From: Pelobacter propionicus DSM 2379
Lineage (GTDB): Bacteria; Desulfobacterota; Desulfuromonadia; Geobacterales; Pseudopelobacteraceae
Direction of reading: 5' to 3'
Assembly (NCBI RefSeq): GCF_000015045.1
Contig: NC_008609.1
Location: forward strand, 2,952,001 to 3,016,000
Length of the DNA: 64,000 nt
Under the pieces are notes generated by a model. That model was not told the origin of the DNA. It made no database searches and saw nothing but the letters and a program-made list of their open reading frames with translations. Below are positions 1-64,000 of the stretch, piece after piece. Position 1 is the first letter of the stretch. The number at the start of each line of letters is the position of its first letter. The position numbers and the translations under genes are program-made.

Positions 1-255
1 GCCCGCGAGTCAGGTGTCCCCTTTGATGCGGTGATCATGGACCTGACCGTCCCCGGCGGCATGGGGGGCAGGGAGGCGATCCAGAGAATCCGGGAGATTA
101 ATCCGAACGTCAGGGCCATCGTTTCCAGCGGCTATTCTGACGACCCGGTCATGGCCAATCACCTGAACTACGGCTTCGCGGGGGTGGTGGTGAAACCGTA
201 CGACCTGGGCGAGCTGGGTGCCCAGTTGGAGAGGGTATTGCGGAAACAGGAGTGA
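1..255 (+). CDS. Receiver domain, C-terminal part of a truncated signalling protein
   Basis: Only the last 84 codons lie in the window, so the start is off the left edge. The visible part is the second half of a CheY-like receiver. It shows the phospho-acceptor region VIMDLTVPGG, the conserved switch segment IVSSGYSDDP and the catalytic lysine in VVKPYDL near the end. The SSGYSDDP signature and the very short tail after the lysine are typical of the C-terminal receiver of hybrid histidine kinases, as in the gene at 22242-23945. This is therefore probably the output end of a hybrid kinase, though a stand-alone regulator cannot be excluded. It converges on the chemoreceptor gene, with a strong terminator between them. 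Confidence 0.8.
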   Translation, partial: ARESGVPFDAVIMDLTVPGGMGGREAIQRIREINPNVRAIVSSGYSDDPVMANHLNYGFAGVVVKPYDLGELGAQLERVLRKQE

Positions 256-305
256 GGCGAGAAGCGAGGAGTCAGAAACCAGCAGCCAGAATTCGGAATT
301 TCGTT

Positions 306-359
306 CCTCTGACAGAAGAAGGGGCGGGGCAACAGCCCCACCCCTTCTTCTGTCAGAGG
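306..359. terminator. Bidirectional hairpin between convergent genes
   Basis: Two 25-base arms (306-330 and 335-359) are complementary with a single mismatch around a 4-base loop. The hairpin lies exactly between the stop of the plus-strand receiver gene and the stop of the minus-strand chemoreceptor gene. No long U tract follows on either side, but its length and placement fit a shared terminator. Confidence 0.75.
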
Positions 360-366
360 TTATCAT

Positions 367-3276
367 TCAGAACCGTTCGAATTCACTGTCCATAGCATCC
401 ACGCCTTCATGATCAAGGTGGAGATGCACCCCCTCACACTGGGTACGGCTAGGCGTCTTCCCGTTCTGGGTCGAGGTTCGCATCGCAATCGCCTGGCGAA
501 CCAGGCCCGCGGCGATCTGCTTGGGCGCCCCATGCCGCGGTCCCGGCAGGGCTTTCTGTTTGCGGTCGTCAAGAGCGAAAAACGCTATAGTGGCCTTGAG
601 CTGTTCTGCCTGACTGGAAAGCTCCTCGGTGGTGGAGGCCATCTCTTCGCTGGCCGAGGCGTTCTGCTGAATCACCTGATCCAGCTGGTGGATGGCCTTG
701 TTGATCTGATCGGCGCCGCTGTCCTGCTCGCGACTGGAGGCGGCTATCTCCTGCACCAGCTCAGCGGTCCTCTGGATCTCGGGCAGCATTCTGCTGAGCA
801 TCTCTCCTGCCTGCTCGGCAATGGCCACGCTGCTGGCGGAGAGCTGGCCGATCTCGCCGGCAGCGGTATGGCTCCGTTCAGCCAGCTTCCGCACCTCGGA
901 TGCGACCACCGCGAACCCCTTGCCATGCTCGCCGGCACGGGCAGCCTCGATGGCGGCGTTCAGAGCCAGCAGGTTGGTCTGGCGGGCGATCTCCTCGATG
1001 ATGGATATCTTGGTGGCAATCTCCTTCATGGCTGCCACGGTCTCCGTAACCGCCTTGCCCCCCTCACGGGCATCGGAGGCGGACTTGATGGCGATCTTCT
1101 CGGTCTGCAGGGCGTTATCCGTGTTCTGACGGATGCTGGAGGCCATCTCTTCCATGCTGGAAGAGATCTCCTCGGCGGATGCCGCCTGCTCGCTGGCGCC
1201 CTGGGACATCTGCTGGGCAGTTGCGGACATCTGCTGGCCGCCGGAGGCTACGTTGTCGACCGCGGACTGAACCTCCATGACGATCTCCCTCAGTTTCGCA
1301 ACCATGGATGCCAAGGATTCCATCAGTTCGTCATTTTCGCTGCGTTTTTTCATCTCAACCATCAGGTTGCCCTGGGCCACCTGCTTGGCGTTGGCGGTGA
1401 TGTCGTCAATCGACTCGCACATCGTGATCAGGGCCGGAATGAGGGTATCGTTCTCGCAACGCTTGCCAATTTTCTTGAGGGCTTCCAGATCATCCTTGTA
1501 CTCTCCCCTGGCAATGTGCTGGCAGATATCGCGTGCACGCATGACGCGATCCCTGGCCGCGTTGGTCGCCGAAGCGACTTCGGCGAATATTCCCTGGTAG
1601 GAGCCCTCAACCCTCCGGGTGTAGTCGTTCAGAGCCACCCGCTGCAGCACCTGATTGGCCTCCACCAGCCCCTGCAGACCGTCGATGCACAGGTTTAGGT
1701 TGACCTTGATTTCGTTAAAGTCACCGCTGTAGTTGTCGGTGATCCTGGGGGGAATATCACCCTTGCCGATACGATCCACATATTCGGCTGCCACGTTCAG
1801 GGGGCCGATGACCGCATCCAGGGTGTCGTTGACCCCGGTGATGATCTTCCTGAAGTCCCCCTGGTGCCGTGATGCATCGGCACGGGTGGCCAGATTCCCT
1901 GCCACGGCAGCCCGGGAAAGCATGGTGGCGTCGCTCACCAAGGCGTCTATGGATTCCATCATCGTGATGAAGGCGGGCATGAGGGTATCGTTCTCGCAAC
2001 GCTTGCCGATCTTCCTGAGCGCTTCCAGATCCTCCGTGTACTCGCCCCGGGCTATGTGCTGGCAGATTCCGAGAACACTGGTGACACGACCGATGGTGGC
2101 ATTGGTTGCCGCGGCAACCTGGGCGAAAATCCCCTGGTAGGAGCCCTCCACCCTCCGGGTGTAGTCGTTCAGAGCCACCCGCTGAAGGACCTGATTGGCC
2201 TCTACCAGCCCCTGCAGACCATCGATGCACAGGTTCAGGTTGACCTTGATTTCGTTAAAGTCACCGCTGTAGTTGTCGGTGATCCTGGGGGGGATGTCCC
2301 CCTTGCCGATACGGTCCACATATTCGGCTGCCACGTTCAGGGGGCCGATAACCGCGTCCAGGGTGTCGTTGACCCCGGCGATGATTTTCCGGAAGTCCCC
2401 CCTGTGCCTGCCGGCATCGGCACGTGTGGCCAATTGACCGGCAATGGCCGCGTCGGACAGCAGAGCTGCGTCAGCCACCAGGAGCTTGATGGAATCCACC
2501 ATCTTTGCCATGGAGGACATGACGCTATCGCCGTTCTTCCCAGTCAGGTCGATCTCCAGGGACATGTCACCGGCTGCCACACGGTTGGCAATTTCAGCAA
2601 CTCTGCTCGGATCTCCCCCCAGTTGCCCCAGAATGAAACGAGTGAGGAGGAATCCCAGGCCAATCGCCACCAGCGTGCCCACGACCATGAGAGCCAGCAT
2701 GATACGGGATGCACTGCCGGCGATGGAGTCATTATCATCGGCAATCAGCTTGGCCTGTTTGATCTTGGCGTCCATCAGCTTCTCGATGGCGCTCTGCTCC
2801 GCGCCGGACGACCTGTCCGCCGCCCCCCGCAGCAGTTCAAGCGCCTCGGCGTTCCTGTTCTGCAGTGAAAGTTCGATTATCCTGTCCAGATCGGCGCCGA
2901 ACGCCTTGCGCGCCGCCTTGAAATCATCGAAGAGACTGCGCCCCTCCTCGGAGAGGATCGTCTTTTCAAACGCGTCCGCCTTTTCGTTGAGCGAAGTTCT
3001 GAGCTCCTTGATCCGCTCGGCGTATCTCTTCTTCTCCTCGACAGAGGACGCCATCAGGATATCCCTGACATTCACCTTGATCTGCTGGAATGCGATGGCG
3101 AAATCGGCAAGTTCCCCCATCGGCACGGCAGCCTTCTCAAACAGCGTGGTATCGGCACGTTTGATCACCCTGATCTCCCTGATGCCGATCAGACCGATCA
3201 GCGATGCGATCACCGCCACACAGACAAACCCGGTCATCAGCTTTGCCTTTAACGTCATGTTGTTAAACCAGTTCAT
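367..3276 (-). CDS. Methyl-accepting chemotaxis protein with duplicated cytoplasmic module
   Basis: This is a 969-residue transmembrane chemoreceptor. From the N-terminus it has TM1 (about 8-30), a helical four-helix-bundle-like periplasmic domain (about 35-195), TM2 (about 200-222), a HAMP region, two nearly identical 180-residue HAMP/PAS-like modules (about 265-625), and a classical signalling hairpin. The hairpin tip contains the canonical [16 protein letters not shown] segment. The ATG at 3276 is chosen because TM1 follows at once; an in-frame extension upstream to 3435 reads into a hydrolase remnant and is unlikely to be translated. The C-terminus ends in EFERF, which fits the aromatic-x-x-aromatic tether recognised by CheR enzymes. 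It is expected to signal to a CheA not present in this window; the ligand is unknown. Confidence 0.92.
1405..1944. repeat. 540-bp direct repeat inside the chemoreceptor gene, copy A
   Basis: This stretch repeats at a period of exactly 540 bases (180 codons) with 1945-2484. The blocks starting near 1441/1981 and 1801/2341 are almost identical. Boundaries are approximate. Confidence 0.85.
1945..2484. repeat. 540-bp direct repeat inside the chemoreceptor gene, copy B
   Basis: This is the N-terminal-side copy of the 180-codon module. It encodes the same [20 protein letters not shown] segment as copy A. Divergence is highest at the module ends. Confidence 0.85.
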
Positions 3277-3309
3277 CCAAGCCCCCACAAGAAAGTAATT
3301 ACCACTGAA

Positions 3310-3499
3310 GCTCAACTCAAACGTTTCCCCGGCCCCTGTTTCGATCCGCGCAATCATACCCCGCATCGTCCAGCACGGACGCATCGCTGCCGGGATCGAT
3401 GACAGTATTGATGTCATCCAGTCGGTTCCAGTCACCGAGAATGAGAGAGGAGGTGCACCTGTGTCTGCTATTGTGACGTTTCAGAGGGATGATCTTCAT
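3310..3499 (-). pseudogene. Truncated, frameshifted MBL-fold hydrolase remnant
   Basis: An ATG overlaps the cheR stop as ATGA and is preceded by a strong ribosome-binding site (GGGGGAGGG). It starts a protein containing [20 protein letters not shown]. From memory of the family, this matches the N-terminus of MBL-fold metallo-hydrolases found near chemoreceptors in Geobacter relatives. After about 48 codons the frame is lost. The expected continuation, [12 protein letters not shown], is readable in another frame and then ends near 3310, so the zinc-binding HxHxDH region is absent. I read this as the residue of a full hydrolase gene lost by frameshift plus deletion between cheR and the chemoreceptor gene. 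The start could still be translated into a nonfunctional peptide. Confidence 0.6.
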
Positions 3500-4113
3500 G
3501 ACTGCCCTCCCCCGATTTTCCGATACACCTGGGCATTCGCCACGGCCCTGGTAAAGAGATGGGCTACCTCAGGCGGGAGTTTCTGGGTGTTTTCCGTGGC
3601 GAGATGTCCGCCCGGCGCCAGGGCACGGTGAAACATCCTGAAGACATCCACACGCTGGGCATACGAAAAATGAAGCAGGACGTTTTTGCAGACGACCAGG
3701 CAGTAATCCTCCATGGGAGGCTTGAGGGAGAGGAGATCGTGGTACCGGAAGGAGACCCTGCTGCGCAGAGATTCGACAATGCTGAAATGATCGGGCTTGC
3801 CTGCGGGCTCGAAGTACCTGTCGCGCAGCTCCCGAGGGGTGCGCTGCAGCTCTTCGGCTGAGTAGACGGCAGCGGTTACCAGGTCGCCGAAGCGGTTGGC
3901 GCTGTCATGGTCGGTGGCATCGATGCGCAGATTCCTGAATCTGAAGGGGTTCATCCTCTCGGCGAGGATCATGGCCAGAGTCCAGGTCTCCTGCCCTTGG
4001 GCGCAGCCTGCGTCCCAGACCCTGATACGGCTGCGGCCGGAGGTAGAGCGGATCATCAGATCCACGGCATGCTCCAGGATCGGCTGATCGCGCATGAAAA
4101 AGGTGAAGGCCAT
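3496..4113 (-). CDS. cheR: CheR-family chemoreceptor methyltransferase, short form
   Basis: This protein methylates glutamates on chemoreceptors using S-adenosylmethionine, in the cytoplasm. It shows the SAM-binding loop WDAGCAQGQE (about residues 33-42), the acidic IDATDHD segment that follows, and VVCKNVLLHFS, corresponding to the CheR RNVLIYF motif. At 205 residues it lacks the usual N-terminal helical domain of about 75 residues and is essentially the catalytic domain alone. It directly follows the STAS gene with no spacing and lies upstream of the chemoreceptor gene, whose C-terminus carries a possible CheR tether. It is probably dedicated to that receptor; this is inferred from position. 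Confidence 0.85.
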   Translation of the reverse strand: MAFTFFMRDQPILEHAVDLMIRSTSGRSRIRVWDAGCAQGQETWTLAMILAERMNPFRFRNLRIDATDHDSANRFGDLVTAAVYSAEELQRTPRELRDRYFEPAGKPDHFSIVESLRSRVSFRYHDLLSLKPPMEDYCLVVCKNVLLHFSYAQRVDVFRMFHRALAPGGHLATENTQKLPPEVAHLFTRAVANAQVYRKIGGGQS

Positions 4114-4506
4114 TCAGCCTCCCGACAGCCAGATGCAGCTGTGATGCCAGTCAATGCCGCACCCCCAGCCGGCCTGACGCCCTTCGGCGGGAATCGCGTC
4201 GCGCATGACGGCATGGTCATGACCGGTTATGCGGAGCTCCTTTCCGGAGAAGAGCAGGTTGCGATGGCAGGAGCAGAACAGCTTCAGCCCGGCGAGATCG
4301 ATTTCCGTAATACCGGAAAAATCGATCAGAATGTTCTCCGTCTCGTCGAATTCCCTGGTCAGCTGGAGCAGCACCTCACCGACGTTTCCGGACGTTATCG
4401 AACCGAACAACCTGAGGCGCCGTGTGGCCCCGTTGTCCGCTGACAGATCAACTTTGATACAAAAAACAGTCATGAAGAACCGCCGCTTTTTCTGAACATG
4501 GGACAT
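4114..4506 (-). CDS. STAS-domain protein
   Basis: This small cytoplasmic protein (130 residues) has the fold of anti-sigma-factor antagonists. It shows a central ILIDFSGITEIDLAGLKLF stretch, matching the STAS strand-helix element that normally carries the phosphorylatable serine. Here the usual D-S-S/T position reads EIDLAG, so the phosphoacceptor appears to be missing. STAS proteins beside CheR and a chemoreceptor usually act as scaffold or partner-switch components; this role is inferred. Its stop abuts the cheR start, so the genes are translationally coupled. An alternative start at 4473 (M12) is possible; neither start has a strong Shine-Dalgarno sequence. The C-terminal 25 residues are unlike the family and may be a product of rearrangement. 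Confidence 0.7.
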   Translation of the reverse strand: MSHVQKKRRFFMTVFCIKVDLSADNGATRRLRLFGSITSGNVGEVLLQLTREFDETENILIDFSGITEIDLAGLKLFCSCHRNLLFSGKELRITGHDHAVMRDAIPAEGRQAGWGCGIDWHHSCIWLSGG

Positions 4507-4559
4507 ACATAGCAGAACAGAACGCAGCGGTCTGTCGGGAAAGTTTGATCAGGTTTTTT

Positions 4560-5186
4560 TTACTGGGTCGGCGTGATGCCATGCTGGAGCGCGAATTTGA
4601 CCAGAGCCGGGATATTGCCCACCCCCAGCTTCACCATCAAGCGACTGCGGTAGGTCTCGATGCTCTTGGGGGACAGAGAGAGCAGTTCGGCGATTTCCGC
4701 GCTGGTTCTCCCCTCCACCACCAGTTGAATGACCTCCCGTTCCCGCAGACTGAGGCTGTCCAAGGGGCTCTTGAAACCGGCCACCGCCTGGGGAGCGTCA
4801 ACCCCCTCACCGAAATAGCACTCCCCCCTGATCACGGCGCGAACCGCGTCCACGAGCCCGGAACCGGCGGACTCCTTGAGCAGGTAAGCGCGCGCACCGG
4901 CCTGCATGGCGCGAAAAACATGCTCACGAGTGTTATGCATGGAGAGCACGATCACCTTGACCTCCGGCAAACGCCCATGAATCATGCGGGTCGCATCGAT
5001 GCCGTTCAGCTCCGGCATGGCAATATCCATGACAACCACATCGGGCCTGAGCACTTCGGTCTGTGACAGGGCATCGCGACCGTCCCGAGCCTCCCCGGCA
5101 ACAATCATGCCGGAGGATTCCAGTATCATGGTGAGCCCCTCGCGAACAATGGCATGGTCATCGGCAATCAGTATCCTGACCGTCAT
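4560..5186 (-). CDS. NarL/FixJ-type response regulator
   Basis: This 208-residue transcription regulator has an N-terminal receiver and a C-terminal LuxR-type helix-turn-helix. The receiver has acidic residues D9/D10, phospho-acceptor D54 and lysine K104. The output domain begins with the typical LSLREREVIQLVVEGRTSAE segment and continues with SPKSIETYRSRLM, the recognition helix region. The start codon immediately follows the stop of the upstream histidine kinase, so the two form an operon and almost certainly a cognate pair. Target promoters are unknown. Confidence 0.93.
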   Translation of the reverse strand: MTVRILIADDHAIVREGLTMILESSGMIVAGEARDGRDALSQTEVLRPDVVVMDIAMPELNGIDATRMIHGRLPEVKVIVLSMHNTREHVFRAMQAGARAYLLKESAGSGLVDAVRAVIRGECYFGEGVDAPQAVAGFKSPLDSLSLREREVIQLVVEGRTSAEIAELLSLSPKSIETYRSRLMVKLGVGNIPALVKFALQHGITPTQ

Positions 5187-8100
5187 CTACGGTTCCTCCT
5201 TCGGCATTTCCACGGTTACGCCAACCCCCCCGGCGGGGAGGGCATGGACACGAAAGACCCCGCCGAACAACTCGGCGCGCTCCCGCATGATCGTCATCCC
5301 CCAGCCGGATGATTCAGGGTTCCGGGGTTCCAGCCCGCAAGCAAGCCCCCGACCATCGTCCGCAACCGAGAACAGGAGCAGGCCGTCGTCATGGGCCAGC
5401 CAGAGATTCACGTTTCGGGCAGCCGCGTGCTTGGCCACATTGGTGAGCGCCTCCTGGGCGATGCGGAACAGGGCGATCTCCCGTTCGGCGGCAACGCGGG
5501 GAAGTTCATCATCAACCTGCACCCTCACATCGATGCCGGTGCGCCGCGAGAACAGTTCGCCATACCAGCGCAGGGCCGCTGCCAGACCATAGTCGTCCAG
5601 CACCGGCGGCCGCAAGGTGGACATGATGTTCCTGACGGTGCGGCTGACGCTCTCCAGCATCCTGCCGGAGTCTTCCACCCGTGTCCTCAGGGGAGCGGCC
5701 GTCTCCAACGGCAGGCTGGTGCCGATGAGCGACAGGTTGATGCCCAGCACGGTCAGGTCGCGACCGATCTCGTCGTGCAGTTCCGCGGCAACGACCTTCC
5801 GGAGATTCTCCTCCACGTCCATGATCCGGCGGGCATAGGCGCGCAGGTCGTCTTCGGCCTGCCTCCGTTCGGTGACATCATGGAGCGTGCCCACCATGCG
5901 CAGGGGGGAGCCATCAACACCACACTCCACCCTGCCCAGCATGTGCAGCCAGCGCACCTCCCCGTCGTTGATCCGCACAATGCGGAACTCCCGGTCGAAT
6001 AGCAGGCGCCGTTGGATCACATCCTGCAGGTAGCCCTCCATCTCCTTCCGGTGGGCCGGATGGATGAATGCCAGCCACCCTGCCCTGGTGCGTTCATACC
6101 GTGCATCGGCACCGCATATCCTGTCAGCCGCGGCACTGGTCACACAGCGGTCCTCGGGAATGGAGTAGACGAAACTCCCCAGATGGGCAAGTTCCTGTGC
6201 CTCGCGCAATGACTGTTCGCTACGGGAAAGGGCTTCATCCACCATCAGTTTTGACAGCGCGATGGCCGCGTAATCCACCAGCCTCTCCAGCAGGGTGATT
6301 TTTTCGACGGTGAAACACCCCTTACGGGTATCGCCCAACTGCAGCAGCCCCAGGATATCGCCGCGGGAGCGCATCGGCAGCAGGGCAACCGACTCGTACC
6401 CCCGCAGGTTACAGCGGTTGCAGATCAGGGCTTCCCGGCCAGACTCCACGGAATTTCGCGACAGCTCCCGAGCGCAGTTCGTCCAGAAGCTGCCCCGGGC
6501 GGTGAAGAGCTGACTGTCGGAATCGAAACTGCCGGCGAGGACTCTTCCGCACAGGCAGGCAAAAATCCAGCCGGCGGCGCCATGGCAAAGCGGCCGATCA
6601 TGCGAGTCGCCAGCATCGGCAACGTCTCCCGCCACTGCGGAATAATGGAGGCAGCCACCTCCCTCATACCCGGAAAAATCATCATCCCCCAGCAACCTCA
6701 GGGTCACGACCCCACAGCCGGTCATCTCCCTGAAGAAGCGGTCAAGACTGAAAACCAGTTCCTCCACGCCGGCGGACAGGTTGCACAAACGCAAAAGCTC
6801 GATGGTTGCCTTCTGTGCTGCCTCGATCAGCGTGCGTTCGGTGATGTCATGCCCCACTCCGATGACGCCAATCACCCGGCCATCGGCATCGAAGCGCGGA
6901 ATCTTGGTGATACTCAGCAGGCGGTATCCGCTGCGGGTCGGCACGCTCTCCTCCAGGGTCTCGGCCCGGCCGGTGGCCATGACCCGCCGACTGTTTTCCA
7001 TGATCGCGTCCGCATCGTCCTGAACAGAGTAGAGCTGGCCGGAATGCCTTCCCAGCACCTCCCGCGCCGGTTTCCCCAACAGCTGCAACAGGGCCGGGTT
7101 AACCAGAATAAAGCGCCCGTCAATATCCTTGACAAAGATGATCTCCTCGGCGCCGTTGACGACCGCCTGCAGCAATTGCTGGTTCTCGCGCAGGTCCGCC
7201 TCGGCCCGTTTGCGCGGGGTGATGTCGCGTCCCACTGACTGGGTTTCCAGCAGCCGGCCCTGAGCGTCGAAGATCCCCCGATTGACGAACTGCATCCAGC
7301 GCACCTCCCCCGAGGCGGTATGGACCTGGTTTTCCACGATAACCACGGGGTTCGCGGGGGAGAGGGCAGCCAGACGTTCCTCGATGAGCGGTATGTCGTC
7401 GTCGAAAGCGATCGGTTGCCAGGTTTTCCCCACCAGTTCATCCCAGGTTCCCCCGAACACCCGGCAGTACACGGGGTTGACGAAGCTGAGCGTCCCGTCA
7501 GGCGCGAAGCGGCAGATCAGCTCGGTCTGGTCATCCACCACGCTGCGGTAACGCTGCTCGCTCTGGTGCAACAGTTCCTGGGCCAGGTCACGCGCCGCCA
7601 GACGCTCCCGGGCAAGGTCCGACATCCGCATCAACGACTTGGCGACGTCATCAACCTCCCGCAGGCCGGAACAGGGCATGGACTCCAGGGATTCGCCACG
7701 CCCCAGCGCCAGGGCCGGCCTCAGCAGTGACCGGATCGAGCGGGTGACGTTCCGTCCGATCACCATTGCCAGCGCCACACCGGCAATGGACAGGAACAGC
7801 GCACCTGCAAGGGCCCAGGCCAGCCAGCGGTGCAGCTCGCCCGTCACCGTACTGCCCGGAACCCCGATCACCACCACCCAGTTGGCCAGGGATGTTCTGC
7901 TGAAAGTGGTGAACAAGGGATCCCCCTCAAGGCTGACCGTCCTGACCATCCCCGTTGCCGACCTGGTGACGGCATCGCGCAGAACGCTACACCACCGGTG
8001 CCCCACGAAACACTGCGGCTGGCGGGTCCTGGTAACCACCATCCCCCCGGAATCAAGTATGGCTCCGAACATTTCTCCCGACAGCAGCCGCCGGGAGAGG

Positions 8101-8693
8101 ATCGAGTCCAGGCGGCTGGACGGCAAAGCCATGGAGAGGTCGTAAACAACCCGCCCCTGACGGAACACCGGCACATCGATGGCGATCAGCGGTTGGCGGC
8201 TGACAGCCCCCCGATACAGATCACTGACAACAGGCGTACCGTCTTCGAAAATGCGCCGCACGGTCTCGGGAATAGCGCGTTGCGGCAGGGGAGCGCCGAA
8301 AGGACGGCGCAGGTTGATCAACTGCTGTCCCCGCGCGTCGCAGACAACGATATTCGCGCCCGGCCAGGACTGCAACAACGTGGCGGCCTGGGCATGGACA
8401 GCAGCCAGGTCTCCGGAGGCAAAGGAGGGGGAGGTGGCCAGTGCGGTGAGGGCAGCCTGGACGCTGGCCAACTCCCGGTCCACGACCATGGAGAGGGAGC
8501 GGGACATCTCCTGCATGCCTTGCGTAACCAGGGCACGCTTGGCCTGATAGCCGAGGTTGACCAGCAGGGCGGCAGCGACCCAGACCGGTACGACGCAGAC
8601 AGCCACCAGACAGGTGAGCTGAACGCGGATGGAGAGCGTGCGCCACGCACTCTTCTGCTGGAACAGGGGAATGTTCAGACGAAAACGGCCCAT
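5187..8693 (-). CDS. Membrane PAS/GAF histidine kinase, HisKA_3 type
   Basis: This 1,168-residue sensor kinase is partner to the adjacent NarL-type regulator. Visible order: TM1 (about 22-45), a periplasmic Cache-like sensor domain (about 50-280), TM2 (about 285-305), HAMP, two PAS domains (about 375-620), a cysteine-containing GAF domain (about 630-800), a third PAS (about 830-950), then HisKA_3 with the phospho-histidine in [11 protein letters not shown], and a HATPase domain with DDGRG. The ATG at 8693 is supported by an AAGGGAG ribosome-binding site and by TM1 following directly. The open frame runs 241 codons further upstream, antisense to hemH, which is fortuitous. The GAF cysteines (CNRC) occur commonly in Geobacter GAF domains. 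The signal is unknown. Confidence 0.93.
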
Positions 8694-9035
8694 GACTGTT
8701 GGACTCCCTTGCAGCGCCCCCGGTGGAACACCATGCATCGGGCGACCGGGGGGCGGGGAAAAATGGGGGAAAATAGCACGGACGACATGCGCTTGGCAAA
8801 TAAACCTAAATTCGTCAGTTGGGAGCTGTCTCCTTTCGCGCTGACGGGGTCTCTCCGACAGCCCCCAATTGCCGTTTTCAGGATGAAGCAGAACCGACAA
8901 CGTGCAGTCACGACGCGAACGGGGAAACGCGATTATTTGCTGGACTTCACAAATTTTTTCCCTATGTTGGCAGGGTGCGCCGTCGGAGAACGCACCAGCG
9001 AGGACGCTTCCGCGCGAGAGGGAAAGGGGGAGGAG
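8694..9035. promoter_or_regulatory. Divergent intergenic region with long hairpin
   Basis: This 342-base space separates the minus-strand kinase from the plus-strand hemH, so it must hold both promoters. I found no consensus pair I trust; TGGACT at 8941 and TATGTT at 8963 are a weak candidate for hemH. A 15-base imperfect inverted repeat (8816-8830 with 8857-8871, two G-U type mismatches) encloses a 26-base loop. No U tract follows, so it is not an obvious terminator. Confidence 0.4.
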
Positions 9036-10004
9036 ATGGTCATAGACAGGACAGCCGTGCTGCTGCTTCAGATGGGGGGGCCGGACAGCATTGAGGCCGT
9101 GGAGCCGTTTCTGCGCAACCTCTTTTCTGACCGGGATATCATCAGAATCGGCCCCGCCTTTCTCCAACCACTGATCGCCCGCCTGATAGCCCGCCGCCGC
9201 TCGAAGCGGGTCGCGGAACAGTACCGCCAGATCGGTGGCGGTTCCCCGCTGCGAAAACTGACCGAGCAGCAGGCAGCCGAACTGGAAAAGGTCCTGGGAG
9301 AGGGGTATCGCTGTTTCGTCGCCATGCGCTACTGGAAGCCCGACACGTCCCAAGCACTGGAAGCGGTCGTTCAAGCGGGCATCACCCGCATCGTCGCCCT
9401 GTCGCTCTACCCCCACTACTCCCGCGCCACATCCGGTTCAAGCTTCAACGAACTGGAGCGGGTCAGGGCGCGCTCGGCCACACCGTTCCAGGTGACCTGC
9501 GTGCGCCAGTTCCACGACCACCCGCTCTACATCACCAGCCTGTGCGACAGGATCGGCCAGGCCCTGTCCGGGTACGCCGATCCCGGCGACGTACACCTGC
9601 TCTTCACCGCCCACGGCCTGCCCCAGTCGTTCATCGACTCGGGCGATCCCTACCTGGACCAGATCCGGGCAACGGTTGCCCTGGTCATGGAGCGTTTCGG
9701 GGGCATCAACCATCACCTGGCCTTCCAGTCCCGGGCAGGTCCGGTGAAATGGCTGGAGCCCTCCACGGAGAAGAAGATCAGGGAACTGGCCGGGCAAGGG
9801 GTGAAGAAGCTGCTGATGGTGCCGGTCTCGTTTGTTTCCGATCACATCGAGACCCTGCACGAGATCGACATGCAGTACCGGCACGAGGCGTTGGAACTGG
9901 GGATTGAGGATTTCCGGCGGGTGGAGTCGCTGAACAGTTCGCCCCTGTTCATCGACTGCCTGGCGGAACTGGTCAGGGGGGGCGACAGGACAGAGGAGAC
10001 ATAG
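9036..10004 (+). CDS. hemH: Ferrochelatase
   Basis: This enzyme inserts ferrous iron into protoporphyrin IX or coproporphyrin III in the last part of heme synthesis. The protein has 322 residues, normal for the family. Seen: the N-terminal [10 protein letters not shown] start typical of HemH, GGGSPL (about 67-72), [10 protein letters not shown], the catalytic-histidine motif [10 protein letters not shown] (H193), and the second conserved segment [13 protein letters not shown] (about 265-277). The ATG at 9036 has a GGGGGAGGAG ribosome-binding site directly upstream. The long in-frame extension toward 7830 is antisense to the kinase gene and lacks family similarity. The gene stands alone with no other heme genes nearby. 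Heme supply matters for the cytochrome-rich lifestyle of this lineage. Confidence 0.96.
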
Positions 10005-10029
10005 ATTCCAGGGATTCAGGTCAGGAGGG

Positions 10030-10140
10030 CGAGGCCACGTCCCCACGGGAGAGGGGGGAGTTTAGCGGGAAACGGACCGTAAACGTCGAACCGGTGCCCA
10101 CCTGGTTCTCCACACTCTATGCTGCCACCATGCTTTGACA
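10030..10140 (-). pseudogene. Remnant of a histidine kinase C-terminus
   Basis: Read on the minus strand, this segment encodes KHGGSIE and then, after a single-base shift, VENQVGTGSTFTVRFP. These are the final strands of a HATPase domain, closely resembling the end of the kinase at 15972-18023. Nothing kinase-like precedes KHGGSIE. It is a short decayed tail left by deletion, at the downstream edge of the signalling array. The rest of 10005-10284 shows no gene I can support. Confidence 0.7.
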
Positions 10141-10284
10141 CAGAACTTTCACTATTCAAATTGGCAACCAGCACGATACTCTTCACCCTAGCCATCTGAA
10201 GACCTCTCCGCCATGGCAAGAACCGCAAATCTTAGTTGAGTTGCATCCATGATGGCATTATAGGGACGCATTGCAATACAGTCT

Positions 10285-12194
10285 CTATGGCAATCCCGTT
10301 CGGCGGACAATGGCGGACTGCTCGTACACGCGGAAAGAGTCCCGGATGATCTTGCGCAACTGGCCATCGTCCCACGGCTTTGTGAGCACCTTGTATACCT
10401 CCCCCTCGTTCACTGCTTTGGTGACGGTTTCAAGATCGACAAAACCGGACAGGATAATGCGCACCGTATCGGGATGCAGCGCTTTGACCAGTCTTAAAAA
10501 CTCGGTTCCGCTCATATCCGGCATGCGCTGATCCGAAATCACCACCTGGATGCTTTCCCTGGCCAGCAACTCCAGCCCTTCACAGGCATTGCCTGCGGTA
10601 ACGATGCGGTAGTCCTCTTCAGCAAGGAGCCGCTTTAACGCCCGGAGGATATTGCGCTCGTCATCAACTAACAGCAACGTACGAGCCATAGTGCCATGGG
10701 ACGGAATGACGTATGGCGTATTTTTTCGCAGCAATGCAGCAAAGTCATTGGCGGCCAGGGGACGACTGAAAAAATAGCCCTGAATCTGATCGCAGCCATG
10801 TTTGCGCAGATAGCCAAGCTGGGCCTCGGCCTCCACCCCTTCCGCGATTACCTGGAGCTGCATACGGTGCGCTATGTCGATGATCGAAGCGGCGATAGTG
10901 GCCGAGTGCGGGTTGGTGACGATATCGGTAACAAAGGAGCGGTCGATTTTCAGGTAGTCGATGGGAAAACGGCTTAAACTGGCTAAACTCGAGTAGCCGG
11001 TGCCGAAATCGTCCATGCTCAGCCGAACACCGATGTCTTTCAGCTCCCGCATCAGTGCAATAGCCCGTTCAGGATTGTCCATCACCAGGCTTTCGGTCAT
11101 CTCAAGCTCCAGCCAGCAGGGGTCGAGACCGGTTGCCAGCAGGACGTTCGCGACCAGCCACGGCAACTTCCCCGCGCGAAACTGCCGGGCTGAGAGATTG
11201 ACCGCCACACTCACGATCGGCAGTCTTTCGTCCTGCCAGGCACGCACCTGCCGGCAGGCCTCCGTCAGTACCCAGTTTCCCAGCGGCACAATCAGGCCGG
11301 TCTCTTCGGCCAGAGGAATGAATTCGTTCGGCGGCACCATTCCTCGTTGCGGATGCAGCCAGCGGACCAATGCTTCGCAACCAATCATCCGACCTGTGGC
11401 CAATTCAACCTTGGGTTGGTAATGCAGCAGAAATTCACTCCGGTCCAGCGCCTGGCGCAGAGCGTTTTCCGTTTCCAAAGTCTCCATGGCCCGCTGGTTC
11501 ATCTCGGGGGAAAAAAAGGAGAATGAGCCCCCCCCCTCCCGCTTGGCCCGATACATGGCAATATCAGCGTTGCGGATCAGGGTGGCGTCATCGTCGCTGT
11601 CCCTGGGAAACAGGCTGATTCCCAGACTGGCGGATACGGTGACCTCCTTGCCGTCGATCAGATGAGGTGGCTCGAGGCAGCGCAGAATCCTGCCCGCCAG
11701 CATCCCCACGTCATCCGGGTCAGCCACCTCAGCCAGCAGAATGACGAATTCGTCCCCCCCGAACCGGGCCGCGGTGTCCCCTTCGCGTATGACCTGTTGC
11801 AGGCGAAGAGCAACGGCTTTCAGCAGGTTGTCGCCGAATTCGTGGCCGAGACTGTCGTTAATGACCTTGAAACGGTCCAGGTCCAGCAACAGCACCGCCA
11901 GGATCCGTCCGGAACGGCGGGCGTAATACAGCGACTGTTCCAGGCGGTCATACAACAACGCCCGGCTGGCCAGTCCGGTCAATTCATCGTGGGTAGCCAG
12001 ATAGGCCAGTTGCTGCTCGTTTTGTTTGCGCTCGTGTATGTCGGCAATCGTTCCGAGCATCCTGAGCGGGGCGCCAGCCTCGTCCCTCGCCACCACCTTG
12101 CCGTAGGCCAGAATCCATTTCCATTCGCCCGTTTTTGTTTTTCGCCGGTACTCCACCTGATACGTATCCCGCATACCGGTAATGTACTCCTCAT
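10285..12194 (-). pseudogene. C-terminal half of IS-disrupted gene: PAS-GGDEF-EAL-REC
   Basis: This is the downstream piece of a cyclic-di-GMP enzyme gene cut by the IS4-family element. From the first in-frame ATG (12174) it encodes 629 residues: the rest of a PAS_3 domain, a GGDEF domain ([11 protein letters not shown]), an EAL domain ([10 protein letters not shown], with EMTES and the DDFGTGYSS loop), and a C-terminal receiver with [15 protein letters not shown] and LTKPWDD. Catalytic motifs are all intact, so a soluble GGDEF-EAL-REC protein could still be made if a promoter and ribosome-binding site are available, but its sensor is lost. Joining it to the fragment at 13541-15926 through one copy of the 9-bp duplication restores the frame exactly. 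Confidence 0.92.
12186..12194. repeat. Target site duplication, left copy
   Basis: The 9-mer ACTCCTCAT flanks the IS element here and at 13532-13540. Removing the element and one copy restores the disrupted PAS reading frame. Confidence 0.88.
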
Positions 12195-13531
12195 CAGTAA
12201 TTTCCGGTTAGGTCTTTGCATGTCGTCGTTTTTTCTTTAAAAGTTTGTTTTTGTGGGATTTTTGCTGTGTTCGCATCCGTTTTTGCTCTAGTTCTTCTGC
12301 TGCCTCATTGGCGATTTGGTTGCGTAATTCCCGTACCCGAGTGATGCTGACTGGTTCGTTGTGCTGCTCCCGGCAGTAAATAGCAAGAAGCAGATAGGTT
12401 ATAAGGCCGCCAAGAAGCTGGACCATCAGCCCGTACTTGCTCCTGGCGATCAGGTGGTACACCTTGAGATGGCGTTTCCACCAGCCAAAGAAGGTCTCGA
12501 TGTTCCAGCGGAGCTTATAGACTTCGGCGACTTGTTCAGCGGTCAGGTCGTACCTGTTGGTAGCGATCCAGTAATCTTTACCGTCAACACGGTAACCAAC
12601 AAGGCGCAGTTCTTTCTCAGTCTGGTTTACGCCTTTGGTGCCGAGCATTACGATCCGGTCATAGAAGATAATACTGTCAGGATTGACGGCATTCTCTCTG
12701 ATGACTATCTTGATCGTATTCTCCCTGATACGACAGACAAAGAACTTCTCGGCGGCCTGCCACTTGTCAAAGTGGTCATGGGACTGATACCCGCGATCCA
12801 TAACGCCGGTTTCGCCTTTGTCGATGATCTTGTCAACAAAGGGGCGCTCACCCTCTTTACCGTCGCTGAGGTATATCTTCCTGGGAATGCCCCGGTTGAT
12901 ATCGAAGCCGACATGAGCCTTGGCCTTCTTTGAGCCGCTTCGGTAATCAGCCCATTCCATGGACAGCACAGCATCAATCAAAGAGCCATCTATGGATACC
13001 AGGTTGCCAAGGTGAGCGTATTCGGCCGGAAGCACTTTGCCTGCTTGCTTGACCAGATGTCCGAATACCTCACTTAGCTGCTCAAGGCCACGGTTATTGA
13101 TCGCCTCGAAGAAGGCGCTCTTTTTGATCCCCTTGGGGGGAGCAACGCACTCCTTGGCAAAGTCATTCTGTTCCAGAGCCTGCAGCAGTTCGCTCCCGGA
13201 AGAAAACTCTTCAAGGTGATAGAAAATCAGGGCCTTTAGCTGATCATCAAAGGTCATTTGCAACGGGCGGTACCCCCTGGATTCAAGTTGTTTATCGGAC
13301 TTGAATCTCTCAAAAACCGGGGTAAGAAGCAATTTGAAAGCACGTGCTTTTCGTCGTTGTTTCAGTCGCTTGAAAGGTCGCATGTCGTAACTCGTGTAAT
13401 ATTAAGTAGTTACGATGGTGGCCCGCCAATTTTTTACTAAAAGTCAAGCAAAAAAAATGTGGCATCACGCTGATTTTGTTACTTTTTTACATTCTCAAAG
13501 AACCATGCAAAGACCTAACCGGACGACGCTG
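12195..13531 (-). mobile_element. IS4-family insertion sequence, 1,337 bp
   Basis: The element carries one transposase gene and near-perfect terminal inverted repeats. A perfect 20-base block, TCCGGTTAGGTCTTTGCATG (12203-12222), has its exact reverse complement at 13504-13523. The outer eight bases share only CAG at the tip. Immediately outside lies a 9-bp direct repeat. The intact transposase, repeats and duplication indicate a recent insertion. It lies in the same orientation as the disrupted gene. Confidence 0.93.
12208..13383 (-). CDS. IS4-family transposase
   Basis: This DDE transposase of 391 residues would excise and insert the element. The visible catalytic features are an aspartate in SIDGSLIDAVL, an aspartate in GVMDRGYQSH, and the family signature Y-x2-R-x3-E-x6-K in YKLRWNIETFFGWWKRHLK. 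The C-terminus is strongly basic (KNKLLKKKRRHAKT). The stop codon lies inside the left inverted repeat, so the gene fills the element. I see no frameshift or premature stop, so it is probably active. The closest named IS cannot be stated without a search. Confidence 0.95.
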   Translation of the reverse strand: MRPFKRLKQRRKARAFKLLLTPVFERFKSDKQLESRGYRPLQMTFDDQLKALIFYHLEEFSSGSELLQALEQNDFAKECVAPPKGIKKSAFFEAINNRGLEQLSEVFGHLVKQAGKVLPAEYAHLGNLVSIDGSLIDAVLSMEWADYRSGSKKAKAHVGFDINRGIPRKIYLSDGKEGERPFVDKIIDKGETGVMDRGYQSHDHFDKWQAAEKFFVCRIRENTIKIVIRENAVNPDSIIFYDRIVMLGTKGVNQTEKELRLVGYRVDGKDYWIATNRYDLTAEQVAEVYKLRWNIETFFGWWKRHLKVYHLIARSKYGLMVQLLGGLITYLLLAIYCREQHNEPVSITRVRELRNQIANEAAEELEQKRMRTQQKSHKNKLLKKKRRHAKT

Positions 13532-15926
13532 ACTCCTCATACACCTTACTGACCGGAGCGGCGTCGTCGGGGTGCAGTTGTTCATACCAGAGGGCGTAGC
13601 TCTCTTCAAATTCGTCCGGCTCGTATCCAAAAATGCGTGCATACTCCGGATTGACAATGACACTGCCGGTCCGCAGATCCAAATCGTACAGTCCCAGGCT
13701 GGAGGACGTGACCGCCAACCGGACACGCTCCTCGCTCTCCAGCAGGGCGGCTTCCATCCGCTTCCGTTCGGCGCCTTTCCAGACCGAGTCCATCAGCAGC
13801 GAAAGCAGCGTCACATCGGCGTCGTCATAGCCGGTTTCCTTGTTCGCCACCCCCACCACGGCCACGATCCTGCCCTGATCGACGATCGGCAGGGTCAGAA
13901 AACTGGTCAGGTGCACATGCCCCTCGGGATAGCCTTTCCGCAGGGGGTTGGGTTCTGAAAAATCGTTAACCACAATCGGCTTGCGCTGTCTGACCGCTTC
14001 TCCCCAGATGCCGGTCTTTTCCAGATCGTATTCGGAGTGCGGGTCCATAACCGTGCAGGCCGGCATCACGTCGTGCGACCATGAATTAATGATAAAGCGC
14101 TGTTTTTCCTCGTCATAACAGTAGATATATCCGTAGCTGCTGGATGTCAGCCTGAGCGTTTCGGACAGGGCGTAATCCAGCAGGTCCTTAATATCAAGCG
14201 CCTGATACTGCAGGACATTCACCAGACATTGCAACCGCTCCCTGTTCAGCCGGGCGTCCCGTTCCAGGCGCCTGAAATGCGCCAGGTTGCGCTGTTTCCA
14301 GACAAACCATACGCCAATCGCGGCGCTCAGCAGCAGGACGAACTCCAGGGCCACGGTAATCCACAGCCTCTCCCGCAGCGGCGCGTAGATCTCGGCGAGA
14401 TCCACGCGCGCCATGAGATGCCAGGGGGTATGGGGAACCGGCCGCAGCGCGGCCACCACCGGAACATGGTGAAAATTGATCCCCCGCACTATTCCGCTCC
14501 GCCCCGATACCGCCATCACCTCGGGGGCCTCGACCTGTTTCAGGGGAGTCTTAAGTTTCAGTGCCGCATCCCTGTGAAAACGGAGTTCGCTTAGAAAGAG
14601 TACGTCGGCGCCGTCCCTGCGCACCAGCGCCGTCTCGCCGGAAGCGCTCTCCAGGGGCCAACGTTTGAGGAGAGGATACAGATAGCGCCCCGGATCGATC
14701 CTGAGCGCAAGCACGGCCAGAGCGCGGCCGGGGGCAAGCGGATCAGAGAGCGGAACCATGACGCACAGGTGAATTGCGCCGTCAGCCGCGTCGCGGTAAA
14801 AATCGGTGAAGACGACTCGGTTCGATTCCAGCGCCAGACGGGCCTGTCCGGCCAGGTAACCGGAAGGCTGCTGCCCATGCCCGGACAGGAAAAGCGGATT
14901 CATGCCTTGAACATCCAGCAGAAAAATGCCGTCGTAGTTCCTGCTCGCCTTGAGAGCCGCAAGCCAGATGTTCAGGTCATGCCCTGCCCGCCGGTCCGGA
15001 GCGGTTCGCAGAAACGACCGTACGATGAGCGCAAAGGAGCGGTTATTGTGATAGGTGCTGGCGTCGATCAGACGTTCCGCGCGGTAAAATGTGATCTCGG
15101 ACAGTTTCAGATCGGCAATGGCGGCAATCTGGTTTTCCATCGCCTTCAGATGCAGCTTTTCATGTTTGTGGTGATAGAAGAAACCGGTACTCACAATACC
15201 GGCCACCAACAGGGTGAACACAAGAGCAAGCGCCAGTGGCGAACCTTTTCCTTCCAGACCTGATTCGACGGCGTTGGGCCAGGCGATGGGGAGGGAGAGG
15301 AAGGCCAGCGCAAGGCCAAGCACCATGAAGGCAAGGCTCGTGGGCGCGGCCGGAGGAATCATGCCGCCGCCGTACAGCATCGGCGTTCCCAGCAGGTATG
15401 CCAGGGAAAGCACGGCACAGCCCGCCACCAGCGACAGGGCCAAGCAGAATGAGATTTTTGCCTGAAGGCGCTGTTCCGGAGATGCGGTCAGCCTCCCGAA
15501 CAGAGAAAATGCAACCGTTATAAAGCTGAAGGCGGTGACGGGCGACATGTGTCCCAGCGGCGTATCGCCCAATGTATCAAGCATCGTGACGCCAAGGTGT
15601 TCGATAGTGGGGTGGACACCGTTCAGAGAGAGGACAAGCAGCGTTGTGGCGATCATCCCACACACCAGGACGATACTCAGCAAAATTTGCCCCTGACGCC
15701 GTCCCGGCGTACCGCGCGTGGCAAGCAGAATCACCCCGGCGTAGAGGATAAACAGCAGCGCTGTGCTCGGCGCCATGGGAACCAGCGACTCCCCCAGGCT
15801 GGCGAGCCAGGGCATCTCCAGCGCCAGCCCCGCCCAGGCCGCGCAGGCGATGGCGGCCGCGAAAAGGGCGCATCCTCTTACAGTCCTGACAAATGGCGCT
15901 GAATGCTGTTTACCCGTTTCAAACAT
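13515..15926 (-). pseudogene. N-terminal half of IS-disrupted gene: 7TM-Cache-GAF-PAS
   Basis: This is the upstream piece of the disrupted cyclic-di-GMP signalling gene. It starts at the ATG at 15926 and runs into the IS element, where it stops after eight foreign codons. It shows six to eight hydrophobic segments in residues 15-240 with the motifs GHMSPVTAFSF and YLLGTPMLYGGG, a periplasmic Cache-like domain (about 260-500), another TM (about 505-530), a GAF domain (about 560-700) and most of a PAS domain. Its membrane, Cache and GAF parts resemble the kinase at 31812-34694, so the two genes share a duplicated input module. Alone it would be a membrane sensor with no output domain, possibly interfering with its paralogue; this is speculation. 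Confidence 0.92.
13532..13540. repeat. Target site duplication, right copy
   Basis: Second copy of ACTCCTCAT, directly adjacent to the right end of the IS element. Confidence 0.88.
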
Positions 15927-15971
15927 GTGTCATTTTCTTTCAGTGAAGTGGCGCCGGCGACGTTTTCCTGC

Positions 15972-18023
15972 TCAAACCGTTTCGGCCAGATAGCCGAGAG
16001 GAAGATGGATCGTAAAGGTAGAGCCCACGCCAACGGCGCTCTCCACTTCAATTCTGCCGCCATGCTTCTTGACGATATCGTAGCTTATGGAGAGCCCAAG
16101 CCCCGTACCCTTGCCAACCTCCTTGGTGGTGAAAAACGGCTCGAAGACCCGAGTCAGGTGCTCGGGAGCGATTCCCTTTCCGGTGTCACGAACCTGGATA
16201 ACGACATCATCACCATCACGAAATGTCCTGATACCGATGACGCCGCGCTCCGTGATGGCATGCGCCGCGTTGACCAGCAGGTTCATGAACACCTGGTTAA
16301 GCTGCTGGGGATAACAGTGCAGGAGAGGGAGGTCGGGGGCGACGTCAAGCTCCACTTCGGCGACATACTTGATTTCGTTACGCACCATGTTGAGGGTGCT
16401 GGTAAGGCAATCGTTGATGCACGTCGGCTTGCATTCGGCTTCATCCACACGGGAGAAGCTCTTGAGATCCTGGACGATGCGACGCACCCGCTCCGCGCCT
16501 TCGTGAGACTCCTCCAGCAACCCCTGGATATCGCCCAGGATATAATCGATTTTCATGTTCCGTCGCAGCTCCTTTAGTTCGCCGAGGGTCTCCGAATTGC
16601 CGTCACGCTCCATGAGCCCTATCATGGCGGTCTCAAAGGCTCTTAGCTTATCCAGGTACTTTCCCAGGGTCGTGAGGTTGCTGGAGATGAAGCCCATGGG
16701 GTTGTTGATCTCGTGGGCCACGCCTGCGGCCAGCTGACCAATGGAGGCCAGTTTTTCCTGCTGATACACCGCACGCTGCGCCTCATTGAGCTCCTGGGCG
16801 GTCCGCTTCAGCTCTTCGTTCATGGCGCGGAGTTCGGTCATGTCGTTGAGTGAAATGACGTATCCGGTAACCCGCTCGTTCTCCGTTTCGGTCATGCTGT
16901 AGATATTGAGACCGTAATACCGTTTCGAGGCGGCATGAACGAGTTCGCCGCTGACACCGTTGAACGACAGGGCCTCGAACCCCGCATCGGGGAGCAAGTC
17001 GCGCCAATCTTCATTCAGCACCTCATCAAACCCCTTGCCGGTCATGTCACACAGCAGACGGTTGCAGCGCCGCACGCGGTGCAGTTCATCGGTGAGGATG
17101 ACGAAATCCTTCAGGCAGTCCAGGGTTTCCTCCCACTCCCGCTTGGCCTCTTTCACCTGTTCATCCAGGAAACGCTGTTCGGTAATATCAACGAATGTGC
17201 CGACTGTCCCCCCCAACTCTCCATTGAGTAGCGAGAACGGAGCCTTCGTGACCAGTACGGAGCGGAGCTGGCCATCGCCGCGCGGCAACGTCGTCTCGTA
17301 TTTGTAAGAAGAGCCGCTTTCCAGCACCCTCCGGTCGGCCTCGGTGCTCCCAACGGCATATTCCGGCGCAACGACATCGGAGATCATCTTGCCGATGATC
17401 TCTTCTTCGCTTCTTCCGAAAAATTCGGAAAATGCCCTGTTGCATCCCAAATAGGCATGACTGAGGTCCTTGTACGACACCGGATTCGGAATGGACTCCA
17501 GGATCCCCTGGAAGAAACGGCGCTGGCCGTCCATGACTTCCTGGGCCTGCTTCCGTTCGGTGATGTCCTGAATGGTCTCGACAGCGGCGACGACCGTATT
17601 GCCGTCGTCCGTGATCGGCCTCGCCTCGAAGAGGAGATAGCGTCGTTTCCCCCCCACGTCATCGTACCACCCTTCAGTCTGAAGCGTTCCGTCCGCATGG
17701 CGCACCACCTGGGGATAGGCGCGGTCGGACGCCGGGCATGCACCGTCGATGATCAGATCCGCCAGCAGCTGTTTCTGCCGGGTATGAAAGACGCTCCAGT
17801 GCAGTTTCGTGCCGGTCATCTGGAAGCTGCTCTTGCCGGTCAATTGCGCCAATGCGCTGTTCCAGAAGAGGATGGCATGGGACCTGTCGATGACGTAGAG
17901 CGGGGCAGCGATGCTCTGGATGATGCGTCCGAGAAACCGGGCCGTCACGGCCGATCGCGCGTCGGACTGGCCGGCTCTGTCGGGGACGATTATGGGAGCG
18001 CTCTGTTCATCTGTGGTAGTCAT
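15972..18023 (-). CDS. Soluble PAS histidine kinase
   Basis: This 683-residue protein has no membrane segment. It contains three PAS domains (about 25-160, 165-285, 290-400), each marked by the linker-type endings DITERK/DITEQR/DMTELR, followed by a coiled coil, HisKA with the phospho-histidine in GVAHEINNPMGF, and HATPase with DTGKG and [11 protein letters not shown]. Short gaps to the genes on both sides and the shared strand indicate co-transcription with the neighbouring receivers. The HEINNP subtype often pairs with stand-alone receivers or HD-GYP proteins, which lie just upstream here. The ligand is unknown. Confidence 0.92.
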   Translation of the reverse strand: MTTTDEQSAPIIVPDRAGQSDARSAVTARFLGRIIQSIAAPLYVIDRSHAILFWNSALAQLTGKSSFQMTGTKLHWSVFHTRQKQLLADLIIDGACPASDRAYPQVVRHADGTLQTEGWYDDVGGKRRYLLFEARPITDDGNTVVAAVETIQDITERKQAQEVMDGQRRFFQGILESIPNPVSYKDLSHAYLGCNRAFSEFFGRSEEEIIGKMISDVVAPEYAVGSTEADRRVLESGSSYKYETTLPRGDGQLRSVLVTKAPFSLLNGELGGTVGTFVDITEQRFLDEQVKEAKREWEETLDCLKDFVILTDELHRVRRCNRLLCDMTGKGFDEVLNEDWRDLLPDAGFEALSFNGVSGELVHAASKRYYGLNIYSMTETENERVTGYVISLNDMTELRAMNEELKRTAQELNEAQRAVYQQEKLASIGQLAAGVAHEINNPMGFISSNLTTLGKYLDKLRAFETAMIGLMERDGNSETLGELKELRRNMKIDYILGDIQGLLEESHEGAERVRRIVQDLKSFSRVDEAECKPTCINDCLTSTLNMVRNEIKYVAEVELDVAPDLPLLHCYPQQLNQVFMNLLVNAAHAITERGVIGIRTFRDGDDVVIQVRDTGKGIAPEHLTRVFEPFFTTKEVGKGTGLGLSISYDIVKKHGGRIEVESAVGVGSTFTIHLPLGYLAETV

Positions 18024-18065
18024 GAAGAACCTCTCCTCGTTCGTAACATTTATGATTCAAAGAAA

Positions 18066-19330
18066 TCACTCACCCTTCCGGGCCGGAAGCCTCACCGTAA
18101 ACGTGCTCCCCCTGCCCGGCTCGCTCCGCACCTGGATGGAGCCGCCATGTTTTCTGATGATGTCCTCGGAAATGCTCAGGCCGAGCCCCGTGCCTCTGCC
18201 CGGTTCCTTGGTGGTGTAGAACGGCTCGAAGATGCGGGGCAGGACATCATCGGTCATGCCGCATCCGGTATCGGCGAAGCTCACGCAGACGTCTGCCCCC
18301 TCCTGCCAGGTCTTGACGGTGATACTGCCGTACCCGTCAATGGCATGACTGGCATTTATCAGAAGATTCAGAAAGACCTGCCCCAGTTTCAGGGAAGATC
18401 TCCACACCGGTGCGGTTTCGGTAAACTCGCGTCTCAGCTCGGCCACATACTTGATCTCGTTCCAGACGATTGAAATAATACTTTCAATGATCTGGTTGAC
18501 GTCAAGCGACTCGGCCGCATCCCCCTCCTTGCGCGAGAAGGTTTTCAGGTCCAGAATGATGGTTCTTACCCGCTCTATTCCCTCGCGGGACTCGCTGATA
18601 AGGTTCGGGCAATCTTCGATCACCAGATCCATTTTTTCCCTCTTCCGATGTCTGCTGAGTTCCAGAAGCTGCTCGGCAGGAAGATACTGTTCCACGAGGG
18701 ACTGCAGATAGGTGATGAACTTTACCAGCCTGCCCGAATACTGGGCCAGGGACTCAAGGTGGTCCCCACATAACCGACAGGAGTATTGATCTCATGGACA
18801 ATTCCGGCCATGAGCTGACCAATGGTGGCCATCTTGTCCGAAAAGACGAGCTGGGCATGCAGCTCCTGGAGCTCCCTCGTTTTTTCCGCCAATGCCTTTT
18901 CGAGCCGGGCAGCCTGTTCTTTTTCCAGTCGACATAACCGCCGGAACTGTACCCCCTTGTCTATGGCCGCCATGAGACAATCCGGATCAAATGGTTTGAT
19001 GATGAAGTCGAACGCCCCCTTTTTGATAGCGGCTATTACCATGTCCAGATCGGCGTAGGCGGTCATGAGAATGACCGGAACATCAGGGTCGCGTTGCCGT
19101 ATCTGCCCCAAAAGCTCAACCCCGTCCATCCCCGGCATCTTCACGTCGCTCAGCACGAGATCGCAGCAATCCTTACGGAAATAGGCCAAGGCATCGGACC
19201 CGTTGTCAAAATACCTTACCCCGTGGTCCTGGCTTTCAATGATCTTTACGGTGGTAGCGCCGACATGGATGTCATCATCGATGACCAGGATCCTGCCCGT
19301 CTCTGCTTCAACGCTCCGGCTGTTCATCAT
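18066..19330 (-). pseudogene. REC-histidine kinase gene split by a frameshift
   Basis: Two adjacent frames make one protein. The first (19330-18722) has a receiver (LVIDDD, VLSDVKMPGMDG, IKPFD), a coiled coil and the start of HisKA with GIVHEINTPVGYVG. It then runs out of frame and stops. The correct continuation, ESLAQYSGRLVKFITYLQSL, lies in the next frame and leads into the second frame (ending 18066), which has the rest of HisKA and a complete HATPase domain ending FTVRLPA. One base is missing near 18755-18760. The product would be a receiver-kinase of about 420 residues. Either the gene is recently inactivated or the base is a sequencing error; the coding quality on both sides is otherwise intact. 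Confidence 0.85.
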
Positions 19331-19367
19331 GGATGGTCCCCATCAACCCGGCACGTTCTTTCCGGAG

Positions 19368-19934
19368 TCATTCTTTTGCGCCTGTTTCCAGGTCGCACTC
19401 CGCAATCAGGCGCTCCACGTCTTCCTCGGAAATATCCGGCAGCACGAAGCTGCCATGACGATCCTTCTCCACACGGGAGATACCGGGATAACGCCGCTCC
19501 AGCACCTTGAATTCCAGGGCCTGACTCCGGATCGTGCTCAACAAGCGCCTGTTTTCCTCTTCCAGGTCATACTTCTCGACGGCTGAGCGGACCGCGAACC
19601 TGATCTCGAGGTCATTCCACGGTTTAGTGAAAAAACGGTAGATTCCACCCAGGTTGACCGCTTTCATGGCGGCTTCCATGGTCCCATGTCCGGTAAGCAG
19701 AATGCGAACCGTCTCCGGGGAAAGGACCCGAACCCTGGCGAGAAAATCCACCCCCTGCATGCCGGTCATTCGTTCGTCGGAAATAACGACCTTGAAAGAA
19801 TGCAGCTTCATGATCTCCAAAGCCTCTTCGGCGCTGGAAGCAGTCATGATCTCATAGGGGTCGTCAAACAGTGCGCGCCTGAGTGCGGACAACACATTTT
19901 TCTCGTCATCGACCAGCAGGACCCTGGTTGTCAT
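19368..19934 (-). CDS. Response regulator, receiver plus helical tail
   Basis: This 188-residue protein has a receiver (LLVDDEKNVL, VVISDERMTG, FTKPWND) followed by a helical region of about 60 residues with no recognisable DNA-binding or enzymatic domain. The ATG at 19934 has a GAGGAG ribosome-binding site; the 15 residues upstream of it look non-coding. Receivers of this subtype (KPWND) are typical partners of HD-GYP and PAS-kinase proteins, all of which surround it. It is probably a phosphorelay intermediate or protein-interaction output. Confidence 0.88.
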   Translation of the reverse strand: MTTRVLLVDDEKNVLSALRRALFDDPYEIMTASSAEEALEIMKLHSFKVVISDERMTGMQGVDFLARVRVLSPETVRILLTGHGTMEAAMKAVNLGGIYRFFTKPWNDLEIRFAVRSAVEKYDLEEENRRLLSTIRSQALEFKVLERRYPGISRVEKDRHGSFVLPDISEEDVERLIAECDLETGAKE

Positions 19935-20015
19935 GGGAGATCTCCTCGATTGGTGCGACGGTGCGCACCAATGCATCACCTGCCGCGGGCTTCTTCGTCA
20001 GCCGCCCCACGGCGA

Positions 20016-21350
20016 TCAGTCACTGGTCACCTGGACATAAATGCCATGGGGGGAGGGGGTCTTGTGGAAGTGACTGCGAATGAGCAGAATACCGGCCATA
20101 TCCAGCACTGTACCACGCTGCATGAGCAGAACCCCCGCCCCACTCTCTACGTCACGGCTGATCTGCATCCCCGGAATGAGATCCTTGGGCTCCAGCTCCA
20201 GTTCGGAAGCCAGCCCGGATTTCCTTCCCTCGAAATAGATGGTCCTGGTGATTCCCTGAAACTTCGTCACCAGATGGGGGTCGAGCAGGGTCCCGCCGTG
20301 GAAGCGGGCTGTCATCAACGCAAAATCGGCGCGGTGTTTTTCCACCGATCGCGCGCTCCTCTCGATGAGATCGGCAATGGCGATCAGTCGCGCTCCCAGG
20401 GGAATCCGCTCGCCCTCCAGTCCATCGGGAAATCCCTGGCCATCGAAGGTTTCATGGTGGCTGCGTACCAGCAGAGCGACCTCCGCGAGCTCTTCGACCC
20501 TGGAGACCAACTCTTCGCCGCGAAGCGGATGCCGACGGTATTCCCGTGCCTCGCTTTCGGACATGTCCTCCATGCTTTTGTTCAATTCAGCGACCAGGGT
20601 TCCGAACTTGCCGGTATCATGGAGCAACGCGGCCAACCGGAACCGGGTTATGGTCTCGGCATCGAGCCCCATCTTGCGGGCAACATCGGCAACCAGGGTG
20701 CTTACGGTGCGGGCATGAACCGCGTTTGAGCCCCCCATGATCTCAAAAAAACCGTCGAATGCCTGAAGAACAACTGCCACCGGCTTCTTCAGGCTGAGCT
20801 CTTTCAGCGCTTGGCTCTGCTCACGAATGGTCGAGGTACTCTGCAGCAGACGTTTCTTGAGGTTTTCGGTCCACACCTCCATCTCGCTGTTCTGCTGCCT
20901 GATGACTTCATTCAGTCGACGATTCTGGGATTCATGGGTATACAGCTCAACGGCGTCATGGATGGCTTGCGCTAGCTCCTCGTTATTCCACGGCTTGGTC
21001 ATGTAACGCCAGGCTCCCCCTCTGTTGATGGCGTCAACAGCAGCCGACACATCGGCATACCCGGTCAGAATGATCCGCACCGCATCCGGCCTGACAAGCC
21101 GCGCCTTTTCCAAAAACTGGGCGCCGTTCATTCCCGGCATCCGTTGATCCGATACAATTACTCCCAGGTTGGCGAGTGTAGGCAGAAGATTCAGCCCTTC
21201 CTCCCCTGAACCGGCGGTAACGACTTCCATATCCTTCTCATCCATCAAAAGACGCCGAAGCGACGTCAGTATGTACTCTTCGTCATCGACCAGCAGGACC
21301 GAAATCGGCCCCTGCCCGGCCTGATGCGTTTCATCCATATCCATAGCCAT
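20016..21350 (-). CDS. RpfG-like REC-HD-GYP cyclic-di-GMP phosphodiesterase
   Basis: This 444-residue response regulator would hydrolyse cyclic di-GMP in the cytoplasm. It has a receiver (LLVDDEEYIL, VIVSDQRMPG, MTKPWNN), a helical linker, and an HD-GYP-type domain with LLHDTGKFG (about 245-253) and HHETFDGQGFPDGLEGERIP. The family GYP motif reads GFP here, a variant that may affect partner recognition. A C-terminal extension of about 90 residues follows. The first 20 bases overlap the end of the upstream REC-PAS gene, showing translational coupling. The cognate kinase is likely one of the neighbours. Confidence 0.9.
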   Translation of the reverse strand: MAMDMDETHQAGQGPISVLLVDDEEYILTSLRRLLMDEKDMEVVTAGSGEEGLNLLPTLANLGVIVSDQRMPGMNGAQFLEKARLVRPDAVRIILTGYADVSAAVDAINRGGAWRYMTKPWNNEELAQAIHDAVELYTHESQNRRLNEVIRQQNSEMEVWTENLKKRLLQSTSTIREQSQALKELSLKKPVAVVLQAFDGFFEIMGGSNAVHARTVSTLVADVARKMGLDAETITRFRLAALLHDTGKFGTLVAELNKSMEDMSESEAREYRRHPLRGEELVSRVEELAEVALLVRSHHETFDGQGFPDGLEGERIPLGARLIAIADLIERSARSVEKHRADFALMTARFHGGTLLDPHLVTKFQGITRTIYFEGRKSGLASELELEPKDLIPGMQISRDVESGAGVLLMQRGTVLDMAGILLIRSHFHKTPSPHGIYVQVTSD

Positions 21351-22188
21351 ATCCGGCTCCTCCGGACGTCATAGTATCCTTCATCAGCGCAATTACGATC
21401 GCCCGCTGATCCCCCTGTTCAATCCGCGTCAGGAACGCTCGGCAGGCGCCGCTGGGCAACTCCACCGAACATGTGCACCCCGAATTGTAATCCAACTGCA
21501 CAATGGATTGGACCAGATGCCGGGGGAACATGGTAGCCAGGTCACGACCGATTAGATCTTCTCGATCGACACCCAGCATCTCGGCTCCAAGGGCGTTGCA
21601 CTGGACGACCATGCCGTATCCGTCCGCCCCCACGACCCCTATCGGCAGCGCGTCCACCACGCCCTGAAAACCGTGAAGGGCGCGGCTCTTCAGCAGCACT
21701 TCCTTGACACGCTCGTCCACCATGTCATTCAGATGGTCGTTGATTCTCCGCAATTCTTCGTTGGCAGCCATCAGATCCGTCACAAGTTGACGGTTTCTGG
21801 CCCGCAATTCGTAGCGTTCCAGCGCCTCGCGGACGGTACAGAGCAGGTCATCATCGTTCCACGGCTTGGCGATGAACTTGTAGATCCGCCCCAGGTTGAT
21901 GGAAGCCACGATGGCGGCCAGGTCGGCATAACCGGAGAGGATCATCCGTTCCGTATCGGGCCAACGACGACAGACCTCGCTCAAGAACTCGACGCCGTGC
22001 ATGCCGGACATGCGGTAGTCCGAAATAACCAACCGGAACGGACCGTGCTGTTCCAGAATCTCCAACCCATCCCCCCCGGAACCGGCGGTGAAGATCTCGT
22101 ACTCTTCATCCAGAAAGAGCCGTTCCAGTGACCGGAGCACGTTCCGTTCGTCATCGACCAGAAGTATGCGGATTGGTTCGGGATCCAT
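21331..22188 (-). CDS. REC-PAS response regulator
   Basis: This 285-residue protein has an N-terminal receiver ([26 protein letters not shown]), a coiled coil and a C-terminal PAS domain (ALPIGVVGADGYGMVVQCN). No output enzyme is seen, so it may pass on signals by protein contact. The ATG at 22188 is preferred for its GGGGAG ribosome-binding site and because the receiver starts at once. The C-terminus ends in an odd GYGYGYG run, encoded where the reading frame overlaps the next gene's MAMDMD start. Confidence 0.85.
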   Translation of the reverse strand: MDPEPIRILLVDDERNVLRSLERLFLDEEYEIFTAGSGGDGLEILEQHGPFRLVISDYRMSGMHGVEFLSEVCRRWPDTERMILSGYADLAAIVASINLGRIYKFIAKPWNDDDLLCTVREALERYELRARNRQLVTDLMAANEELRRINDHLNDMVDERVKEVLLKSRALHGFQGVVDALPIGVVGADGYGMVVQCNALGAEMLGVDREDLIGRDLATMFPRHLVQSIVQLDYNSGCTCSVELPSGACRAFLTRIEQGDQRAIVIALMKDTMTSGGAGYGYGYG

Positions 22189-22241
22189 CTTTGTTCTCTC
22201 CCCGTCCATCGGCAATGCGCCGAGAGTTCCATCCCATGCGT

Positions 22242-23945
22242 TTATACCGGGACATCTCCCCCAGCCTCACCGTCCAGGACAGCCCGGACCTTCACGGCCA
22301 GCTCGGTTGGAGTCAGCGGCTTCATAAGCAGATGTTCGCCATGGTCCAGCAGCCTTCGTCCATGGACGAGATCATGGGGGTAACCGCTGGAAAATATGAT
22401 TTTACAGTCGTTGCGCATTTCTCTGATCTCAGAGGCCGCCTCCCGGCCATTCTTGTTCGGCAGAATGACATCCATCAGCACCAGGTCGATCTCATGCATC
22501 TGTTCACGAAACAGGTCGACCGCCTCCTGCCCATCCCGCGCAAGCAGCACCCCGTATCCCAGTTCCGTCAGATACAGCTTCAGGTACTCCCTGATGGGCG
22601 CCTCATCGTCCACGACCAGAAGGGTCTCGCTTCCGCGTGCCATCTGCAAGGGCTTTGCGGGTAACGCGCACTCACTGCTCGCCTCCCCCTGCGCCAGCGG
22701 CAGGTATATCCTGAAGGTTGCGCCCTGTCCCGGCTCGCTGTAGACGGTAATATACCCGTCATGCTGCTGTACGATCCCGTAGATGATTGAGAGCCCCAGT
22801 CCGGTTCCCCGCCCGGTTTCCTTGGTGGTGAAAAACGGCTCGAAGATGCGCTGCCGGGTATCCCCATCCATACCGATACCGGAATCAGCCACCGTAATGG
22901 CCGCATACCACCCCGCTGTTCCATAACCGTGCGTTTTTATGAATACCTCATCCATATCCACGACATCAGTCCCGATGGAGAGTATGCCCCCCTTCGGCAT
23001 GGCGTCCCGCGCATTCGTGGCCAGATTCATCAGCACCTGCTCAATATGCCCCTGGTCGGCGAAAATGGGGACGCCTCCTTCCTTAAGGGACAGCATCAGT
23101 GTAATGTCTTCGCCGATGACTCTGCGGAGGAAGGTCTCCACATTCCTGATGCTGTTGTTAAGGTCGATCAGCTCCAGCTTCAGTTCCTCTTTCCTGCTGA
23201 ATGCAAGAAGGCTGCGGGTCAGGTTTTTGGCTCGCTCGACCGCGGCCAGAATCTGATCCATCCACTCCCGTTGTCGATCATCCTTGGCTAATTTCATCTG
23301 AACCAGGTACGCATATCCGACAACAACCGTCAGAATGTTGTTGAAATCATGGGCGATCCCCGTTGAAAACCGGCCGATTGCCTCCATCTTCTGCGCCTGG
23401 CGCAGCTGTTCCTCGGTGCGCTTCTGCTCGGCTATTTTCTGCTCCAGCTCCCTGTTGGTCTGCTCCAGTTCGGCCATCTTCTGTTCCAGCTTGTGGAACA
23501 GCACCTCACTGTACTCCTTGAGCAGCCCTTCGCCCCCGTGGGATTCTTCCGTGGAGGAATGCCTCCCCCCGTCACGGGAAGCGGTCAGCACATCCTGAAG
23601 GAGAGACAGCAGAGCCTCCGGTTCCTGGGGCTTGATCACAAACCGGTCAGCCCCCAGGCTCAGCGCCAACTCCTGATCCTTCTTCTCCGTATAGGTGGCG
23701 GTATAGAAAATGAACGGTATGCGCCTGAGACGGTCGTCGGACTTGCATTCCCGGCAAAATGTGTAGCCGTCCATCACCGGCATGAGGATGTCGGACACGA
23801 TCAGGTCCGGCGGATCGCTGCGGGCAGACTCAAGCGCTTCGGCACCGTTGCCGGCGGAACGCACCGCAAACCCGTTCCCCCTCAGCAGCACCTCCAGAAA
23901 ATAGCGGTTTTCGGCAATGTCGTCGACGATCAGAACGCTGTGCAT
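22242..23945 (-). CDS. Hybrid kinase: REC-HisKA-HATPase-REC
   Basis: This 567-residue soluble protein carries a receiver at each end. Order: receiver 1 ([25 protein letters not shown]), a coiled coil, HisKA with the histidine in [13 protein letters not shown], HATPase ([16 protein letters not shown]) and receiver 2 ([25 protein letters not shown]). The HDFNNI subtype of HisKA is typical of hybrid kinases with a C-terminal receiver. It starts 13 bases after the upstream single receiver gene and is probably part of the same transcript. The arrangement suggests a phosphorelay that begins from another kinase. Confidence 0.93.
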
Positions 23946-23957
23946 GAGCTCGTGACC

Positions 23958-24335
23958 TCACTCTTCCCGGCAGGCTAGATGCTGCTCCACCTGCCGCATG
24001 AAGGTATCGGGATTAATCGGTTTTTCGATATAGCCGTTGCATCCCGCGCTGAGCGCCTTGTCCCGGTCGCCGGCCATGGCGTAGGAGGTGACCGCCACGA
24101 TGGGAATCCCGGCCAGATCGGGATTGGCGCGCAGTTTCCGGGCAACGCTATAGCCATCCATGTGGGGAAGCTGGATATCCAGCAGGATCAGGTCCGGTCG
24201 CAGTTGAGCGGCGCTGTCGATTCCCTCCTGTCCATCCATGGCCGCGCTCACCTCATAGCCATGCTTTTCCATGAGAAACTTTACCAGATACAGGTTCTGC
24301 TCGTTGTCTTCGATATAGAGAATCTTTTTTTTCAT
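23958..24335 (-). CDS. Single-domain response regulator
   Basis: This 125-residue CheY-like receiver has LYIEDNEQNL, LILLDIQLPHMDG and IEKPINP, so the phospho-acceptor aspartate and lysine are present. There is no output domain. It overlaps the upstream MASE1 kinase gene by four bases (ATGA) and is probably the direct phosphate acceptor of that kinase. Its subtype is close to DivK. Confidence 0.93.
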   Translation of the reverse strand: MKKKILYIEDNEQNLYLVKFLMEKHGYEVSAAMDGQEGIDSAAQLRPDLILLDIQLPHMDGYSVARKLRANPDLAGIPIVAVTSYAMAGDRDKALSAGCNGYIEKPINPDTFMRQVEQHLACREE

Positions 24336-26911
24336 ACGGGATTCCTTTCAAGGGGAAGCGTGAAGGCAAAAGTGCTCCCCTTCCCCGGACTGCTTTCGAC
24401 CCGGATCTCGCCCCCCATCAACTCCACCAGTTTCTTGCTGATGGAGAGCCCCAGGCCGGTCCCTTCGTATTTGCGGCTCAGGCCGGTGTCGACCTGATGG
24501 AATGGTTTGAACAGACGCTCCAGCTCCTCGTCCTTGATGCCGATGCCGCTGTCGCGTACGCTGGTCAGGAAGGCGTCTCCTTCACGGCCGCAGCTGACGC
24601 GGACGCCTCCCTGCTCCGTGAACTTGAGCGCGTTGCTGAGCAGGTTGAGCAGAACCTGCTCCACCCGGCGCGCATCTCCGCTGATGTTCCCCACCTGTTC
24701 CGCCAGGTCGCAGGAGAGATCGAGTCCCTTCTTCTCCGCCAGGGGGCGCACGCTCTGGACAACCTTGAGAATCGACTCGCGGAGGTCGAACGGCTCATGC
24801 TCCACCTTCAGCTGTCCCGCCTCGATCTTGGAGATGTCCAGCACGTCGCTGATCAGGGAGAGCAGGTGATTGGCGCTGTTTTTTACCATGCCGAGCTGCT
24901 TGGCCTGTTCGTCGTTGATCGGGCCGCTCAATCCCTGCAGCAGTATGCCGGTGAAACCGATGATCGAGTTGAGCGGGGTGCGCAGCTCATGGGACATGGT
25001 GGCAAGAAAGGCCGATTTCAAATGGTCGGCGGATTCGGCCCTCTCCTTGGCCCATGCCAGTTCGTCCAGCGTCCGCCGCAACGCTTGCTCCGTATGCACC
25101 AACTGGGTGATGTCGATACCGATGGAGAGGATTTCCGCGACAGAGCCGTCAGGTGCGAGGATTGGCTTGTTGGTCCAGGCAACCCAGACCAGTTCCCCGT
25201 TCTTGCGCAGATTCTCGTTAATATTGTGGGCGTACGCTTCCGGATGGGAAACGATATCCGTTGCCAGGGATGTGAGCTCGTGGCCGGTGGAATCCGCGGG
25301 AGGAATCAGCGTGCCGATGATGCTGCGCCCCAGGACCTCCTCTTCACGATACCCGAAAAAGGACTGGGCGAAGCGGTTGAAGAAGATGATCCTCCCATCC
25401 GGCAGCCAACGCAGGATGACGCAGTTGGCGCTCTCCACGAGATCCCGATACTGCGCCTCGCGTTCGATGAGGATCCGCTCGGCCCTGTTACGCTCTTCGA
25501 TCTCCCTCGTCAGCCGTTCATTGGCATCCTGAAGCTCCGACGTCCTCGCCCTGACCAGGTTTTCCAGGTTTTCCTGATAGACCCGCAGGCTGTCTTCGGC
25601 ACGCTTGCGTTCGGTGATGTCCTCCACGAAACCTTCCAGATCCGCCTCGTTCTCCGTGGCGCCGCGCAACAGCCGCATATACAGGTTGGCGATGAATTCC
25701 GAACCATCCCTGCGGCGGTAGGCGATCTCCTCCCTGACATAGGTCAGTGAGTCGCGCGCACGGGCTATGATGGCGTTCCTCTGGTCGGGACAGATGAAGA
25801 GCTGGCGTGAAATATCCCGCGCGTCCATGATCATCTCCCGGGGAGACGAGTAGCGGAACATGGTGGCAAGGGTCCCGTTGACACTGGTGAATCTGCCCTC
25901 AATGCTGGACTGGAATATGCCGATGGGCGCTTTCTCGAAGATGTTCCTGAATTTTTCCTCCGAGGCGCGCAGCGCCTCCTCCACCAGATTGCGGGCATTG
26001 ACAAGCGTCGACAGAAGCAGGGTGGATATGGATGCCACACCCAGATAGGATTGAAGAAAAAGAAGTGAATAATTCAGGTTAGTAACGCTGAAGGGACCGA
26101 GCCCCGTAACGGTCCATGCCAGGAAACTCAGCATAACCAAGGTGACGGTAACGGCGGTTTCGAACTGTCCGAAGCGAAGGGCTGTCCAGAACAGAATGAG
26201 AAAAATCAGGTATCCCACCGGGATGTTCAACAGGAACACAACCGCTTCGACGAGCACGAGAAGAGCGAGAAGAGCTACAGCCTCCCCTATCCTCTTCTTG
26301 TCCCGGAGAAGAGAGCAGCGTTTTTCCCAGGTGAGGAACAGCGGGGCAAAGATGAGAACACCGACCGCGTCCCCCAACCACCAGGTCAGCCAGATCTGGC
26401 CGTAACGCAGCCAATGGCCACTGTAGAGGGAGAAGCTGACGGTTCCAATGGTCGCGCTGATCAGCGGACTTGCCACTGCGGCCAGGAGAATAAAACGAAC
26501 TGCATCAGGAGTGCTGTCGAAGGGAGAGGTGGCGGGTATGAAGCGACGAACGAGATACGCGCCGCACAGGGCTGCCAGGGCATTTCCGGTTGCTGTGCCC
26601 ATTGCCGCCACAAAAGCAGGCATCGATGGAGAAAAACCGGGGGAGAGCACGAAAAGGTTGGCCAGGAAAGCTCCGAGAAAAACGCCGGGCCAGACGCGAT
26701 GGCCTAAAAGAAGAAAAGCAGCCAGGGCAATGCCGGCCGGCGGCCACACTGCCGTGGCATTTGTCTGCTCAAAGGCGAGCAGAAAACCGAGCAGCGCCGT
26801 TACCAGATAGGCAAGGGCAACGCCAAGGCTCTGAATCGGGGTAACGCGCACATTCACGGTCGATCCCTGGCGCCCCCTGGATGGGCGCTGGCATTTGGCT
26901 GGAGCAGGCAT
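24332..26911 (-). CDS. MASE1-PAS-PAS histidine kinase
   Basis: This 859-residue membrane kinase begins with a MASE1 integral-membrane sensor (about residues 25-310, some eight hydrophobic segments, with the typical AVWPPAGIALAAFLLLG element). Two PAS domains follow (about 325-440 and 480-610), the first ending EDITERK, then HisKA with the histidine in TMSHELRTPLNSI and a HATPase domain ([14 protein letters not shown]). MASE1 sensors are usually orphan input modules with unknown ligands. The gene is coupled to the single receiver downstream through an ATGA overlap, giving a likely cognate pair. The start at 26911 has only a weak ribosome-binding site, and a start nearer the first TM cannot be excluded. 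Confidence 0.92.
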   Translation of the reverse strand: MPAPAKCQRPSRGRQGSTVNVRVTPIQSLGVALAYLVTALLGFLLAFEQTNATAVWPPAGIALAAFLLLGHRVWPGVFLGAFLANLFVLSPGFSPSMPAFVAAMGTATGNALAALCGAYLVRRFIPATSPFDSTPDAVRFILLAAVASPLISATIGTVSFSLYSGHWLRYGQIWLTWWLGDAVGVLIFAPLFLTWEKRCSLLRDKKRIGEAVALLALLVLVEAVVFLLNIPVGYLIFLILFWTALRFGQFETAVTVTLVMLSFLAWTVTGLGPFSVTNLNYSLLFLQSYLGVASISTLLLSTLVNARNLVEEALRASEEKFRNIFEKAPIGIFQSSIEGRFTSVNGTLATMFRYSSPREMIMDARDISRQLFICPDQRNAIIARARDSLTYVREEIAYRRRDGSEFIANLYMRLLRGATENEADLEGFVEDITERKRAEDSLRVYQENLENLVRARTSELQDANERLTREIEERNRAERILIEREAQYRDLVESANCVILRWLPDGRIIFFNRFAQSFFGYREEEVLGRSIIGTLIPPADSTGHELTSLATDIVSHPEAYAHNINENLRKNGELVWVAWTNKPILAPDGSVAEILSIGIDITQLVHTEQALRRTLDELAWAKERAESADHLKSAFLATMSHELRTPLNSIIGFTGILLQGLSGPINDEQAKQLGMVKNSANHLLSLISDVLDISKIEAGQLKVEHEPFDLRESILKVVQSVRPLAEKKGLDLSCDLAEQVGNISGDARRVEQVLLNLLSNALKFTEQGGVRVSCGREGDAFLTSVRDSGIGIKDEELERLFKPFHQVDTGLSRKYEGTGLGLSISKKLVELMGGEIRVESSPGKGSTFAFTLPLERNPV

Positions 26912-27007
26912 GGGAAACCCTATAACAGACTAATGTTTGTTGCAACCAAAATTCGGCACAGGGGGGCCGCTTGCTCGCTCCGGATCCCCGATCCCGTGGT
27001 GCTGGAA

Positions 27008-27445
27008 TCAGGTCGGCTGTTTGTTCCACCCCAGCCAGTAATCGCCCAGCGCCCCGATCATCCTGACGAATTCGTCCAGGTCCAGCGGCTTGACCAGGTA
27101 GCTATTGGCATGGTTTTCGGAGGCTCTGAGCATGTCCTTATCGGCATCCGATGTACTCAGAACCACCACCGGAATCGAAGCCAGCCTCGGCTCGGCCTTG
27201 ATGTTCCCGAGCAACTCCAGGCCGTCGACCTTGGGAAGCCGCAGGTCCAGCAGAATCAGGTGCGGTCGGGGATGCGGCAGGCGGCTCCATTGCCCCTGGC
27301 CGCCCAGATACTCCAGGGCTGCCTGACCGTCACATACATGTTCCAGCCGGTTGGCGACGCGAAACCCCTCCAGACTGCGCCTGACGATCTCGGCATGGGC
27401 CTGGTCATCCTCAACCAGCAGAATGACGAAGGGGTCATCCCGCAT
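27008..27445 (-). CDS. Rcp1-type single-domain response regulator
   Basis: This 145-residue receiver has LLVEDDQAHAE, LILLDLRLPKVDG and LVKPLDL. The extended loop before the phospho-acceptor strand (GGQGQWSRLPHPRP) is typical of the Rcp1/phytochrome-partner subgroup. An ATG at 27445 overlaps the stop of the upstream kinase by one base and has an AAGGAG ribosome-binding site. It is most likely the partner of the kinase at 27445-29175. Confidence 0.92.
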   Translation of the reverse strand: MRDDPFVILLVEDDQAHAEIVRRSLEGFRVANRLEHVCDGQAALEYLGGQGQWSRLPHPRPHLILLDLRLPKVDGLELLGNIKAEPRLASIPVVVLSTSDADKDMLRASENHANSYLVKPLDLDEFVRMIGALGDYWLGWNKQPT

Positions 27446-29175
27446 CACTGTTCTCCTTCAGGCAAGAGCGCTCCCGGCAGGGTAAAGCTGAAGCATGAAC
27501 CGCTCCCCCTGCCCGGCGAATCCACCCAGATCCTGCCGTTGTATTTTTCCACGATCCGCTTGACCATGGCCAATCCCAACCCAACACCGACACTCTGCTG
27601 ATCCAGCTTGTCGAACATGCCGAATACCCTACCCTGATACTCCGGAGCAATGCCGATGCCGTTATCCCTGACAAAGAAGATAACCTCTCCCTCCTGACGC
27701 GCAATGCCCAGTTCGATCAGGGGGGCCGGCTGGTCGCCCATGTACTTGACGGCATTGTCCAAAAGGTTCTGCCAGATCTGGACCAGCCGTGGCCGATCAC
27801 CCATCAACGGCTGATCCACGTCCGCCACGCGCACCCCCACCCTCTGGTCGACGATGTGCCCCGCCAGCAGCGACAACGACTCACTGGCCAGTTCCCGGAA
27901 CGTCATCCGCTGCGCCGGATTCTCCCGCCGGCCGATGCGCGACAGTTCCAGAAGTTCCACGAGCAGTTCTTCCATCTTGTCGGCGGCGGTATGGATGAAA
28001 TGCAGATCCTGCCCGATCCTCTTGGAATCAACGGCCTCCATGTCCTGCTCCAGATACCCCAGAAAACTCTTGATGGTCACCAGCGGGCCGCGCAGGTCAT
28101 GGGAAACCGTGTAGATGAACTGTTCGATCTCGTCGTTCTTGCACCTGAGCATCTCGTCAGCCAGGTAGCGATTATGTACGTCCAGACAGGAGCCGATGTA
28201 GCCACAAAAAGCCCCCGAGGCGTCATGGCGTGGGTGCCCCTGGTCCAGGAGCCAGCGATAGTCGCCACCGTGGTGGAGCTGACGGTATTCCATGGAAAAG
28301 GGACGACGTGCCTCGAAGGCTTCCCGGTAGGTGCCGAGACAGCGGTCGGCATCATCGGGGTGAACCCTCTCGGCCCAGCCATCGCCCAGTTCCTGCTCCA
28401 GGGGGCGGCCGGTGAAGGAGAGCCAGGTTTCGTTGAACCAGGTACACTTGCCGTCTGGCCCGGACATCCAGAGCATGGCCGGCGAGCTGTTGGCAATCAT
28501 ATCGAAGAGTTCCCGCGACTCCCGCAGCTCTCCCAGCATCTTTTCCAGCTTCACCAGGATCACCGCCAGCCCCCAGCCGGCAACTCCCACCAGCGACAGC
28601 AGGGCGGTGAAAGCCACGTTGGCGTTGCCCTGGAGAGGTTCACGACTGAACATGCTCGACAGCTGCATGGCGACGGTCAGCACCTGGAACAGCAGGTTGA
28701 GCAGCAATGTGGCCAGCGCCACCCTTTCCATGCCGGTACATCGTTTCCCCCCCGTGACCAGCGAGAACATGGCGCCGGTCAGCCAGAACGCCATGAAGGA
28801 GCGCATGACGACCACGCGCCATGCCATATCCGGCCTCACCAGGGCAAACCAGGAAAAGAGCGCGCTGAACAGGAGCAGCGACGCGGCGATGACGAGGCGG
28901 GGCGCTTTGCTCCCGCGATGGAGCGATGTCCCCCACCAGATGAGGCAGAAGAAGAAGGCGAACAGCAGGTTGCCGACGATCAGGGAGAAGAAGAGCGGAA
29001 TGACATCCCGGAGACCGACCAGAAAACTTCCCAGGCCACAGCTCAGCATGCCGATTGCCCAGAGCAGCATGGGCCGTCCGGGGGAGAAGAAGCGCCAGAT
29101 CAGCAGCATGGCGATGCCGAATGAGCAGCAAAGTACTCCCAGCGCTATCAGCATGGTGATGGTATCGAGCAACAT
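27445..29175 (-). CDS. 7TM-PAS histidine kinase
   Basis: This 576-residue membrane kinase has about seven hydrophobic segments in residues 1-205, a PAS domain with a PAS_3-type HPDD motif (about 220-340), HisKA with the histidine in TVSHDLRGPLVTI, and HATPase (DNGIG, GVGLGLAMVK). The kinase core is close to that of the gene at 31812-34694, so the two cores are paralogous. The ATG at 29175 is chosen for the GGAGAGG ribosome-binding site; a GTG at 29193 is the alternative. The membrane part resembles no named sensor domain I can state with certainty. Confidence 0.9.
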   Translation of the reverse strand: MLLDTITMLIALGVLCCSFGIAMLLIWRFFSPGRPMLLWAIGMLSCGLGSFLVGLRDVIPLFFSLIVGNLLFAFFFCLIWWGTSLHRGSKAPRLVIAASLLLFSALFSWFALVRPDMAWRVVVMRSFMAFWLTGAMFSLVTGGKRCTGMERVALATLLLNLLFQVLTVAMQLSSMFSREPLQGNANVAFTALLSLVGVAGWGLAVILVKLEKMLGELRESRELFDMIANSSPAMLWMSGPDGKCTWFNETWLSFTGRPLEQELGDGWAERVHPDDADRCLGTYREAFEARRPFSMEYRQLHHGGDYRWLLDQGHPRHDASGAFCGYIGSCLDVHNRYLADEMLRCKNDEIEQFIYTVSHDLRGPLVTIKSFLGYLEQDMEAVDSKRIGQDLHFIHTAADKMEELLVELLELSRIGRRENPAQRMTFRELASESLSLLAGHIVDQRVGVRVADVDQPLMGDRPRLVQIWQNLLDNAVKYMGDQPAPLIELGIARQEGEVIFFVRDNGIGIAPEYQGRVFGMFDKLDQQSVGVGLGLAMVKRIVEKYNGRIWVDSPGRGSGSCFSFTLPGALLPEGEQ

Positions 29176-29238
29176 GGGTAAGCACCTCTCCACGAATCAG
29201 GGCCTTTAGGGCAGAGCGGGACGCATCTTACCGGTTGC

Positions 29239-31791
29239 TCATTCTGCTCCATCCCTGGCAGCGGGGCAGCGGGGAGATTCCAGTGTGGCTTCCCGCGGGG
29301 AGCGGAGATTGGTCTCGTACCAGCGGAACGAATCCTGGATCTGGCCGCGCAGCAGCTCATCGCTCCACGACTCCAGCAGGAAGCTGTAGGGCTGATCACA
29401 ATTCCGCGAGTCGCTGTCCGCCTCCCGCTCGGCCTGGCCCGCGATGACCACACGGACCGTATCGGGGTGCAGCACCCTGACCCGGTCGAAAAACTCACTG
29501 CCACTGATCCTGGCCATGCGCTGGTCGGAGAGCACCACCTGTACGTTCTCCCTTGCCAGCAGTTCCAGCCCCTCGAAGGCATCGCTGGCGGTGAGAATGC
29601 GGTAGCCGTCGCCGCCCAGTGCCCGCTGCAGGGAGTCGAGGGTGTGCGGCTCGTCATGGACGATCAGCAGCGTGCGCCCTCCCCCCTGCTCTGCCGCCGA
29701 AAGGCAGGAAAAGCCGGCATCCCGGCGCACCAGAGCAGCATATTCCGACGCCGGAAGCGGACGGCTGAGCAGGTATCCCTGGATCTCGTCGCACCCCTGT
29801 TTGCGCAGGTAGGCCAGCTGGGCCTCGGTCTCCACCCCCTCGGCAATGGCCTTCAGTCGCATGCGGTGCGCCATGGCGATGATGGAGGTGGCGATGGTGG
29901 CGGAGTTGGGATCGGTAACGATCTGTTTGATGAAGGAGCGGTCGATCTTCAGGTGGTTGATGGGGAAGTGGCTTAAGTGGGCAAAACTGGAGTAGCCGGT
30001 GCCGAAATCGTCCAGACTGAGGCGAACACCGATAGCCGTCAGCTCCTCCATGACCGCTACGACCTGGGCGTGATCGGCCATGACCATGCTCTCGGTCATC
30101 TCCAGCTCCAGCAGATGGGGGTCGAGACCGGTTTCCCCGAGAACCTCCCGCACCAGCCCCGGCAGGTCCCCCGTGCGGAACTGCCGGGCCGAGAGGTTGA
30201 CCGCCACGTTCGCTATGGGCACCCCCTCGGCCTGCCATGCTCGAACCTGACGGCAGGCCTCCTTCAGCACCCAGGTGCCGATGGGAACGATCAGTCCGGT
30301 CTCCTCGGCCAGGGGGATGAAGTCGGCCGGCGCCACCACTCCCCGCCGGGGATGCAGCCAGCGGATCAGGGCCTCGCAGCCGCTGATGCGACCGCTGGCC
30401 AGATCCACCTTGGGCTGATAGTACAGGGTGAATTCCCCCCGCTCCAGCGCCAGGCGCAGGGCGCTTTCGATCTCCATGGTTTCCATGGCCCGCTGGTTCA
30501 TCTCCGGCGCGTAAAACGAGAAAACCCCTCCCCCTTCCTGTTTGGCACGGTACATGGCTATATCGGCATTGCGTATCAGGGTGGAGCCGTCACCGCTGTC
30601 CTTGGGGTAGAGGCTGATGCCCAGGCTGGCGCTCATGACGATCTCCCGCCCCTCTATCCGGTGGGGGACCGCCAGTTCGTGCAGAATCCGGGACGCAAGC
30701 AGCCCCACGTCGTCGGGCTCGGTCACTTCCGCCAGGAGCAGGACGAACTCGTCGCCTCCCAGTCGGGCCACGGTATCCGTATCGCGCACGACCCGATCCA
30801 GGCGCTGGGCAACAGCGCTGAGCAGCCTGTCGCCGAAGGAATGCCCGAGGCTGTCGTTGATGATCTTGAAACGGTCCAGGTCCAAGAGCAGCACGGCAAC
30901 GATGCGGCCGGAACGTTTGGCATAGTGCAGTGACTGTTCAAGCCGGTCATGAAAAAGCGCCCGATTGGCCAGCCCGGTCAGTTCGTCGTGGGTGGCCAGG
31001 TACTCCAGCTGTTCTTCGTTGATCTTGCGCTCGCTTATGTCGATGTCCAAACCGTATAGTTCAGGGGCTTCCCCCGGCCTGCGCACAACGGCATGACATG
31101 AGAGCACCGTTATGCGCGACCCATCCCTGCGCAGCAGACACTGCTCGGAGGGAGGATCCGCCCGCCCCGTTTCCGCCATGCGGAGCATGCGCCGTTTTTC
31201 CTCCGCGCGCATCCCCTCGGGGATGACCAGGTCCAGCAGGTTGCGGCCGATGGCCTCCCCGGCGCTATAGCCGTAGAACAGTTCGGAAGCCAGGTTCCAG
31301 TAACGCACCGTGCCGTCGACACCGTAGCCCTTGAAGGCGATGGAGGGTATTTCCTGCAGGATTCGGCGGAAGCGGCTCTCGCTTTCGCACAGGGACAGTT
31401 CGGCCTGGCGGTGCTTCCGGAGCAGGTTCCACTCGCGCAATGCCCGTTCAACGGTTTGGGGCATGCATGCGAAGGCCTGGGCCGATTTGACGATGTAATC
31501 CAGGGCGCCGGCCTTCATGGCAGCCACGGCCATCTCCTCGTTGCCATGGGCAGTCATGATCAGAAGGGGAAAGGCTCCCTCCTCCGCGGGACAGGTCAGG
31601 GCCTCCAGGGCACTGCCGTCGGGCAGGTTCAGATCGATCAGCACGATGTCGGGAGGATCGCTCGCCAGGCCGGCCCGATACTCGGCCAGCGTGGCGCAAA
31701 TGCTGACCCTCGCATCGGGAAGCGCGGCTCCGAACGAACGGGAGATAGCCTCGGCATGGGCACGTTCATCCTCAACAATACGTATCTTCAT
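29239..31791 (-). CDS. REC-PAS-GGDEF-EAL-REC cyclic-di-GMP protein
   Basis: This 850-residue soluble protein both makes and degrades cyclic di-GMP in principle. Order: receiver (IVEDERAHAE, VLIDLNLPDG, IVKSAQ), PAS (about 135-250), GGDEF (RLGGDEFVLLL), EAL ([24 protein letters not shown]) and a second receiver-like domain. The last domain is degenerate: the acidic pair reads IVHDE, and the lysine position reads LESWSDE instead of TKPW, so it probably cannot be phosphorylated normally. The ATG at 31791 fits a typical receiver start; a GTG overlapping the upstream stop is also possible. The GGDEF-EAL part closely resembles the IS-disrupted gene downstream, so this intact paralogue may cover part of its role. 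Confidence 0.92.
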   Translation of the reverse strand: MKIRIVEDERAHAEAISRSFGAALPDARVSICATLAEYRAGLASDPPDIVLIDLNLPDGSALEALTCPAEEGAFPLLIMTAHGNEEMAVAAMKAGALDYIVKSAQAFACMPQTVERALREWNLLRKHRQAELSLCESESRFRRILQEIPSIAFKGYGVDGTVRYWNLASELFYGYSAGEAIGRNLLDLVIPEGMRAEEKRRMLRMAETGRADPPSEQCLLRRDGSRITVLSCHAVVRRPGEAPELYGLDIDISERKINEEQLEYLATHDELTGLANRALFHDRLEQSLHYAKRSGRIVAVLLLDLDRFKIINDSLGHSFGDRLLSAVAQRLDRVVRDTDTVARLGGDEFVLLLAEVTEPDDVGLLASRILHELAVPHRIEGREIVMSASLGISLYPKDSGDGSTLIRNADIAMYRAKQEGGGVFSFYAPEMNQRAMETMEIESALRLALERGEFTLYYQPKVDLASGRISGCEALIRWLHPRRGVVAPADFIPLAEETGLIVPIGTWVLKEACRQVRAWQAEGVPIANVAVNLSARQFRTGDLPGLVREVLGETGLDPHLLELEMTESMVMADHAQVVAVMEELTAIGVRLSLDDFGTGYSSFAHLSHFPINHLKIDRSFIKQIVTDPNSATIATSIIAMAHRMRLKAIAEGVETEAQLAYLRKQGCDEIQGYLLSRPLPASEYAALVRRDAGFSCLSAAEQGGGRTLLIVHDEPHTLDSLQRALGGDGYRILTASDAFEGLELLARENVQVVLSDQRMARISGSEFFDRVRVLHPDTVRVVIAGQAEREADSDSRNCDQPYSFLLESWSDELLRGQIQDSFRWYETNLRSPREATLESPRCPAARDGAE

Positions 31792-31811
31792 CGTTTTCTC
31801 GTTCGCCCCCT

Positions 31812-34694
31812 TCACTCCCCACTCCTGCCCAAGGCCTTGGGCAGGGTGAACCGGAAACTGGAACCGTTTCCCTCTCCCTCCGATTCCACCCAGATCCTTC
31901 CGCCGTACATCTCAACGATCCGCTTGACCAGCGCCAGCCCCAGGCCGCTCCCCTCGCTGGCCACATCCAGCTTATTGAACATACCGAAGATGTTTTCCCG
32001 GTAGCGCTGGTCGATTCCCATGCCGTTGTCGCGAACGAAAAGGACGGTCTCCCCCGCCATCTGTTCCGCACCGATCCCGATGAACGGGTCAGCCTGATCC
32101 CCCATATACTTGACGGCGTTTTCCACCAGATTCTGGAAGACCTCCACCAACCGGGAGCGGTCGCCGAAGAGCATGATCCGGTTCACGGGGACATCAACCC
32201 GTACCCTCCGCCTGCTGATGGGACCGGCAACCAGTTGCAGCGCCTCCTGGACCAGGTCCTGAAAATCGACCCACACCGGGTTGCTGATCACCCAACCTAC
32301 CCGCAGGAATTCCAGCAGTTCGCCCAGCAGGAACCCCATCTTGTCGGCGGCGGTGCGGATATAGCCAATGTCCTTTCCGATTCGTTCCTGGTCGCCGTTT
32401 TTCATATCCGCTTCCAGGTACCCCAAAAAGGCGCTGATGGTTACCACCGGGCTCTTCAGGTCGTGGGAGACGGTGTAGGTGAAGCGCTCCAACTCGGCAT
32501 TCCTCTGCCTCAGCTCATCCTCGGAACGTTTCCGTTCCGCCACCTTCCAGACTGCGTCCATCAGCAGCGAAAACTGCGTCACATCCGAATCGTCGTACTC
32601 TGTTTCCTTGTTTGCCACCCCGGCAACCGCCACGATGCTTCCCTGGTCGATGACCGGCACGGTCAGGAATCGGGTCAGCGCCACATGCCCCTCCGGATAG
32701 CCCGTCTTGAGCGGGTTGGGCGCACTGAAGTCATTGATGACGATCGCTGTGCGCTGACGGACCACCTCTCCCCAGATGCCGGTATTCTCCAGAGGGCACT
32801 GTTCCTGGAAGTCCACTAACGCGCAGTCAGGCATGACATTGCCCGACCATGAACAGAGGGTGAACAGCCTCTTCCGCTCGTTGTAATAGAATATGTAGCC
32901 ATAGCGGCTCCCTGTCAAACCGAGCATCTCGGCCAGGGCATAATCCAGTATGCTTTCGATGCTGTCGCCCTGATACTGCAGGACATTAACCAGACACTGC
33001 AGACGCTCCCTGTGCCGCCTGGCATCCCGTTCCGACTGCCGGTAAAAATCAAGATTGCGTTTTTTCCAGACAAAGGCCGCGACGCCAACGGCGCTGACCA
33101 GGAGGGCAGCGATCAGTGCCACCGTTATCCGCACCCTCTCCCTGAGCGGGCCGTACACCTCATGGGAATCGATGCGGGACACCAGATGCCAGGGGGAATC
33201 GGGTATGGCCCGCAGGCTGGCCAGCACCGGTTCGCCGCGATAATCGACTCCCTTCACCAGTCCGGTTCGCCCCGTGACAGCCATGACCGCGGGAACCTCC
33301 CCCCTGTCCATGGGAATGCGCAGTCGCAGGGCCGACTCTTTATTGAAACGCACGTCGTTCAGGAACAGGACATGGTTCCCCTCCCGCCGCACCAGCAGAC
33401 TCTCGGCGGTAGTGCTCACCGTGGGCCAGACCCGGACAAAGGGAAACAGGTATTGCTCCGGATCTATGCGCAAGGCAAGAACGGCCACCTTCCTTCTCTG
33501 ATTCAGCGCATCGAAGAGCGGCACCACGACGCCCATGGAAATCTTCCCGTTCAGGCGGTCGCGGTACAGGTCAACAAAACCGATATTGGCGGAACGCAGG
33601 GCCTGGGCGGCGCCTTCGATCAGTGGGCCGGGGGGTGGATCCTTGTCAGGAGAGTAGCCAAGCCTGTCACGACCCTCACCGTCCAGAAGATACAGGCCGT
33701 CATAGTTGCGGTTTGCCCGGACACTTGCCAGCCAGGCGTGCAGCGCATGCTCCCCCCTGCCCCGCGGTGATGCGCGCAGGTACGACTCAACGATGGCGCT
33801 GAAGGCCCGGTTCTGGTGGAAGAAGCTGGCATCGATGCGCCGTTCCTCTCGCCAGTGCGCGATCTCACCGCTCTTCAAGTCCGCAATGGCGGAGAGGCGC
33901 CCCTGAACCTCCCGCAGGCGCTCGCTCTCCATGTTTCGGTGATAGAAAAAACCGGCGCCCAGGAGCCCAGGAACCAACAGGACGAAACCCGCCATCAGCG
34001 CCAGGGTCGAACGTCGCGTCCCACCATCGGGAAGCAGGGCATCAGGCCATGCTGCGGGCAGGGAGAGGACGAGAAACGCCGACCAGAGCGCCATGAAGGC
34101 CAGGCAGGTCGTTGCCGACGGAGGAAACAGGAGCCCGTCGTAAAACATGGGGGTGCCCAGAAGATACGCCAGGAGAAGCATGAAATAGCCGGCAAGAAAG
34201 AGAAGTGCGACCCAAAACGACATCCTGGCACGGCGTTTCCCCTGGGAAGCGGCGGGCAGCAAAACCGAGAAGGCGCAACCGGCCACAAGAAAACTGATGG
34301 CGGTGATGGGCGACATGTTGTCCAGAGGCGTCTGGGTGACGCCCACAGGCGGGCGGGCGGCAGGGAGTTGAAAACCGGAATACCAACCATGGGGAAAACA
34401 GAGCGAAAGCAGGGCTACCAATGCCCCACAGAGCAGCATGGCGGCCAGACAGACCCGCGCCACACGGTGCTCCCGCCCCTGGCCGGCGATGAGGAAAGCG
34501 GCGCCTGCGTACAGAAGGGACGCAAGAACCGTACTGGGGGCCATGAGGATCAGGGGGTGCCCCTGGCTGGGAACGCGGGGGATGCCCAGCTCCAGCGCCA
34601 GCCAAACCATGAGGGCGACAGCGGCCGCAGCCGAGCAGCAGATCCGCGCCACTGTCCGGTAGCGCTCACTATCGTTCTTCAACTTCTCGGGCAT
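31812..34694 (-). CDS. 7TM-Cache-GAF histidine kinase
   Basis: This 960-residue membrane kinase heads the array. It has hydrophobic segments in residues 15-250 with NMSPITAISF and YLLGTPMFYDG, a periplasmic Cache-like domain (about 260-515), another TM (about 520-545), GAF (about 560-720), HisKA with the histidine in TVSHDLKSPVVTI, and HATPase (DNGMG, GLGLALVKR). Residues 1-720 align along their length with the N-terminal half of the IS-disrupted GGDEF-EAL gene, so the same input feeds a kinase here and a cyclic-di-GMP enzyme there. It ends where the GGDEF-EAL-REC gene begins, so the two are coupled. Confidence 0.92.
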   Translation of the reverse strand: MPEKLKNDSERYRTVARICCSAAAAVALMVWLALELGIPRVPSQGHPLILMAPSTVLASLLYAGAAFLIAGQGREHRVARVCLAAMLLCGALVALLSLCFPHGWYSGFQLPAARPPVGVTQTPLDNMSPITAISFLVAGCAFSVLLPAASQGKRRARMSFWVALLFLAGYFMLLLAYLLGTPMFYDGLLFPPSATTCLAFMALWSAFLVLSLPAAWPDALLPDGGTRRSTLALMAGFVLLVPGLLGAGFFYHRNMESERLREVQGRLSAIADLKSGEIAHWREERRIDASFFHQNRAFSAIVESYLRASPRGRGEHALHAWLASVRANRNYDGLYLLDGEGRDRLGYSPDKDPPPGPLIEGAAQALRSANIGFVDLYRDRLNGKISMGVVVPLFDALNQRRKVAVLALRIDPEQYLFPFVRVWPTVSTTAESLLVRREGNHVLFLNDVRFNKESALRLRIPMDRGEVPAVMAVTGRTGLVKGVDYRGEPVLASLRAIPDSPWHLVSRIDSHEVYGPLRERVRITVALIAALLVSAVGVAAFVWKKRNLDFYRQSERDARRHRERLQCLVNVLQYQGDSIESILDYALAEMLGLTGSRYGYIFYYNERKRLFTLCSWSGNVMPDCALVDFQEQCPLENTGIWGEVVRQRTAIVINDFSAPNPLKTGYPEGHVALTRFLTVPVIDQGSIVAVAGVANKETEYDDSDVTQFSLLMDAVWKVAERKRSEDELRQRNAELERFTYTVSHDLKSPVVTISAFLGYLEADMKNGDQERIGKDIGYIRTAADKMGFLLGELLEFLRVGWVISNPVWVDFQDLVQEALQLVAGPISRRRVRVDVPVNRIMLFGDRSRLVEVFQNLVENAVKYMGDQADPFIGIGAEQMAGETVLFVRDNGMGIDQRYRENIFGMFNKLDVASEGSGLGLALVKRIVEMYGGRIWVESEGEGNGSSFRFTLPKALGRSGE

Positions 34695-34878
34695 CGGTTT
34701 CTCGCTTCCGTTGGCGCCGGGGAAGATCGCGGAGTTTCAGCGGCAGGGTGAGCGGAGCGAGTAGCCTCTCCTCACAAGCCGATACATAACAATACACTAA
34801 GAAAACTCGACTACAAGCAGGCCGGACCTGGACGCGAGGGGACTGCGCTTTGCCGGGCAGCCCCCCTGTTCCCAATGG

Positions 34879-34907
34879 TTGATCTGGACCGAGTCCTGTC
34901 GTATAAC
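34879..34907 (+). promoter_or_regulatory. Sigma-70-type promoter of the cyclophilin gene
   Basis: TTGATC (34879) and TATAAC (34902) are separated by 17 bases and lie 55 bases upstream of the start codon. The 267-base divergent region 34695-34961 holds nothing else I can support. Confidence 0.6.
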
Positions 34908-34961
34908 CATAAGCCATGGGTAGTATCGCGGTTTCATCATCCAAAAAAACGAGGAGTTGTC

Positions 34962-35531
34962 ATGCTGAGAAGATGTGTCGTTGTGCTTTTTGCACTGCTG
35001 TTGTCGGCCAGCGTTGCCCTGGCGGAGGGAAAGGACAATCCGCTGCTGGTGATGGAAACCAGCCTGGGGAGCGTGAAGCTGGAACTGTTCCGCGACAAGG
35101 CGCCGCTGAGCGTCGCGAACTTTCTGGCCTACGTGGCCACCGGTTTTTACGACGGAACCATATTCCACCGGGTGATCCGGGGCTTCATGATCCAGGGGGG
35201 AGGATTCGATACGGAATTCAGAGAGAAGCCCACCCGGGCGCCCATCAGGAACGAGGCGGACAACGGACTCGAGAACAGGCGCGGAACCCTGGCCATGGCC
35301 CGCACTGCGGATCCGGGCAGCGCCACGTCCCAGTTCTTCATCAACCAGGTGGACAACCGGACTCTGAACCGCCCCTCTCCCGATGGTCATGGGTATGCCG
35401 TATTCGGCAGGGTTGTTGAAGGGATGGAGGTGATCGACAGGATCGCCAGGGTAAGGACCGGGTACCGCGGGGGATTTCAGGATGTGCCGCTGGAACGGGT
35501 GGAAATCAGGTCAATCAGGGTGATCAAATAA
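34962..35531 (+). CDS. ppiA: Periplasmic cyclophilin-type peptidyl-prolyl isomerase
   Basis: This enzyme isomerises prolyl bonds during folding of exported proteins. The 189-residue precursor starts with a clear signal peptide (MLRRCVVVLFALLLSASVALA, with probable cleavage after ALA). The mature domain shows FHRVIRGFMIQGG, the catalytic arginine region, TLAMART and SQFFINQ, all hallmark cyclophilin segments. The ATG at 34962 has a GAGGAG ribosome-binding site. It is transcribed away from the signalling array and may share a transcript with the ComF-like gene 71 bases downstream. Confidence 0.93.
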   Translation: MLRRCVVVLFALLLSASVALAEGKDNPLLVMETSLGSVKLELFRDKAPLSVANFLAYVATGFYDGTIFHRVIRGFMIQGGGFDTEFREKPTRAPIRNEADNGLENRRGTLAMARTADPGSATSQFFINQVDNRTLNRPSPDGHGYAVFGRVVEGMEVIDRIARVRTGYRGGFQDVPLERVEIRSIRVIK

Positions 35532-35602
35532 TCGGGCGACGGTGCGCCGTCACCTGAAACACAGAGATGCCGGCTACGGCTGTCCGGTCGGGGGAGGAAG
35601 GG

Positions 35603-36340
35603 ATGCACGAGAAAAACCGGAAGTCGTTTTTCACTGCCCTACTGAATTTCCTCCTCCCCCCCCACTGCCACGTCTGCGGGGAGTTCATCCCCCGGGCCGG
35701 CAGGCTGCACATCTGCAGCTCCTGCCGGGAGCGAATGCCAGCTCCCACGCAACCGATCTGCCCGATCTGCGGCATCCCCTTCCAGGGAGCCGGCCATGAC
35801 CACCCCTGCCAATCCTGCCTGAAGCATCCCCCCCACTTCCACGCCGCCCGGGCCGCGCTGCTCCATGAGGGGCCGGTGCGCGACCTGATCCATGCGTTCA
35901 AGTACAACGCCAGGACCCACCTGCGCCGTCCCCTGGGGCTAGTGATCGTGGAGCAGTTGAGTGATTTCGTGACAGGGTGGCGGCCCGAGCTGATCATAGC
36001 GGTGCCGCTGCACGTAAGACGACTGCGCGGCCGGGGATTCAATCAGGCCCTGCTGCTGGCGGAGCTGCTGGCCAGGGAGTGGCGCATCCCGCTCCAGCGC
36101 CAGACTCTGCAACGGGTGCGCTGGACCGAACCGCAGATCAGCCTGACAGCCGGGCAGCGCCGGGAGAACGTCAGGGATGCCTTCAGGGTCAAAAACGCCT
36201 CCCTGGTGAGCGGTAAACGGGTGCTGCTGGTTGACGATGTGTTCACCACCGGCAGCACGGTGGAGGAATGCTCCAGAATCCTCATGCAGGCAGGAACAGG
36301 GGAGCTGCTGGTGGTAACCGTATCCCGGGTGGCCGACTGA
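35603..36340 (+). CDS. ComF-family phosphoribosyltransferase-like protein
   Basis: This 245-residue protein has an N-terminal zinc-finger-like part with four CxxC pairs (CHVCGE, CSSC, CPICG, CQSC) and a C-terminal phosphoribosyltransferase fold with the PRPP-binding motif VLLVDDVFTTGSTVEE. ComF proteins function in DNA uptake or later processing of imported single strands in competent bacteria; in most other bacteria their role is not established. The ATG at 35603 has a GGGGAGGAAGG ribosome-binding site. No other competence gene is seen nearby. Confidence 0.9.
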   Translation: MHEKNRKSFFTALLNFLLPPHCHVCGEFIPRAGRLHICSSCRERMPAPTQPICPICGIPFQGAGHDHPCQSCLKHPPHFHAARAALLHEGPVRDLIHAFKYNARTHLRRPLGLVIVEQLSDFVTGWRPELIIAVPLHVRRLRGRGFNQALLLAELLAREWRIPLQRQTLQRVRWTEPQISLTAGQRRENVRDAFRVKNASLVSGKRVLLVDDVFTTGSTVEECSRILMQAGTGELLVVTVSRVAD

Positions 36341-36393
36341 AAGGAACGCGCGGCAAGGGAGAGAGGCGTTCGCAAGGCAGACGCTTTATTTTG

Positions 36394-36422
36394 TTGACAA
36401 AACAGGTGCATTTTCGTAACTC
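36394..36422 (+). promoter_or_regulatory. Promoter of the Rrf2 regulator
   Basis: A perfect TTGACA (36394) and TAACTC (36417) are spaced by 17 bases, 38 bases before the start codon. Rrf2 regulators often control themselves, so an operator may overlap, but I cannot define it. Confidence 0.65.
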
Positions 36423-36459
36423 TTCTGCTTGATGTAGCACACCGCCACGGGAGGGAATC

Positions 36460-36936
36460 ATGCGCCTGACAACCAAGAGCCGTTACGGTCTACGCGCCCT
36501 GTTCGACATAGCCTACAATTGCGGTACCGCGCCGGCCCAAATCCAGGACATCTCGCGGCGCCAGGACATCTCCCCCCGCTACCTGGAGCAGATCTTCCAG
36601 AACCTGAAACGGGCAGGTATCCTGAAGAGCAAGCGTGGTCCCCAGGGGGGCTATTTCCTGGCCAGGAGCCCGGACAAGATTACGATCCTGGAGATTCTCA
36701 ACGCCACGGAACAGGATGTGCTGCTGGTGGAGTGCGCCGGCGCCACGGAGAAGAAGAGCAAACGCACGGGCGAATGCGCCCAGGAGGGGAGTTGCGTCAC
36801 CCAGACGGTGTGGGAAGAGGCCAGCGCCCTGCTGGGCGAACTCTTCTCCGGCATAACCCTTCAGACCCTCTGCGAACGGGGTCAGGCCATGGGAGTCAAG
36901 CGGGAGGATGAGCACCGCTTCATGTACTACATCTGA
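36460..36936 (+). CDS. Rrf2/IscR-family transcriptional regulator
   Basis: This 158-residue DNA-binding protein has the family N-terminus MRLTTKSRYGLRALFDIA, a winged helix with SPRYLEQIFQNLKRAGIL, and the wing GPQGGYFLA. Three cysteines in the segment from about residue 92 to 111 (ECAG..., GECAQ, GSCV) match the iron-sulfur ligand region of IscR-like members. It probably senses iron-sulfur status or redox. No isc or suf genes are adjacent, so it is either autonomous or acts elsewhere. A good promoter precedes it. Confidence 0.92.
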   Translation: MRLTTKSRYGLRALFDIAYNCGTAPAQIQDISRRQDISPRYLEQIFQNLKRAGILKSKRGPQGGYFLARSPDKITILEILNATEQDVLLVECAGATEKKSKRTGECAQEGSCVTQTVWEEASALLGELFSGITLQTLCERGQAMGVKREDEHRFMYYI

Positions 36937-37041
36937 CCGCCGCCCGCGCACCCGAACCGGGCACATCCCCTGAGCCTATCCGTTTTCCGCCACACTCACC
37001 CTAAGCGACCTTCTCCCCCCTACGGGGTGCGTTTATCCGGG

Positions 37042-40000
37042 CTACCCCAGCAGAAAATCCAGATCTTCCCGGGTCAGACCGGCCCCCTTTCCCCCGCTTC
37101 CTTCCTCCAGTATGGCCCTGTACAGCTTTTGCTTCTGCTCCTTGAGCGCCATCATCTTCTCTTCGATGGTGTGCCGCATGATCAGGCGGGTGATGGTCAC
37201 CTGGCGGGTCTGGCCGAGACGGTGCGCCCGGTCGGAGGCCTGATTCTCCACCGCCGGATTCCACCAGGGGTCCAGGTGGTAAACATAGGTGGCTCGGGTC
37301 AGGTTGAGTCCCTTGCCGCCGGCCTTGAGGCTGATCAGAAAGACCAGCGGGCTGTCGGAATGCTGGAACCCCTGCACCAGCCGCTTGCGCTGCGGCGTGG
37401 GGGTGGAGCCGTCCAGGCGCAGGTTGGGGAGGTGGTGACGTTTCAGGGCCTCCTCGACCATGTCCAGGTAGGAGGTGAACTGGGAGAAGACCAGCACGCT
37501 GTGCCCCTCGTCACGCAGTTCGGCGAGCTGCTCCACCAGAAAATCGAGTTTGGGGGACGAATCCGACGATCCGGGCAGGGCCAGCGACGGGGCCAGACAG
37601 ATCTGGCGCAGCCGCAGAAGCGCGGTCAGGGCGATGATGCGCGCCTGGCCGGGTGAACGGCTGGAAAAGGCCTCGTTGATCTGGCCACGCACCTCTTCGA
37701 TGGTGCGCTGGTAGAGCGCCCTCTGTTTCGGCGACAGCTCCAGGAGGATGTCGGTCTCGATCTTCTCCGGCAGGTCGGCGGAGATCAGCTGTTTGTTGCG
37801 GCGCAGCACAAAGGGGCGGGTGCGGCGCAGCAGGATTTCCAGGCCCGCCTCCCCCTGGCCGGCCACCCGGCGGCGGAATTCCTCCGGCGTGCCCAGCAGA
37901 CCGGGGAGACAGAGGTCCATGACGGCGTAGTACTCTTCTATGCGGTTTTCCACCGGCGTACCGGTCAGCGCCAGCTTGAAGACGCCCGCAAGGCGCCGGG
38001 CCGCGCCGGTGGTGGCGGCCTTGAGGTTCTTGACCACCTGGGCCTCGTCGAAGATGATCACGTTGAAGCGCAGGTTGCCCAGCGTTTCGATGTCCCTCTG
38101 GACAATGCCATAGCTGGTCAGGATGATATCGTGATCGCCGAAGTCGTCGCAGGAACGGCCCGGCCCGGCGTAGATCAGAAGCGACGCAGCCGGGAAGAAG
38201 CGGGCCAACTCGCTCTCCCAGTTGAAGATCAGCGAGGGGGGCACCACGATCAGGTGCGGGGCATGGGCCTCGGCACCGCAGGCGATGGCGCCGTCGGCGA
38301 TCCCCGCCAGCAGCGAGATGCCTTGGACGGTCTTGCCCAGCCCCATGTCGTCGGCCAGGCAGGCGCCGAAGCGGTGTTCGTAGAGAAAGGCCAGCCAGTG
38401 GTAGCCGTCGCGCTGGTAGGGACGCAGGGTGGCGTTCAGGCCGGACGGCAGCTGACGACGGGGGATACGTTCGAAGTTTACCAGGCTCTCCAGCACCTGG
38501 GCGTCCCCGGGGGCCAGGCGCACCCTGACGCCATGGCTGCGCAGCTGGAGCCAGTCCAGGATCTGCAGGCGGGGGATCCTGGCCACCCGCTGCCCCCCCT
38601 TCTTCCTCCGTTTGCCGGGCGCGACCACACCGGCCAGCATGGCCAGTATGCGGGCGCTCATGTCGTCGATCAGGATCAACCGCCCATCCCGCTGCAGGAC
38701 ACCTCCCCGGGCCAGTTGCTGCAACTCATCGCCGCTGATCAGCTCGCCATCGCAGCGGATCTCGGGGCGCAGCTCAAACCAGTCCAGCGTGCTGGTGGTT
38801 GCGTCCAGGGAAAAATCCCACACCGCGCTGGCCAGCGGTTCATCCCCCACCCTGAGTAAAAAGCCCTCCTGCTGGAGCCTGTCCGCCAGACGGGGCAGAA
38901 CGGCCAGCAGCGCCTCCCGCTCGACCATCATCCCCTCGTACTCGTCCCAGGTATCACTGAGCTCACTGCCGAAGAAATCGTACAAAATCCTCATCAACCG
39001 GATCTGGGCCAGCCGGTCATCCTCTGAGAAGCGCCAGCCATCCGCCAGGGCCTGGACCATGATCGGCTTCCTGCCCCGCTCTTCGACAAATCTGTTCAGT
39101 ATCTGGCGTGCGCCGCTCTTGGTAGCGCGCTTAAGGTAATCCGGCCCGCTCAGCGCCGTCTTTATGACGTTCCTGGCGGCAGCGGGCGTGTCAGCATCCC
39201 CGAGGACAAAACAGGCCTCCACGATGGAGCGCACCCGCTTTTTCGCCTTGAGCGGCGCCGGCAGGTGCGCGCGCCGCAGCGGGTCGAAGTAGCCGAACAG
39301 GTCGCTGGAAAAGGGATATCTGGCGCCATCACAGGAGACTTGCGGCCTGAGACTGATCAGGGGAGCATCAAGCCGGGACGGCAGATCCAGCAGACAGAAC
39401 GCATCCCTACGCACCAACGCGTCGGCCGCAGCCCCCTCCTGGTGGAAGAGCAGCGATTCCCCGAATGACCGCTCCAGATTCTGGGCCAGCCGCAGGCAGA
39501 GTCCGTTGAAGTGCTCGCGCTCCGTAACGAGACGGTTGGCTCCCGAACTGAGCAGCGCCTGCCCATTGTCGGGCCGCTCCCCTGAGGCGCACTCCCCCCC
39601 TCTCTGACGCAGGGCCTCCCCGATAGTGTCCCAGATGCGCCAGACAGCAGCGTCCACCAGAGGATGAATCCCGCCCCCCTCCAGGTCCAGCAGCAGTTCC
39701 TGGGCGGCGATGATACTGTCCGGCATTTCGCCGGTGCCGTCGACCATGCGTGTAATGGAGACCCTCCCCTCCTCCAGCGCAAAGGAGAGGCAGGCCCGTC
39801 GCGGCGCCTCGGGCCGCAGGACCAGGGGGCATTCGCTGCCCGAACCGTCGCGGAAGACGATCGGATAGCGCCTGCCGGTGGCCGACATGACCGCGGCCAG
39901 ATGGCGCATGGTCGCATCGAAAATGGGGTAGCGCTGGATGCAGAGCATGACGTCGCGGGGGACTCCGACCGTCCAACGCTGAACCCGTTCGCCACCACGC

Positions 40001-40536
40001 CTGAACGCGCCGTACAGCCTGCCGTAGTCGGCTTCCAGCACAAAGCGGATCAGGCTATCCCCCGTTACCGCGCCGCTCGAAGCGGTGTTGGCTCCTGCCG
40101 GGAGCGGGGAGGCGGCGGCAATTCTCTCAGTTGTACTGCCGGCAACATCCGGGCAGACGTTGAGCAGATCTGCCAGATCGTTCAACACCCAATCACTTAT
40201 CCTGATTTGGGAAAAGGACGAGGGGGTCAGGATCCGTTTCAGCTGGATCCAGGTAACAACCACATGGGGACACTGGGACTGTTTCGTCCATGCGACGCAA
40301 CTGCAGTGCGGGACGAGCCGGTCCGTGGCGGTGAAGGTAACCCGCTGCCCGTCGACGCAGACGAGCGTCAACACGGAGTTGTCGCCCCACTCGGCGCGGG
40401 CAACGACGGCACTGTCACAGCGGCCGGCGGCGGCCACGAGGTGCGGCTTGGAAGCCAGATAGTAGAGCAGGCCCGGCTCAGTCCGTCGCAGCAGAAGGAG
40501 CGGCAAGGGGAGTTTTTCGGGAGGCGCTTCGGGCAT
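37042..40536 (-). CDS. SWIM-SNF2 family helicase-like ATPase
   Basis: This 1,164-residue protein is probably a DNA-translocating ATPase. An N-terminal SWIM zinc finger is visible as HCSCVAWTKQSQCPHV (about 77-92). The SNF2 core has Walker A DDMGLGKTVQG (about 732), the DEAQ box IIFDEAQVVKN (about 825) and LTGTPVENRIEEYY. The C-terminal helicase half has VLVFSQFTSYLDM, GGKGLNLTRATYVYHLDPWW and QASDRAHRLGQ. The middle portion (about 100-680) is poorly conserved and probably contains the bacterial SNF2-associated domain. Bacterial members such as RapA-like and HelZ-like proteins are linked to transcription recycling or DNA repair; the exact role is unknown. It converges with the Rrf2 gene. Confidence 0.94.
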   Translation of the reverse strand: MPEAPPEKLPLPLLLLRRTEPGLLYYLASKPHLVAAAGRCDSAVVARAEWGDNSVLTLVCVDGQRVTFTATDRLVPHCSCVAWTKQSQCPHVVVTWIQLKRILTPSSFSQIRISDWVLNDLADLLNVCPDVAGSTTERIAAASPLPAGANTASSGAVTGDSLIRFVLEADYGRLYGAFRRGGERVQRWTVGVPRDVMLCIQRYPIFDATMRHLAAVMSATGRRYPIVFRDGSGSECPLVLRPEAPRRACLSFALEEGRVSITRMVDGTGEMPDSIIAAQELLLDLEGGGIHPLVDAAVWRIWDTIGEALRQRGGECASGERPDNGQALLSSGANRLVTEREHFNGLCLRLAQNLERSFGESLLFHQEGAAADALVRRDAFCLLDLPSRLDAPLISLRPQVSCDGARYPFSSDLFGYFDPLRRAHLPAPLKAKKRVRSIVEACFVLGDADTPAAARNVIKTALSGPDYLKRATKSGARQILNRFVEERGRKPIMVQALADGWRFSEDDRLAQIRLMRILYDFFGSELSDTWDEYEGMMVEREALLAVLPRLADRLQQEGFLLRVGDEPLASAVWDFSLDATTSTLDWFELRPEIRCDGELISGDELQQLARGGVLQRDGRLILIDDMSARILAMLAGVVAPGKRRKKGGQRVARIPRLQILDWLQLRSHGVRVRLAPGDAQVLESLVNFERIPRRQLPSGLNATLRPYQRDGYHWLAFLYEHRFGACLADDMGLGKTVQGISLLAGIADGAIACGAEAHAPHLIVVPPSLIFNWESELARFFPAASLLIYAGPGRSCDDFGDHDIILTSYGIVQRDIETLGNLRFNVIIFDEAQVVKNLKAATTGAARRLAGVFKLALTGTPVENRIEEYYAVMDLCLPGLLGTPEEFRRRVAGQGEAGLEILLRRTRPFVLRRNKQLISADLPEKIETDILLELSPKQRALYQRTIEEVRGQINEAFSSRSPGQARIIALTALLRLRQICLAPSLALPGSSDSSPKLDFLVEQLAELRDEGHSVLVFSQFTSYLDMVEEALKRHHLPNLRLDGSTPTPQRKRLVQGFQHSDSPLVFLISLKAGGKGLNLTRATYVYHLDPWWNPAVENQASDRAHRLGQTRQVTITRLIMRHTIEEKMMALKEQKQKLYRAILEEGSGGKGAGLTREDLDFLLG

Positions 40537-41001
40537 CGGATTTGTGTATCACTTTACGGTGGTATAATCAAGGATCGGGGAAACCGGTCACAACGCGCGT
40601 TCAGACAACGGACAATCCATCCCGCGGCCACACTCCCCGGCTCCCCTAGGAGCATTCGCCCTCCGCGAAAAAGACCACTAAGTGGTAAGACCTTCGCCCC
40701 AGCACGATGCCAGACTGCATCAAGATTCCTGCTTTCGTAGTACAGAATATGCCGCCTCAGGCGCGCTTTAATGTCGCTCCTAAGCTCGTATTTTTCTACG
40801 CACCACACATTATTGCCCTTTCTTATGGCATGGTTACAAATACCAGCCTATCCTGCGCACAAGGGAATACGCACCATTATCAAAAGACGGTATACGATTC
40901 GTTTTTTTGTCTTGACAGCGATAGGCCAAAAAGGATAATTGGTAATGCAAGTTTACGAGTTACCCAAAAACAACCACACCCATAAAAGGAGGGAGTAAAA
41001 C
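40537..41001. other. Long regulatory intergenic region upstream of lactate permease
   Basis: This 465-base stretch is AT-richer than its surroundings and encodes nothing I can support. It holds the permease promoter near its right end and a perfect 6-base inverted repeat, ACCACT-A-AGTGGT (40674-40686), about 230 bases upstream of it. Confidence 0.5.
40912..40939 (+). promoter_or_regulatory. Promoter of the lactate permease gene
   Basis: TTGACA (40912) and GATAAT (40934) are separated by 16 bases. The start codon follows 62 bases later behind a ribosome-binding site AAAAGGAGGGAG. Confidence 0.75.
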
Positions 41002-42948
41002 ATGCCGTGGATTCAGACGTATACACCGGTAGGAGGAAGCATTGGTATGTCGGCGCTGGTTGCCGCCATACCGCTAGTGATCATTTTTGTTTGTCTGGCT
41101 GTTCTCAAGATGAAGGCCCACAAGGCCACGCCGATCGCGGTGGGAGCGGCATTCATAATTGCCGTCACCATCTGGGGCATGCCTGCCGACCTGGCGGGCT
41201 GGGCCTTTGTGCAGGGGGCTGGTTTCGGCCTCTTTCCGGTCTTCTACATCGTTCTGACAACCCTGTTCCTGTACAACATCACCGTCAAGGGGGGCCAGTT
41301 CGAGATCATCCGCGCATCCCTGGCCGGTGTTACCGCTGACCGTCGCATCCAGGCCCTGTTGATCGCTTTCTGCTTCGGCGCATTCATCGAGGGCGCGGCC
41401 GGCTTCGGCACGCCGGTTGCCATTGCCGGCGCCACCCTGGTGGGCCTGGGATTCCGTCCCATCTATGCCGCCAGCGTCTGCCTGATCGCCAACACCGCGC
41501 CGGTGGCCTTCGGCGCCATCGGTATCCCGGTCGTGGCCCTGGCAGGCGTCATGGGCTATACCGATGAGGGTTTTAAGCTGTCCAAGATGATCGCCCACCA
41601 GCTCCCCTTCATCTCGGTCTTCATCCCCTTCTACACCATCCTGATCATGGTCGGACTGAAGAAGACCCTGGAAGTTCTCCCGGCAGTCATTACCTGCGGC
41701 GCAACCTTCGCCTTCCTGCAGTGGATCACCGCCAGCTACCTTGGCCCCTATCTGCCGGACATCACCGCCTCCCTCGGCTCCATGGCCGCCCTGGTCATCC
41801 TGCTGCAGTTCTGGCAGCCCCCCACCACCTATCACTTCGACCATGAGGAAATGGCCACCAAGGAAGAGCACGGTTATACCGGCGCCCAGATCTTCCGCGG
41901 CTGGGCCCCCTACCTGGCCCTGACCATCTTCGTCCTGCTCTGGGGTCTGCCGTCGGTCAAGAAGTCTCTCGACAACATCTACAAGCAGGTCATCACCGTC
42001 ACCGGCTACCATGAAAAAGTCATCAAGGGCGTATCCAAGCCTGAAGACGGCCTGACAAAGGCCGAAGCGGTCAAAACGGAAGTCAACAAGCTGCTGGCTG
42101 AGCTGCCCGCTTCCGAGCCGAAACTGGCCGACGCCATCGCCAAGCTGAACGAGCTGAAGACCCAGGAAGAAGCGATCGTTCCCATCGAGCAGGGACTGGC
42201 CGGCAAGGGAGCTGTCCTGACCGACGAGCGCTTAGCCGCCTTCGATGCCATCAACAAGAACTCCGGCGCCATAACCACGATGACCGCCGACCTGGAAAAG
42301 GAAAACCTGATCGTCAAGGACCAGTTCAAGCCGCTTGAGAAGGCTCTCAAGGGCCAGCTGCCCACCAAGATCGCCGCAAAATACACCTTTAACTTCCTGT
42401 CCGCGGCCGGCACCGCCATCCTGATCGCCGCCTTCCTCTCCTCCTTCATCTGCGGCGTCGGCATGGGCGACGTAATCGGCATCTTCGGCAAGACCTGCAA
42501 CGCCATGAAGTTCCCGGCCATCACCATCGCCGGCGTGCTGGGCCTGGCCTACATCATGAACGTCTCCGGCATGACCAACTGCCTGGGCCTGGTCTTCACC
42601 AAGACCGGCCACTGGTTCCCGTTCGTGGCCCCGTTCATCGGCTGGCTGGGGGTCTTCCTGACCGGTTCCGACACCTCCTCCAACGTGCTCTTCGGCGGCC
42701 TGCAGAAGGCAACCGCCGAATCACTGGGCCTGAGCCCCACCCTGATGGGCGCATCCAACACCTCCGGCGGCGTCATGGGCAAGATGATCTCCCCCCAATC
42801 CCTTGCAGTTGCCTGCGCAGCCTGCAACATGGTCGGCGAGGAGGGCACCCTGTTCCGCTTCACCCTCAAGCACTCCCTGTTCCTGACGGCAATCGTCGGC
42901 GTCATGGTCTACCTGCAGGCCTACTACCTGCAGTGGATGATCCCCTGA
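41002..42948 (+). CDS. lctP: L-lactate permease
   Basis: This 648-residue inner-membrane carrier imports lactate, and usually also glycolate, with protons. It shows many hydrophobic helices and family segments such as FIEGAAGFGTPVAIAGA, ANTAPVAFGAIGIPV and LTGSDTSSNVLFGGLQ. Typical LctP/LldP proteins have about 530-560 residues. The excess lies in one hydrophilic, helix-forming insert (about residues 320-458) between membrane segments. The ribosome-binding site and promoter are strong. No lactate dehydrogenase gene is adjacent. Lactate use fits known physiology of lactate-fermenting or respiring members of this order. Confidence 0.96.
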   Translation: MPWIQTYTPVGGSIGMSALVAAIPLVIIFVCLAVLKMKAHKATPIAVGAAFIIAVTIWGMPADLAGWAFVQGAGFGLFPVFYIVLTTLFLYNITVKGGQFEIIRASLAGVTADRRIQALLIAFCFGAFIEGAAGFGTPVAIAGATLVGLGFRPIYAASVCLIANTAPVAFGAIGIPVVALAGVMGYTDEGFKLSKMIAHQLPFISVFIPFYTILIMVGLKKTLEVLPAVITCGATFAFLQWITASYLGPYLPDITASLGSMAALVILLQFWQPPTTYHFDHEEMATKEEHGYTGAQIFRGWAPYLALTIFVLLWGLPSVKKSLDNIYKQVITVTGYHEKVIKGVSKPEDGLTKAEAVKTEVNKLLAELPASEPKLADAIAKLNELKTQEEAIVPIEQGLAGKGAVLTDERLAAFDAINKNSGAITTMTADLEKENLIVKDQFKPLEKALKGQLPTKIAAKYTFNFLSAAGTAILIAAFLSSFICGVGMGDVIGIFGKTCNAMKFPAITIAGVLGLAYIMNVSGMTNCLGLVFTKTGHWFPFVAPFIGWLGVFLTGSDTSSNVLFGGLQKATAESLGLSPTLMGASNTSGGVMGKMISPQSLAVACAACNMVGEEGTLFRFTLKHSLFLTAIVGVMVYLQAYYLQWMIP

Positions 42949-42983
42949 TAATGGGACGGATATAACGACCACCAACGTGGGTT

Positions 42984-43033
42984 GAACTGAAAAAGCCGGT
43001 CGGGATTAAATTCCCGGCCGGCTTTTTCAGTTC
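42984..43033 (+). terminator. Rho-independent terminator after lctP
   Basis: Two 22-base arms (42984-43005 and 43012-43033) pair with one G-U and enclose a 6-base loop; CTTTTT lies in the right arm. It begins 35 bases after the permease stop. Confidence 0.88.
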
Positions 43034-43203
43034 GCTGCACAATAGCTGCATCAAGTGGTGCAACAGACTGTTTCCGATACAACGCGTTTCCAGGCCTAGC
43101 TGCCGCCGGGGCAAAGTTCATCCGTCCCACACGGGCATGATCTTCAGTGGCTATCCTGGCCTTCGGTCAACCCGCCCCATCCTCCCGTAATCACAGATTC
43201 CGG

Positions 43204-43240
43204 AAAAAAGAGCCCCTGGCGACCAGCACCAGGGGCTCTT
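43204..43240 (-). terminator. Rho-independent terminator of the quinone oxidoreductase gene
   Basis: A perfect 12-base stem (43208-43219 with 43229-43240) is followed, on the minus strand, by six U residues. It lies 22 bases beyond the stop codon. The 170 bases between this and the lctP terminator show nothing. Confidence 0.88.
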
Positions 43241-43262
43241 GATCCATTGCATTGCAGGAAAC

Positions 43263-44249
43263 CTACTGTATCTTCAGCACGATCTTGCCGAAATGGCGGT
43301 CCTCTTCCATCATGCGGTGGGCCTCCACCACCTGATCGATGGTGAAGACCTTCTCGATGATCGGCACAATGGTACGGTCGGCGAATTTGGGCAGGGCCCG
43401 ACGGGTGAACTCAGCCACGATTTCCCCCTTCTCCGAGACCGGGCGAGAGCGGAGCACGCTGCCGATGATCTGCTGGCGCTTGACCATCATCAGGGCCAGG
43501 TTCAGCTCTGCCTTGATGCCGCTGGTAACGCCGATAACCACCATGCGCCCCTTGTAGGCCAGGGAGTTCATGTTGGGTGCCAAGTACTTGGCGCCGATGT
43601 GGTCAAGGATCAGATCGACCCCCTTCTTGCCGGTATACTCCTTGACCAGATCGCTGAAATCGGGGGTCTCGCGGTAGTTGATCAGGAAATCGGCACCGAC
43701 CTGTTTTACCCGCTCCATCTTCTCGGGAGAAGAGGTGACGATCAGACGGCAACCAGGGGTCAGGGCACGACAGAGCTGGATCGCCGCAGTGTTGACCCCG
43801 CCGCCGCCGCCATGCAGGATGGCGGTCTGGCCATCCTTGAACTCGCCCAGGATGAATACGTTCAGAAAGGCGGTGATGGAGGATTCGCAGACGCAGGCAG
43901 CCTCTTCGAAGCTCATGCTCTCAGGGATGGGCATCAGGTGGCTGGCATAGGCCACGGCATACTCGGCATAGCCGCCGCCTCCCACCAGCGACATGACCCG
44001 ATCCCCCTTCTTCCAACCGATGACGCCGGCTCCCAGCTCCTCGATGACGCCGGCCACCTCCAGGCCGAGGATATCGGAATCGCCCGCTGGCGGCGGATAC
44101 TTGCCTTGACGCTGCACCATGTCGGGGCGGTTGATGGAGGTGGCAAACGTCTTCACCAGCACCTGTCCCTCACCCGGCACGGGACGCTCGACCTCTCCCA
44201 GCCCGAGAACCTCGATTCCACCGAAACCATCCATCAAAACAGCTTTCAT
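43263..44249 (-). CDS. NAD(P)H:quinone oxidoreductase, zinc-independent MDR family
   Basis: This 328-residue medium-chain dehydrogenase/reductase probably reduces quinones or related carbonyls with NADPH. Seen: the N-terminal MKAVLMDGFGGIEVL, the segment TSINRPDMVQRQGKYPPPAG typical of the QOR group, GLEVAGVIEELG, and the cofactor-binding loop ILHGGGGGVNTAAIQL. Zinc ligands are absent. The ATG at 44249 has a GGAGG ribosome-binding site; an in-frame extension of 67 codons upstream lacks similarity. The gene appears monocistronic with its own terminator. Confidence 0.92.
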   Translation of the reverse strand: MKAVLMDGFGGIEVLGLGEVERPVPGEGQVLVKTFATSINRPDMVQRQGKYPPPAGDSDILGLEVAGVIEELGAGVIGWKKGDRVMSLVGGGGYAEYAVAYASHLMPIPESMSFEEAACVCESSITAFLNVFILGEFKDGQTAILHGGGGGVNTAAIQLCRALTPGCRLIVTSSPEKMERVKQVGADFLINYRETPDFSDLVKEYTGKKGVDLILDHIGAKYLAPNMNSLAYKGRMVVIGVTSGIKAELNLALMMVKRQQIIGSVLRSRPVSEKGEIVAEFTRRALPKFADRTIVPIIEKVFTIDQVVEAHRMMEEDRHFGKIVLKIQ

Positions 44250-44634
44250 GGGTATGACCTCCAGACAGCAAGAATATGTGTAACCGACGACAGAAGACGA
44301 CTCCCGCAAAGCGCCAGGAATCCGCAAAAATGTAGCCGCTTCACCCGGATTTGTAAACACAAAACCTGTCCGTGCCCCCGATGACGAATCGCGCACAGCC
44401 GGAAAAGGAGGCAGCACCAGGAACAAGAGTCGGTCTGATGTGCACACCACGGAAGCCGCCCAACAGCTGCCCTGCCCCGAAAGGCACGACGCGATTCATT
44501 TCAGGTACTGATCAGTACAAAGAGAGAGCACCGATGGCGGATAAACGGCAGCTAGGATGGTTCCTTGATTTTTGGATATTTTTCTGCCATAACTGGCTGG
44601 TTTTGAAGGCACAAAAACCAACCGGATAGATCCT
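44250..44634. other. Divergent intergenic region between oxidoreductase and surE
   Basis: This 385-base region holds the promoters of both flanking genes. Apart from the surE promoter I see no conserved element or gene. Confidence 0.5.
44565..44593 (+). promoter_or_regulatory. Probable surE promoter
   Basis: TTGATT (44565) and CATAAC (44588) are spaced by 17 bases, 41 bases upstream of the surE start. Confidence 0.5.
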
Positions 44635-45378
44635 ATGCATATTATGGTAACCAACGACGACGGCATCCAGGCCCCGGGCATCCAGGCACTTGCCTCGGCC
44701 CTGCGGGTTTTGGGCGAGGTAACCGTCGTGGCGCCCGACCGGGAGCGGAGCGCCGTGGGACATGCCCTGACCCTGAACTCCCCCCTGCGGGTATTCGAGT
44801 TGCGTGACGGCTTCTACGCCGTGGACGGCACCCCAACCGACTGCGTCAACATGGGCATCCACAGCCTGCTCCCCTTCCGACCCGACCTGATCGTCTCCGG
44901 GATCAACCACGGCGCCAACCTGGGCGACGACGTGACCTACTCCGGCACAGTGGCGGCCGCCATCGAGGCGACCCTGATGGGCATCCCGGCCATCGCCGTC
45001 TCCCTGGCCACACAGGAGCGGAGCGGCCATTTTCCCGAGGCTGCCCAGATTGCCGTCCGGGTGGCCCGCCAGGTCTTGTCAAACGGCCTCCCCGAGGACA
45101 CCTTCCTGAACGTCAACGTTCCCGACTGCCCCGCTGAAGAGATCAGGCCGCCGCTGGTCACCCGCCAGGGCAAGCGTTCCTTTGTGGGCAACGTGATCGA
45201 CAAAACCGACCCCCGCGGCCGCAAGTACTACTGGATAGGCAGCGGTGAGGCGGACTTCAACGATTACGAGGGGACCGACTTCCACGCCATCAACAGGAAA
45301 CATGTCTCGATTACGCCACTGCACCTGGACCTGACCAACTACGCATCCATGAAGGTGATCACCACCTGGGTTTTTTAG
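44635..45378 (+). CDS. surE: 5'/3'-nucleotidase SurE
   Basis: This survival protein dephosphorylates nucleoside monophosphates in the cytoplasm using a divalent metal. It has 247 residues, normal for the family. Metal-binding motifs are clear: TNDDG at residues 6-10, SAVGHALT, and [18 protein letters not shown] (asparagine ligand). It is the first gene of the surE-pcm-rpoS stress locus found in many proteobacteria. The gap to pcm is 34 bases, so they are co-transcribed. The ribosome-binding site is weak (GGAT). Confidence 0.97.
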
Positions 45379-45412
45379 CGCCGCCGGCCCGTGCGGGCAC
45401 CTGGAGCATTGC

Positions 45413-46060
45413 ATGAATTTCGATAGAGCACGTAAAAAGATGGTTCAGGAACAGATCGCGACCCGCGGAATCACCGACCGCCGGGTGCTGGACGCCATGC
45501 TGAAAACACCGCGCCACATCTTCGTCCAGGAGGCCATGGCGGCCCAGGCCTACAGCGACTCTTCACTGCCGGTGGGGGAGAAGCAGACCATATCCCAGCC
45601 TTATACCGTGGCACTGATGACCGAACTGCTGGAGTTGACCGGCAGGGAAAAGGTGCTGGAGATCGGCACCGGTTCCGGCTACCAGACGGCTATCCTGGCC
45701 GCCCTGGCCGATCGCGTCTATACCGTGGAGCGGATCCGCCCCCTGGCCCTGCGCGCCAGAAAGTGCCTGGACTCCCTGCGCCTGTTCAACGTCATGCTGC
45801 GCATCAACGACAGCGAGGGGAGCCCCATCGGCTGGGATGAGGAGGCCCCCTTCGACGCCATCATCGTCACCGCCGGGGCTCCGGCGGTTCCCCAGGTACT
45901 CACGGACCAGTTGGCCGTTGACGGCCGCCTGGTTATTCCGGTGGGAGACGAACGGGAACAACGTTTGGTGAAAATTGTCAGGAAGAACGACGGAACACTG
46001 GAAACGACGACATCCATCGGCTGCCGCTTCGTGCCGCTGATCGGCAGACAGGGGTGGTAG
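45413..46060 (+). CDS. pcm: Protein-L-isoaspartate O-methyltransferase
   Basis: This enzyme repairs damaged proteins by methylating isoaspartyl residues. It is 215 residues long, with the SAM-binding motif [16 protein letters not shown] (about 82-97), the substrate region SQPYTVALM, and GRLVIPVG near the C-terminus. Position after surE and before rpoS matches the stationary-phase locus of other proteobacteria, though no nlpD-type peptidase gene lies between pcm and rpoS here. Confidence 0.96.
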
Positions 46061-46242
46061 CGCCCGCGTGCTTCACAACAGCGAGCGGGCGAAGATACAG
46101 CTATCACCGACAGAGATGACGGGTCGGCCTGCCACGGCGAGATAACCCGCGGCACATGGCCCTGGCGATCTCTCCGCGCTCTTCGCGCCTGGTGTGATTC
46201 AGCAACTATTTCAGCTTCACGCGAAAAGGGGGATATGGGCGA

Positions 46243-47214
46243 ATGAAAAACGAAGACTCTCTGCTGGACAACGGGTTTTCCCTGGATGAGCCTCATGCCG
46301 CTTCGGAACTGGTTGCCAACGACACCGAAGAGCCGTCGACGTTCAGCGAAGAAGAAGAGGGCAGCGATGACCATGCCGAGGCGGAGCTGCCCCCGGCGGT
46401 GCTGGAAACCTTTGACGACGCCATCAAGATCTATCTGCGGGACATCCAGCGCACCCCGCTTTTGACCGCCGAGCAGGAAAAGGAGGTGGCCCGGCAGATA
46501 GAGAAGGGTGACATGGCCGCCCGCAACAAGATGATCGAGTCCAACCTCAGGTTGGTGGTCAAGATCGCCAAACGCTACATCAACCGCGGCCTCCCCTTCC
46601 TGGACCTGATCGAGGAGGGCAACCTGGGGCTGATCAAGGCGGTGGAGCGCTTCAACCTGGCCAAAGAGTGCCGCTTTTCCACCTACGCCACCTGGTGGAT
46701 ACGCCAGGCCATCGATCGGGCACTGGTCAACCAGTCCCGCACCATCCGCCTGCCGGTTCATGTATCAGACGACATCAACCGCATGGCCAAGGTCACCCGC
46801 CGGCTGTCCCAGACCCTGCAACGTGAGCCCCATGCCCATGAGATCGCCGAGGAGATGAACGTCAAACTGGCCTATGTGCGCAGGCTGATGACCCTCTTGC
46901 GGCGCACCTGTTCCATGGAGACGCCCATCGGCGACGGCAGCGACTACTTCCTGATCGACACCATCGAAGACACCTCCATGGTCGCCCCGTCGGACCTGCT
47001 GGAGAACATCGATCGCTACGAGCAGATCTCCGAGCACTTCAAGGAGTTGAGCGAAAGCGAACAGAAGATCCTGGCGCTGCGCTTCGGCCTGGACGACAAG
47101 GAACCCCAAACCCTGGACACCATCGGCCGAAGCTTTGGCGTAACCAGGGAGCGCATCCGCCAGATCGAGGCCAAGTCTCTGGAAAAGCTGTACGCCTGCG
47201 TGAAGCCCACCTAG
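46243..47214 (+). CDS. rpoS: RNA polymerase sigma factor RpoS
   Basis: This 323-residue sigma-70-family factor directs stationary-phase and stress transcription. Seen: an acidic N-terminal region, region 1.2 ([20 protein letters not shown]), region 2 with [12 protein letters not shown] and [17 protein letters not shown], region 3, and region 4 with [20 protein letters not shown]. The absence of the large non-conserved insert of RpoD and linkage to surE and pcm support RpoS. A 182-base leader separates it from pcm, so post-transcriptional control is possible. The ribosome-binding site is AAAAGGGGG. Confidence 0.95.
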
Positions 47215-47275
47215 CCGGCAAAGCACGGAGAAGCGGACCAAGCCGAACAATCAAACACAGAGGAGCATTCCCCGT

Positions 47276-47794
47276 ATGATGGAAGACCTGAAGAGCATCA
47301 TTCGCGACATCCCCGATTTTCCCAAGAAGGGTATCGTATTCAAGGATATAACCACCCTGCTGCAGGATGCCCAGTCCTATCAGCGCATGATCGACCTGAT
47401 AGCACACCGCTACGTGGGGCAACGCGTTGACAAGGTGGTGGGGGTGGAGGCACGCGGCTTTATAATCGGCGCCGCCCTGGCCTATAAGCTGTGCGCCGGC
47501 GTGGTACTGGTGCGCAAACCGGGCAAGCTCCCCTCGGAGACCTTCAGCAAGACCTACTCCCTGGAGTACGGCACCGACACCCTGGAAATTCACCGCGACG
47601 CCATCAAACCGGGCGAGCGGGTGCTGATCGCAGACGACCTGCTGGCAACCGGTGGCACCATGGCGGCCGTGGTGGACATGGTGCTGAGCATGAGGGCCGA
47701 AATAGTGGATTGCTGCTTCATGACCGAACTCAACTTCCTCAACGGCCGCTCCAAGCTACCGGCCGGCAAGGTATACTCGCTGCTCAACTTCTGA
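47276..47794 (+). CDS. apt: Adenine phosphoribosyltransferase
   Basis: This enzyme salvages adenine by coupling it to PRPP to give AMP. It has 172 residues, typical for Apt. Motifs: [15 protein letters not shown] near the N-terminus, [14 protein letters not shown], and the PRPP loop [16 protein letters not shown]. The gene lies 61 bases after rpoS with a GAGGAG ribosome-binding site. A second ATG directly follows the first, so the start is uncertain by one codon. Confidence 0.97.
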
Positions 47795-47849
47795 TCGATG
47801 GGCATCCGCATGACACCAGCAGTGCCTCGCCGTCCACAGCGAAATACAG

Positions 47850-47878
47850 TTGAAAGCACCGCGCAACTCTGGTATACA
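47850..47878 (+). promoter_or_regulatory. Promoter of tRNA-Arg
   Basis: TTGAAA (47850) and TATACA (47873) are 17 bases apart and end 18 bases before the mature tRNA. The same block recurs at 49649-49677. Confidence 0.8.
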
Positions 47879-47896
47879 TAGCTCTCTTTCCCACCT

Positions 47897-47973
47897 GTCC
47901 CCGTAGCTCAGCCGGATAGAGCACTTCCCTCCTAAGGAAGGGGTCGGACGTTCGAATCGTCTCGGGGACGCCA
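47897..47973 (+). tRNA. tRNA-Arg (anticodon CCT)
   Basis: The 77-base gene folds into a full cloverleaf. The acceptor arms GTCCCCG and CGGGGAC pair perfectly. The anticodon stem CTTCC/GGAAG holds the loop CTCCTAA with anticodon CCT. The T loop reads TTCGAAT and the 3' CCA is encoded. Confidence 0.97.
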
Positions 47974-47979
47974 AATTTT

Positions 47980-48016
47980 AAAAAGGTCATTTCCGCTCCC
48001 GGAAGTGACCTTTTTT
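47980..48016 (+). terminator. Terminator after tRNA-Arg
   Basis: Two 16-base arms (47980-47995, 48000-48015) pair with one G-U around a 4-base loop, and a six-T tract ends the right arm. It starts seven bases after the tRNA CCA. Confidence 0.88.
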
Positions 48017-48205
48017 CTTTCGTACTCCCGGTTTGATTCCGCAAGCAGATCAAAGTGTTTCCTGAAGTTTGGCCTGAACTCCCCACTGCCGAAAGTGGAG
48101 TTCGAATACACCTGACTAAGCAATTTGCGCTTTTCATCGGAAACCTGCCGCACATACAGGCTGGAGGCCTTTTGAGCGAGTTCGAGTAAACGCATTCGTC
48201 TCTTG
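48017..48205 (-). pseudogene. Remnant of a serine recombinase C-terminus
   Basis: On the minus strand this encodes LELAQKASSLYVRQVSDEKR and then a FGSGEFRPNFRKHFDLLAES segment. Both resemble, from memory, the final part of large serine recombinases of phages and integrative elements (ELAQ...EKRKLL...SN.T...P.YRKPFDLL). The catalytic N-terminal domain is absent, and upstream codons lose the similarity. Its position right behind a tRNA gene suggests the residue of an element once integrated here. The rest of 48206-48365 shows no gene. Confidence 0.55.
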
Positions 48206-48365
48206 ACAAGAGGATACCGGATGAAGCTTATTACCAAGGACTGAAGCAGGTGCAGCGGGCGACCTGACACCAAAAACGACAAAACATCAGGTTTGTCTCC
48301 CCCTCGACCACATCAGGTTAGGCCACCTCCACCCGGACAGCGCTGCCAGGAAAGGATTGCGAAAG

Positions 48366-49586
48366 ATGACGACCCCACGAAAGAAGATCCACTGGCTGAA
48401 GACCCGGTGGCAATTCCTTAGATATTTGATATGTCGGCGCTTTTATGACAAAACCACGGCAATTGCCGTAACGGGCAGCTGTGGCAAGACCAGCACCACC
48501 CATTTTCTGGGAAAAATCCTCTCGGACAGAGACTCATGCCGCATTGGCATCTTATTCAACTGCCGGAAGGCTATTATAAAAAACCTGCGCCGGGTGAACA
48601 GCTCCCACCGTTTTGTGCTCCAGGAAGTGGGGGTAGAAGGGACGGGATGCATGAATGAAAGATTACCTCTACTTCGTCCCCGCATCGGCATTGTGACAAG
48701 TGTCGGCCAGGACCATTACTGCAACTTTCGGACGCTGGAGGCAACCGCGTTCGAAAAAGGAAAGCTGATCGAATTTCTCCCAGAATCCGGAGTGGCCGTA
48801 CTCAACGCCGATGATCCCCATGTGCTCGCCATGGCCCGGCGTTCCAAGGCGCGCGTCCTGACCTACGGGCTATGGGAGGAAGCGGACGTGCGCGGCAGCG
48901 ACATACGCTGCGCCTGGCCGGAACGCCTGTCACTGGCCGTTACGTACCAGGGTGAATCCGTACGCATCGAGACCGGTTTGTTCGGAAGCCTGCTGGCCAG
49001 TTCCATCCTGGCGGCAGTCTGCGGCGCCCTTGCGGCCGGGATCGACCTGAAGCAGTGTGCCGCGTCCCTTCACGCCGTGGAGAGTTTTCCGCGCAGGATG
49101 ACGATCCACGCCACCTCGCAACGGGCTTGGTACATCTGCGACACAGCCAAAGCTCCGTACTGGACTGTTGCCAAGGTGCTCGAGCCGATGACCGATGCCG
49201 CTGCTCCCCGAAAGACGGTCGTGTTCGGCTCGTTTTCAGATACATCAGGCTCATCCTCAAGCAAATACCGCAGCATGGCCAGAGAGGCGCTGAACGTTGC
49301 GGACAGGGTCTTTTTCGTTGGAAACAAGGCTCAGCACATTAGAAGGTTGCTCACCCCCGAGACGGATGGGCGGCTCTTCATGGTGGAATCACTCCAGGCG
49401 GCAGCCCGTCTTTTGGCCGAGGATGTGGTTGCCGATGAGCTCATCCTGATCAAATCCTCGAACATGGAACATGCCGAACGCCTGTATTTCAGTCAAGACC
49501 GTCTCCTTAACTGCTGGAAGCCAACCTGCCGCCAGTCCATCAGCTGCGAACACTGTCCGGAGAGCGGGCTGCGGGCCTCATCCTGA
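48366..49586 (+). CDS. Stand-alone Mur ligase-like protein
   Basis: This 406-residue protein has the Mur ligase ATP-binding loop AVTGSCGKTSTTHFLGKIL (about 33-51) and the central-domain elements LQEVGVEGTG, GIVTSVGQDH and VLNADDPHV. It lacks the N-terminal UDP-sugar-binding domain of MurC-F and starts directly at the ATPase domain, like the ligases of cyanophycin or polyglutamate synthesis. It would form an amide bond with ATP; the substrates are unknown. The C-terminus carries four cysteines (CWKPTC..., CEHC), a possible metal site unusual for the family. The ATG at 48366 has an AGGAAAGG ribosome-binding site; a TTG at 48357 is less suitable. It is not part of a dcw cluster. Confidence 0.8.
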   Translation: MTTPRKKIHWLKTRWQFLRYLICRRFYDKTTAIAVTGSCGKTSTTHFLGKILSDRDSCRIGILFNCRKAIIKNLRRVNSSHRFVLQEVGVEGTGCMNERLPLLRPRIGIVTSVGQDHYCNFRTLEATAFEKGKLIEFLPESGVAVLNADDPHVLAMARRSKARVLTYGLWEEADVRGSDIRCAWPERLSLAVTYQGESVRIETGLFGSLLASSILAAVCGALAAGIDLKQCAASLHAVESFPRRMTIHATSQRAWYICDTAKAPYWTVAKVLEPMTDAAAPRKTVVFGSFSDTSGSSSSKYRSMAREALNVADRVFFVGNKAQHIRRLLTPETDGRLFMVESLQAAARLLAEDVVADELILIKSSNMEHAERLYFSQDRLLNCWKPTCRQSISCEHCPESGLRASS

Positions 49587-49648
49587 CAATGCCGTTCCCG
49601 CTCCAACGGCTTCCCGGGAATCCTGGGCACGGAACCGCCGTTTCCTGG

Positions 49649-49677
49649 TTGAAAGCTCGGCCCAACTCTGCTATACA
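49649..49677 (+). promoter_or_regulatory. Second copy of the tRNA-type promoter
   Basis: TTGAAA (49649) and TATACA (49672) are spaced by 17 bases, and the whole block matches the tRNA-Arg promoter with about five differences in 30 bases. The next coding start is about 200 bases away and is preceded by a terminator. Confidence 0.75.
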
Positions 49678-49683
49678 TGACCC

Positions 49684-49801
49684 GTTCTTTCTCACTGTCC
49701 CTCGTAAAAAGAGAAACGTCCATTCTGGCGCACAGGGAGAGTGATGGACACAGGAGCCGGCACGATAAGCACTTACAAGATCATATTGTAGGTGCTTTTT
49801 T
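49684..49801 (+). ncRNA. Candidate small RNA between promoter and terminator
   Basis: A transcript of about 118 bases is predicted between the promoter above and a terminator. It contains no good open frame with a ribosome-binding site. Internal pairing is possible (GTCCAT near 49718 with ATGGAC near 49744). It does not fold into a tRNA, but the promoter shared with tRNA-Arg suggests it replaced, or derives from, a tRNA-like unit. Confidence 0.5.
49767..49801 (+). terminator. Terminator of the candidate small RNA
   Basis: A 12-base stem (49767-49778 with 49786-49797, one G-U) with a 7-base loop is followed by a T run. It lies upstream of lptF, so it also insulates that operon. Confidence 0.85.
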
Positions 49802-49880
49802 ACTGCCTCATACTGCGGAAACCGCCGCCGTTGAGATTACCCGTCACGATGTTCACTGACCGCGAAAGACCGAGATTACG

Positions 49881-50984
49881 TTGATTATCGAACGTTACAT
49901 AGTGCGTGAAATCTGCGCGCCCCTGGTGGTTATCTGCACGGTGCTGATCATGATCTTCTCCGGCTTCAGCGCCGTCCGGTTCCTCAACGACGCCGTCAAC
50001 GGCCTGCTCTCGGGCGGAACGGTCGTCGCCCTGGTCTCGCTCAAGGTGTTGATCGCCCTGGAAGTCCTGATTCCTGTCACGCTCTATCTGGCCATCGTTC
50101 TCGCCCTCAGCCGTCTGTATGCCGATGGCGAGATCACGGCCATGGAGGCGGGCGGCCTCAGCCAGAAAAAGTTGATCAGCGCTGTTCTCTTCCTCGCCAT
50201 TCTGCTTGCCCTTATGGTTACCGGACTTTCCCTCCATGCACGCCCCTGGGCCTACGGGAAGATGTATCTGCTGGAGACCAGGGGGCAGAACGAGTTCGAT
50301 ATCGCCAAGGTGGAAGCCGGCCGGTTCTACGAACTCAGCCACAATCTGGTGTTCTTTGCCGAAAAGCTCGACCCGGCCAGAAACCAAGCCCGTAATGTGT
50401 GGGTGTGGGAATTCGGACCGGAAAAGCGCAGGGTGACCAGCGCCCGATCAGCATTCCAGACAAACGGCCCGGGCGAGGGGCAAAAGGCAATCGTCTTCCA
50501 GGAAGGCTCCCACTATAGCCTGAACCTGAAAACCGGAACGGATCACCTGGTCGGGTTTCAGGAAAACGTGCTCCAGCTGGAACCGCCCCAAATCCCGCCC
50601 GCAAAATACAGGCGCAAGGCGGCCTCCACGGAACATCTGGCCACGTCCACGGATCCGGCGGACATCGCGGAGCTGCAGTGGCGCTTTTCCACCGGCATCT
50701 CCACCGTGCTGATGGCCCTGCTGGCGATCCCCTTGAGCCGGGTCGCTCCGCGGCGCGGCAAATACGGCAAGGTGGTCGCGGCCATCATCCTCTTCTTCGT
50801 CATTTACAATCTGAGCCTGATCGCCAAGACCTGGGTTGAAAAGCAGGTGGTGGGCGCCGTGCCCGGCATCTGGTGGGTCACGCTGCTGAATGCCGGTCTG
50901 GTGCTGTTCCTGCTCCCCGTCCAGAGCCCCCTGCGGAAGCTCCGACTGCGCCGGGTCCGAACCAGCGGAGGGGGAACGCCGTGA
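49881..50984 (+). CDS. lptF: LPS export permease LptF
   Basis: This is one of two inner-membrane permease subunits that, with LptB ATPase, extract lipopolysaccharide toward the outer membrane. It has 367 residues with three N-terminal TMs, a periplasmic beta-jellyroll-like domain (about 125-260) and three C-terminal TMs. The N-terminus IIERYIVREI and the LARLY-like segment VLALSRLYADGEITAMEAGG are typical. A TTG start at 49881 is used because it gives the expected N-terminus. The stop overlaps the lptG start by four bases. A small-RNA-like unit lies just upstream. Confidence 0.93.
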   Translation: MIIERYIVREICAPLVVICTVLIMIFSGFSAVRFLNDAVNGLLSGGTVVALVSLKVLIALEVLIPVTLYLAIVLALSRLYADGEITAMEAGGLSQKKLISAVLFLAILLALMVTGLSLHARPWAYGKMYLLETRGQNEFDIAKVEAGRFYELSHNLVFFAEKLDPARNQARNVWVWEFGPEKRRVTSARSAFQTNGPGEGQKAIVFQEGSHYSLNLKTGTDHLVGFQENVLQLEPPQIPPAKYRRKAASTEHLATSTDPADIAELQWRFSTGISTVLMALLAIPLSRVAPRRGKYGKVVAAIILFFVIYNLSLIAKTWVEKQVVGAVPGIWWVTLLNAGLVLFLLPVQSPLRKLRLRRVRTSGGGTP

Positions 50985-52045
50985 AGATTATCGATCGTTA
51001 CCTGGGCCGCAGCTTTGCAAGCTGCTGGCTCAGCGTCAATCTGATTCTGGCCGGGCTGCTCAGTTTTTTCGAACTGGCCAAACAGCTGGACGACATCGGC
51101 AAGGGGCGCTACGACGTAAGCGACGCCCTGCTGTACGTGAGCCTGACACTTCCCGGACGCATGCTGGAGATGGCTCCACCCAGCGCTCTTTTGGGAAGCA
51201 TTATCGCCTTGGGATTGCTGGCAAAGAACCAGGAACTGACCGCGCTGCGGGCGGGCGGGATATCCGTCCAGCGCATCGGCTGGACCTTCATGAAGCCCGC
51301 CGTTCTCACGCTGCTCGTTCTTCTGCTGGGAGCCCAGTTCATCATCCCCACCCTCGAACAGACCGCCTGGACCCGGCGCGAAACAGCTCTTTCGAAATCG
51401 GGAACGCTCCTGCCACGGGGCGGTTTCTGGACCAGAGACGAGCGGCGCTTCATCAACCTGCGGACCGCCCGGGACAACGGAGTACAGGCCGTGGATATCT
51501 ACGAATTCGATAACCGGGATGCCCTGACCGGTTACATCCATGGCAGGGAAACACGCATCGGAGCCAATGGAAACTGGGAACTGCACCATGTGCTGCGCAA
51601 GGAGATCACGGAACAGGGAGATTCGGTCCGCGCACTGCCCAGGCTGGTCCTCCCCCACCTGCTCACCCCTCAACAGACAGCCGCACTGACGCTCCCCCCC
51701 CAGACCCTCTCCATTTCGGAGCTGTCAGGCACCATCAGCAACCTCCAGAAGAGGGAGCAGAATGCCGGGCGCTACCTGCTGGCGCTCTGGCAGAAGCTGA
51801 CCCTGCCGGTGATTACGGCGGCAATGATAATGCTCTCCCTCCCCCTGGTATGCAGACCGGCCCGCAGCGCCAGCCTTGGCTGGCATATCATGATCGGTGC
51901 CATCTTCGGCGTGGTGTTCTTCTACCTCAACCAGATACTGGGTTACACCGGCCTTATCCTCCAGGTTTCTCCGTTCTGGACCACCCTCTTCCCCGCCCTG
52001 GCCGTTCTCGCCGGAGGCGCAATCCTGACGAGAAGAATCGTCTAA
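50981..52045 (+). CDS. lptG: LPS export permease LptG
   Basis: This partner of LptF has 354 residues with the same layout: N-terminal KIIDRYLGRSF, the coupling segment LGLLAKNQELTALRAGGISV, a periplasmic domain (about 125-250) and three C-terminal TMs. The GTG at 50981 overlaps the lptF stop (GTGA) and follows GGAGG, so the two are translationally coupled. Its stop overlaps the convergent phosphoesterase stop. Confidence 0.94.
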   Translation: MKIIDRYLGRSFASCWLSVNLILAGLLSFFELAKQLDDIGKGRYDVSDALLYVSLTLPGRMLEMAPPSALLGSIIALGLLAKNQELTALRAGGISVQRIGWTFMKPAVLTLLVLLLGAQFIIPTLEQTAWTRRETALSKSGTLLPRGGFWTRDERRFINLRTARDNGVQAVDIYEFDNRDALTGYIHGRETRIGANGNWELHHVLRKEITEQGDSVRALPRLVLPHLLTPQQTAALTLPPQTLSISELSGTISNLQKREQNAGRYLLALWQKLTLPVITAAMIMLSLPLVCRPARSASLGWHIMIGAIFGVVFFYLNQILGYTGLILQVSPFWTTLFPALAVLAGGAILTRRIV

Positions 52046-53040
52046 CCGGCTGTTCTCCCGATCGCAGGTGCGGGCAGAAGCAGTTCCCGCTCCCGGGCTA
52101 GCACGAAGCGGCTTTCCCGGTGGGAGTAGATACGAACGCTCAGCAGCACCTCCCATACGTCTCCCCTGCGCCGGAAACGGTACAGGGTGTAGCTGGCGGT
52201 GCGGAGCGGAGCCGACTGCGAGGACGAGGACGAGGACGAGGAAACGCCGAAGACCGGCACCGTCCCGGCAACCAGTTCCCGCTCCATGGATACGTGCGCG
52301 TGACCGTGCAGGATCAGCTCGGCCCCCTGGCGGCCGATGACCGCGGCAAAACCGCTGGCGTCGGTCAGGCGCTTGCGCCAGGCAATACTGCCGGGAACGG
52401 GTGGATGGTGGAGCAGGACAACGCGCAGGAGGCCGCGCCGCCCGGTCTGTTCCAGCAGATCTTCAAGTCTGTCCAGCTGTTCTTTGCCCAGACTGCCCAC
52501 AGCCATGAAGGGCAGGCTCGGTCGGGCAGTGGAGAGCCCGATCAATGCCACGCCCCCCCGCACGCGCAGGCGCGGATAGACGCCGTCCGCCACTGCCCCG
52601 TCCCCGGCCAGGTAATCGGCCCATCTGCCAAAGGTCTCACGCCAGGGGGCAGCCACATAGCACTCATGATTTCCGGGCACGACCATGACCCTCGCCGGCG
52701 AACCCACCCGCTCCAGCCAGCGAGCCGCCTGACGGAACTCGTCGGGCAAGCCCAGGTTTGTCAGGTCACCGGTTATGGCCACATGGTCCGGGGCTGCCTG
52801 GGCCAGATCGTTCAGCAATGCGTCGAGGACGTGGGGGCAATGAATGTGACGGCGGCGGCGATACCAGGAGAAGTAGCCCAGCAGGCGTTTGTTCAGAAGA
52901 TCACGGGGGTGAACCCCGGGCAGAGGGGAGAGGTGCGGATCGGAGAGATGGGCGAGAACAAACGGACCGCCATCACACAGACCGGCACCCGCATCACTGT
53001 CACCGCCCCGCACGGCAGGATTTGGCTTTACAAAATGCAT
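52042..53040 (-). CDS. Calcineurin-like metallophosphoesterase
   Basis: This 332-residue enzyme has the five metal-binding blocks of the family: LAHLSDPHLS, AITGDLTNLG, VVPGNHECY, VLLHHPPVPG and ILHGHAHVS. It belongs to the Icc/CpdA-like or YkuE/LpxH-like wider group; the substrate cannot be assigned. Its position next to lipid and LPS genes makes a phosphate on a lipid intermediate a reasonable guess. Near residue 275 there is a run of eight serines encoded by a hexanucleotide repeat (about 52220-52243). The ATG at 53040 is the best candidate but has no clear ribosome-binding site. Confidence 0.88.
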   Translation of the reverse strand: MHFVKPNPAVRGGDSDAGAGLCDGGPFVLAHLSDPHLSPLPGVHPRDLLNKRLLGYFSWYRRRRHIHCPHVLDALLNDLAQAAPDHVAITGDLTNLGLPDEFRQAARWLERVGSPARVMVVPGNHECYVAAPWRETFGRWADYLAGDGAVADGVYPRLRVRGGVALIGLSTARPSLPFMAVGSLGKEQLDRLEDLLEQTGRRGLLRVVLLHHPPVPGSIAWRKRLTDASGFAAVIGRQGAELILHGHAHVSMERELVAGTVPVFGVSSSSSSSSQSAPLRTASYTLYRFRRRGDVWEVLLSVRIYSHRESRFVLARERELLLPAPAIGRTAG

Positions 53041-53123
53041 CGGGCCATAATAAAGTGTAATGTTTTTTTTTACAATCGACTTTGTCCGTCGACTTGAGAC
53101 CACTAACCATTCCGAGAATCCCT

Positions 53124-54314
53124 ATGACCGTACACGCCATGATCTCCGCGGAGAGCCCCGTTCAACTCTGGGGGCTCTCCAGTCGCCAGCGTCTGGAACG
53201 CATGCTGAAAAAAATGAACGTCGTTAACTGGACTGATCAGCCCGACACAGTCCCCCCCGGGGACACGCTCCTGCTGCTGCGCGGTGACTACCTGTACGAC
53301 GAGCGCCTGATCCGCGGCCTGCTCCAGAAACCCGGCACCGTCCTCCGGGCGGGAGACAAGCCGGTGGCCGCCCATGTCGAGACCGGCGATGCAGCGGGGA
53401 GCCTCGCCCTTCTCGATGGCTCGAAACATGCCGGCGAGTTTCCGGACTTCTGTTTCGAAACCCCGCAGTCGCTGGGGGTCAATCACCAGATCACGCTTCG
53501 CAAGGTAGACGCTCCCTACCTGCTGCCGATCAGCCCGAAAAACCAGCGCAGACTGGAGCAGCGCCTCTTCTCAGGCTCCTACAAGGGGGTCACCGACCTG
53601 GTTACCAAATGGCTCTGGCCCCGTCCCGCCCAGGTGGTGACCCGTTTCTGCGCCAACAACGGCATCACTCCCAATCAGGTGACCTCCCTAAGCCTGGTCC
53701 TAGTCATCATCGCCGGCCTGCTGTTCTACCAGGGCTCCTTCGCCCTCGGCCTTCTGGCAGCCTGGGGCATGACCTTCCTCGACACCGTGGACGGCAAACT
53801 GGCCAGGGTCACGGTCAACTCCAGCCAGTTCGGAAACATATTCGACCATGCCATCGACCTGATATCCCCCCCGCTCTGGTACCTGGTCTGGGGGCTGGGG
53901 CTATCCACCTGGCAACCGGGGATCGACCTGTCGCTCAAGTCCGCCTTCGGCCTGATCTTCATCGGCTACATCGCCGGTCGCATCGTGGAGGGGATTTTCA
54001 AGCAGTTCCTCGAATCCTCCGGTATCTTCTGCTGGCGCCCCTTCGACTCCTATTTCCGCCTGATCACCGGGAGACGCAACCCCAACCTGATCCTGCTCAG
54101 CGCAAGCCTCCTGGTCGGACGGCCCGACCAAGGGTTGCTGGCGGTGACCATCTGGACCCTGATCTCCAGCATCATCCTGGTCGTGCGCCTGCTCATGGGC
54201 TTCTGCATGCACCTGACCGGCACTCCCCTGCGTTCCTGGCTCCTGGACGTCGACCCCGCGACCCCCAACCCCTCACTGACCCAGCGCTGCTTCACCAACA
54301 TTGCCCGTGACTAG
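53124..54314 (+). CDS. CDP-alcohol phosphatidyltransferase with nucleotidyltransferase-like N-terminus
   Basis: The C-terminal half (about 150-385) is a multi-TM CDP-alcohol phosphatidyltransferase with the full active-site signature D-x2-DG-x2-AR-x8-G-x3-D-x3-D (DTVDGKLARVTVNSSQFGNI, then FDHAID). It would transfer an activated phosphatidyl or phospho-alcohol group to a hydroxyl acceptor in the membrane. The N-terminal 140 residues (LLLLRGDYLYDERLIRGLL) resemble the later part of sugar-phosphate nucleotidyltransferases. This recalls the fused inositol-phosphate cytidylyltransferase/DIPP-synthase proteins, but the nucleotide-binding GxGxRL start is missing, so this domain may be inactive. The acceptor is unknown; inositol or glycerol phosphate is possible. 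The stop overlaps the next gene's start. The ATG at 53124 is a choice among several. Confidence 0.88.
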   Translation: MTVHAMISAESPVQLWGLSSRQRLERMLKKMNVVNWTDQPDTVPPGDTLLLLRGDYLYDERLIRGLLQKPGTVLRAGDKPVAAHVETGDAAGSLALLDGSKHAGEFPDFCFETPQSLGVNHQITLRKVDAPYLLPISPKNQRRLEQRLFSGSYKGVTDLVTKWLWPRPAQVVTRFCANNGITPNQVTSLSLVLVIIAGLLFYQGSFALGLLAAWGMTFLDTVDGKLARVTVNSSQFGNIFDHAIDLISPPLWYLVWGLGLSTWQPGIDLSLKSAFGLIFIGYIAGRIVEGIFKQFLESSGIFCWRPFDSYFRLITGRRNPNLILLSASLLVGRPDQGLLAVTIWTLISSIILVVRLLMGFCMHLTGTPLRSWLLDVDPATPNPSLTQRCFTNIARD

Positions 54315-55329
54315 GAGCCGCTCCCCGCTGAAAAGCGGCCAACGGGTGATTCCCGGAGCAGGTGCAGCCGACAAAGGCATCAGCATCGGCATGATCAGCA
54401 ACCCCTTGAGCGGTGGGAACAAACAGGGGATTGGCCGAATAAGAACCTACCTTGCCAACCATCTGCACATCCGCGCCGCCGAGGCCACCACACCCGGGGA
54501 ACTGCATGCGGTTCTTGACGATTTCAGCGCCCGCGGTGTCGATCTGCTCATTATCAACGGAGGCGACGGAACCGTCCAGGCCGTGCTGACCGCCCTGTTG
54601 GGCCAACCGGGCGCCACTCCCCTTCCCCTGCTGGCTCTGCTGCGGGCGGGAACCACCAGCATGCTCGCCCGGGACGTGGGTGCGCGCGGCGAACCGCTCG
54701 TTGCCCTGAAAAAGATCCACGCCTGGAGCATGGACAGGGAGCGCGATCCGAGACACATCCACGAACGCCCGGTACTGAGGGTCATCCAGGAAGACAACGG
54801 GGAATCCCCCTGCGGGATGTTCTTCGGCGCCGGCGCCATTCCCCGGGGCATAGACATATTCCACAGCAGCATGAACCCGCAGGGCATACGCGGGGAGCTA
54901 ATGCCGGGGTTGACCTCGCTTCGACTCCTGCTGGCGGCTTTGTTCGGCAACGTCAAACTCCTGCCTCCAACCGACATGGCTATCCGCCTGGATAAAACCC
55001 CGACACAGGGAACCAGCTACCTGTTTGCCATGGTCAGCACCCTGGAGCGCCTCTTTCTCGGCCTGCACCCCTTCTGGGGAAAGGAGACAGCCCCCCTGCA
55101 TTTCACCGCCCTGAAATGGAAAGCACCCCGGTTCCTGCGCAACCTCCCCTTCCTGCTGCGCGGTGTCCCCACCGCCACCGCCACGGAGGAAAACGGCTAT
55201 TTCAGCAATAACGCCGCCAGGATCACCCTCGACTTCAGGGGCCCATTCACCCTGGACGGCGAGATCTTTCAGGCGCGCTCGCCACTGACCATCGAACCGG
55301 TGGGACCGGTACGTTTCCTGAGAATCTGA
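54301..55329 (+). CDS. Diacylglycerol-kinase-like lipid kinase
   Basis: This 342-residue protein carries a DAGK catalytic domain. Seen: ISNPLSGGNKQ (about 31-41), the nucleotide-binding INGGDGTVQAVL (about 84-95), LRAGTTSMLARDVG, and the C-terminal lipid-kinase beta domain ending FTLDGEIFQ. It would phosphorylate diacylglycerol, or a related lipid alcohol, to phosphatidic acid at the membrane surface. The start is uncertain: a TTG at 54301 overlaps the stop of the preceding gene, with a GTG at 54307 and others further in. It lies 13 bases before the Tam41-like gene, so the three genes form one operon. Confidence 0.88.
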   Translation: MPVTRSRSPLKSGQRVIPGAGAADKGISIGMISNPLSGGNKQGIGRIRTYLANHLHIRAAEATTPGELHAVLDDFSARGVDLLIINGGDGTVQAVLTALLGQPGATPLPLLALLRAGTTSMLARDVGARGEPLVALKKIHAWSMDRERDPRHIHERPVLRVIQEDNGESPCGMFFGAGAIPRGIDIFHSSMNPQGIRGELMPGLTSLRLLLAALFGNVKLLPPTDMAIRLDKTPTQGTSYLFAMVSTLERLFLGLHPFWGKETAPLHFTALKWKAPRFLRNLPFLLRGVPTATATEENGYFSNNAARITLDFRGPFTLDGEIFQARSPLTIEPVGPVRFLRI

Positions 55330-55342
55330 TGACGGGAATTCG

Positions 55343-56290
55343 ATGAACAACGACAACCAGTTGAAAACTGCCGTGGGGGAGTGGAGCCGACGTACGGTGC
55401 CGCCGGAGGTGTGTGCGCTGGCTGAAGCTGCCAGACAGCGTCATGGGGGGGTCGGTGCCGTGCTGTTCTACGGCTCCTGCATGCGCTGCGGGCGTTTCGA
55501 TGAGGGTATCGTCGATCTCTACCTGCTGGTGGACGATTACCATCGCGCCTTCGACTCGCGCCTGCAGGCGTTGTTGAACCGTCTGCTGCCGCCAAACGTC
55601 TTTTATCTTGAGGTCGCCCATGGGGGGAAAACCCTACGGGCCAAGTATGCGGTCCTCACCCTGGATGACTTTGCCAGGGGAGCCCGGCAGTGGTTTCATT
55701 CCTACATATGGGGGAGGTTCGCCCAGCCATCGGGCCTGGTCTACGCCCGCGACGGGGAAAGCGCCGCACGGGTTCAGGAGGCATTGGCGGATGCGGTGTG
55801 CAGTTTCCTGCGCCGCGCCCTGCCCCAGGCTCCGGAACGATTCACCATCCGCGAGCTCTGGATCAGGGGACTGAGCCTGAGCTACCGCTGCGAACTTCGT
55901 TCGGAAAATCCCGCTGCCACGGCGCGGCTTTTTGACGCAGCTCCCGACTACTATGAGGCGGTCACCCACGGGTCGCTTCAGGCCATGGGCCTAACCATGG
56001 AAGCCCTGCCCAACGACGGGCCGCCCCGCTACCACCTGCGCATTTCCCCCTGGGAGAGGAAGCGCAACAGCCTGGCCTGGCGTTTGCGCCAGACCCAGGG
56101 AAAGACGCTCTCTGTCGCAAGGCTGCTCAAAGGGCTCCTGACCTTCGAAAACGGGGTGGACTACATCCTGTGGAAGATCGAGCGCCATTCCGGCATCCGT
56201 GTAGAGAGCAGCCCCGCCTTGAGCCGTTTCCCCCTGATTTCCCTCTGTGTCACCTTCTGGAGGCTGTTCCGCAAGGGCGCCTTCCGCTAA
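55343..56290 (+). CDS. Tam41-like phosphatidate cytidylyltransferase
   Basis: This 315-residue protein resembles mitochondrial Tam41 (Mmp37), which makes CDP-diacylglycerol from phosphatidic acid and CTP and is unrelated to CdsA. Collinear features: FYGSCMR (Tam41 GYGSGVF), acidic residues in GIVDLYLLVDD, NVFYLEV, KYAVLTLDD (Tam41 KYGVVS), WFHSYIWGRFAQP (Tam41 WNTFYLAGRLQKP), a helical GLSLSYRCELRSEN (Tam41 ALSYAGDIR), and a C-terminal KGLLTFENGVDYILWKIERH (Tam41 KGVFTAG...KYAWAK). The Tam41 sequence is recalled, not searched. The second glycine of GSG is cysteine here. Placement between lipid kinase and phosphatidyltransferase functions supports the assignment. No TM is present, so it would act at the inner face of the membrane. 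Confidence 0.72.
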   Translation: MNNDNQLKTAVGEWSRRTVPPEVCALAEAARQRHGGVGAVLFYGSCMRCGRFDEGIVDLYLLVDDYHRAFDSRLQALLNRLLPPNVFYLEVAHGGKTLRAKYAVLTLDDFARGARQWFHSYIWGRFAQPSGLVYARDGESAARVQEALADAVCSFLRRALPQAPERFTIRELWIRGLSLSYRCELRSENPAATARLFDAAPDYYEAVTHGSLQAMGLTMEALPNDGPPRYHLRISPWERKRNSLAWRLRQTQGKTLSVARLLKGLLTFENGVDYILWKIERHSGIRVESSPALSRFPLISLCVTFWRLFRKGAFR

Positions 56291-56431
56291 GTTCAGCCCC
56301 CGACAGGGAACGCGGATCAAATCTGAAAAGGCGGGAAACGGCTGGACAAAAGAATCGAAATGCGAGACTCGATCCTGTCTTTTCCGCCTCTTCCGCTGAT
56401 TCCGCGTTCCATCTCCCTCCGCTGCCCCCTT

Positions 56432-57160
56432 CTACCAGCTGACCAGTTTCCGGCGCGCCTTCTCCAGATCCTCGGTCTCCTCGGGGATCGTCACCGGCAG
56501 CTTCAGCGCCAGCCGCAACTGCTGGACGGCAGCTTCACGTCTCCCCATGTAGTAGTAGACCTTGGCCAGACTGTAGCGGTGTACGATACGGTCTCTTATC
56601 GCGATCGCCCGCAGCAGAAGCAGCTCGGCCTTCTCCATGGATGCCTGGGGCAAGCCGCCGTAGACCAGCTTGACCACCCCCCTGGTCCAGGGCTTCAGCG
56701 AGGCGACCTTGTAATGCCAGCGGCTGAGCACCAGCAGGGAGATATCGTCATGGGGATCGAGGGCAAGCGCCTTTTCGATATTTTCCTTGACGCGGCGCGA
56801 CAACTGGATCTGGTCCCTCACTGCGGCATCCTCCGCCTGGGCGCCCAGGGCGATGGCCAGCCACTTGTACCCCTCGTCACCCCGCGGGTCAACGGCGATG
56901 GCCTGCTGGGCATAGTGCTCGGCTTGCCGGAAATAAGTCGCCTTTTCCCGTCCATTCCCGCTTGTCCGACCACGTTCATACTGAGCGCTGGCCTTTTGCC
57001 ACAGGGCCGCCGAAGCCTTCGCAGCCCCCTCCCTGAGCCGATTCGCCTGCTCAGTCGTTGATCGAGCCGAAGAGGGACGGGTTACCGCACAAGCGGGGTC
57101 GACCATGGCGACCATGGCCAAACACGCAACCGGAAAAATGACGGGGAGATATCTCTTCAA
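56432..57160 (-). CDS. TPR-like exported protein
   Basis: This 242-residue protein begins with a signal peptide (KRYLPVIFPVACLAMVAMVD, then PACA) and continues with tetratricopeptide-like helices: AEHYAQQAIAVDPRGDEGY, IEKALALDPHDDISLLVL and a third near VHRYSLAKVYYYMGRREAAV. It resembles the RMD1/PTPIP51-like TPR family. Start choice: a TTG at 57160 behind a strong AGGAGG ribosome-binding site, just before the signal peptide. It follows the ABC exporter by 17 bases and probably assists it in the periplasm. The binding partner is unknown. Confidence 0.78.
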   Translation of the reverse strand: MKRYLPVIFPVACLAMVAMVDPACAVTRPSSARSTTEQANRLREGAAKASAALWQKASAQYERGRTSGNGREKATYFRQAEHYAQQAIAVDPRGDEGYKWLAIALGAQAEDAAVRDQIQLSRRVKENIEKALALDPHDDISLLVLSRWHYKVASLKPWTRGVVKLVYGGLPQASMEKAELLLLRAIAIRDRIVHRYSLAKVYYYMGRREAAVQQLRLALKLPVTIPEETEDLEKARRKLVSW

Positions 57161-57177
57161 GGGGCGCCCTCCTCTTA

Positions 57178-58902
57178 TCAGGCGACTGAGGCCTGTGCGG
57201 ATCCGGGCAGTTGGCCACGAATCGTTTGTTCCTCGATACGGTAGATCTGGTCCGCCACCTGTACCAGAGCGGGCTGGTGGGAGATGGCAAGCATAGTGAC
57301 CGTGCCGCGCAGACGCATGAGCGTCGCGCAGATCGCCCGCTCGCTCTCGGGGTCGAGGGCGCTGGTGGCCTCGTCCAGAATCAGAAGGCGCGGGCGATGT
57401 GCCAGGGCCCTGGCGATGGCGATGCGCTGCCGCTGGCCACCGGAAAGCTTGGAGCCGCGCTCTCCCACGACGGTGGCCATCCCCTCCGGCATGGCCGACA
57501 CGAACTCCCAGGCGCCGGCGGCGCACAAGGCCTCCTTGGCCTCATTCTCGCCCAGCGCAGGATCGTCAAGGGTCACATTGGCCAGAATCGAATCGTGCAG
57601 CAGCACGGTGTCCTGGGGAACATAGCCGATCTGGCCGCGCCAGAACTTCATGTCCATATCGGCCAACGCCACGCCATCGATCAGCACGGCTCCCTGTTGC
57701 GGTTGCAGAAGGCCAATCACCAGATCCACCAGCGTGGTCTTGCCCGCCCCGGAGGGACCGATAACCGCGGCGCAGGAACCGGCAGGGATCTCCAGGGAGG
57801 CCTCCTTGAGCACGCACCCGGCCCCACCTTCATAGCTGAAGCCGACCCGATCGAAGCGGATACTCCCGTTCAGCGTCACCTGTCTGCGCCCAAGATTCGG
57901 CTCCTTCTGGCGCACGGCCTCGTCGATCTTCTTGCGCAGAGACCAGAAGGCGCTCTCACTGGAGGCCATGTCCTGAAACTTCTGCTGCAGTTTCTTCTGT
58001 TCGCCGAAAAGCCGCACCACCAGAAAGACCAGCATCATCACCTTGGGAAGATCATACTTCCAGACCACCAGAGAAAGGTACAATCCGGCCATGATCAACA
58101 TCATCAGGATCGGCTCCTGCAGGCTCTTGAGCGTCGCCTTGCTGGAGACCTGTTTGCGCAGGGCGCGGTTGAGTTTGACCGTATCCGCCTCCAGCATCCG
58201 TTCCGCCAGCTGCTCCCGCCCCATGGCCTTGAGCGGCTTGACCGACTGCAGGTTATCGGCCAGTCGGGAGAGGAGAGAATGCATGAGAGCCGTCTCCTGC
58301 CTGCCGGCTTTTTTCGTCCGCTGTACCAGGCGGTTGAGCAGGAACATAAGCAGGGAACCTGCGGCCAGCGCCGCGAGACTCACCTTCCAGGAGACCAGCA
58401 GCGCCACAACCGCATACACGGCTGCCGTCACCATGTAGGTGATCGCCAGTGTTCCCTGCAGATAGGCCGAAGAGGCGCGCATGACCTCGCTGGAGATGGC
58501 GTTGGTCAGGCCGCCCATGGGCTGGGTCAGATAGTACTCCCAGCGGGTTCCCAGAAGCGCCCGCAGCAGCGAGAGGCGCAGGTCCGTGGCCACCCGGGCG
58601 ACGGTATAGCCGACCTTCCGGTCGGCGAACAGCACCAGACCGCTCTTCAGGAGCACGCCGGCAACCATGACAAACAACAGGGTGGACACCGTCGGCGTAA
58701 TACCGAAAAACTGCAGGGCCGAGGTAACGGTCTTGCCGACTCCGGAGCTCAGCTTGCCGTTGTTGCCGCTGACGGCAAGATTGAGCATCGGCAGCAGGGC
58801 GGTCAGGCTGAGCCCCTCCATCACTCCGGCCAGAAGCTGGGCCAGAAGCATGACCAGGGTCTGAATGGGGTAGGCCCTGATAAAGAAAAGCATGATACGC
58901 AT
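57178..58902 (-). CDS. MsbA-like ABC exporter, fused permease-ATPase
   Basis: This 574-residue half-transporter is expected to act as a homodimer flipping or exporting a lipid-linked substrate. Five or six hydrophobic segments occupy residues 10-320. The ATPase domain has Walker A IGPSGAGKTTLVDL, the Q loop, signature LSGGQRQRIAIARAL, Walker B LLILDEATSALD and the switch histidine in AISHQP. An AAGGA ribosome-binding site precedes the ATG at 58902. It is transcribed with the TPR gene and divergently from the PLD-glycosyltransferase operon, so it may export that operon's product. Confidence 0.92.
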   Translation of the reverse strand: MRIMLFFIRAYPIQTLVMLLAQLLAGVMEGLSLTALLPMLNLAVSGNNGKLSSGVGKTVTSALQFFGITPTVSTLLFVMVAGVLLKSGLVLFADRKVGYTVARVATDLRLSLLRALLGTRWEYYLTQPMGGLTNAISSEVMRASSAYLQGTLAITYMVTAAVYAVVALLVSWKVSLAALAAGSLLMFLLNRLVQRTKKAGRQETALMHSLLSRLADNLQSVKPLKAMGREQLAERMLEADTVKLNRALRKQVSSKATLKSLQEPILMMLIMAGLYLSLVVWKYDLPKVMMLVFLVVRLFGEQKKLQQKFQDMASSESAFWSLRKKIDEAVRQKEPNLGRRQVTLNGSIRFDRVGFSYEGGAGCVLKEASLEIPAGSCAAVIGPSGAGKTTLVDLVIGLLQPQQGAVLIDGVALADMDMKFWRGQIGYVPQDTVLLHDSILANVTLDDPALGENEAKEALCAAGAWEFVSAMPEGMATVVGERGSKLSGGQRQRIAIARALAHRPRLLILDEATSALDPESERAICATLMRLRGTVTMLAISHQPALVQVADQIYRIEEQTIRGQLPGSAQASVA

Positions 58903-59058
58903 GAAATTGTCCTTGGAATTCTGCGGAAAAATGTAGGTGACGCGACGTTTCTGTATAGCACGTTACCCACTTCAAGGGAAGCGGACAGGATATTACCGGC
59001 AAAAAACAGTTGAAAAGGAACCATCAAATAACATATTGTTAATAGTTCGAGCCGCCCT

Positions 59059-60132
59059 ATGCCTCTGTCCACATATCAAACATCCAGGCCGCGCTTCCGC
59101 GTTTTCTTCGGCGGGCCTGACCTAAAGCCCCGCCTGCTGCGGGACCTGCTCGAGGCACGCATTTCCGCCGTACCCGCCGGTGGCGAAATATTCTGGGCAA
59201 CGTATTATTTTCGCGATGTTGCTCTGGCCGATGCGCTTATACAGGCCAAAGAACGGGGCGCCAGAGTCAGTTTAACGCTTGAGGCCAATCCACGCACCGC
59301 CAGGACCAACATCCCCGTGCTGAGCATACTGCAACGCGCCGACACCCTGGCTGCCGGCTGCAGACCTCTGATGCACCGCTGCCCCGACAACCTGCTCTGG
59401 AAAAAACCGCTCCTGCACCTGAAGCTCTATTACTTCAGCCATCCCAAGCCCCATGTCCTCATCGGCACCTTCAATCCTTCCGGCAATCAGCCCGAAGACC
59501 CCCAGGTGATCGAGGAGATCGGCGATCAGGATCGAGGACACAACTACCTGGTTGAGATCGTTGACAGCCGACTCGTCGCACCTCTCCGGGAGCACCTGCT
59601 CATGCTGCACACCGGGCCGCACGGCCCCTGGGAGCGACTGCTGCCGCGCAACAACAGGGTAATCTCGGCAGACGACTCCAGGATTTATCTTTTTCCCCGA
59701 CTGCGGCGCGACGTCCTGCACCAAAAACTCCTCACACTGCCTAAGGGGACGACGCTGCGCATGGCTATTTCCCATCTGAACGATAAACGAATCGGAATAA
59801 CCCTGCTCCAACTTGCCAGGCGTGGGGTACTGATCAAGATTCTCGCCCATGATACGGAGCGGCGGGTTCCCGGTTGGATGGAGGAGTTGTTTGACGGCCA
59901 ATTGGACTTCCGCCGCTACCGCCATCCCCAGGATCTCCCCATGCACAACAAATTCATCCTGATTGAATCCCACCACAGGCGGGAAGTTCTGTTCGGCAGC
60001 ATGAACCTTTCCAAGAGTTCTCTTCACGCCAATCATGAACTACTGGTGGCATCATCCGACCTTTACCTCTATGATGCCTTTCACACTAGGTGGGAGAAGA
60101 TGATTAACGAAACAGAGGCTATGCCGTCATGA
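59059..60132 (+). CDS. Phospholipase D-like protein
   Basis: This 357-residue protein shows two PLD-type motifs: HLKLYYFSHPKPHVLIGTFN (about 128-147) and MHNKFILIESHHRREVLFGS near residue 300, each with the H-x-K core and a downstream NxS-like element. Such enzymes break or exchange phosphodiester bonds, as in phospholipid headgroup transfer or cardiolipin synthesis. There is no TM or clear signal peptide. The stop overlaps the glycosyltransferase start (ATGA), so they are coupled. The substrate is unknown. Confidence 0.82.
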   Translation: MPLSTYQTSRPRFRVFFGGPDLKPRLLRDLLEARISAVPAGGEIFWATYYFRDVALADALIQAKERGARVSLTLEANPRTARTNIPVLSILQRADTLAAGCRPLMHRCPDNLLWKKPLLHLKLYYFSHPKPHVLIGTFNPSGNQPEDPQVIEEIGDQDRGHNYLVEIVDSRLVAPLREHLLMLHTGPHGPWERLLPRNNRVISADDSRIYLFPRLRRDVLHQKLLTLPKGTTLRMAISHLNDKRIGITLLQLARRGVLIKILAHDTERRVPGWMEELFDGQLDFRRYRHPQDLPMHNKFILIESHHRREVLFGSMNLSKSSLHANHELLVASSDLYLYDAFHTRWEKMINETEAMPS

Positions 60133-61334
60133 GCACTAAGAACAAAGGCTCCATCCATCCCGACAGCATCATCTCTGACAACAAACCGCTAAAAATCCTG
60201 ATGGTTGACTCCCATGGCTCCGTCCAGCGGGGTGGAGCGGTACAGTGCGCTTCCCTGGCCCAGGCCCTGGCCCGGCGCGGACACCGGCTAACCTGCGTAT
60301 TCGACGGCAGACCGGACCAGCCCCTGGAGGGGCTCTGGTTCGACAACCTGCGGAGTGCGGGCGTACAGATCCTGCGTCTGGGCCTGGATAGCCCCGCCGA
60401 CATGCTGCAATTTCGCCGTTTGCTGGCAACGGAACGGCCCGATATTCTCCATACCCACAAGAATCGCGCGCTCTTTTTCGCCTACTTCGCCACCCTGGGA
60501 ATGCGCCGTCCCGTCTGGACGGCAAACCGCGGCACCGTTTACCCCCTGTCCCTGAGTCGGCTGGCCCATTTCATCCACCGCCGCCATGTGGCGCGCATGT
60601 TCGCCGTGGCTCAGGCGGTCAAGGACGCCCTTGTGGATGATGGAATCCCATCGAAAAAGGTTGATGTGATCTACGGCAGCTTCGATCCGGAGCGTTTTTC
60701 CCCCGCCGTCTCTGGCCAGGCCATGCGCAACGCATGGCAGGTACCGTTCGGGACTCCACTCGTGGGGCTGATCGGCTCCCTGAACACCCCCAAGAAGGGA
60801 CATCAGCTGCTGCTGGAAGCGGCGACCATCCTCAGGGGCAAATGCCGCGACTTGCGCTTCGTCCTGGTGGGTGAAGGCGATCCGAGCCCCCTTGAGGCTA
60901 AGGCTTCCTCCCTAGGAGTGTCCGACCGGGTCATCTTCGCCGGCTTCACCGAGGACGTACCGGCCGCGCTGGCTGCCCTGGACATCGTCGTCTGCGCATC
61001 CCTGCGTGGCGAGGGACTGACCGGCGCGGTTCGAGAGGCTCTGGCCATGGCCCGCCCGGTGATTTCAAGCGATGTTGCCGGCAATCGGGAACTGGTCCGA
61101 CACGGGCAGACCGGACTGTTGGTACCGCCCGGAGATCCGGTGGCCCTGGCCGCGGCCATCTGTCGGTTGCTGGATGACCGCGGATTTGCCCAGGAGTGCG
61201 CCGTGCGTGGCAGGGAACTGGTACTGGAACTGTGCACCGAGGAGCGGCGTGCGGAGCAGGTGGAGCGGGCCTATTGCGAGTTGCTGACAGCGGCTGGGGC
61301 TACCCCCAGCATGGTGGAGCGAACTAAGGCATGA
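60129..61334 (+). CDS. Family 4 glycosyltransferase
   Basis: This 401-residue GT-B enzyme has an N-terminal acceptor domain beginning KILMVDSHGSVQRGGAVQ, and a C-terminal donor domain with IGSLNTPKKGHQLLLEA, LVGEGDP and the E-x7-E motif in GEGLTGAVREALAM. It would transfer a sugar from a nucleotide donor to a lipid or growing glycan at the inner membrane face. The sugar is unknown. It overlaps both neighbours by four bases, making a tightly coupled three-gene unit. Confidence 0.92.
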   Translation: MSTKNKGSIHPDSIISDNKPLKILMVDSHGSVQRGGAVQCASLAQALARRGHRLTCVFDGRPDQPLEGLWFDNLRSAGVQILRLGLDSPADMLQFRRLLATERPDILHTHKNRALFFAYFATLGMRRPVWTANRGTVYPLSLSRLAHFIHRRHVARMFAVAQAVKDALVDDGIPSKKVDVIYGSFDPERFSPAVSGQAMRNAWQVPFGTPLVGLIGSLNTPKKGHQLLLEAATILRGKCRDLRFVLVGEGDPSPLEAKASSLGVSDRVIFAGFTEDVPAALAALDIVVCASLRGEGLTGAVREALAMARPVISSDVAGNRELVRHGQTGLLVPPGDPVALAAAICRLLDDRGFAQECAVRGRELVLELCTEERRAEQVERAYCELLTAAGATPSMVERTKA

Positions 61335-62473
61335 ATTTCACGCGTGGCGTATTCCCTTCCTGTCCACGAGTCTGGGTCCTGACTAACCCGCATCCCGGCA
61401 ACCGCATCCAGGCCATCGCCCTGGCCGAGGCCCTTGATTGGCCATTCGAGGTCAAGGAGCTGCACTTTACAAAGGATTCCCGGTGGCGGCTGACTCCCCG
61501 GCAGCCTGCCCATGCCATGCTGGACCAGAAGAGTAGAGCCCTGCTGACGCCTCCCTGGCCCGATCTGGTCATCGGAGTCGGACGCAGCACCGCCCCTGTC
61601 ACCCGTTGGATCAGCACAATGAGCAATGGCCAGACCCGCACCGTCCAACTGGGGCGCACCGGCGGAGCGGCACCGCATCACTATGATGCGGTGATCGCCC
61701 CCCTGCACTGCCGCATGCCGCCGGATCCCCGGCGTTTCGACACCATCGCGCCCCTGAACTCCATCTCCCCGCAACAGCTTGCGGAGGCGGGCAGACAGTG
61801 GCCCGGATTGCTGGACGGTCTGCCGCGACCGGTTGTCGGCCTTCTCGTGGGAGGAGACGCGGCACGCTTCCGCCTCGGCGCCGATGACGCGAGAATCATG
61901 GCACAGCAGGTTCGACGATGGGTGGAAGAGTGTGGCGGCAGCGTCATGGCCGTCACCAGCCGGCGCACCAGCCTTGCGGCCGGTCAGGCTCTTCAGACAG
62001 TCCTTGGAGCTCCGCACCGGCTATACCTCTGGCAACCGGCCAGCGACGCCAACCCCTACCGGGCACTGCTGGCCCAGGCCGACGCACTGGTCGTTACGGG
62101 TGAGAGCGAATCCATGCTGGCTGAGGCAGCAGCCACCACGGCACCCCTCTATGTCTACCCCGTTACCGAAATCAGGCGGTTCAACGGCCGCCTGAGGGAA
62201 TGGTGTATCACCAGAGTCCACACATCGTCTTCCCGGAACGCCGGATCGAACCACCTGGATTCGGCCCTGGCCTGGATGATTCGACGGGGGGTGCTTCGGC
62301 CGCGCCGCGACATTGCCCTGCTCCACCAGGCCCTCTACGCCTCGGGTCGGGCACAACCATTCGGCAAGCCACTGCGGACGACTCCCCAGCCGCCGCTTCC
62401 CCCGGAAGCTCCCCAGGTCGCACGCTGGCTCAAGGAGATACTGCGCACTGACGGACGCGCGCATCCGGAATAG
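61331..62473 (+). CDS. ELM1-family protein
   Basis: This 380-residue protein shows the family layout seen in bacterial ELM1 (mitochondrial fission ELM1-like, formerly DUF1022) proteins: VWVLTNPHPGNRIQAIALAE at the start, LVIGVGRSTAPVTRWI, QLGRTGGAAPHHYDAVIAPLH, and the C-terminal ALVVTGESESMLAEAAATTA. The fold is related to GT-B glycosyltransferases, and bacterial members usually sit in LPS core or capsule loci. A sugar-transfer or nucleotide-sugar role is more likely than any division role. It is coupled to the glycosyltransferase by an ATGA overlap. Confidence 0.85.
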   Translation: MNFTRGVFPSCPRVWVLTNPHPGNRIQAIALAEALDWPFEVKELHFTKDSRWRLTPRQPAHAMLDQKSRALLTPPWPDLVIGVGRSTAPVTRWISTMSNGQTRTVQLGRTGGAAPHHYDAVIAPLHCRMPPDPRRFDTIAPLNSISPQQLAEAGRQWPGLLDGLPRPVVGLLVGGDAARFRLGADDARIMAQQVRRWVEECGGSVMAVTSRRTSLAAGQALQTVLGAPHRLYLWQPASDANPYRALLAQADALVVTGESESMLAEAAATTAPLYVYPVTEIRRFNGRLREWCITRVHTSSSRNAGSNHLDSALAWMIRRGVLRPRRDIALLHQALYASGRAQPFGKPLRTTPQPPLPPEAPQVARWLKEILRTDGRAHPE

Positions 62474-62585
62474 TATCTGAGACTCCCGCGCCACCCGTCG
62501 CCGGGTCTCGAGGCACCCCTTAGTTACGCGCTGAAAATATTCACGCCGCACAGACAGGTTCACTATCAAGAAAAGGATTTCCCAT

Positions 62586-63584
62586 ATGGCCACTCGCTAC
62601 TTCCTCCCCCAAGACTGCCCGAACGGGATTCAGCAATTCCTGCGCCGCCGCATTCAAGGCATGCACCCGGTGCCCGCCTTCCCCATCAACATCCAGATCC
62701 AGACCCAGTCGGGGTGCAATGCCCACTGCCGCTTCTGCCCCAACCACAGCATCAGTAAAAAAGTCTCCATGGGGCGCATGGATGAGGATACGTTCTTCAA
62801 AATCATCGACGAGACGGTCAAGCACCCGGTCAAGCGCATCAGCCCCTATCTGATGAACGAACCGCTGGCCGACCCGCGCCTGCCGGACCTGATCCGTTAC
62901 ATAGCCGACCGCAAACAGCCCATGACCCGCATCAAGATCAACACCAACGCCTCCTACCTGGACGAGGCCATGTCGGCGCGCCTGATGGTGAGCGGCCTGG
63001 ACCGCCTCCACGTGAGCTTTCACGGCATCCGCAGGGAAACCTATGAATCCAGCATGGGCAAAATGGACTGGGAAAAGAACCTGGCCAACGTAAACCGCTT
63101 CATCGAAATGCGAAAACGGTACAAGGGGAAGGCCCCTCGGCTCAAGATCACCATGGTTCATACCAAGGCAATCGACCGGGAACTGGACGAGATCCGCGAA
63201 TACTGGAACTCCCGGGGGATCACGGTCAACATTCACGCCTTTGAGAATCGCTCCCATGGGGCAGTTGAAGAACGCGGCCTGAACGCCCTGCCCATGCGGG
63301 CACTCTCCGATTGCGACCGGCTCATGCAACAGGCCTACATCCTCTGGAACGGCGACTGCGTGCTCTGTTGCGTGGACTGGGAGCGCACGACGGTTCTGGG
63401 CAACGTCGCCCCGGCGGGCCTGCAAAGCGTCTGGCAGAACGAGAAGTATCTGAGTTTCCGCCGCAACTACCTGGCACGGAATATCAAGGGGACCCTCTGC
63501 GAGGGGTGCATGGTACAGGACGAGACGGATTTTTCCTACAAGCCGAAACGCTCTCTGATTCAGAGACTCAAGGGCAAAGGATAG
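62586..63584 (+). CDS. Radical SAM/SPASM protein
   Basis: This 332-residue enzyme has the radical SAM cluster motif CNAHCRFC (C44, C48, C51) and a C-terminal SPASM-like cysteine set (SDCDRL, GDCVLCCVDWE, LCEGC) for extra iron-sulfur clusters. SPASM enzymes modify peptides, or sugars and other small molecules in glycoconjugate loci. Between an ELM1/glycosyltransferase operon and a pyruvyl transferase, a sugar or lipid modification is plausible. A 112-base gap precedes it, and the ribosome-binding site is AAAAGGA. Confidence 0.92.
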   Translation: MATRYFLPQDCPNGIQQFLRRRIQGMHPVPAFPINIQIQTQSGCNAHCRFCPNHSISKKVSMGRMDEDTFFKIIDETVKHPVKRISPYLMNEPLADPRLPDLIRYIADRKQPMTRIKINTNASYLDEAMSARLMVSGLDRLHVSFHGIRRETYESSMGKMDWEKNLANVNRFIEMRKRYKGKAPRLKITMVHTKAIDRELDEIREYWNSRGITVNIHAFENRSHGAVEERGLNALPMRALSDCDRLMQQAYILWNGDCVLCCVDWERTTVLGNVAPAGLQSVWQNEKYLSFRRNYLARNIKGTLCEGCMVQDETDFSYKPKRSLIQRLKGKG

Positions 63585-63672
63585 ACGAATCCGGCAACAG
63601 GCGACTCAGAACTCTTCAGGAAATCGGGCATCTCGGACAGCGCGGCTCACAGATAAAAGGGGGACTCTCGGC

Positions 63673-64000
63673 ATGGGTAGGAGCAGAAGAGACATCCGTT
63701 TGTTTTACAGCCTGAGAAGAAGCGGCGCCATCAATTTCGGCGACAACATCGCCCCCCTTTTGTTCGAGCACCTGACCGGGAGGCCGGTCAGGCACGCAAA
63801 AGTCCACTCATGCGATTTCGCCTCCATTGGCAGCATCATGGAGATGATTCAGAAAAGGAGACACAAGCGCCTGAAGCGTTTCCGCCTTGATCCGATCACC
63901 ATCTGGGGCTCCGGCTGCCTCCGCCCCGAAGGAGCAATCTCGCATTTTCTCATCAGACCGATAGCGGTGCGGGGAGTATTGACCCGCTCCAGACTCGGAA
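63673..64000 (+). CDS. Polysaccharide pyruvyl transferase family protein, partial
   Basis: The frame begins at an ATG with an AAAGGGGG ribosome-binding site and runs open to the right edge (109 codons). The sequence LFYSLRRSGAINFGDNIAPL, ASIGSIMEMI and ITIWGSGCLRPEG matches the N-terminal region of WcaK/ExoV-type transferases that add pyruvate ketals to exopolysaccharide or cell-wall sugars. The donor would be phosphoenolpyruvate. The C-terminal part is outside the window. Confidence 0.82.
   Translation, partial: MGRSRRDIRLFYSLRRSGAINFGDNIAPLLFEHLTGRPVRHAKVHSCDFASIGSIMEMIQKRRHKRLKRFRLDPITIWGSGCLRPEGAISHFLIRPIAVRGVLTRSRLG

Follow-up and report, generated by a model that had tools for sequence, protein, structure and literature searches.

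About 1.8 kb downstream of the promoter of an intact tRNA-Arg(CCU) gene there is a second copy of that promoter, which is followed by a leader, a core of 60 bases and an intrinsic terminator (Table 1). This orphan unit probably represents a tRNA-Arg(CCU) transcription unit that was duplicated and broken through mobile DNA, and it would give rise to an RNA of roughly 118 bases without a selected function. The duplicate would have kept the promoter, the leader and about 9 bases of the tRNA 5' end, beyond which come 60 unrelated bases and then a terminator of the type associated with tRNA genes. It would most likely have originated when mobile DNA integrated, excised or was rearranged at tRNA-Arg(CCU). 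Transcription would begin about 6 bases past the -10 box and end at the terminator, giving the predicted RNA of roughly 118 bases. Judged from its sequence, the orphan unit is probably still transcribed, and the RNA itself probably lacks a selected function. The unit changes little by itself unless a functional transcript exists. It does suggest how ready-made pairs of promoter and terminator can remain where mobile elements come and go at a tRNA gene, and new RNA genes could plausibly be built from such pairs.

The window, by which we mean the whole 64-kb stretch of DNA that was analysed, covers positions 2,952,001-3,016,000 of a 4,008,000-base contig in a genome of 4,241,119 bases. Gene names were assigned from sequence resemblance, except for those based on Pfam. 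The genes surE, pcm, an rpoS-like gene and apt precede tRNA-Arg(CCU) in the same order in three related genomes (G001, G015 and G024), and this arrangement therefore belongs to the backbone. Between the intact tRNA gene and the orphan unit are found a probable recombinase remnant and then a Mur-ligase-like gene, which shares 32% identity with its best match in 96 other related genomes. A literature search returned no paper that was, by its title, about this unit.

Table 1. Features of the tRNA-Arg(CCU) region and the orphan unit, in window positions
Feature	Position	Strand	Basis or remark
Promoter of intact tRNA-Arg(CCU)	47849-47879	+	Motif matches, upstream comparison
tRNA-Arg(CCU), intact	47897-47973	+	ARAGORN; sole ARAGORN tRNA in the 64-kb window
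Probable remnant, 3' end of a large serine recombinase gene	47950-48193	-	Reading of the translation and match to G001
Terminator of intact tRNA-Arg(CCU)	47980-48020	+	
Mur-ligase-like gene	48366-49586	+	Pfam, similarity search
Second copy of the tRNA-Arg(CCU) promoter (orphan)	49648-49678	+	TTGAAA 49649-49654, TATACA 49672-49677
Leader and vestige of tRNA 5' end (GTCCC-t-CGTA, 49697-49706)	49679-49706	+	Gapped local alignment
60-base core of orphan unit, without recognisable tRNA similarity	49707-49766	+	
15-codon ATG frame with GGGAG upstream, probably chance	49744-49791	+	Shuffle control
Intrinsic terminator of orphan unit	49767-49801	+	Stem fold, matches in relatives
lptF of accessory lptF-lptG-phosphoesterase-CDP-alcohol transferase cluster	49881-50984	+	

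The promoter copy and the reach of its homology

The promoter block GTTGAAAGC..CAACTCTGnTATACAT occurs in two copies that lie 1,799 bp apart and are identical at 27 of 31 bases, which bears out the recurrence described in the earlier note. The runner-up site for the block in the window, on either strand, reaches 19/31. A genome-wide search for TTGAAA-N16..18-TATACA gave three matches, with none for the reversed control, and two of the three are this pair; the 3-kb locus of the third (L034) contains no tRNA. When the 34 bases around the orphan promoter were compared with the 75 bases upstream of each of the 45 tRNAs of the same genome, tRNA-Arg(CCU) matched at 27/34 and no other exceeded 19/34. 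What argues for a promoter is the homology with a conserved promoter of tRNA genes; neither copy passes a simple sigma-70 scan (0 found), which demands a T at the sixth base of the second hexamer.

Within the family, the tRNA-Arg(CCU) gene often carries its own type of promoter, TTGAA-N12-CTCTGnTATA. When searched for as TTGAA-N11..13-CTCTGnTATA, this motif is found at 43 sites in 39 of the 76 family genomes, against one site in the reversed control, and for 37 of the 43 a tRNA-Arg(CCU) match is found no more than 200 bases away, in one case a 5' fragment. The remaining six sites comprise the orphan copy, four sites with N11 spacing and one site in G106. The last has the exact motif spacing and no tRNA-Arg, and it was set aside as the DNA 3' of it is, by eye, unlike the orphan unit. 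Two N12-spaced sites occur together only in the present genome among the 76 family genomes searched. The orphan promoter keeps every base of the family motif and, beyond its likeness to the promoter of its own tRNA-Arg gene, matches the 35 other distinct N12 promoters at no more than 24/31. The tRNA-Arg(CCU) promoter of this genome is in turn closer to the orphan than to its counterpart in the congener G001 (25/31). These distances, behind which stand few bases, would fit copying within this lineage.

The homology between the two copies begins one base before the -35 box, and the 99 bases upstream show no relation between the copies, scoring 12 where shuffles average 14.4. In the other direction it continues, with small gaps, through the leader and into the tRNA, whose opening bases are present as GTCCC-CGTA, and ends at around tRNA base 9. 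Past CGTA the alignment with the tRNA-Arg body is no better than with shuffles, and no cloverleaf in 49550-49920 scores with the tRNA model (RF00005, E up to 10). Both the homology and its abrupt end are seen directly in the alignment, and the latter points to a breakpoint, caused by replacement or rearrangement, rather than to slow decay. The idea that the unit is the relic of a second tRNA stands as far as the tRNA-Arg(CCU)-specific promoter, the homology into the tRNA and the tRNA-type terminator are concerned, but no tRNA body is left.

Terminator, core and conservation

A good terminator was correctly placed 90 bases after the promoter block. It consists of a 12-pair stem at 49767-49797 followed by T's, and the stretch 49762-49802 folds at -15.1 kcal/mol, with a z of -6.8 against shuffles. 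Terminator-like sites as such are not in excess in this region, as a scan of 47000-51500 found 6 against 5.0 in shuffles (sd 2.0). The 35-base orphan terminator matches many places in relatives, and 21 loci from among the best-scoring matches were scanned for tRNAs. At 14 of these an intact tRNA, which in five cases is tRNA-Arg(CCU), ends about 10 bases or less before the terminator. The other seven comprise five with a tRNA 3' fragment just before the terminator, as judged by eye, and two without one, of which one is partly masked. Since the promoter is of the tRNA type and the terminator is usually found after tRNAs, the unit is tRNA-type at either end and it is the tRNA that is missing.

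The sequence between these ends has few features of its own. Leader and core together fold like shuffles (z -0.3); the z of -2.9 for the whole unit, better than for shuffles, is due mostly to the terminator. An apparent H-type pseudoknot in 49694-49750, noticed by eye, was rejected, because this stretch is no more stably folded than its shuffles (z -0.3). The core was also considered as part of another tRNA, and rejected as such: against the 43 distinct tRNA sequences of this genome its best sense score is 17, below the shuffle mean of 18.5, and its best antisense score, for which there is no separate shuffle control, is 21. That no open frame lies between promoter and terminator was nearly right. 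The exception is the 15-codon frame listed in Table 1, and a Shine-Dalgarno-like frame of at least 12 codons also arises in 142 of 2000 single-base shuffles.

A lack of conservation of the promoter-terminator pair had been named beforehand as one result that would refute the proposal, and the unit was indeed not found in 75 family genomes or at six lptF loci. Among 140 other genomes of the order, none contains a match to leader and core at E up to 0.01. At the same threshold the unit without its terminator, compared with the 75 other family genomes, finds nothing beyond the promoter of tRNA-Arg in G012 and a 19-base match in G025. The between-species conservation by which a small RNA might be recognised is thus absent from these genomes. 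Searched against Rfam, the unit gives three matches at E up to 10, all far under the cut-offs, and it belongs to no known small RNA family at the curated cut-offs. Leader and core have no match among phage sequences, and the one weak match among plasmids is to the terminator part alone. A recurrent match to 19-22 bases of the core was taken as chance: at 16 of 17 relative loci, 18 of the 19 bases lie in one conserved stretch, which by eye looks like one gene on the opposite strand, and 10 loci of this match contain no Rfam match.

Mobile DNA at tRNA-Arg(CCU)

Relics of tRNA genes left at the integration sites of mobile elements are of a known kind. The orphan unit is like them in being a partial tRNA unit near an intact gene, from which accessory genes and a probable recombinase remnant separate it. 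It differs in the part retained, as the relics read in relatives are 3' tRNA fragments, whereas the orphan unit keeps the promoter and about 9 bases of the 5' end. Partial copies of this gene are observed directly in the family: in 23 of the 76 genomes there is a match that covers just the 3' portion of tRNA-Arg(CCU), and two of these genomes have no full match. In each of the three such copies that were read, the final 45 tRNA bases are kept without change; these copies lie 12 kb (G024), 28.6 kb (G015) and 24 kb (G016) from the intact gene. A different arrangement is found in G042 (contig C59, 38262-38357; L203, L204), where a motif promoter is followed by a 48-base 5' fragment of tRNA-Arg(CCU) and then, by eye, by a hairpin with T's. 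This fragment sits after the apparent end of apt, the intact tRNA being 25 kb off with a different upstream sequence, and perhaps reflects an element that brought its own tRNA 5' part. It shares with the orphan unit the tRNA-Arg motif promoter, the tRNA 5' part and the hairpin soon afterwards, and differs in the 48 tRNA bases left, in following the apparent end of apt and in its distance from the intact tRNA. Overall, tRNA-Arg(CCU) seems to be a recurrent integration site in this family.

The DNA after the intact tRNA-Arg(CCU) matches a long open frame in G001, at 84% over a stretch that starts at the promoter. The G001 frame, which comes right after tRNA-Arg(CCU), reads as a large serine recombinase in our own reading of its translation. 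The corresponding remnant frame of 116 residues has no Pfam match. A second recombinase remnant, 88% identical to the first, follows tRNA-Glu(TTC) in the same genome (L144); a unit similar to the orphan was sought there too, and the 9.3 kb compared contain none. Terminators like that of the intact tRNA-Arg(CCU) gene are found after tRNA-Arg in G001, G004, G008, G027 and G058, as well as after the tRNA-Glu(TTC) of this genome. The homology extends past the terminator in G001, G027, G058 and at tRNA-Glu(TTC) but not in G004 and G008, and terminators of this type may be of element-borne origin.

Some observations count against the mobile-DNA route. The expected repeat of the tRNA 3' end, the hallmark of an attR site, is absent from the orphan unit, and a like unit is missing both from the 16 kb compared in G001 and from the 9.3 kb after the tRNA-Glu remnant. 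The genome holds no second copy of the tRNA-Arg 3' part, save weak and partial matches at two other tRNA genes. In G001, the 16 kb onward from tRNA-Arg match the window only to 48192 and contain no orphan-type unit.

Alternative readings and the lptF cluster

Intergenic small RNA genes that have their own promoter and intrinsic terminator are well known, and the orphan unit is like them in architecture and size. It might accordingly be a young, lineage-specific small RNA gene, in which a 118-base RNA, transcribed from a captured tRNA-Arg promoter and ending at the unit's own terminator, acts by base-pairing on other RNAs. This we consider unlikely. The promoter copy is intact, down to the last base of the family motif, the terminator is strong, no long frame intervenes and the whole unit folds better than its shuffles. 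Moreover, the promoter boxes and the terminator stem have remained intact despite differences at 4 of 31 promoter bases and at more in the leader, which could reflect selection and speaks against a mere relic. The small RNA put forward in the earlier note is contradicted outright by none of these results, but the core is unmatched in the 140 other genomes of the order that were searched, the Rfam matches fall far short and, once the terminator is removed, no structure in excess of shuffles is left. Quite unlikely, in our estimation, is the related idea of a small RNA gene at birth, whereby mobile traffic enclosed random DNA between a strong promoter of tRNA type and a tRNA terminator to yield a highly expressed, species-specific RNA. 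If true, this newborn RNA may control the adjoining, newly acquired cell-envelope cluster.

The same cluster figures in a reading that we regard as improbable, namely that the captured promoter drives the acquired lptF-lptG genes and that the terminator, perhaps together with the 15-codon frame, acts as an attenuator or leaky stop. In its favour, the terminator lies on the same strand, about 80 bases before lptF, and the short frame ends inside the terminator stem. Against it, the unit is absent from the 700 bases upstream of lptF at the six closest of the 16 orthologue loci found, and the promoter motif is present at 0 of the 16, so that upstream conservation with lptF was not seen; frames similar to the short one also arise in shuffles, as described above. 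There remains a chance likeness of two promoters, to which we give almost no credence. Promoter hexamers of such quality are common in bacterial genomes, and the hexamers alone would be unremarkable, but the identity between the copies takes in the spacer, the alignment runs on through the leader into the tRNA, and the runner-up in 64 kb lies far behind, which together in effect refute it. A broken duplicate of the tRNA-Arg(CCU) unit is the reading that we favour.

Several features of the lptF region can be noted in their own right. The closest lptF loci in named genomes are in three Geobacter metagenome assemblies, with identities of 71, 70 and 70%. The order lptF, lptG, phosphoesterase and CDP-alcohol transferase (49881-54314) is also found at L071, L074, L075 and L080, and the genes are possibly a cell-envelope lipid cluster. 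The lptF-lptG pair within 49881-54314 is an accessory, second one, and another lptF-like gene is present in the same genome (C3:1754748-1755680). In one Geobacter assembly (L072) a tRNA-Val CAC gene at 5699-5773 lies about 230 bases before lptF, and from this case the lptF cluster may tend to sit behind tRNA genes. Finally, the lptF start is TTG at 49881 and at the aligned position in L072, L073, L074, L075 and L080, while L071 has TTA.
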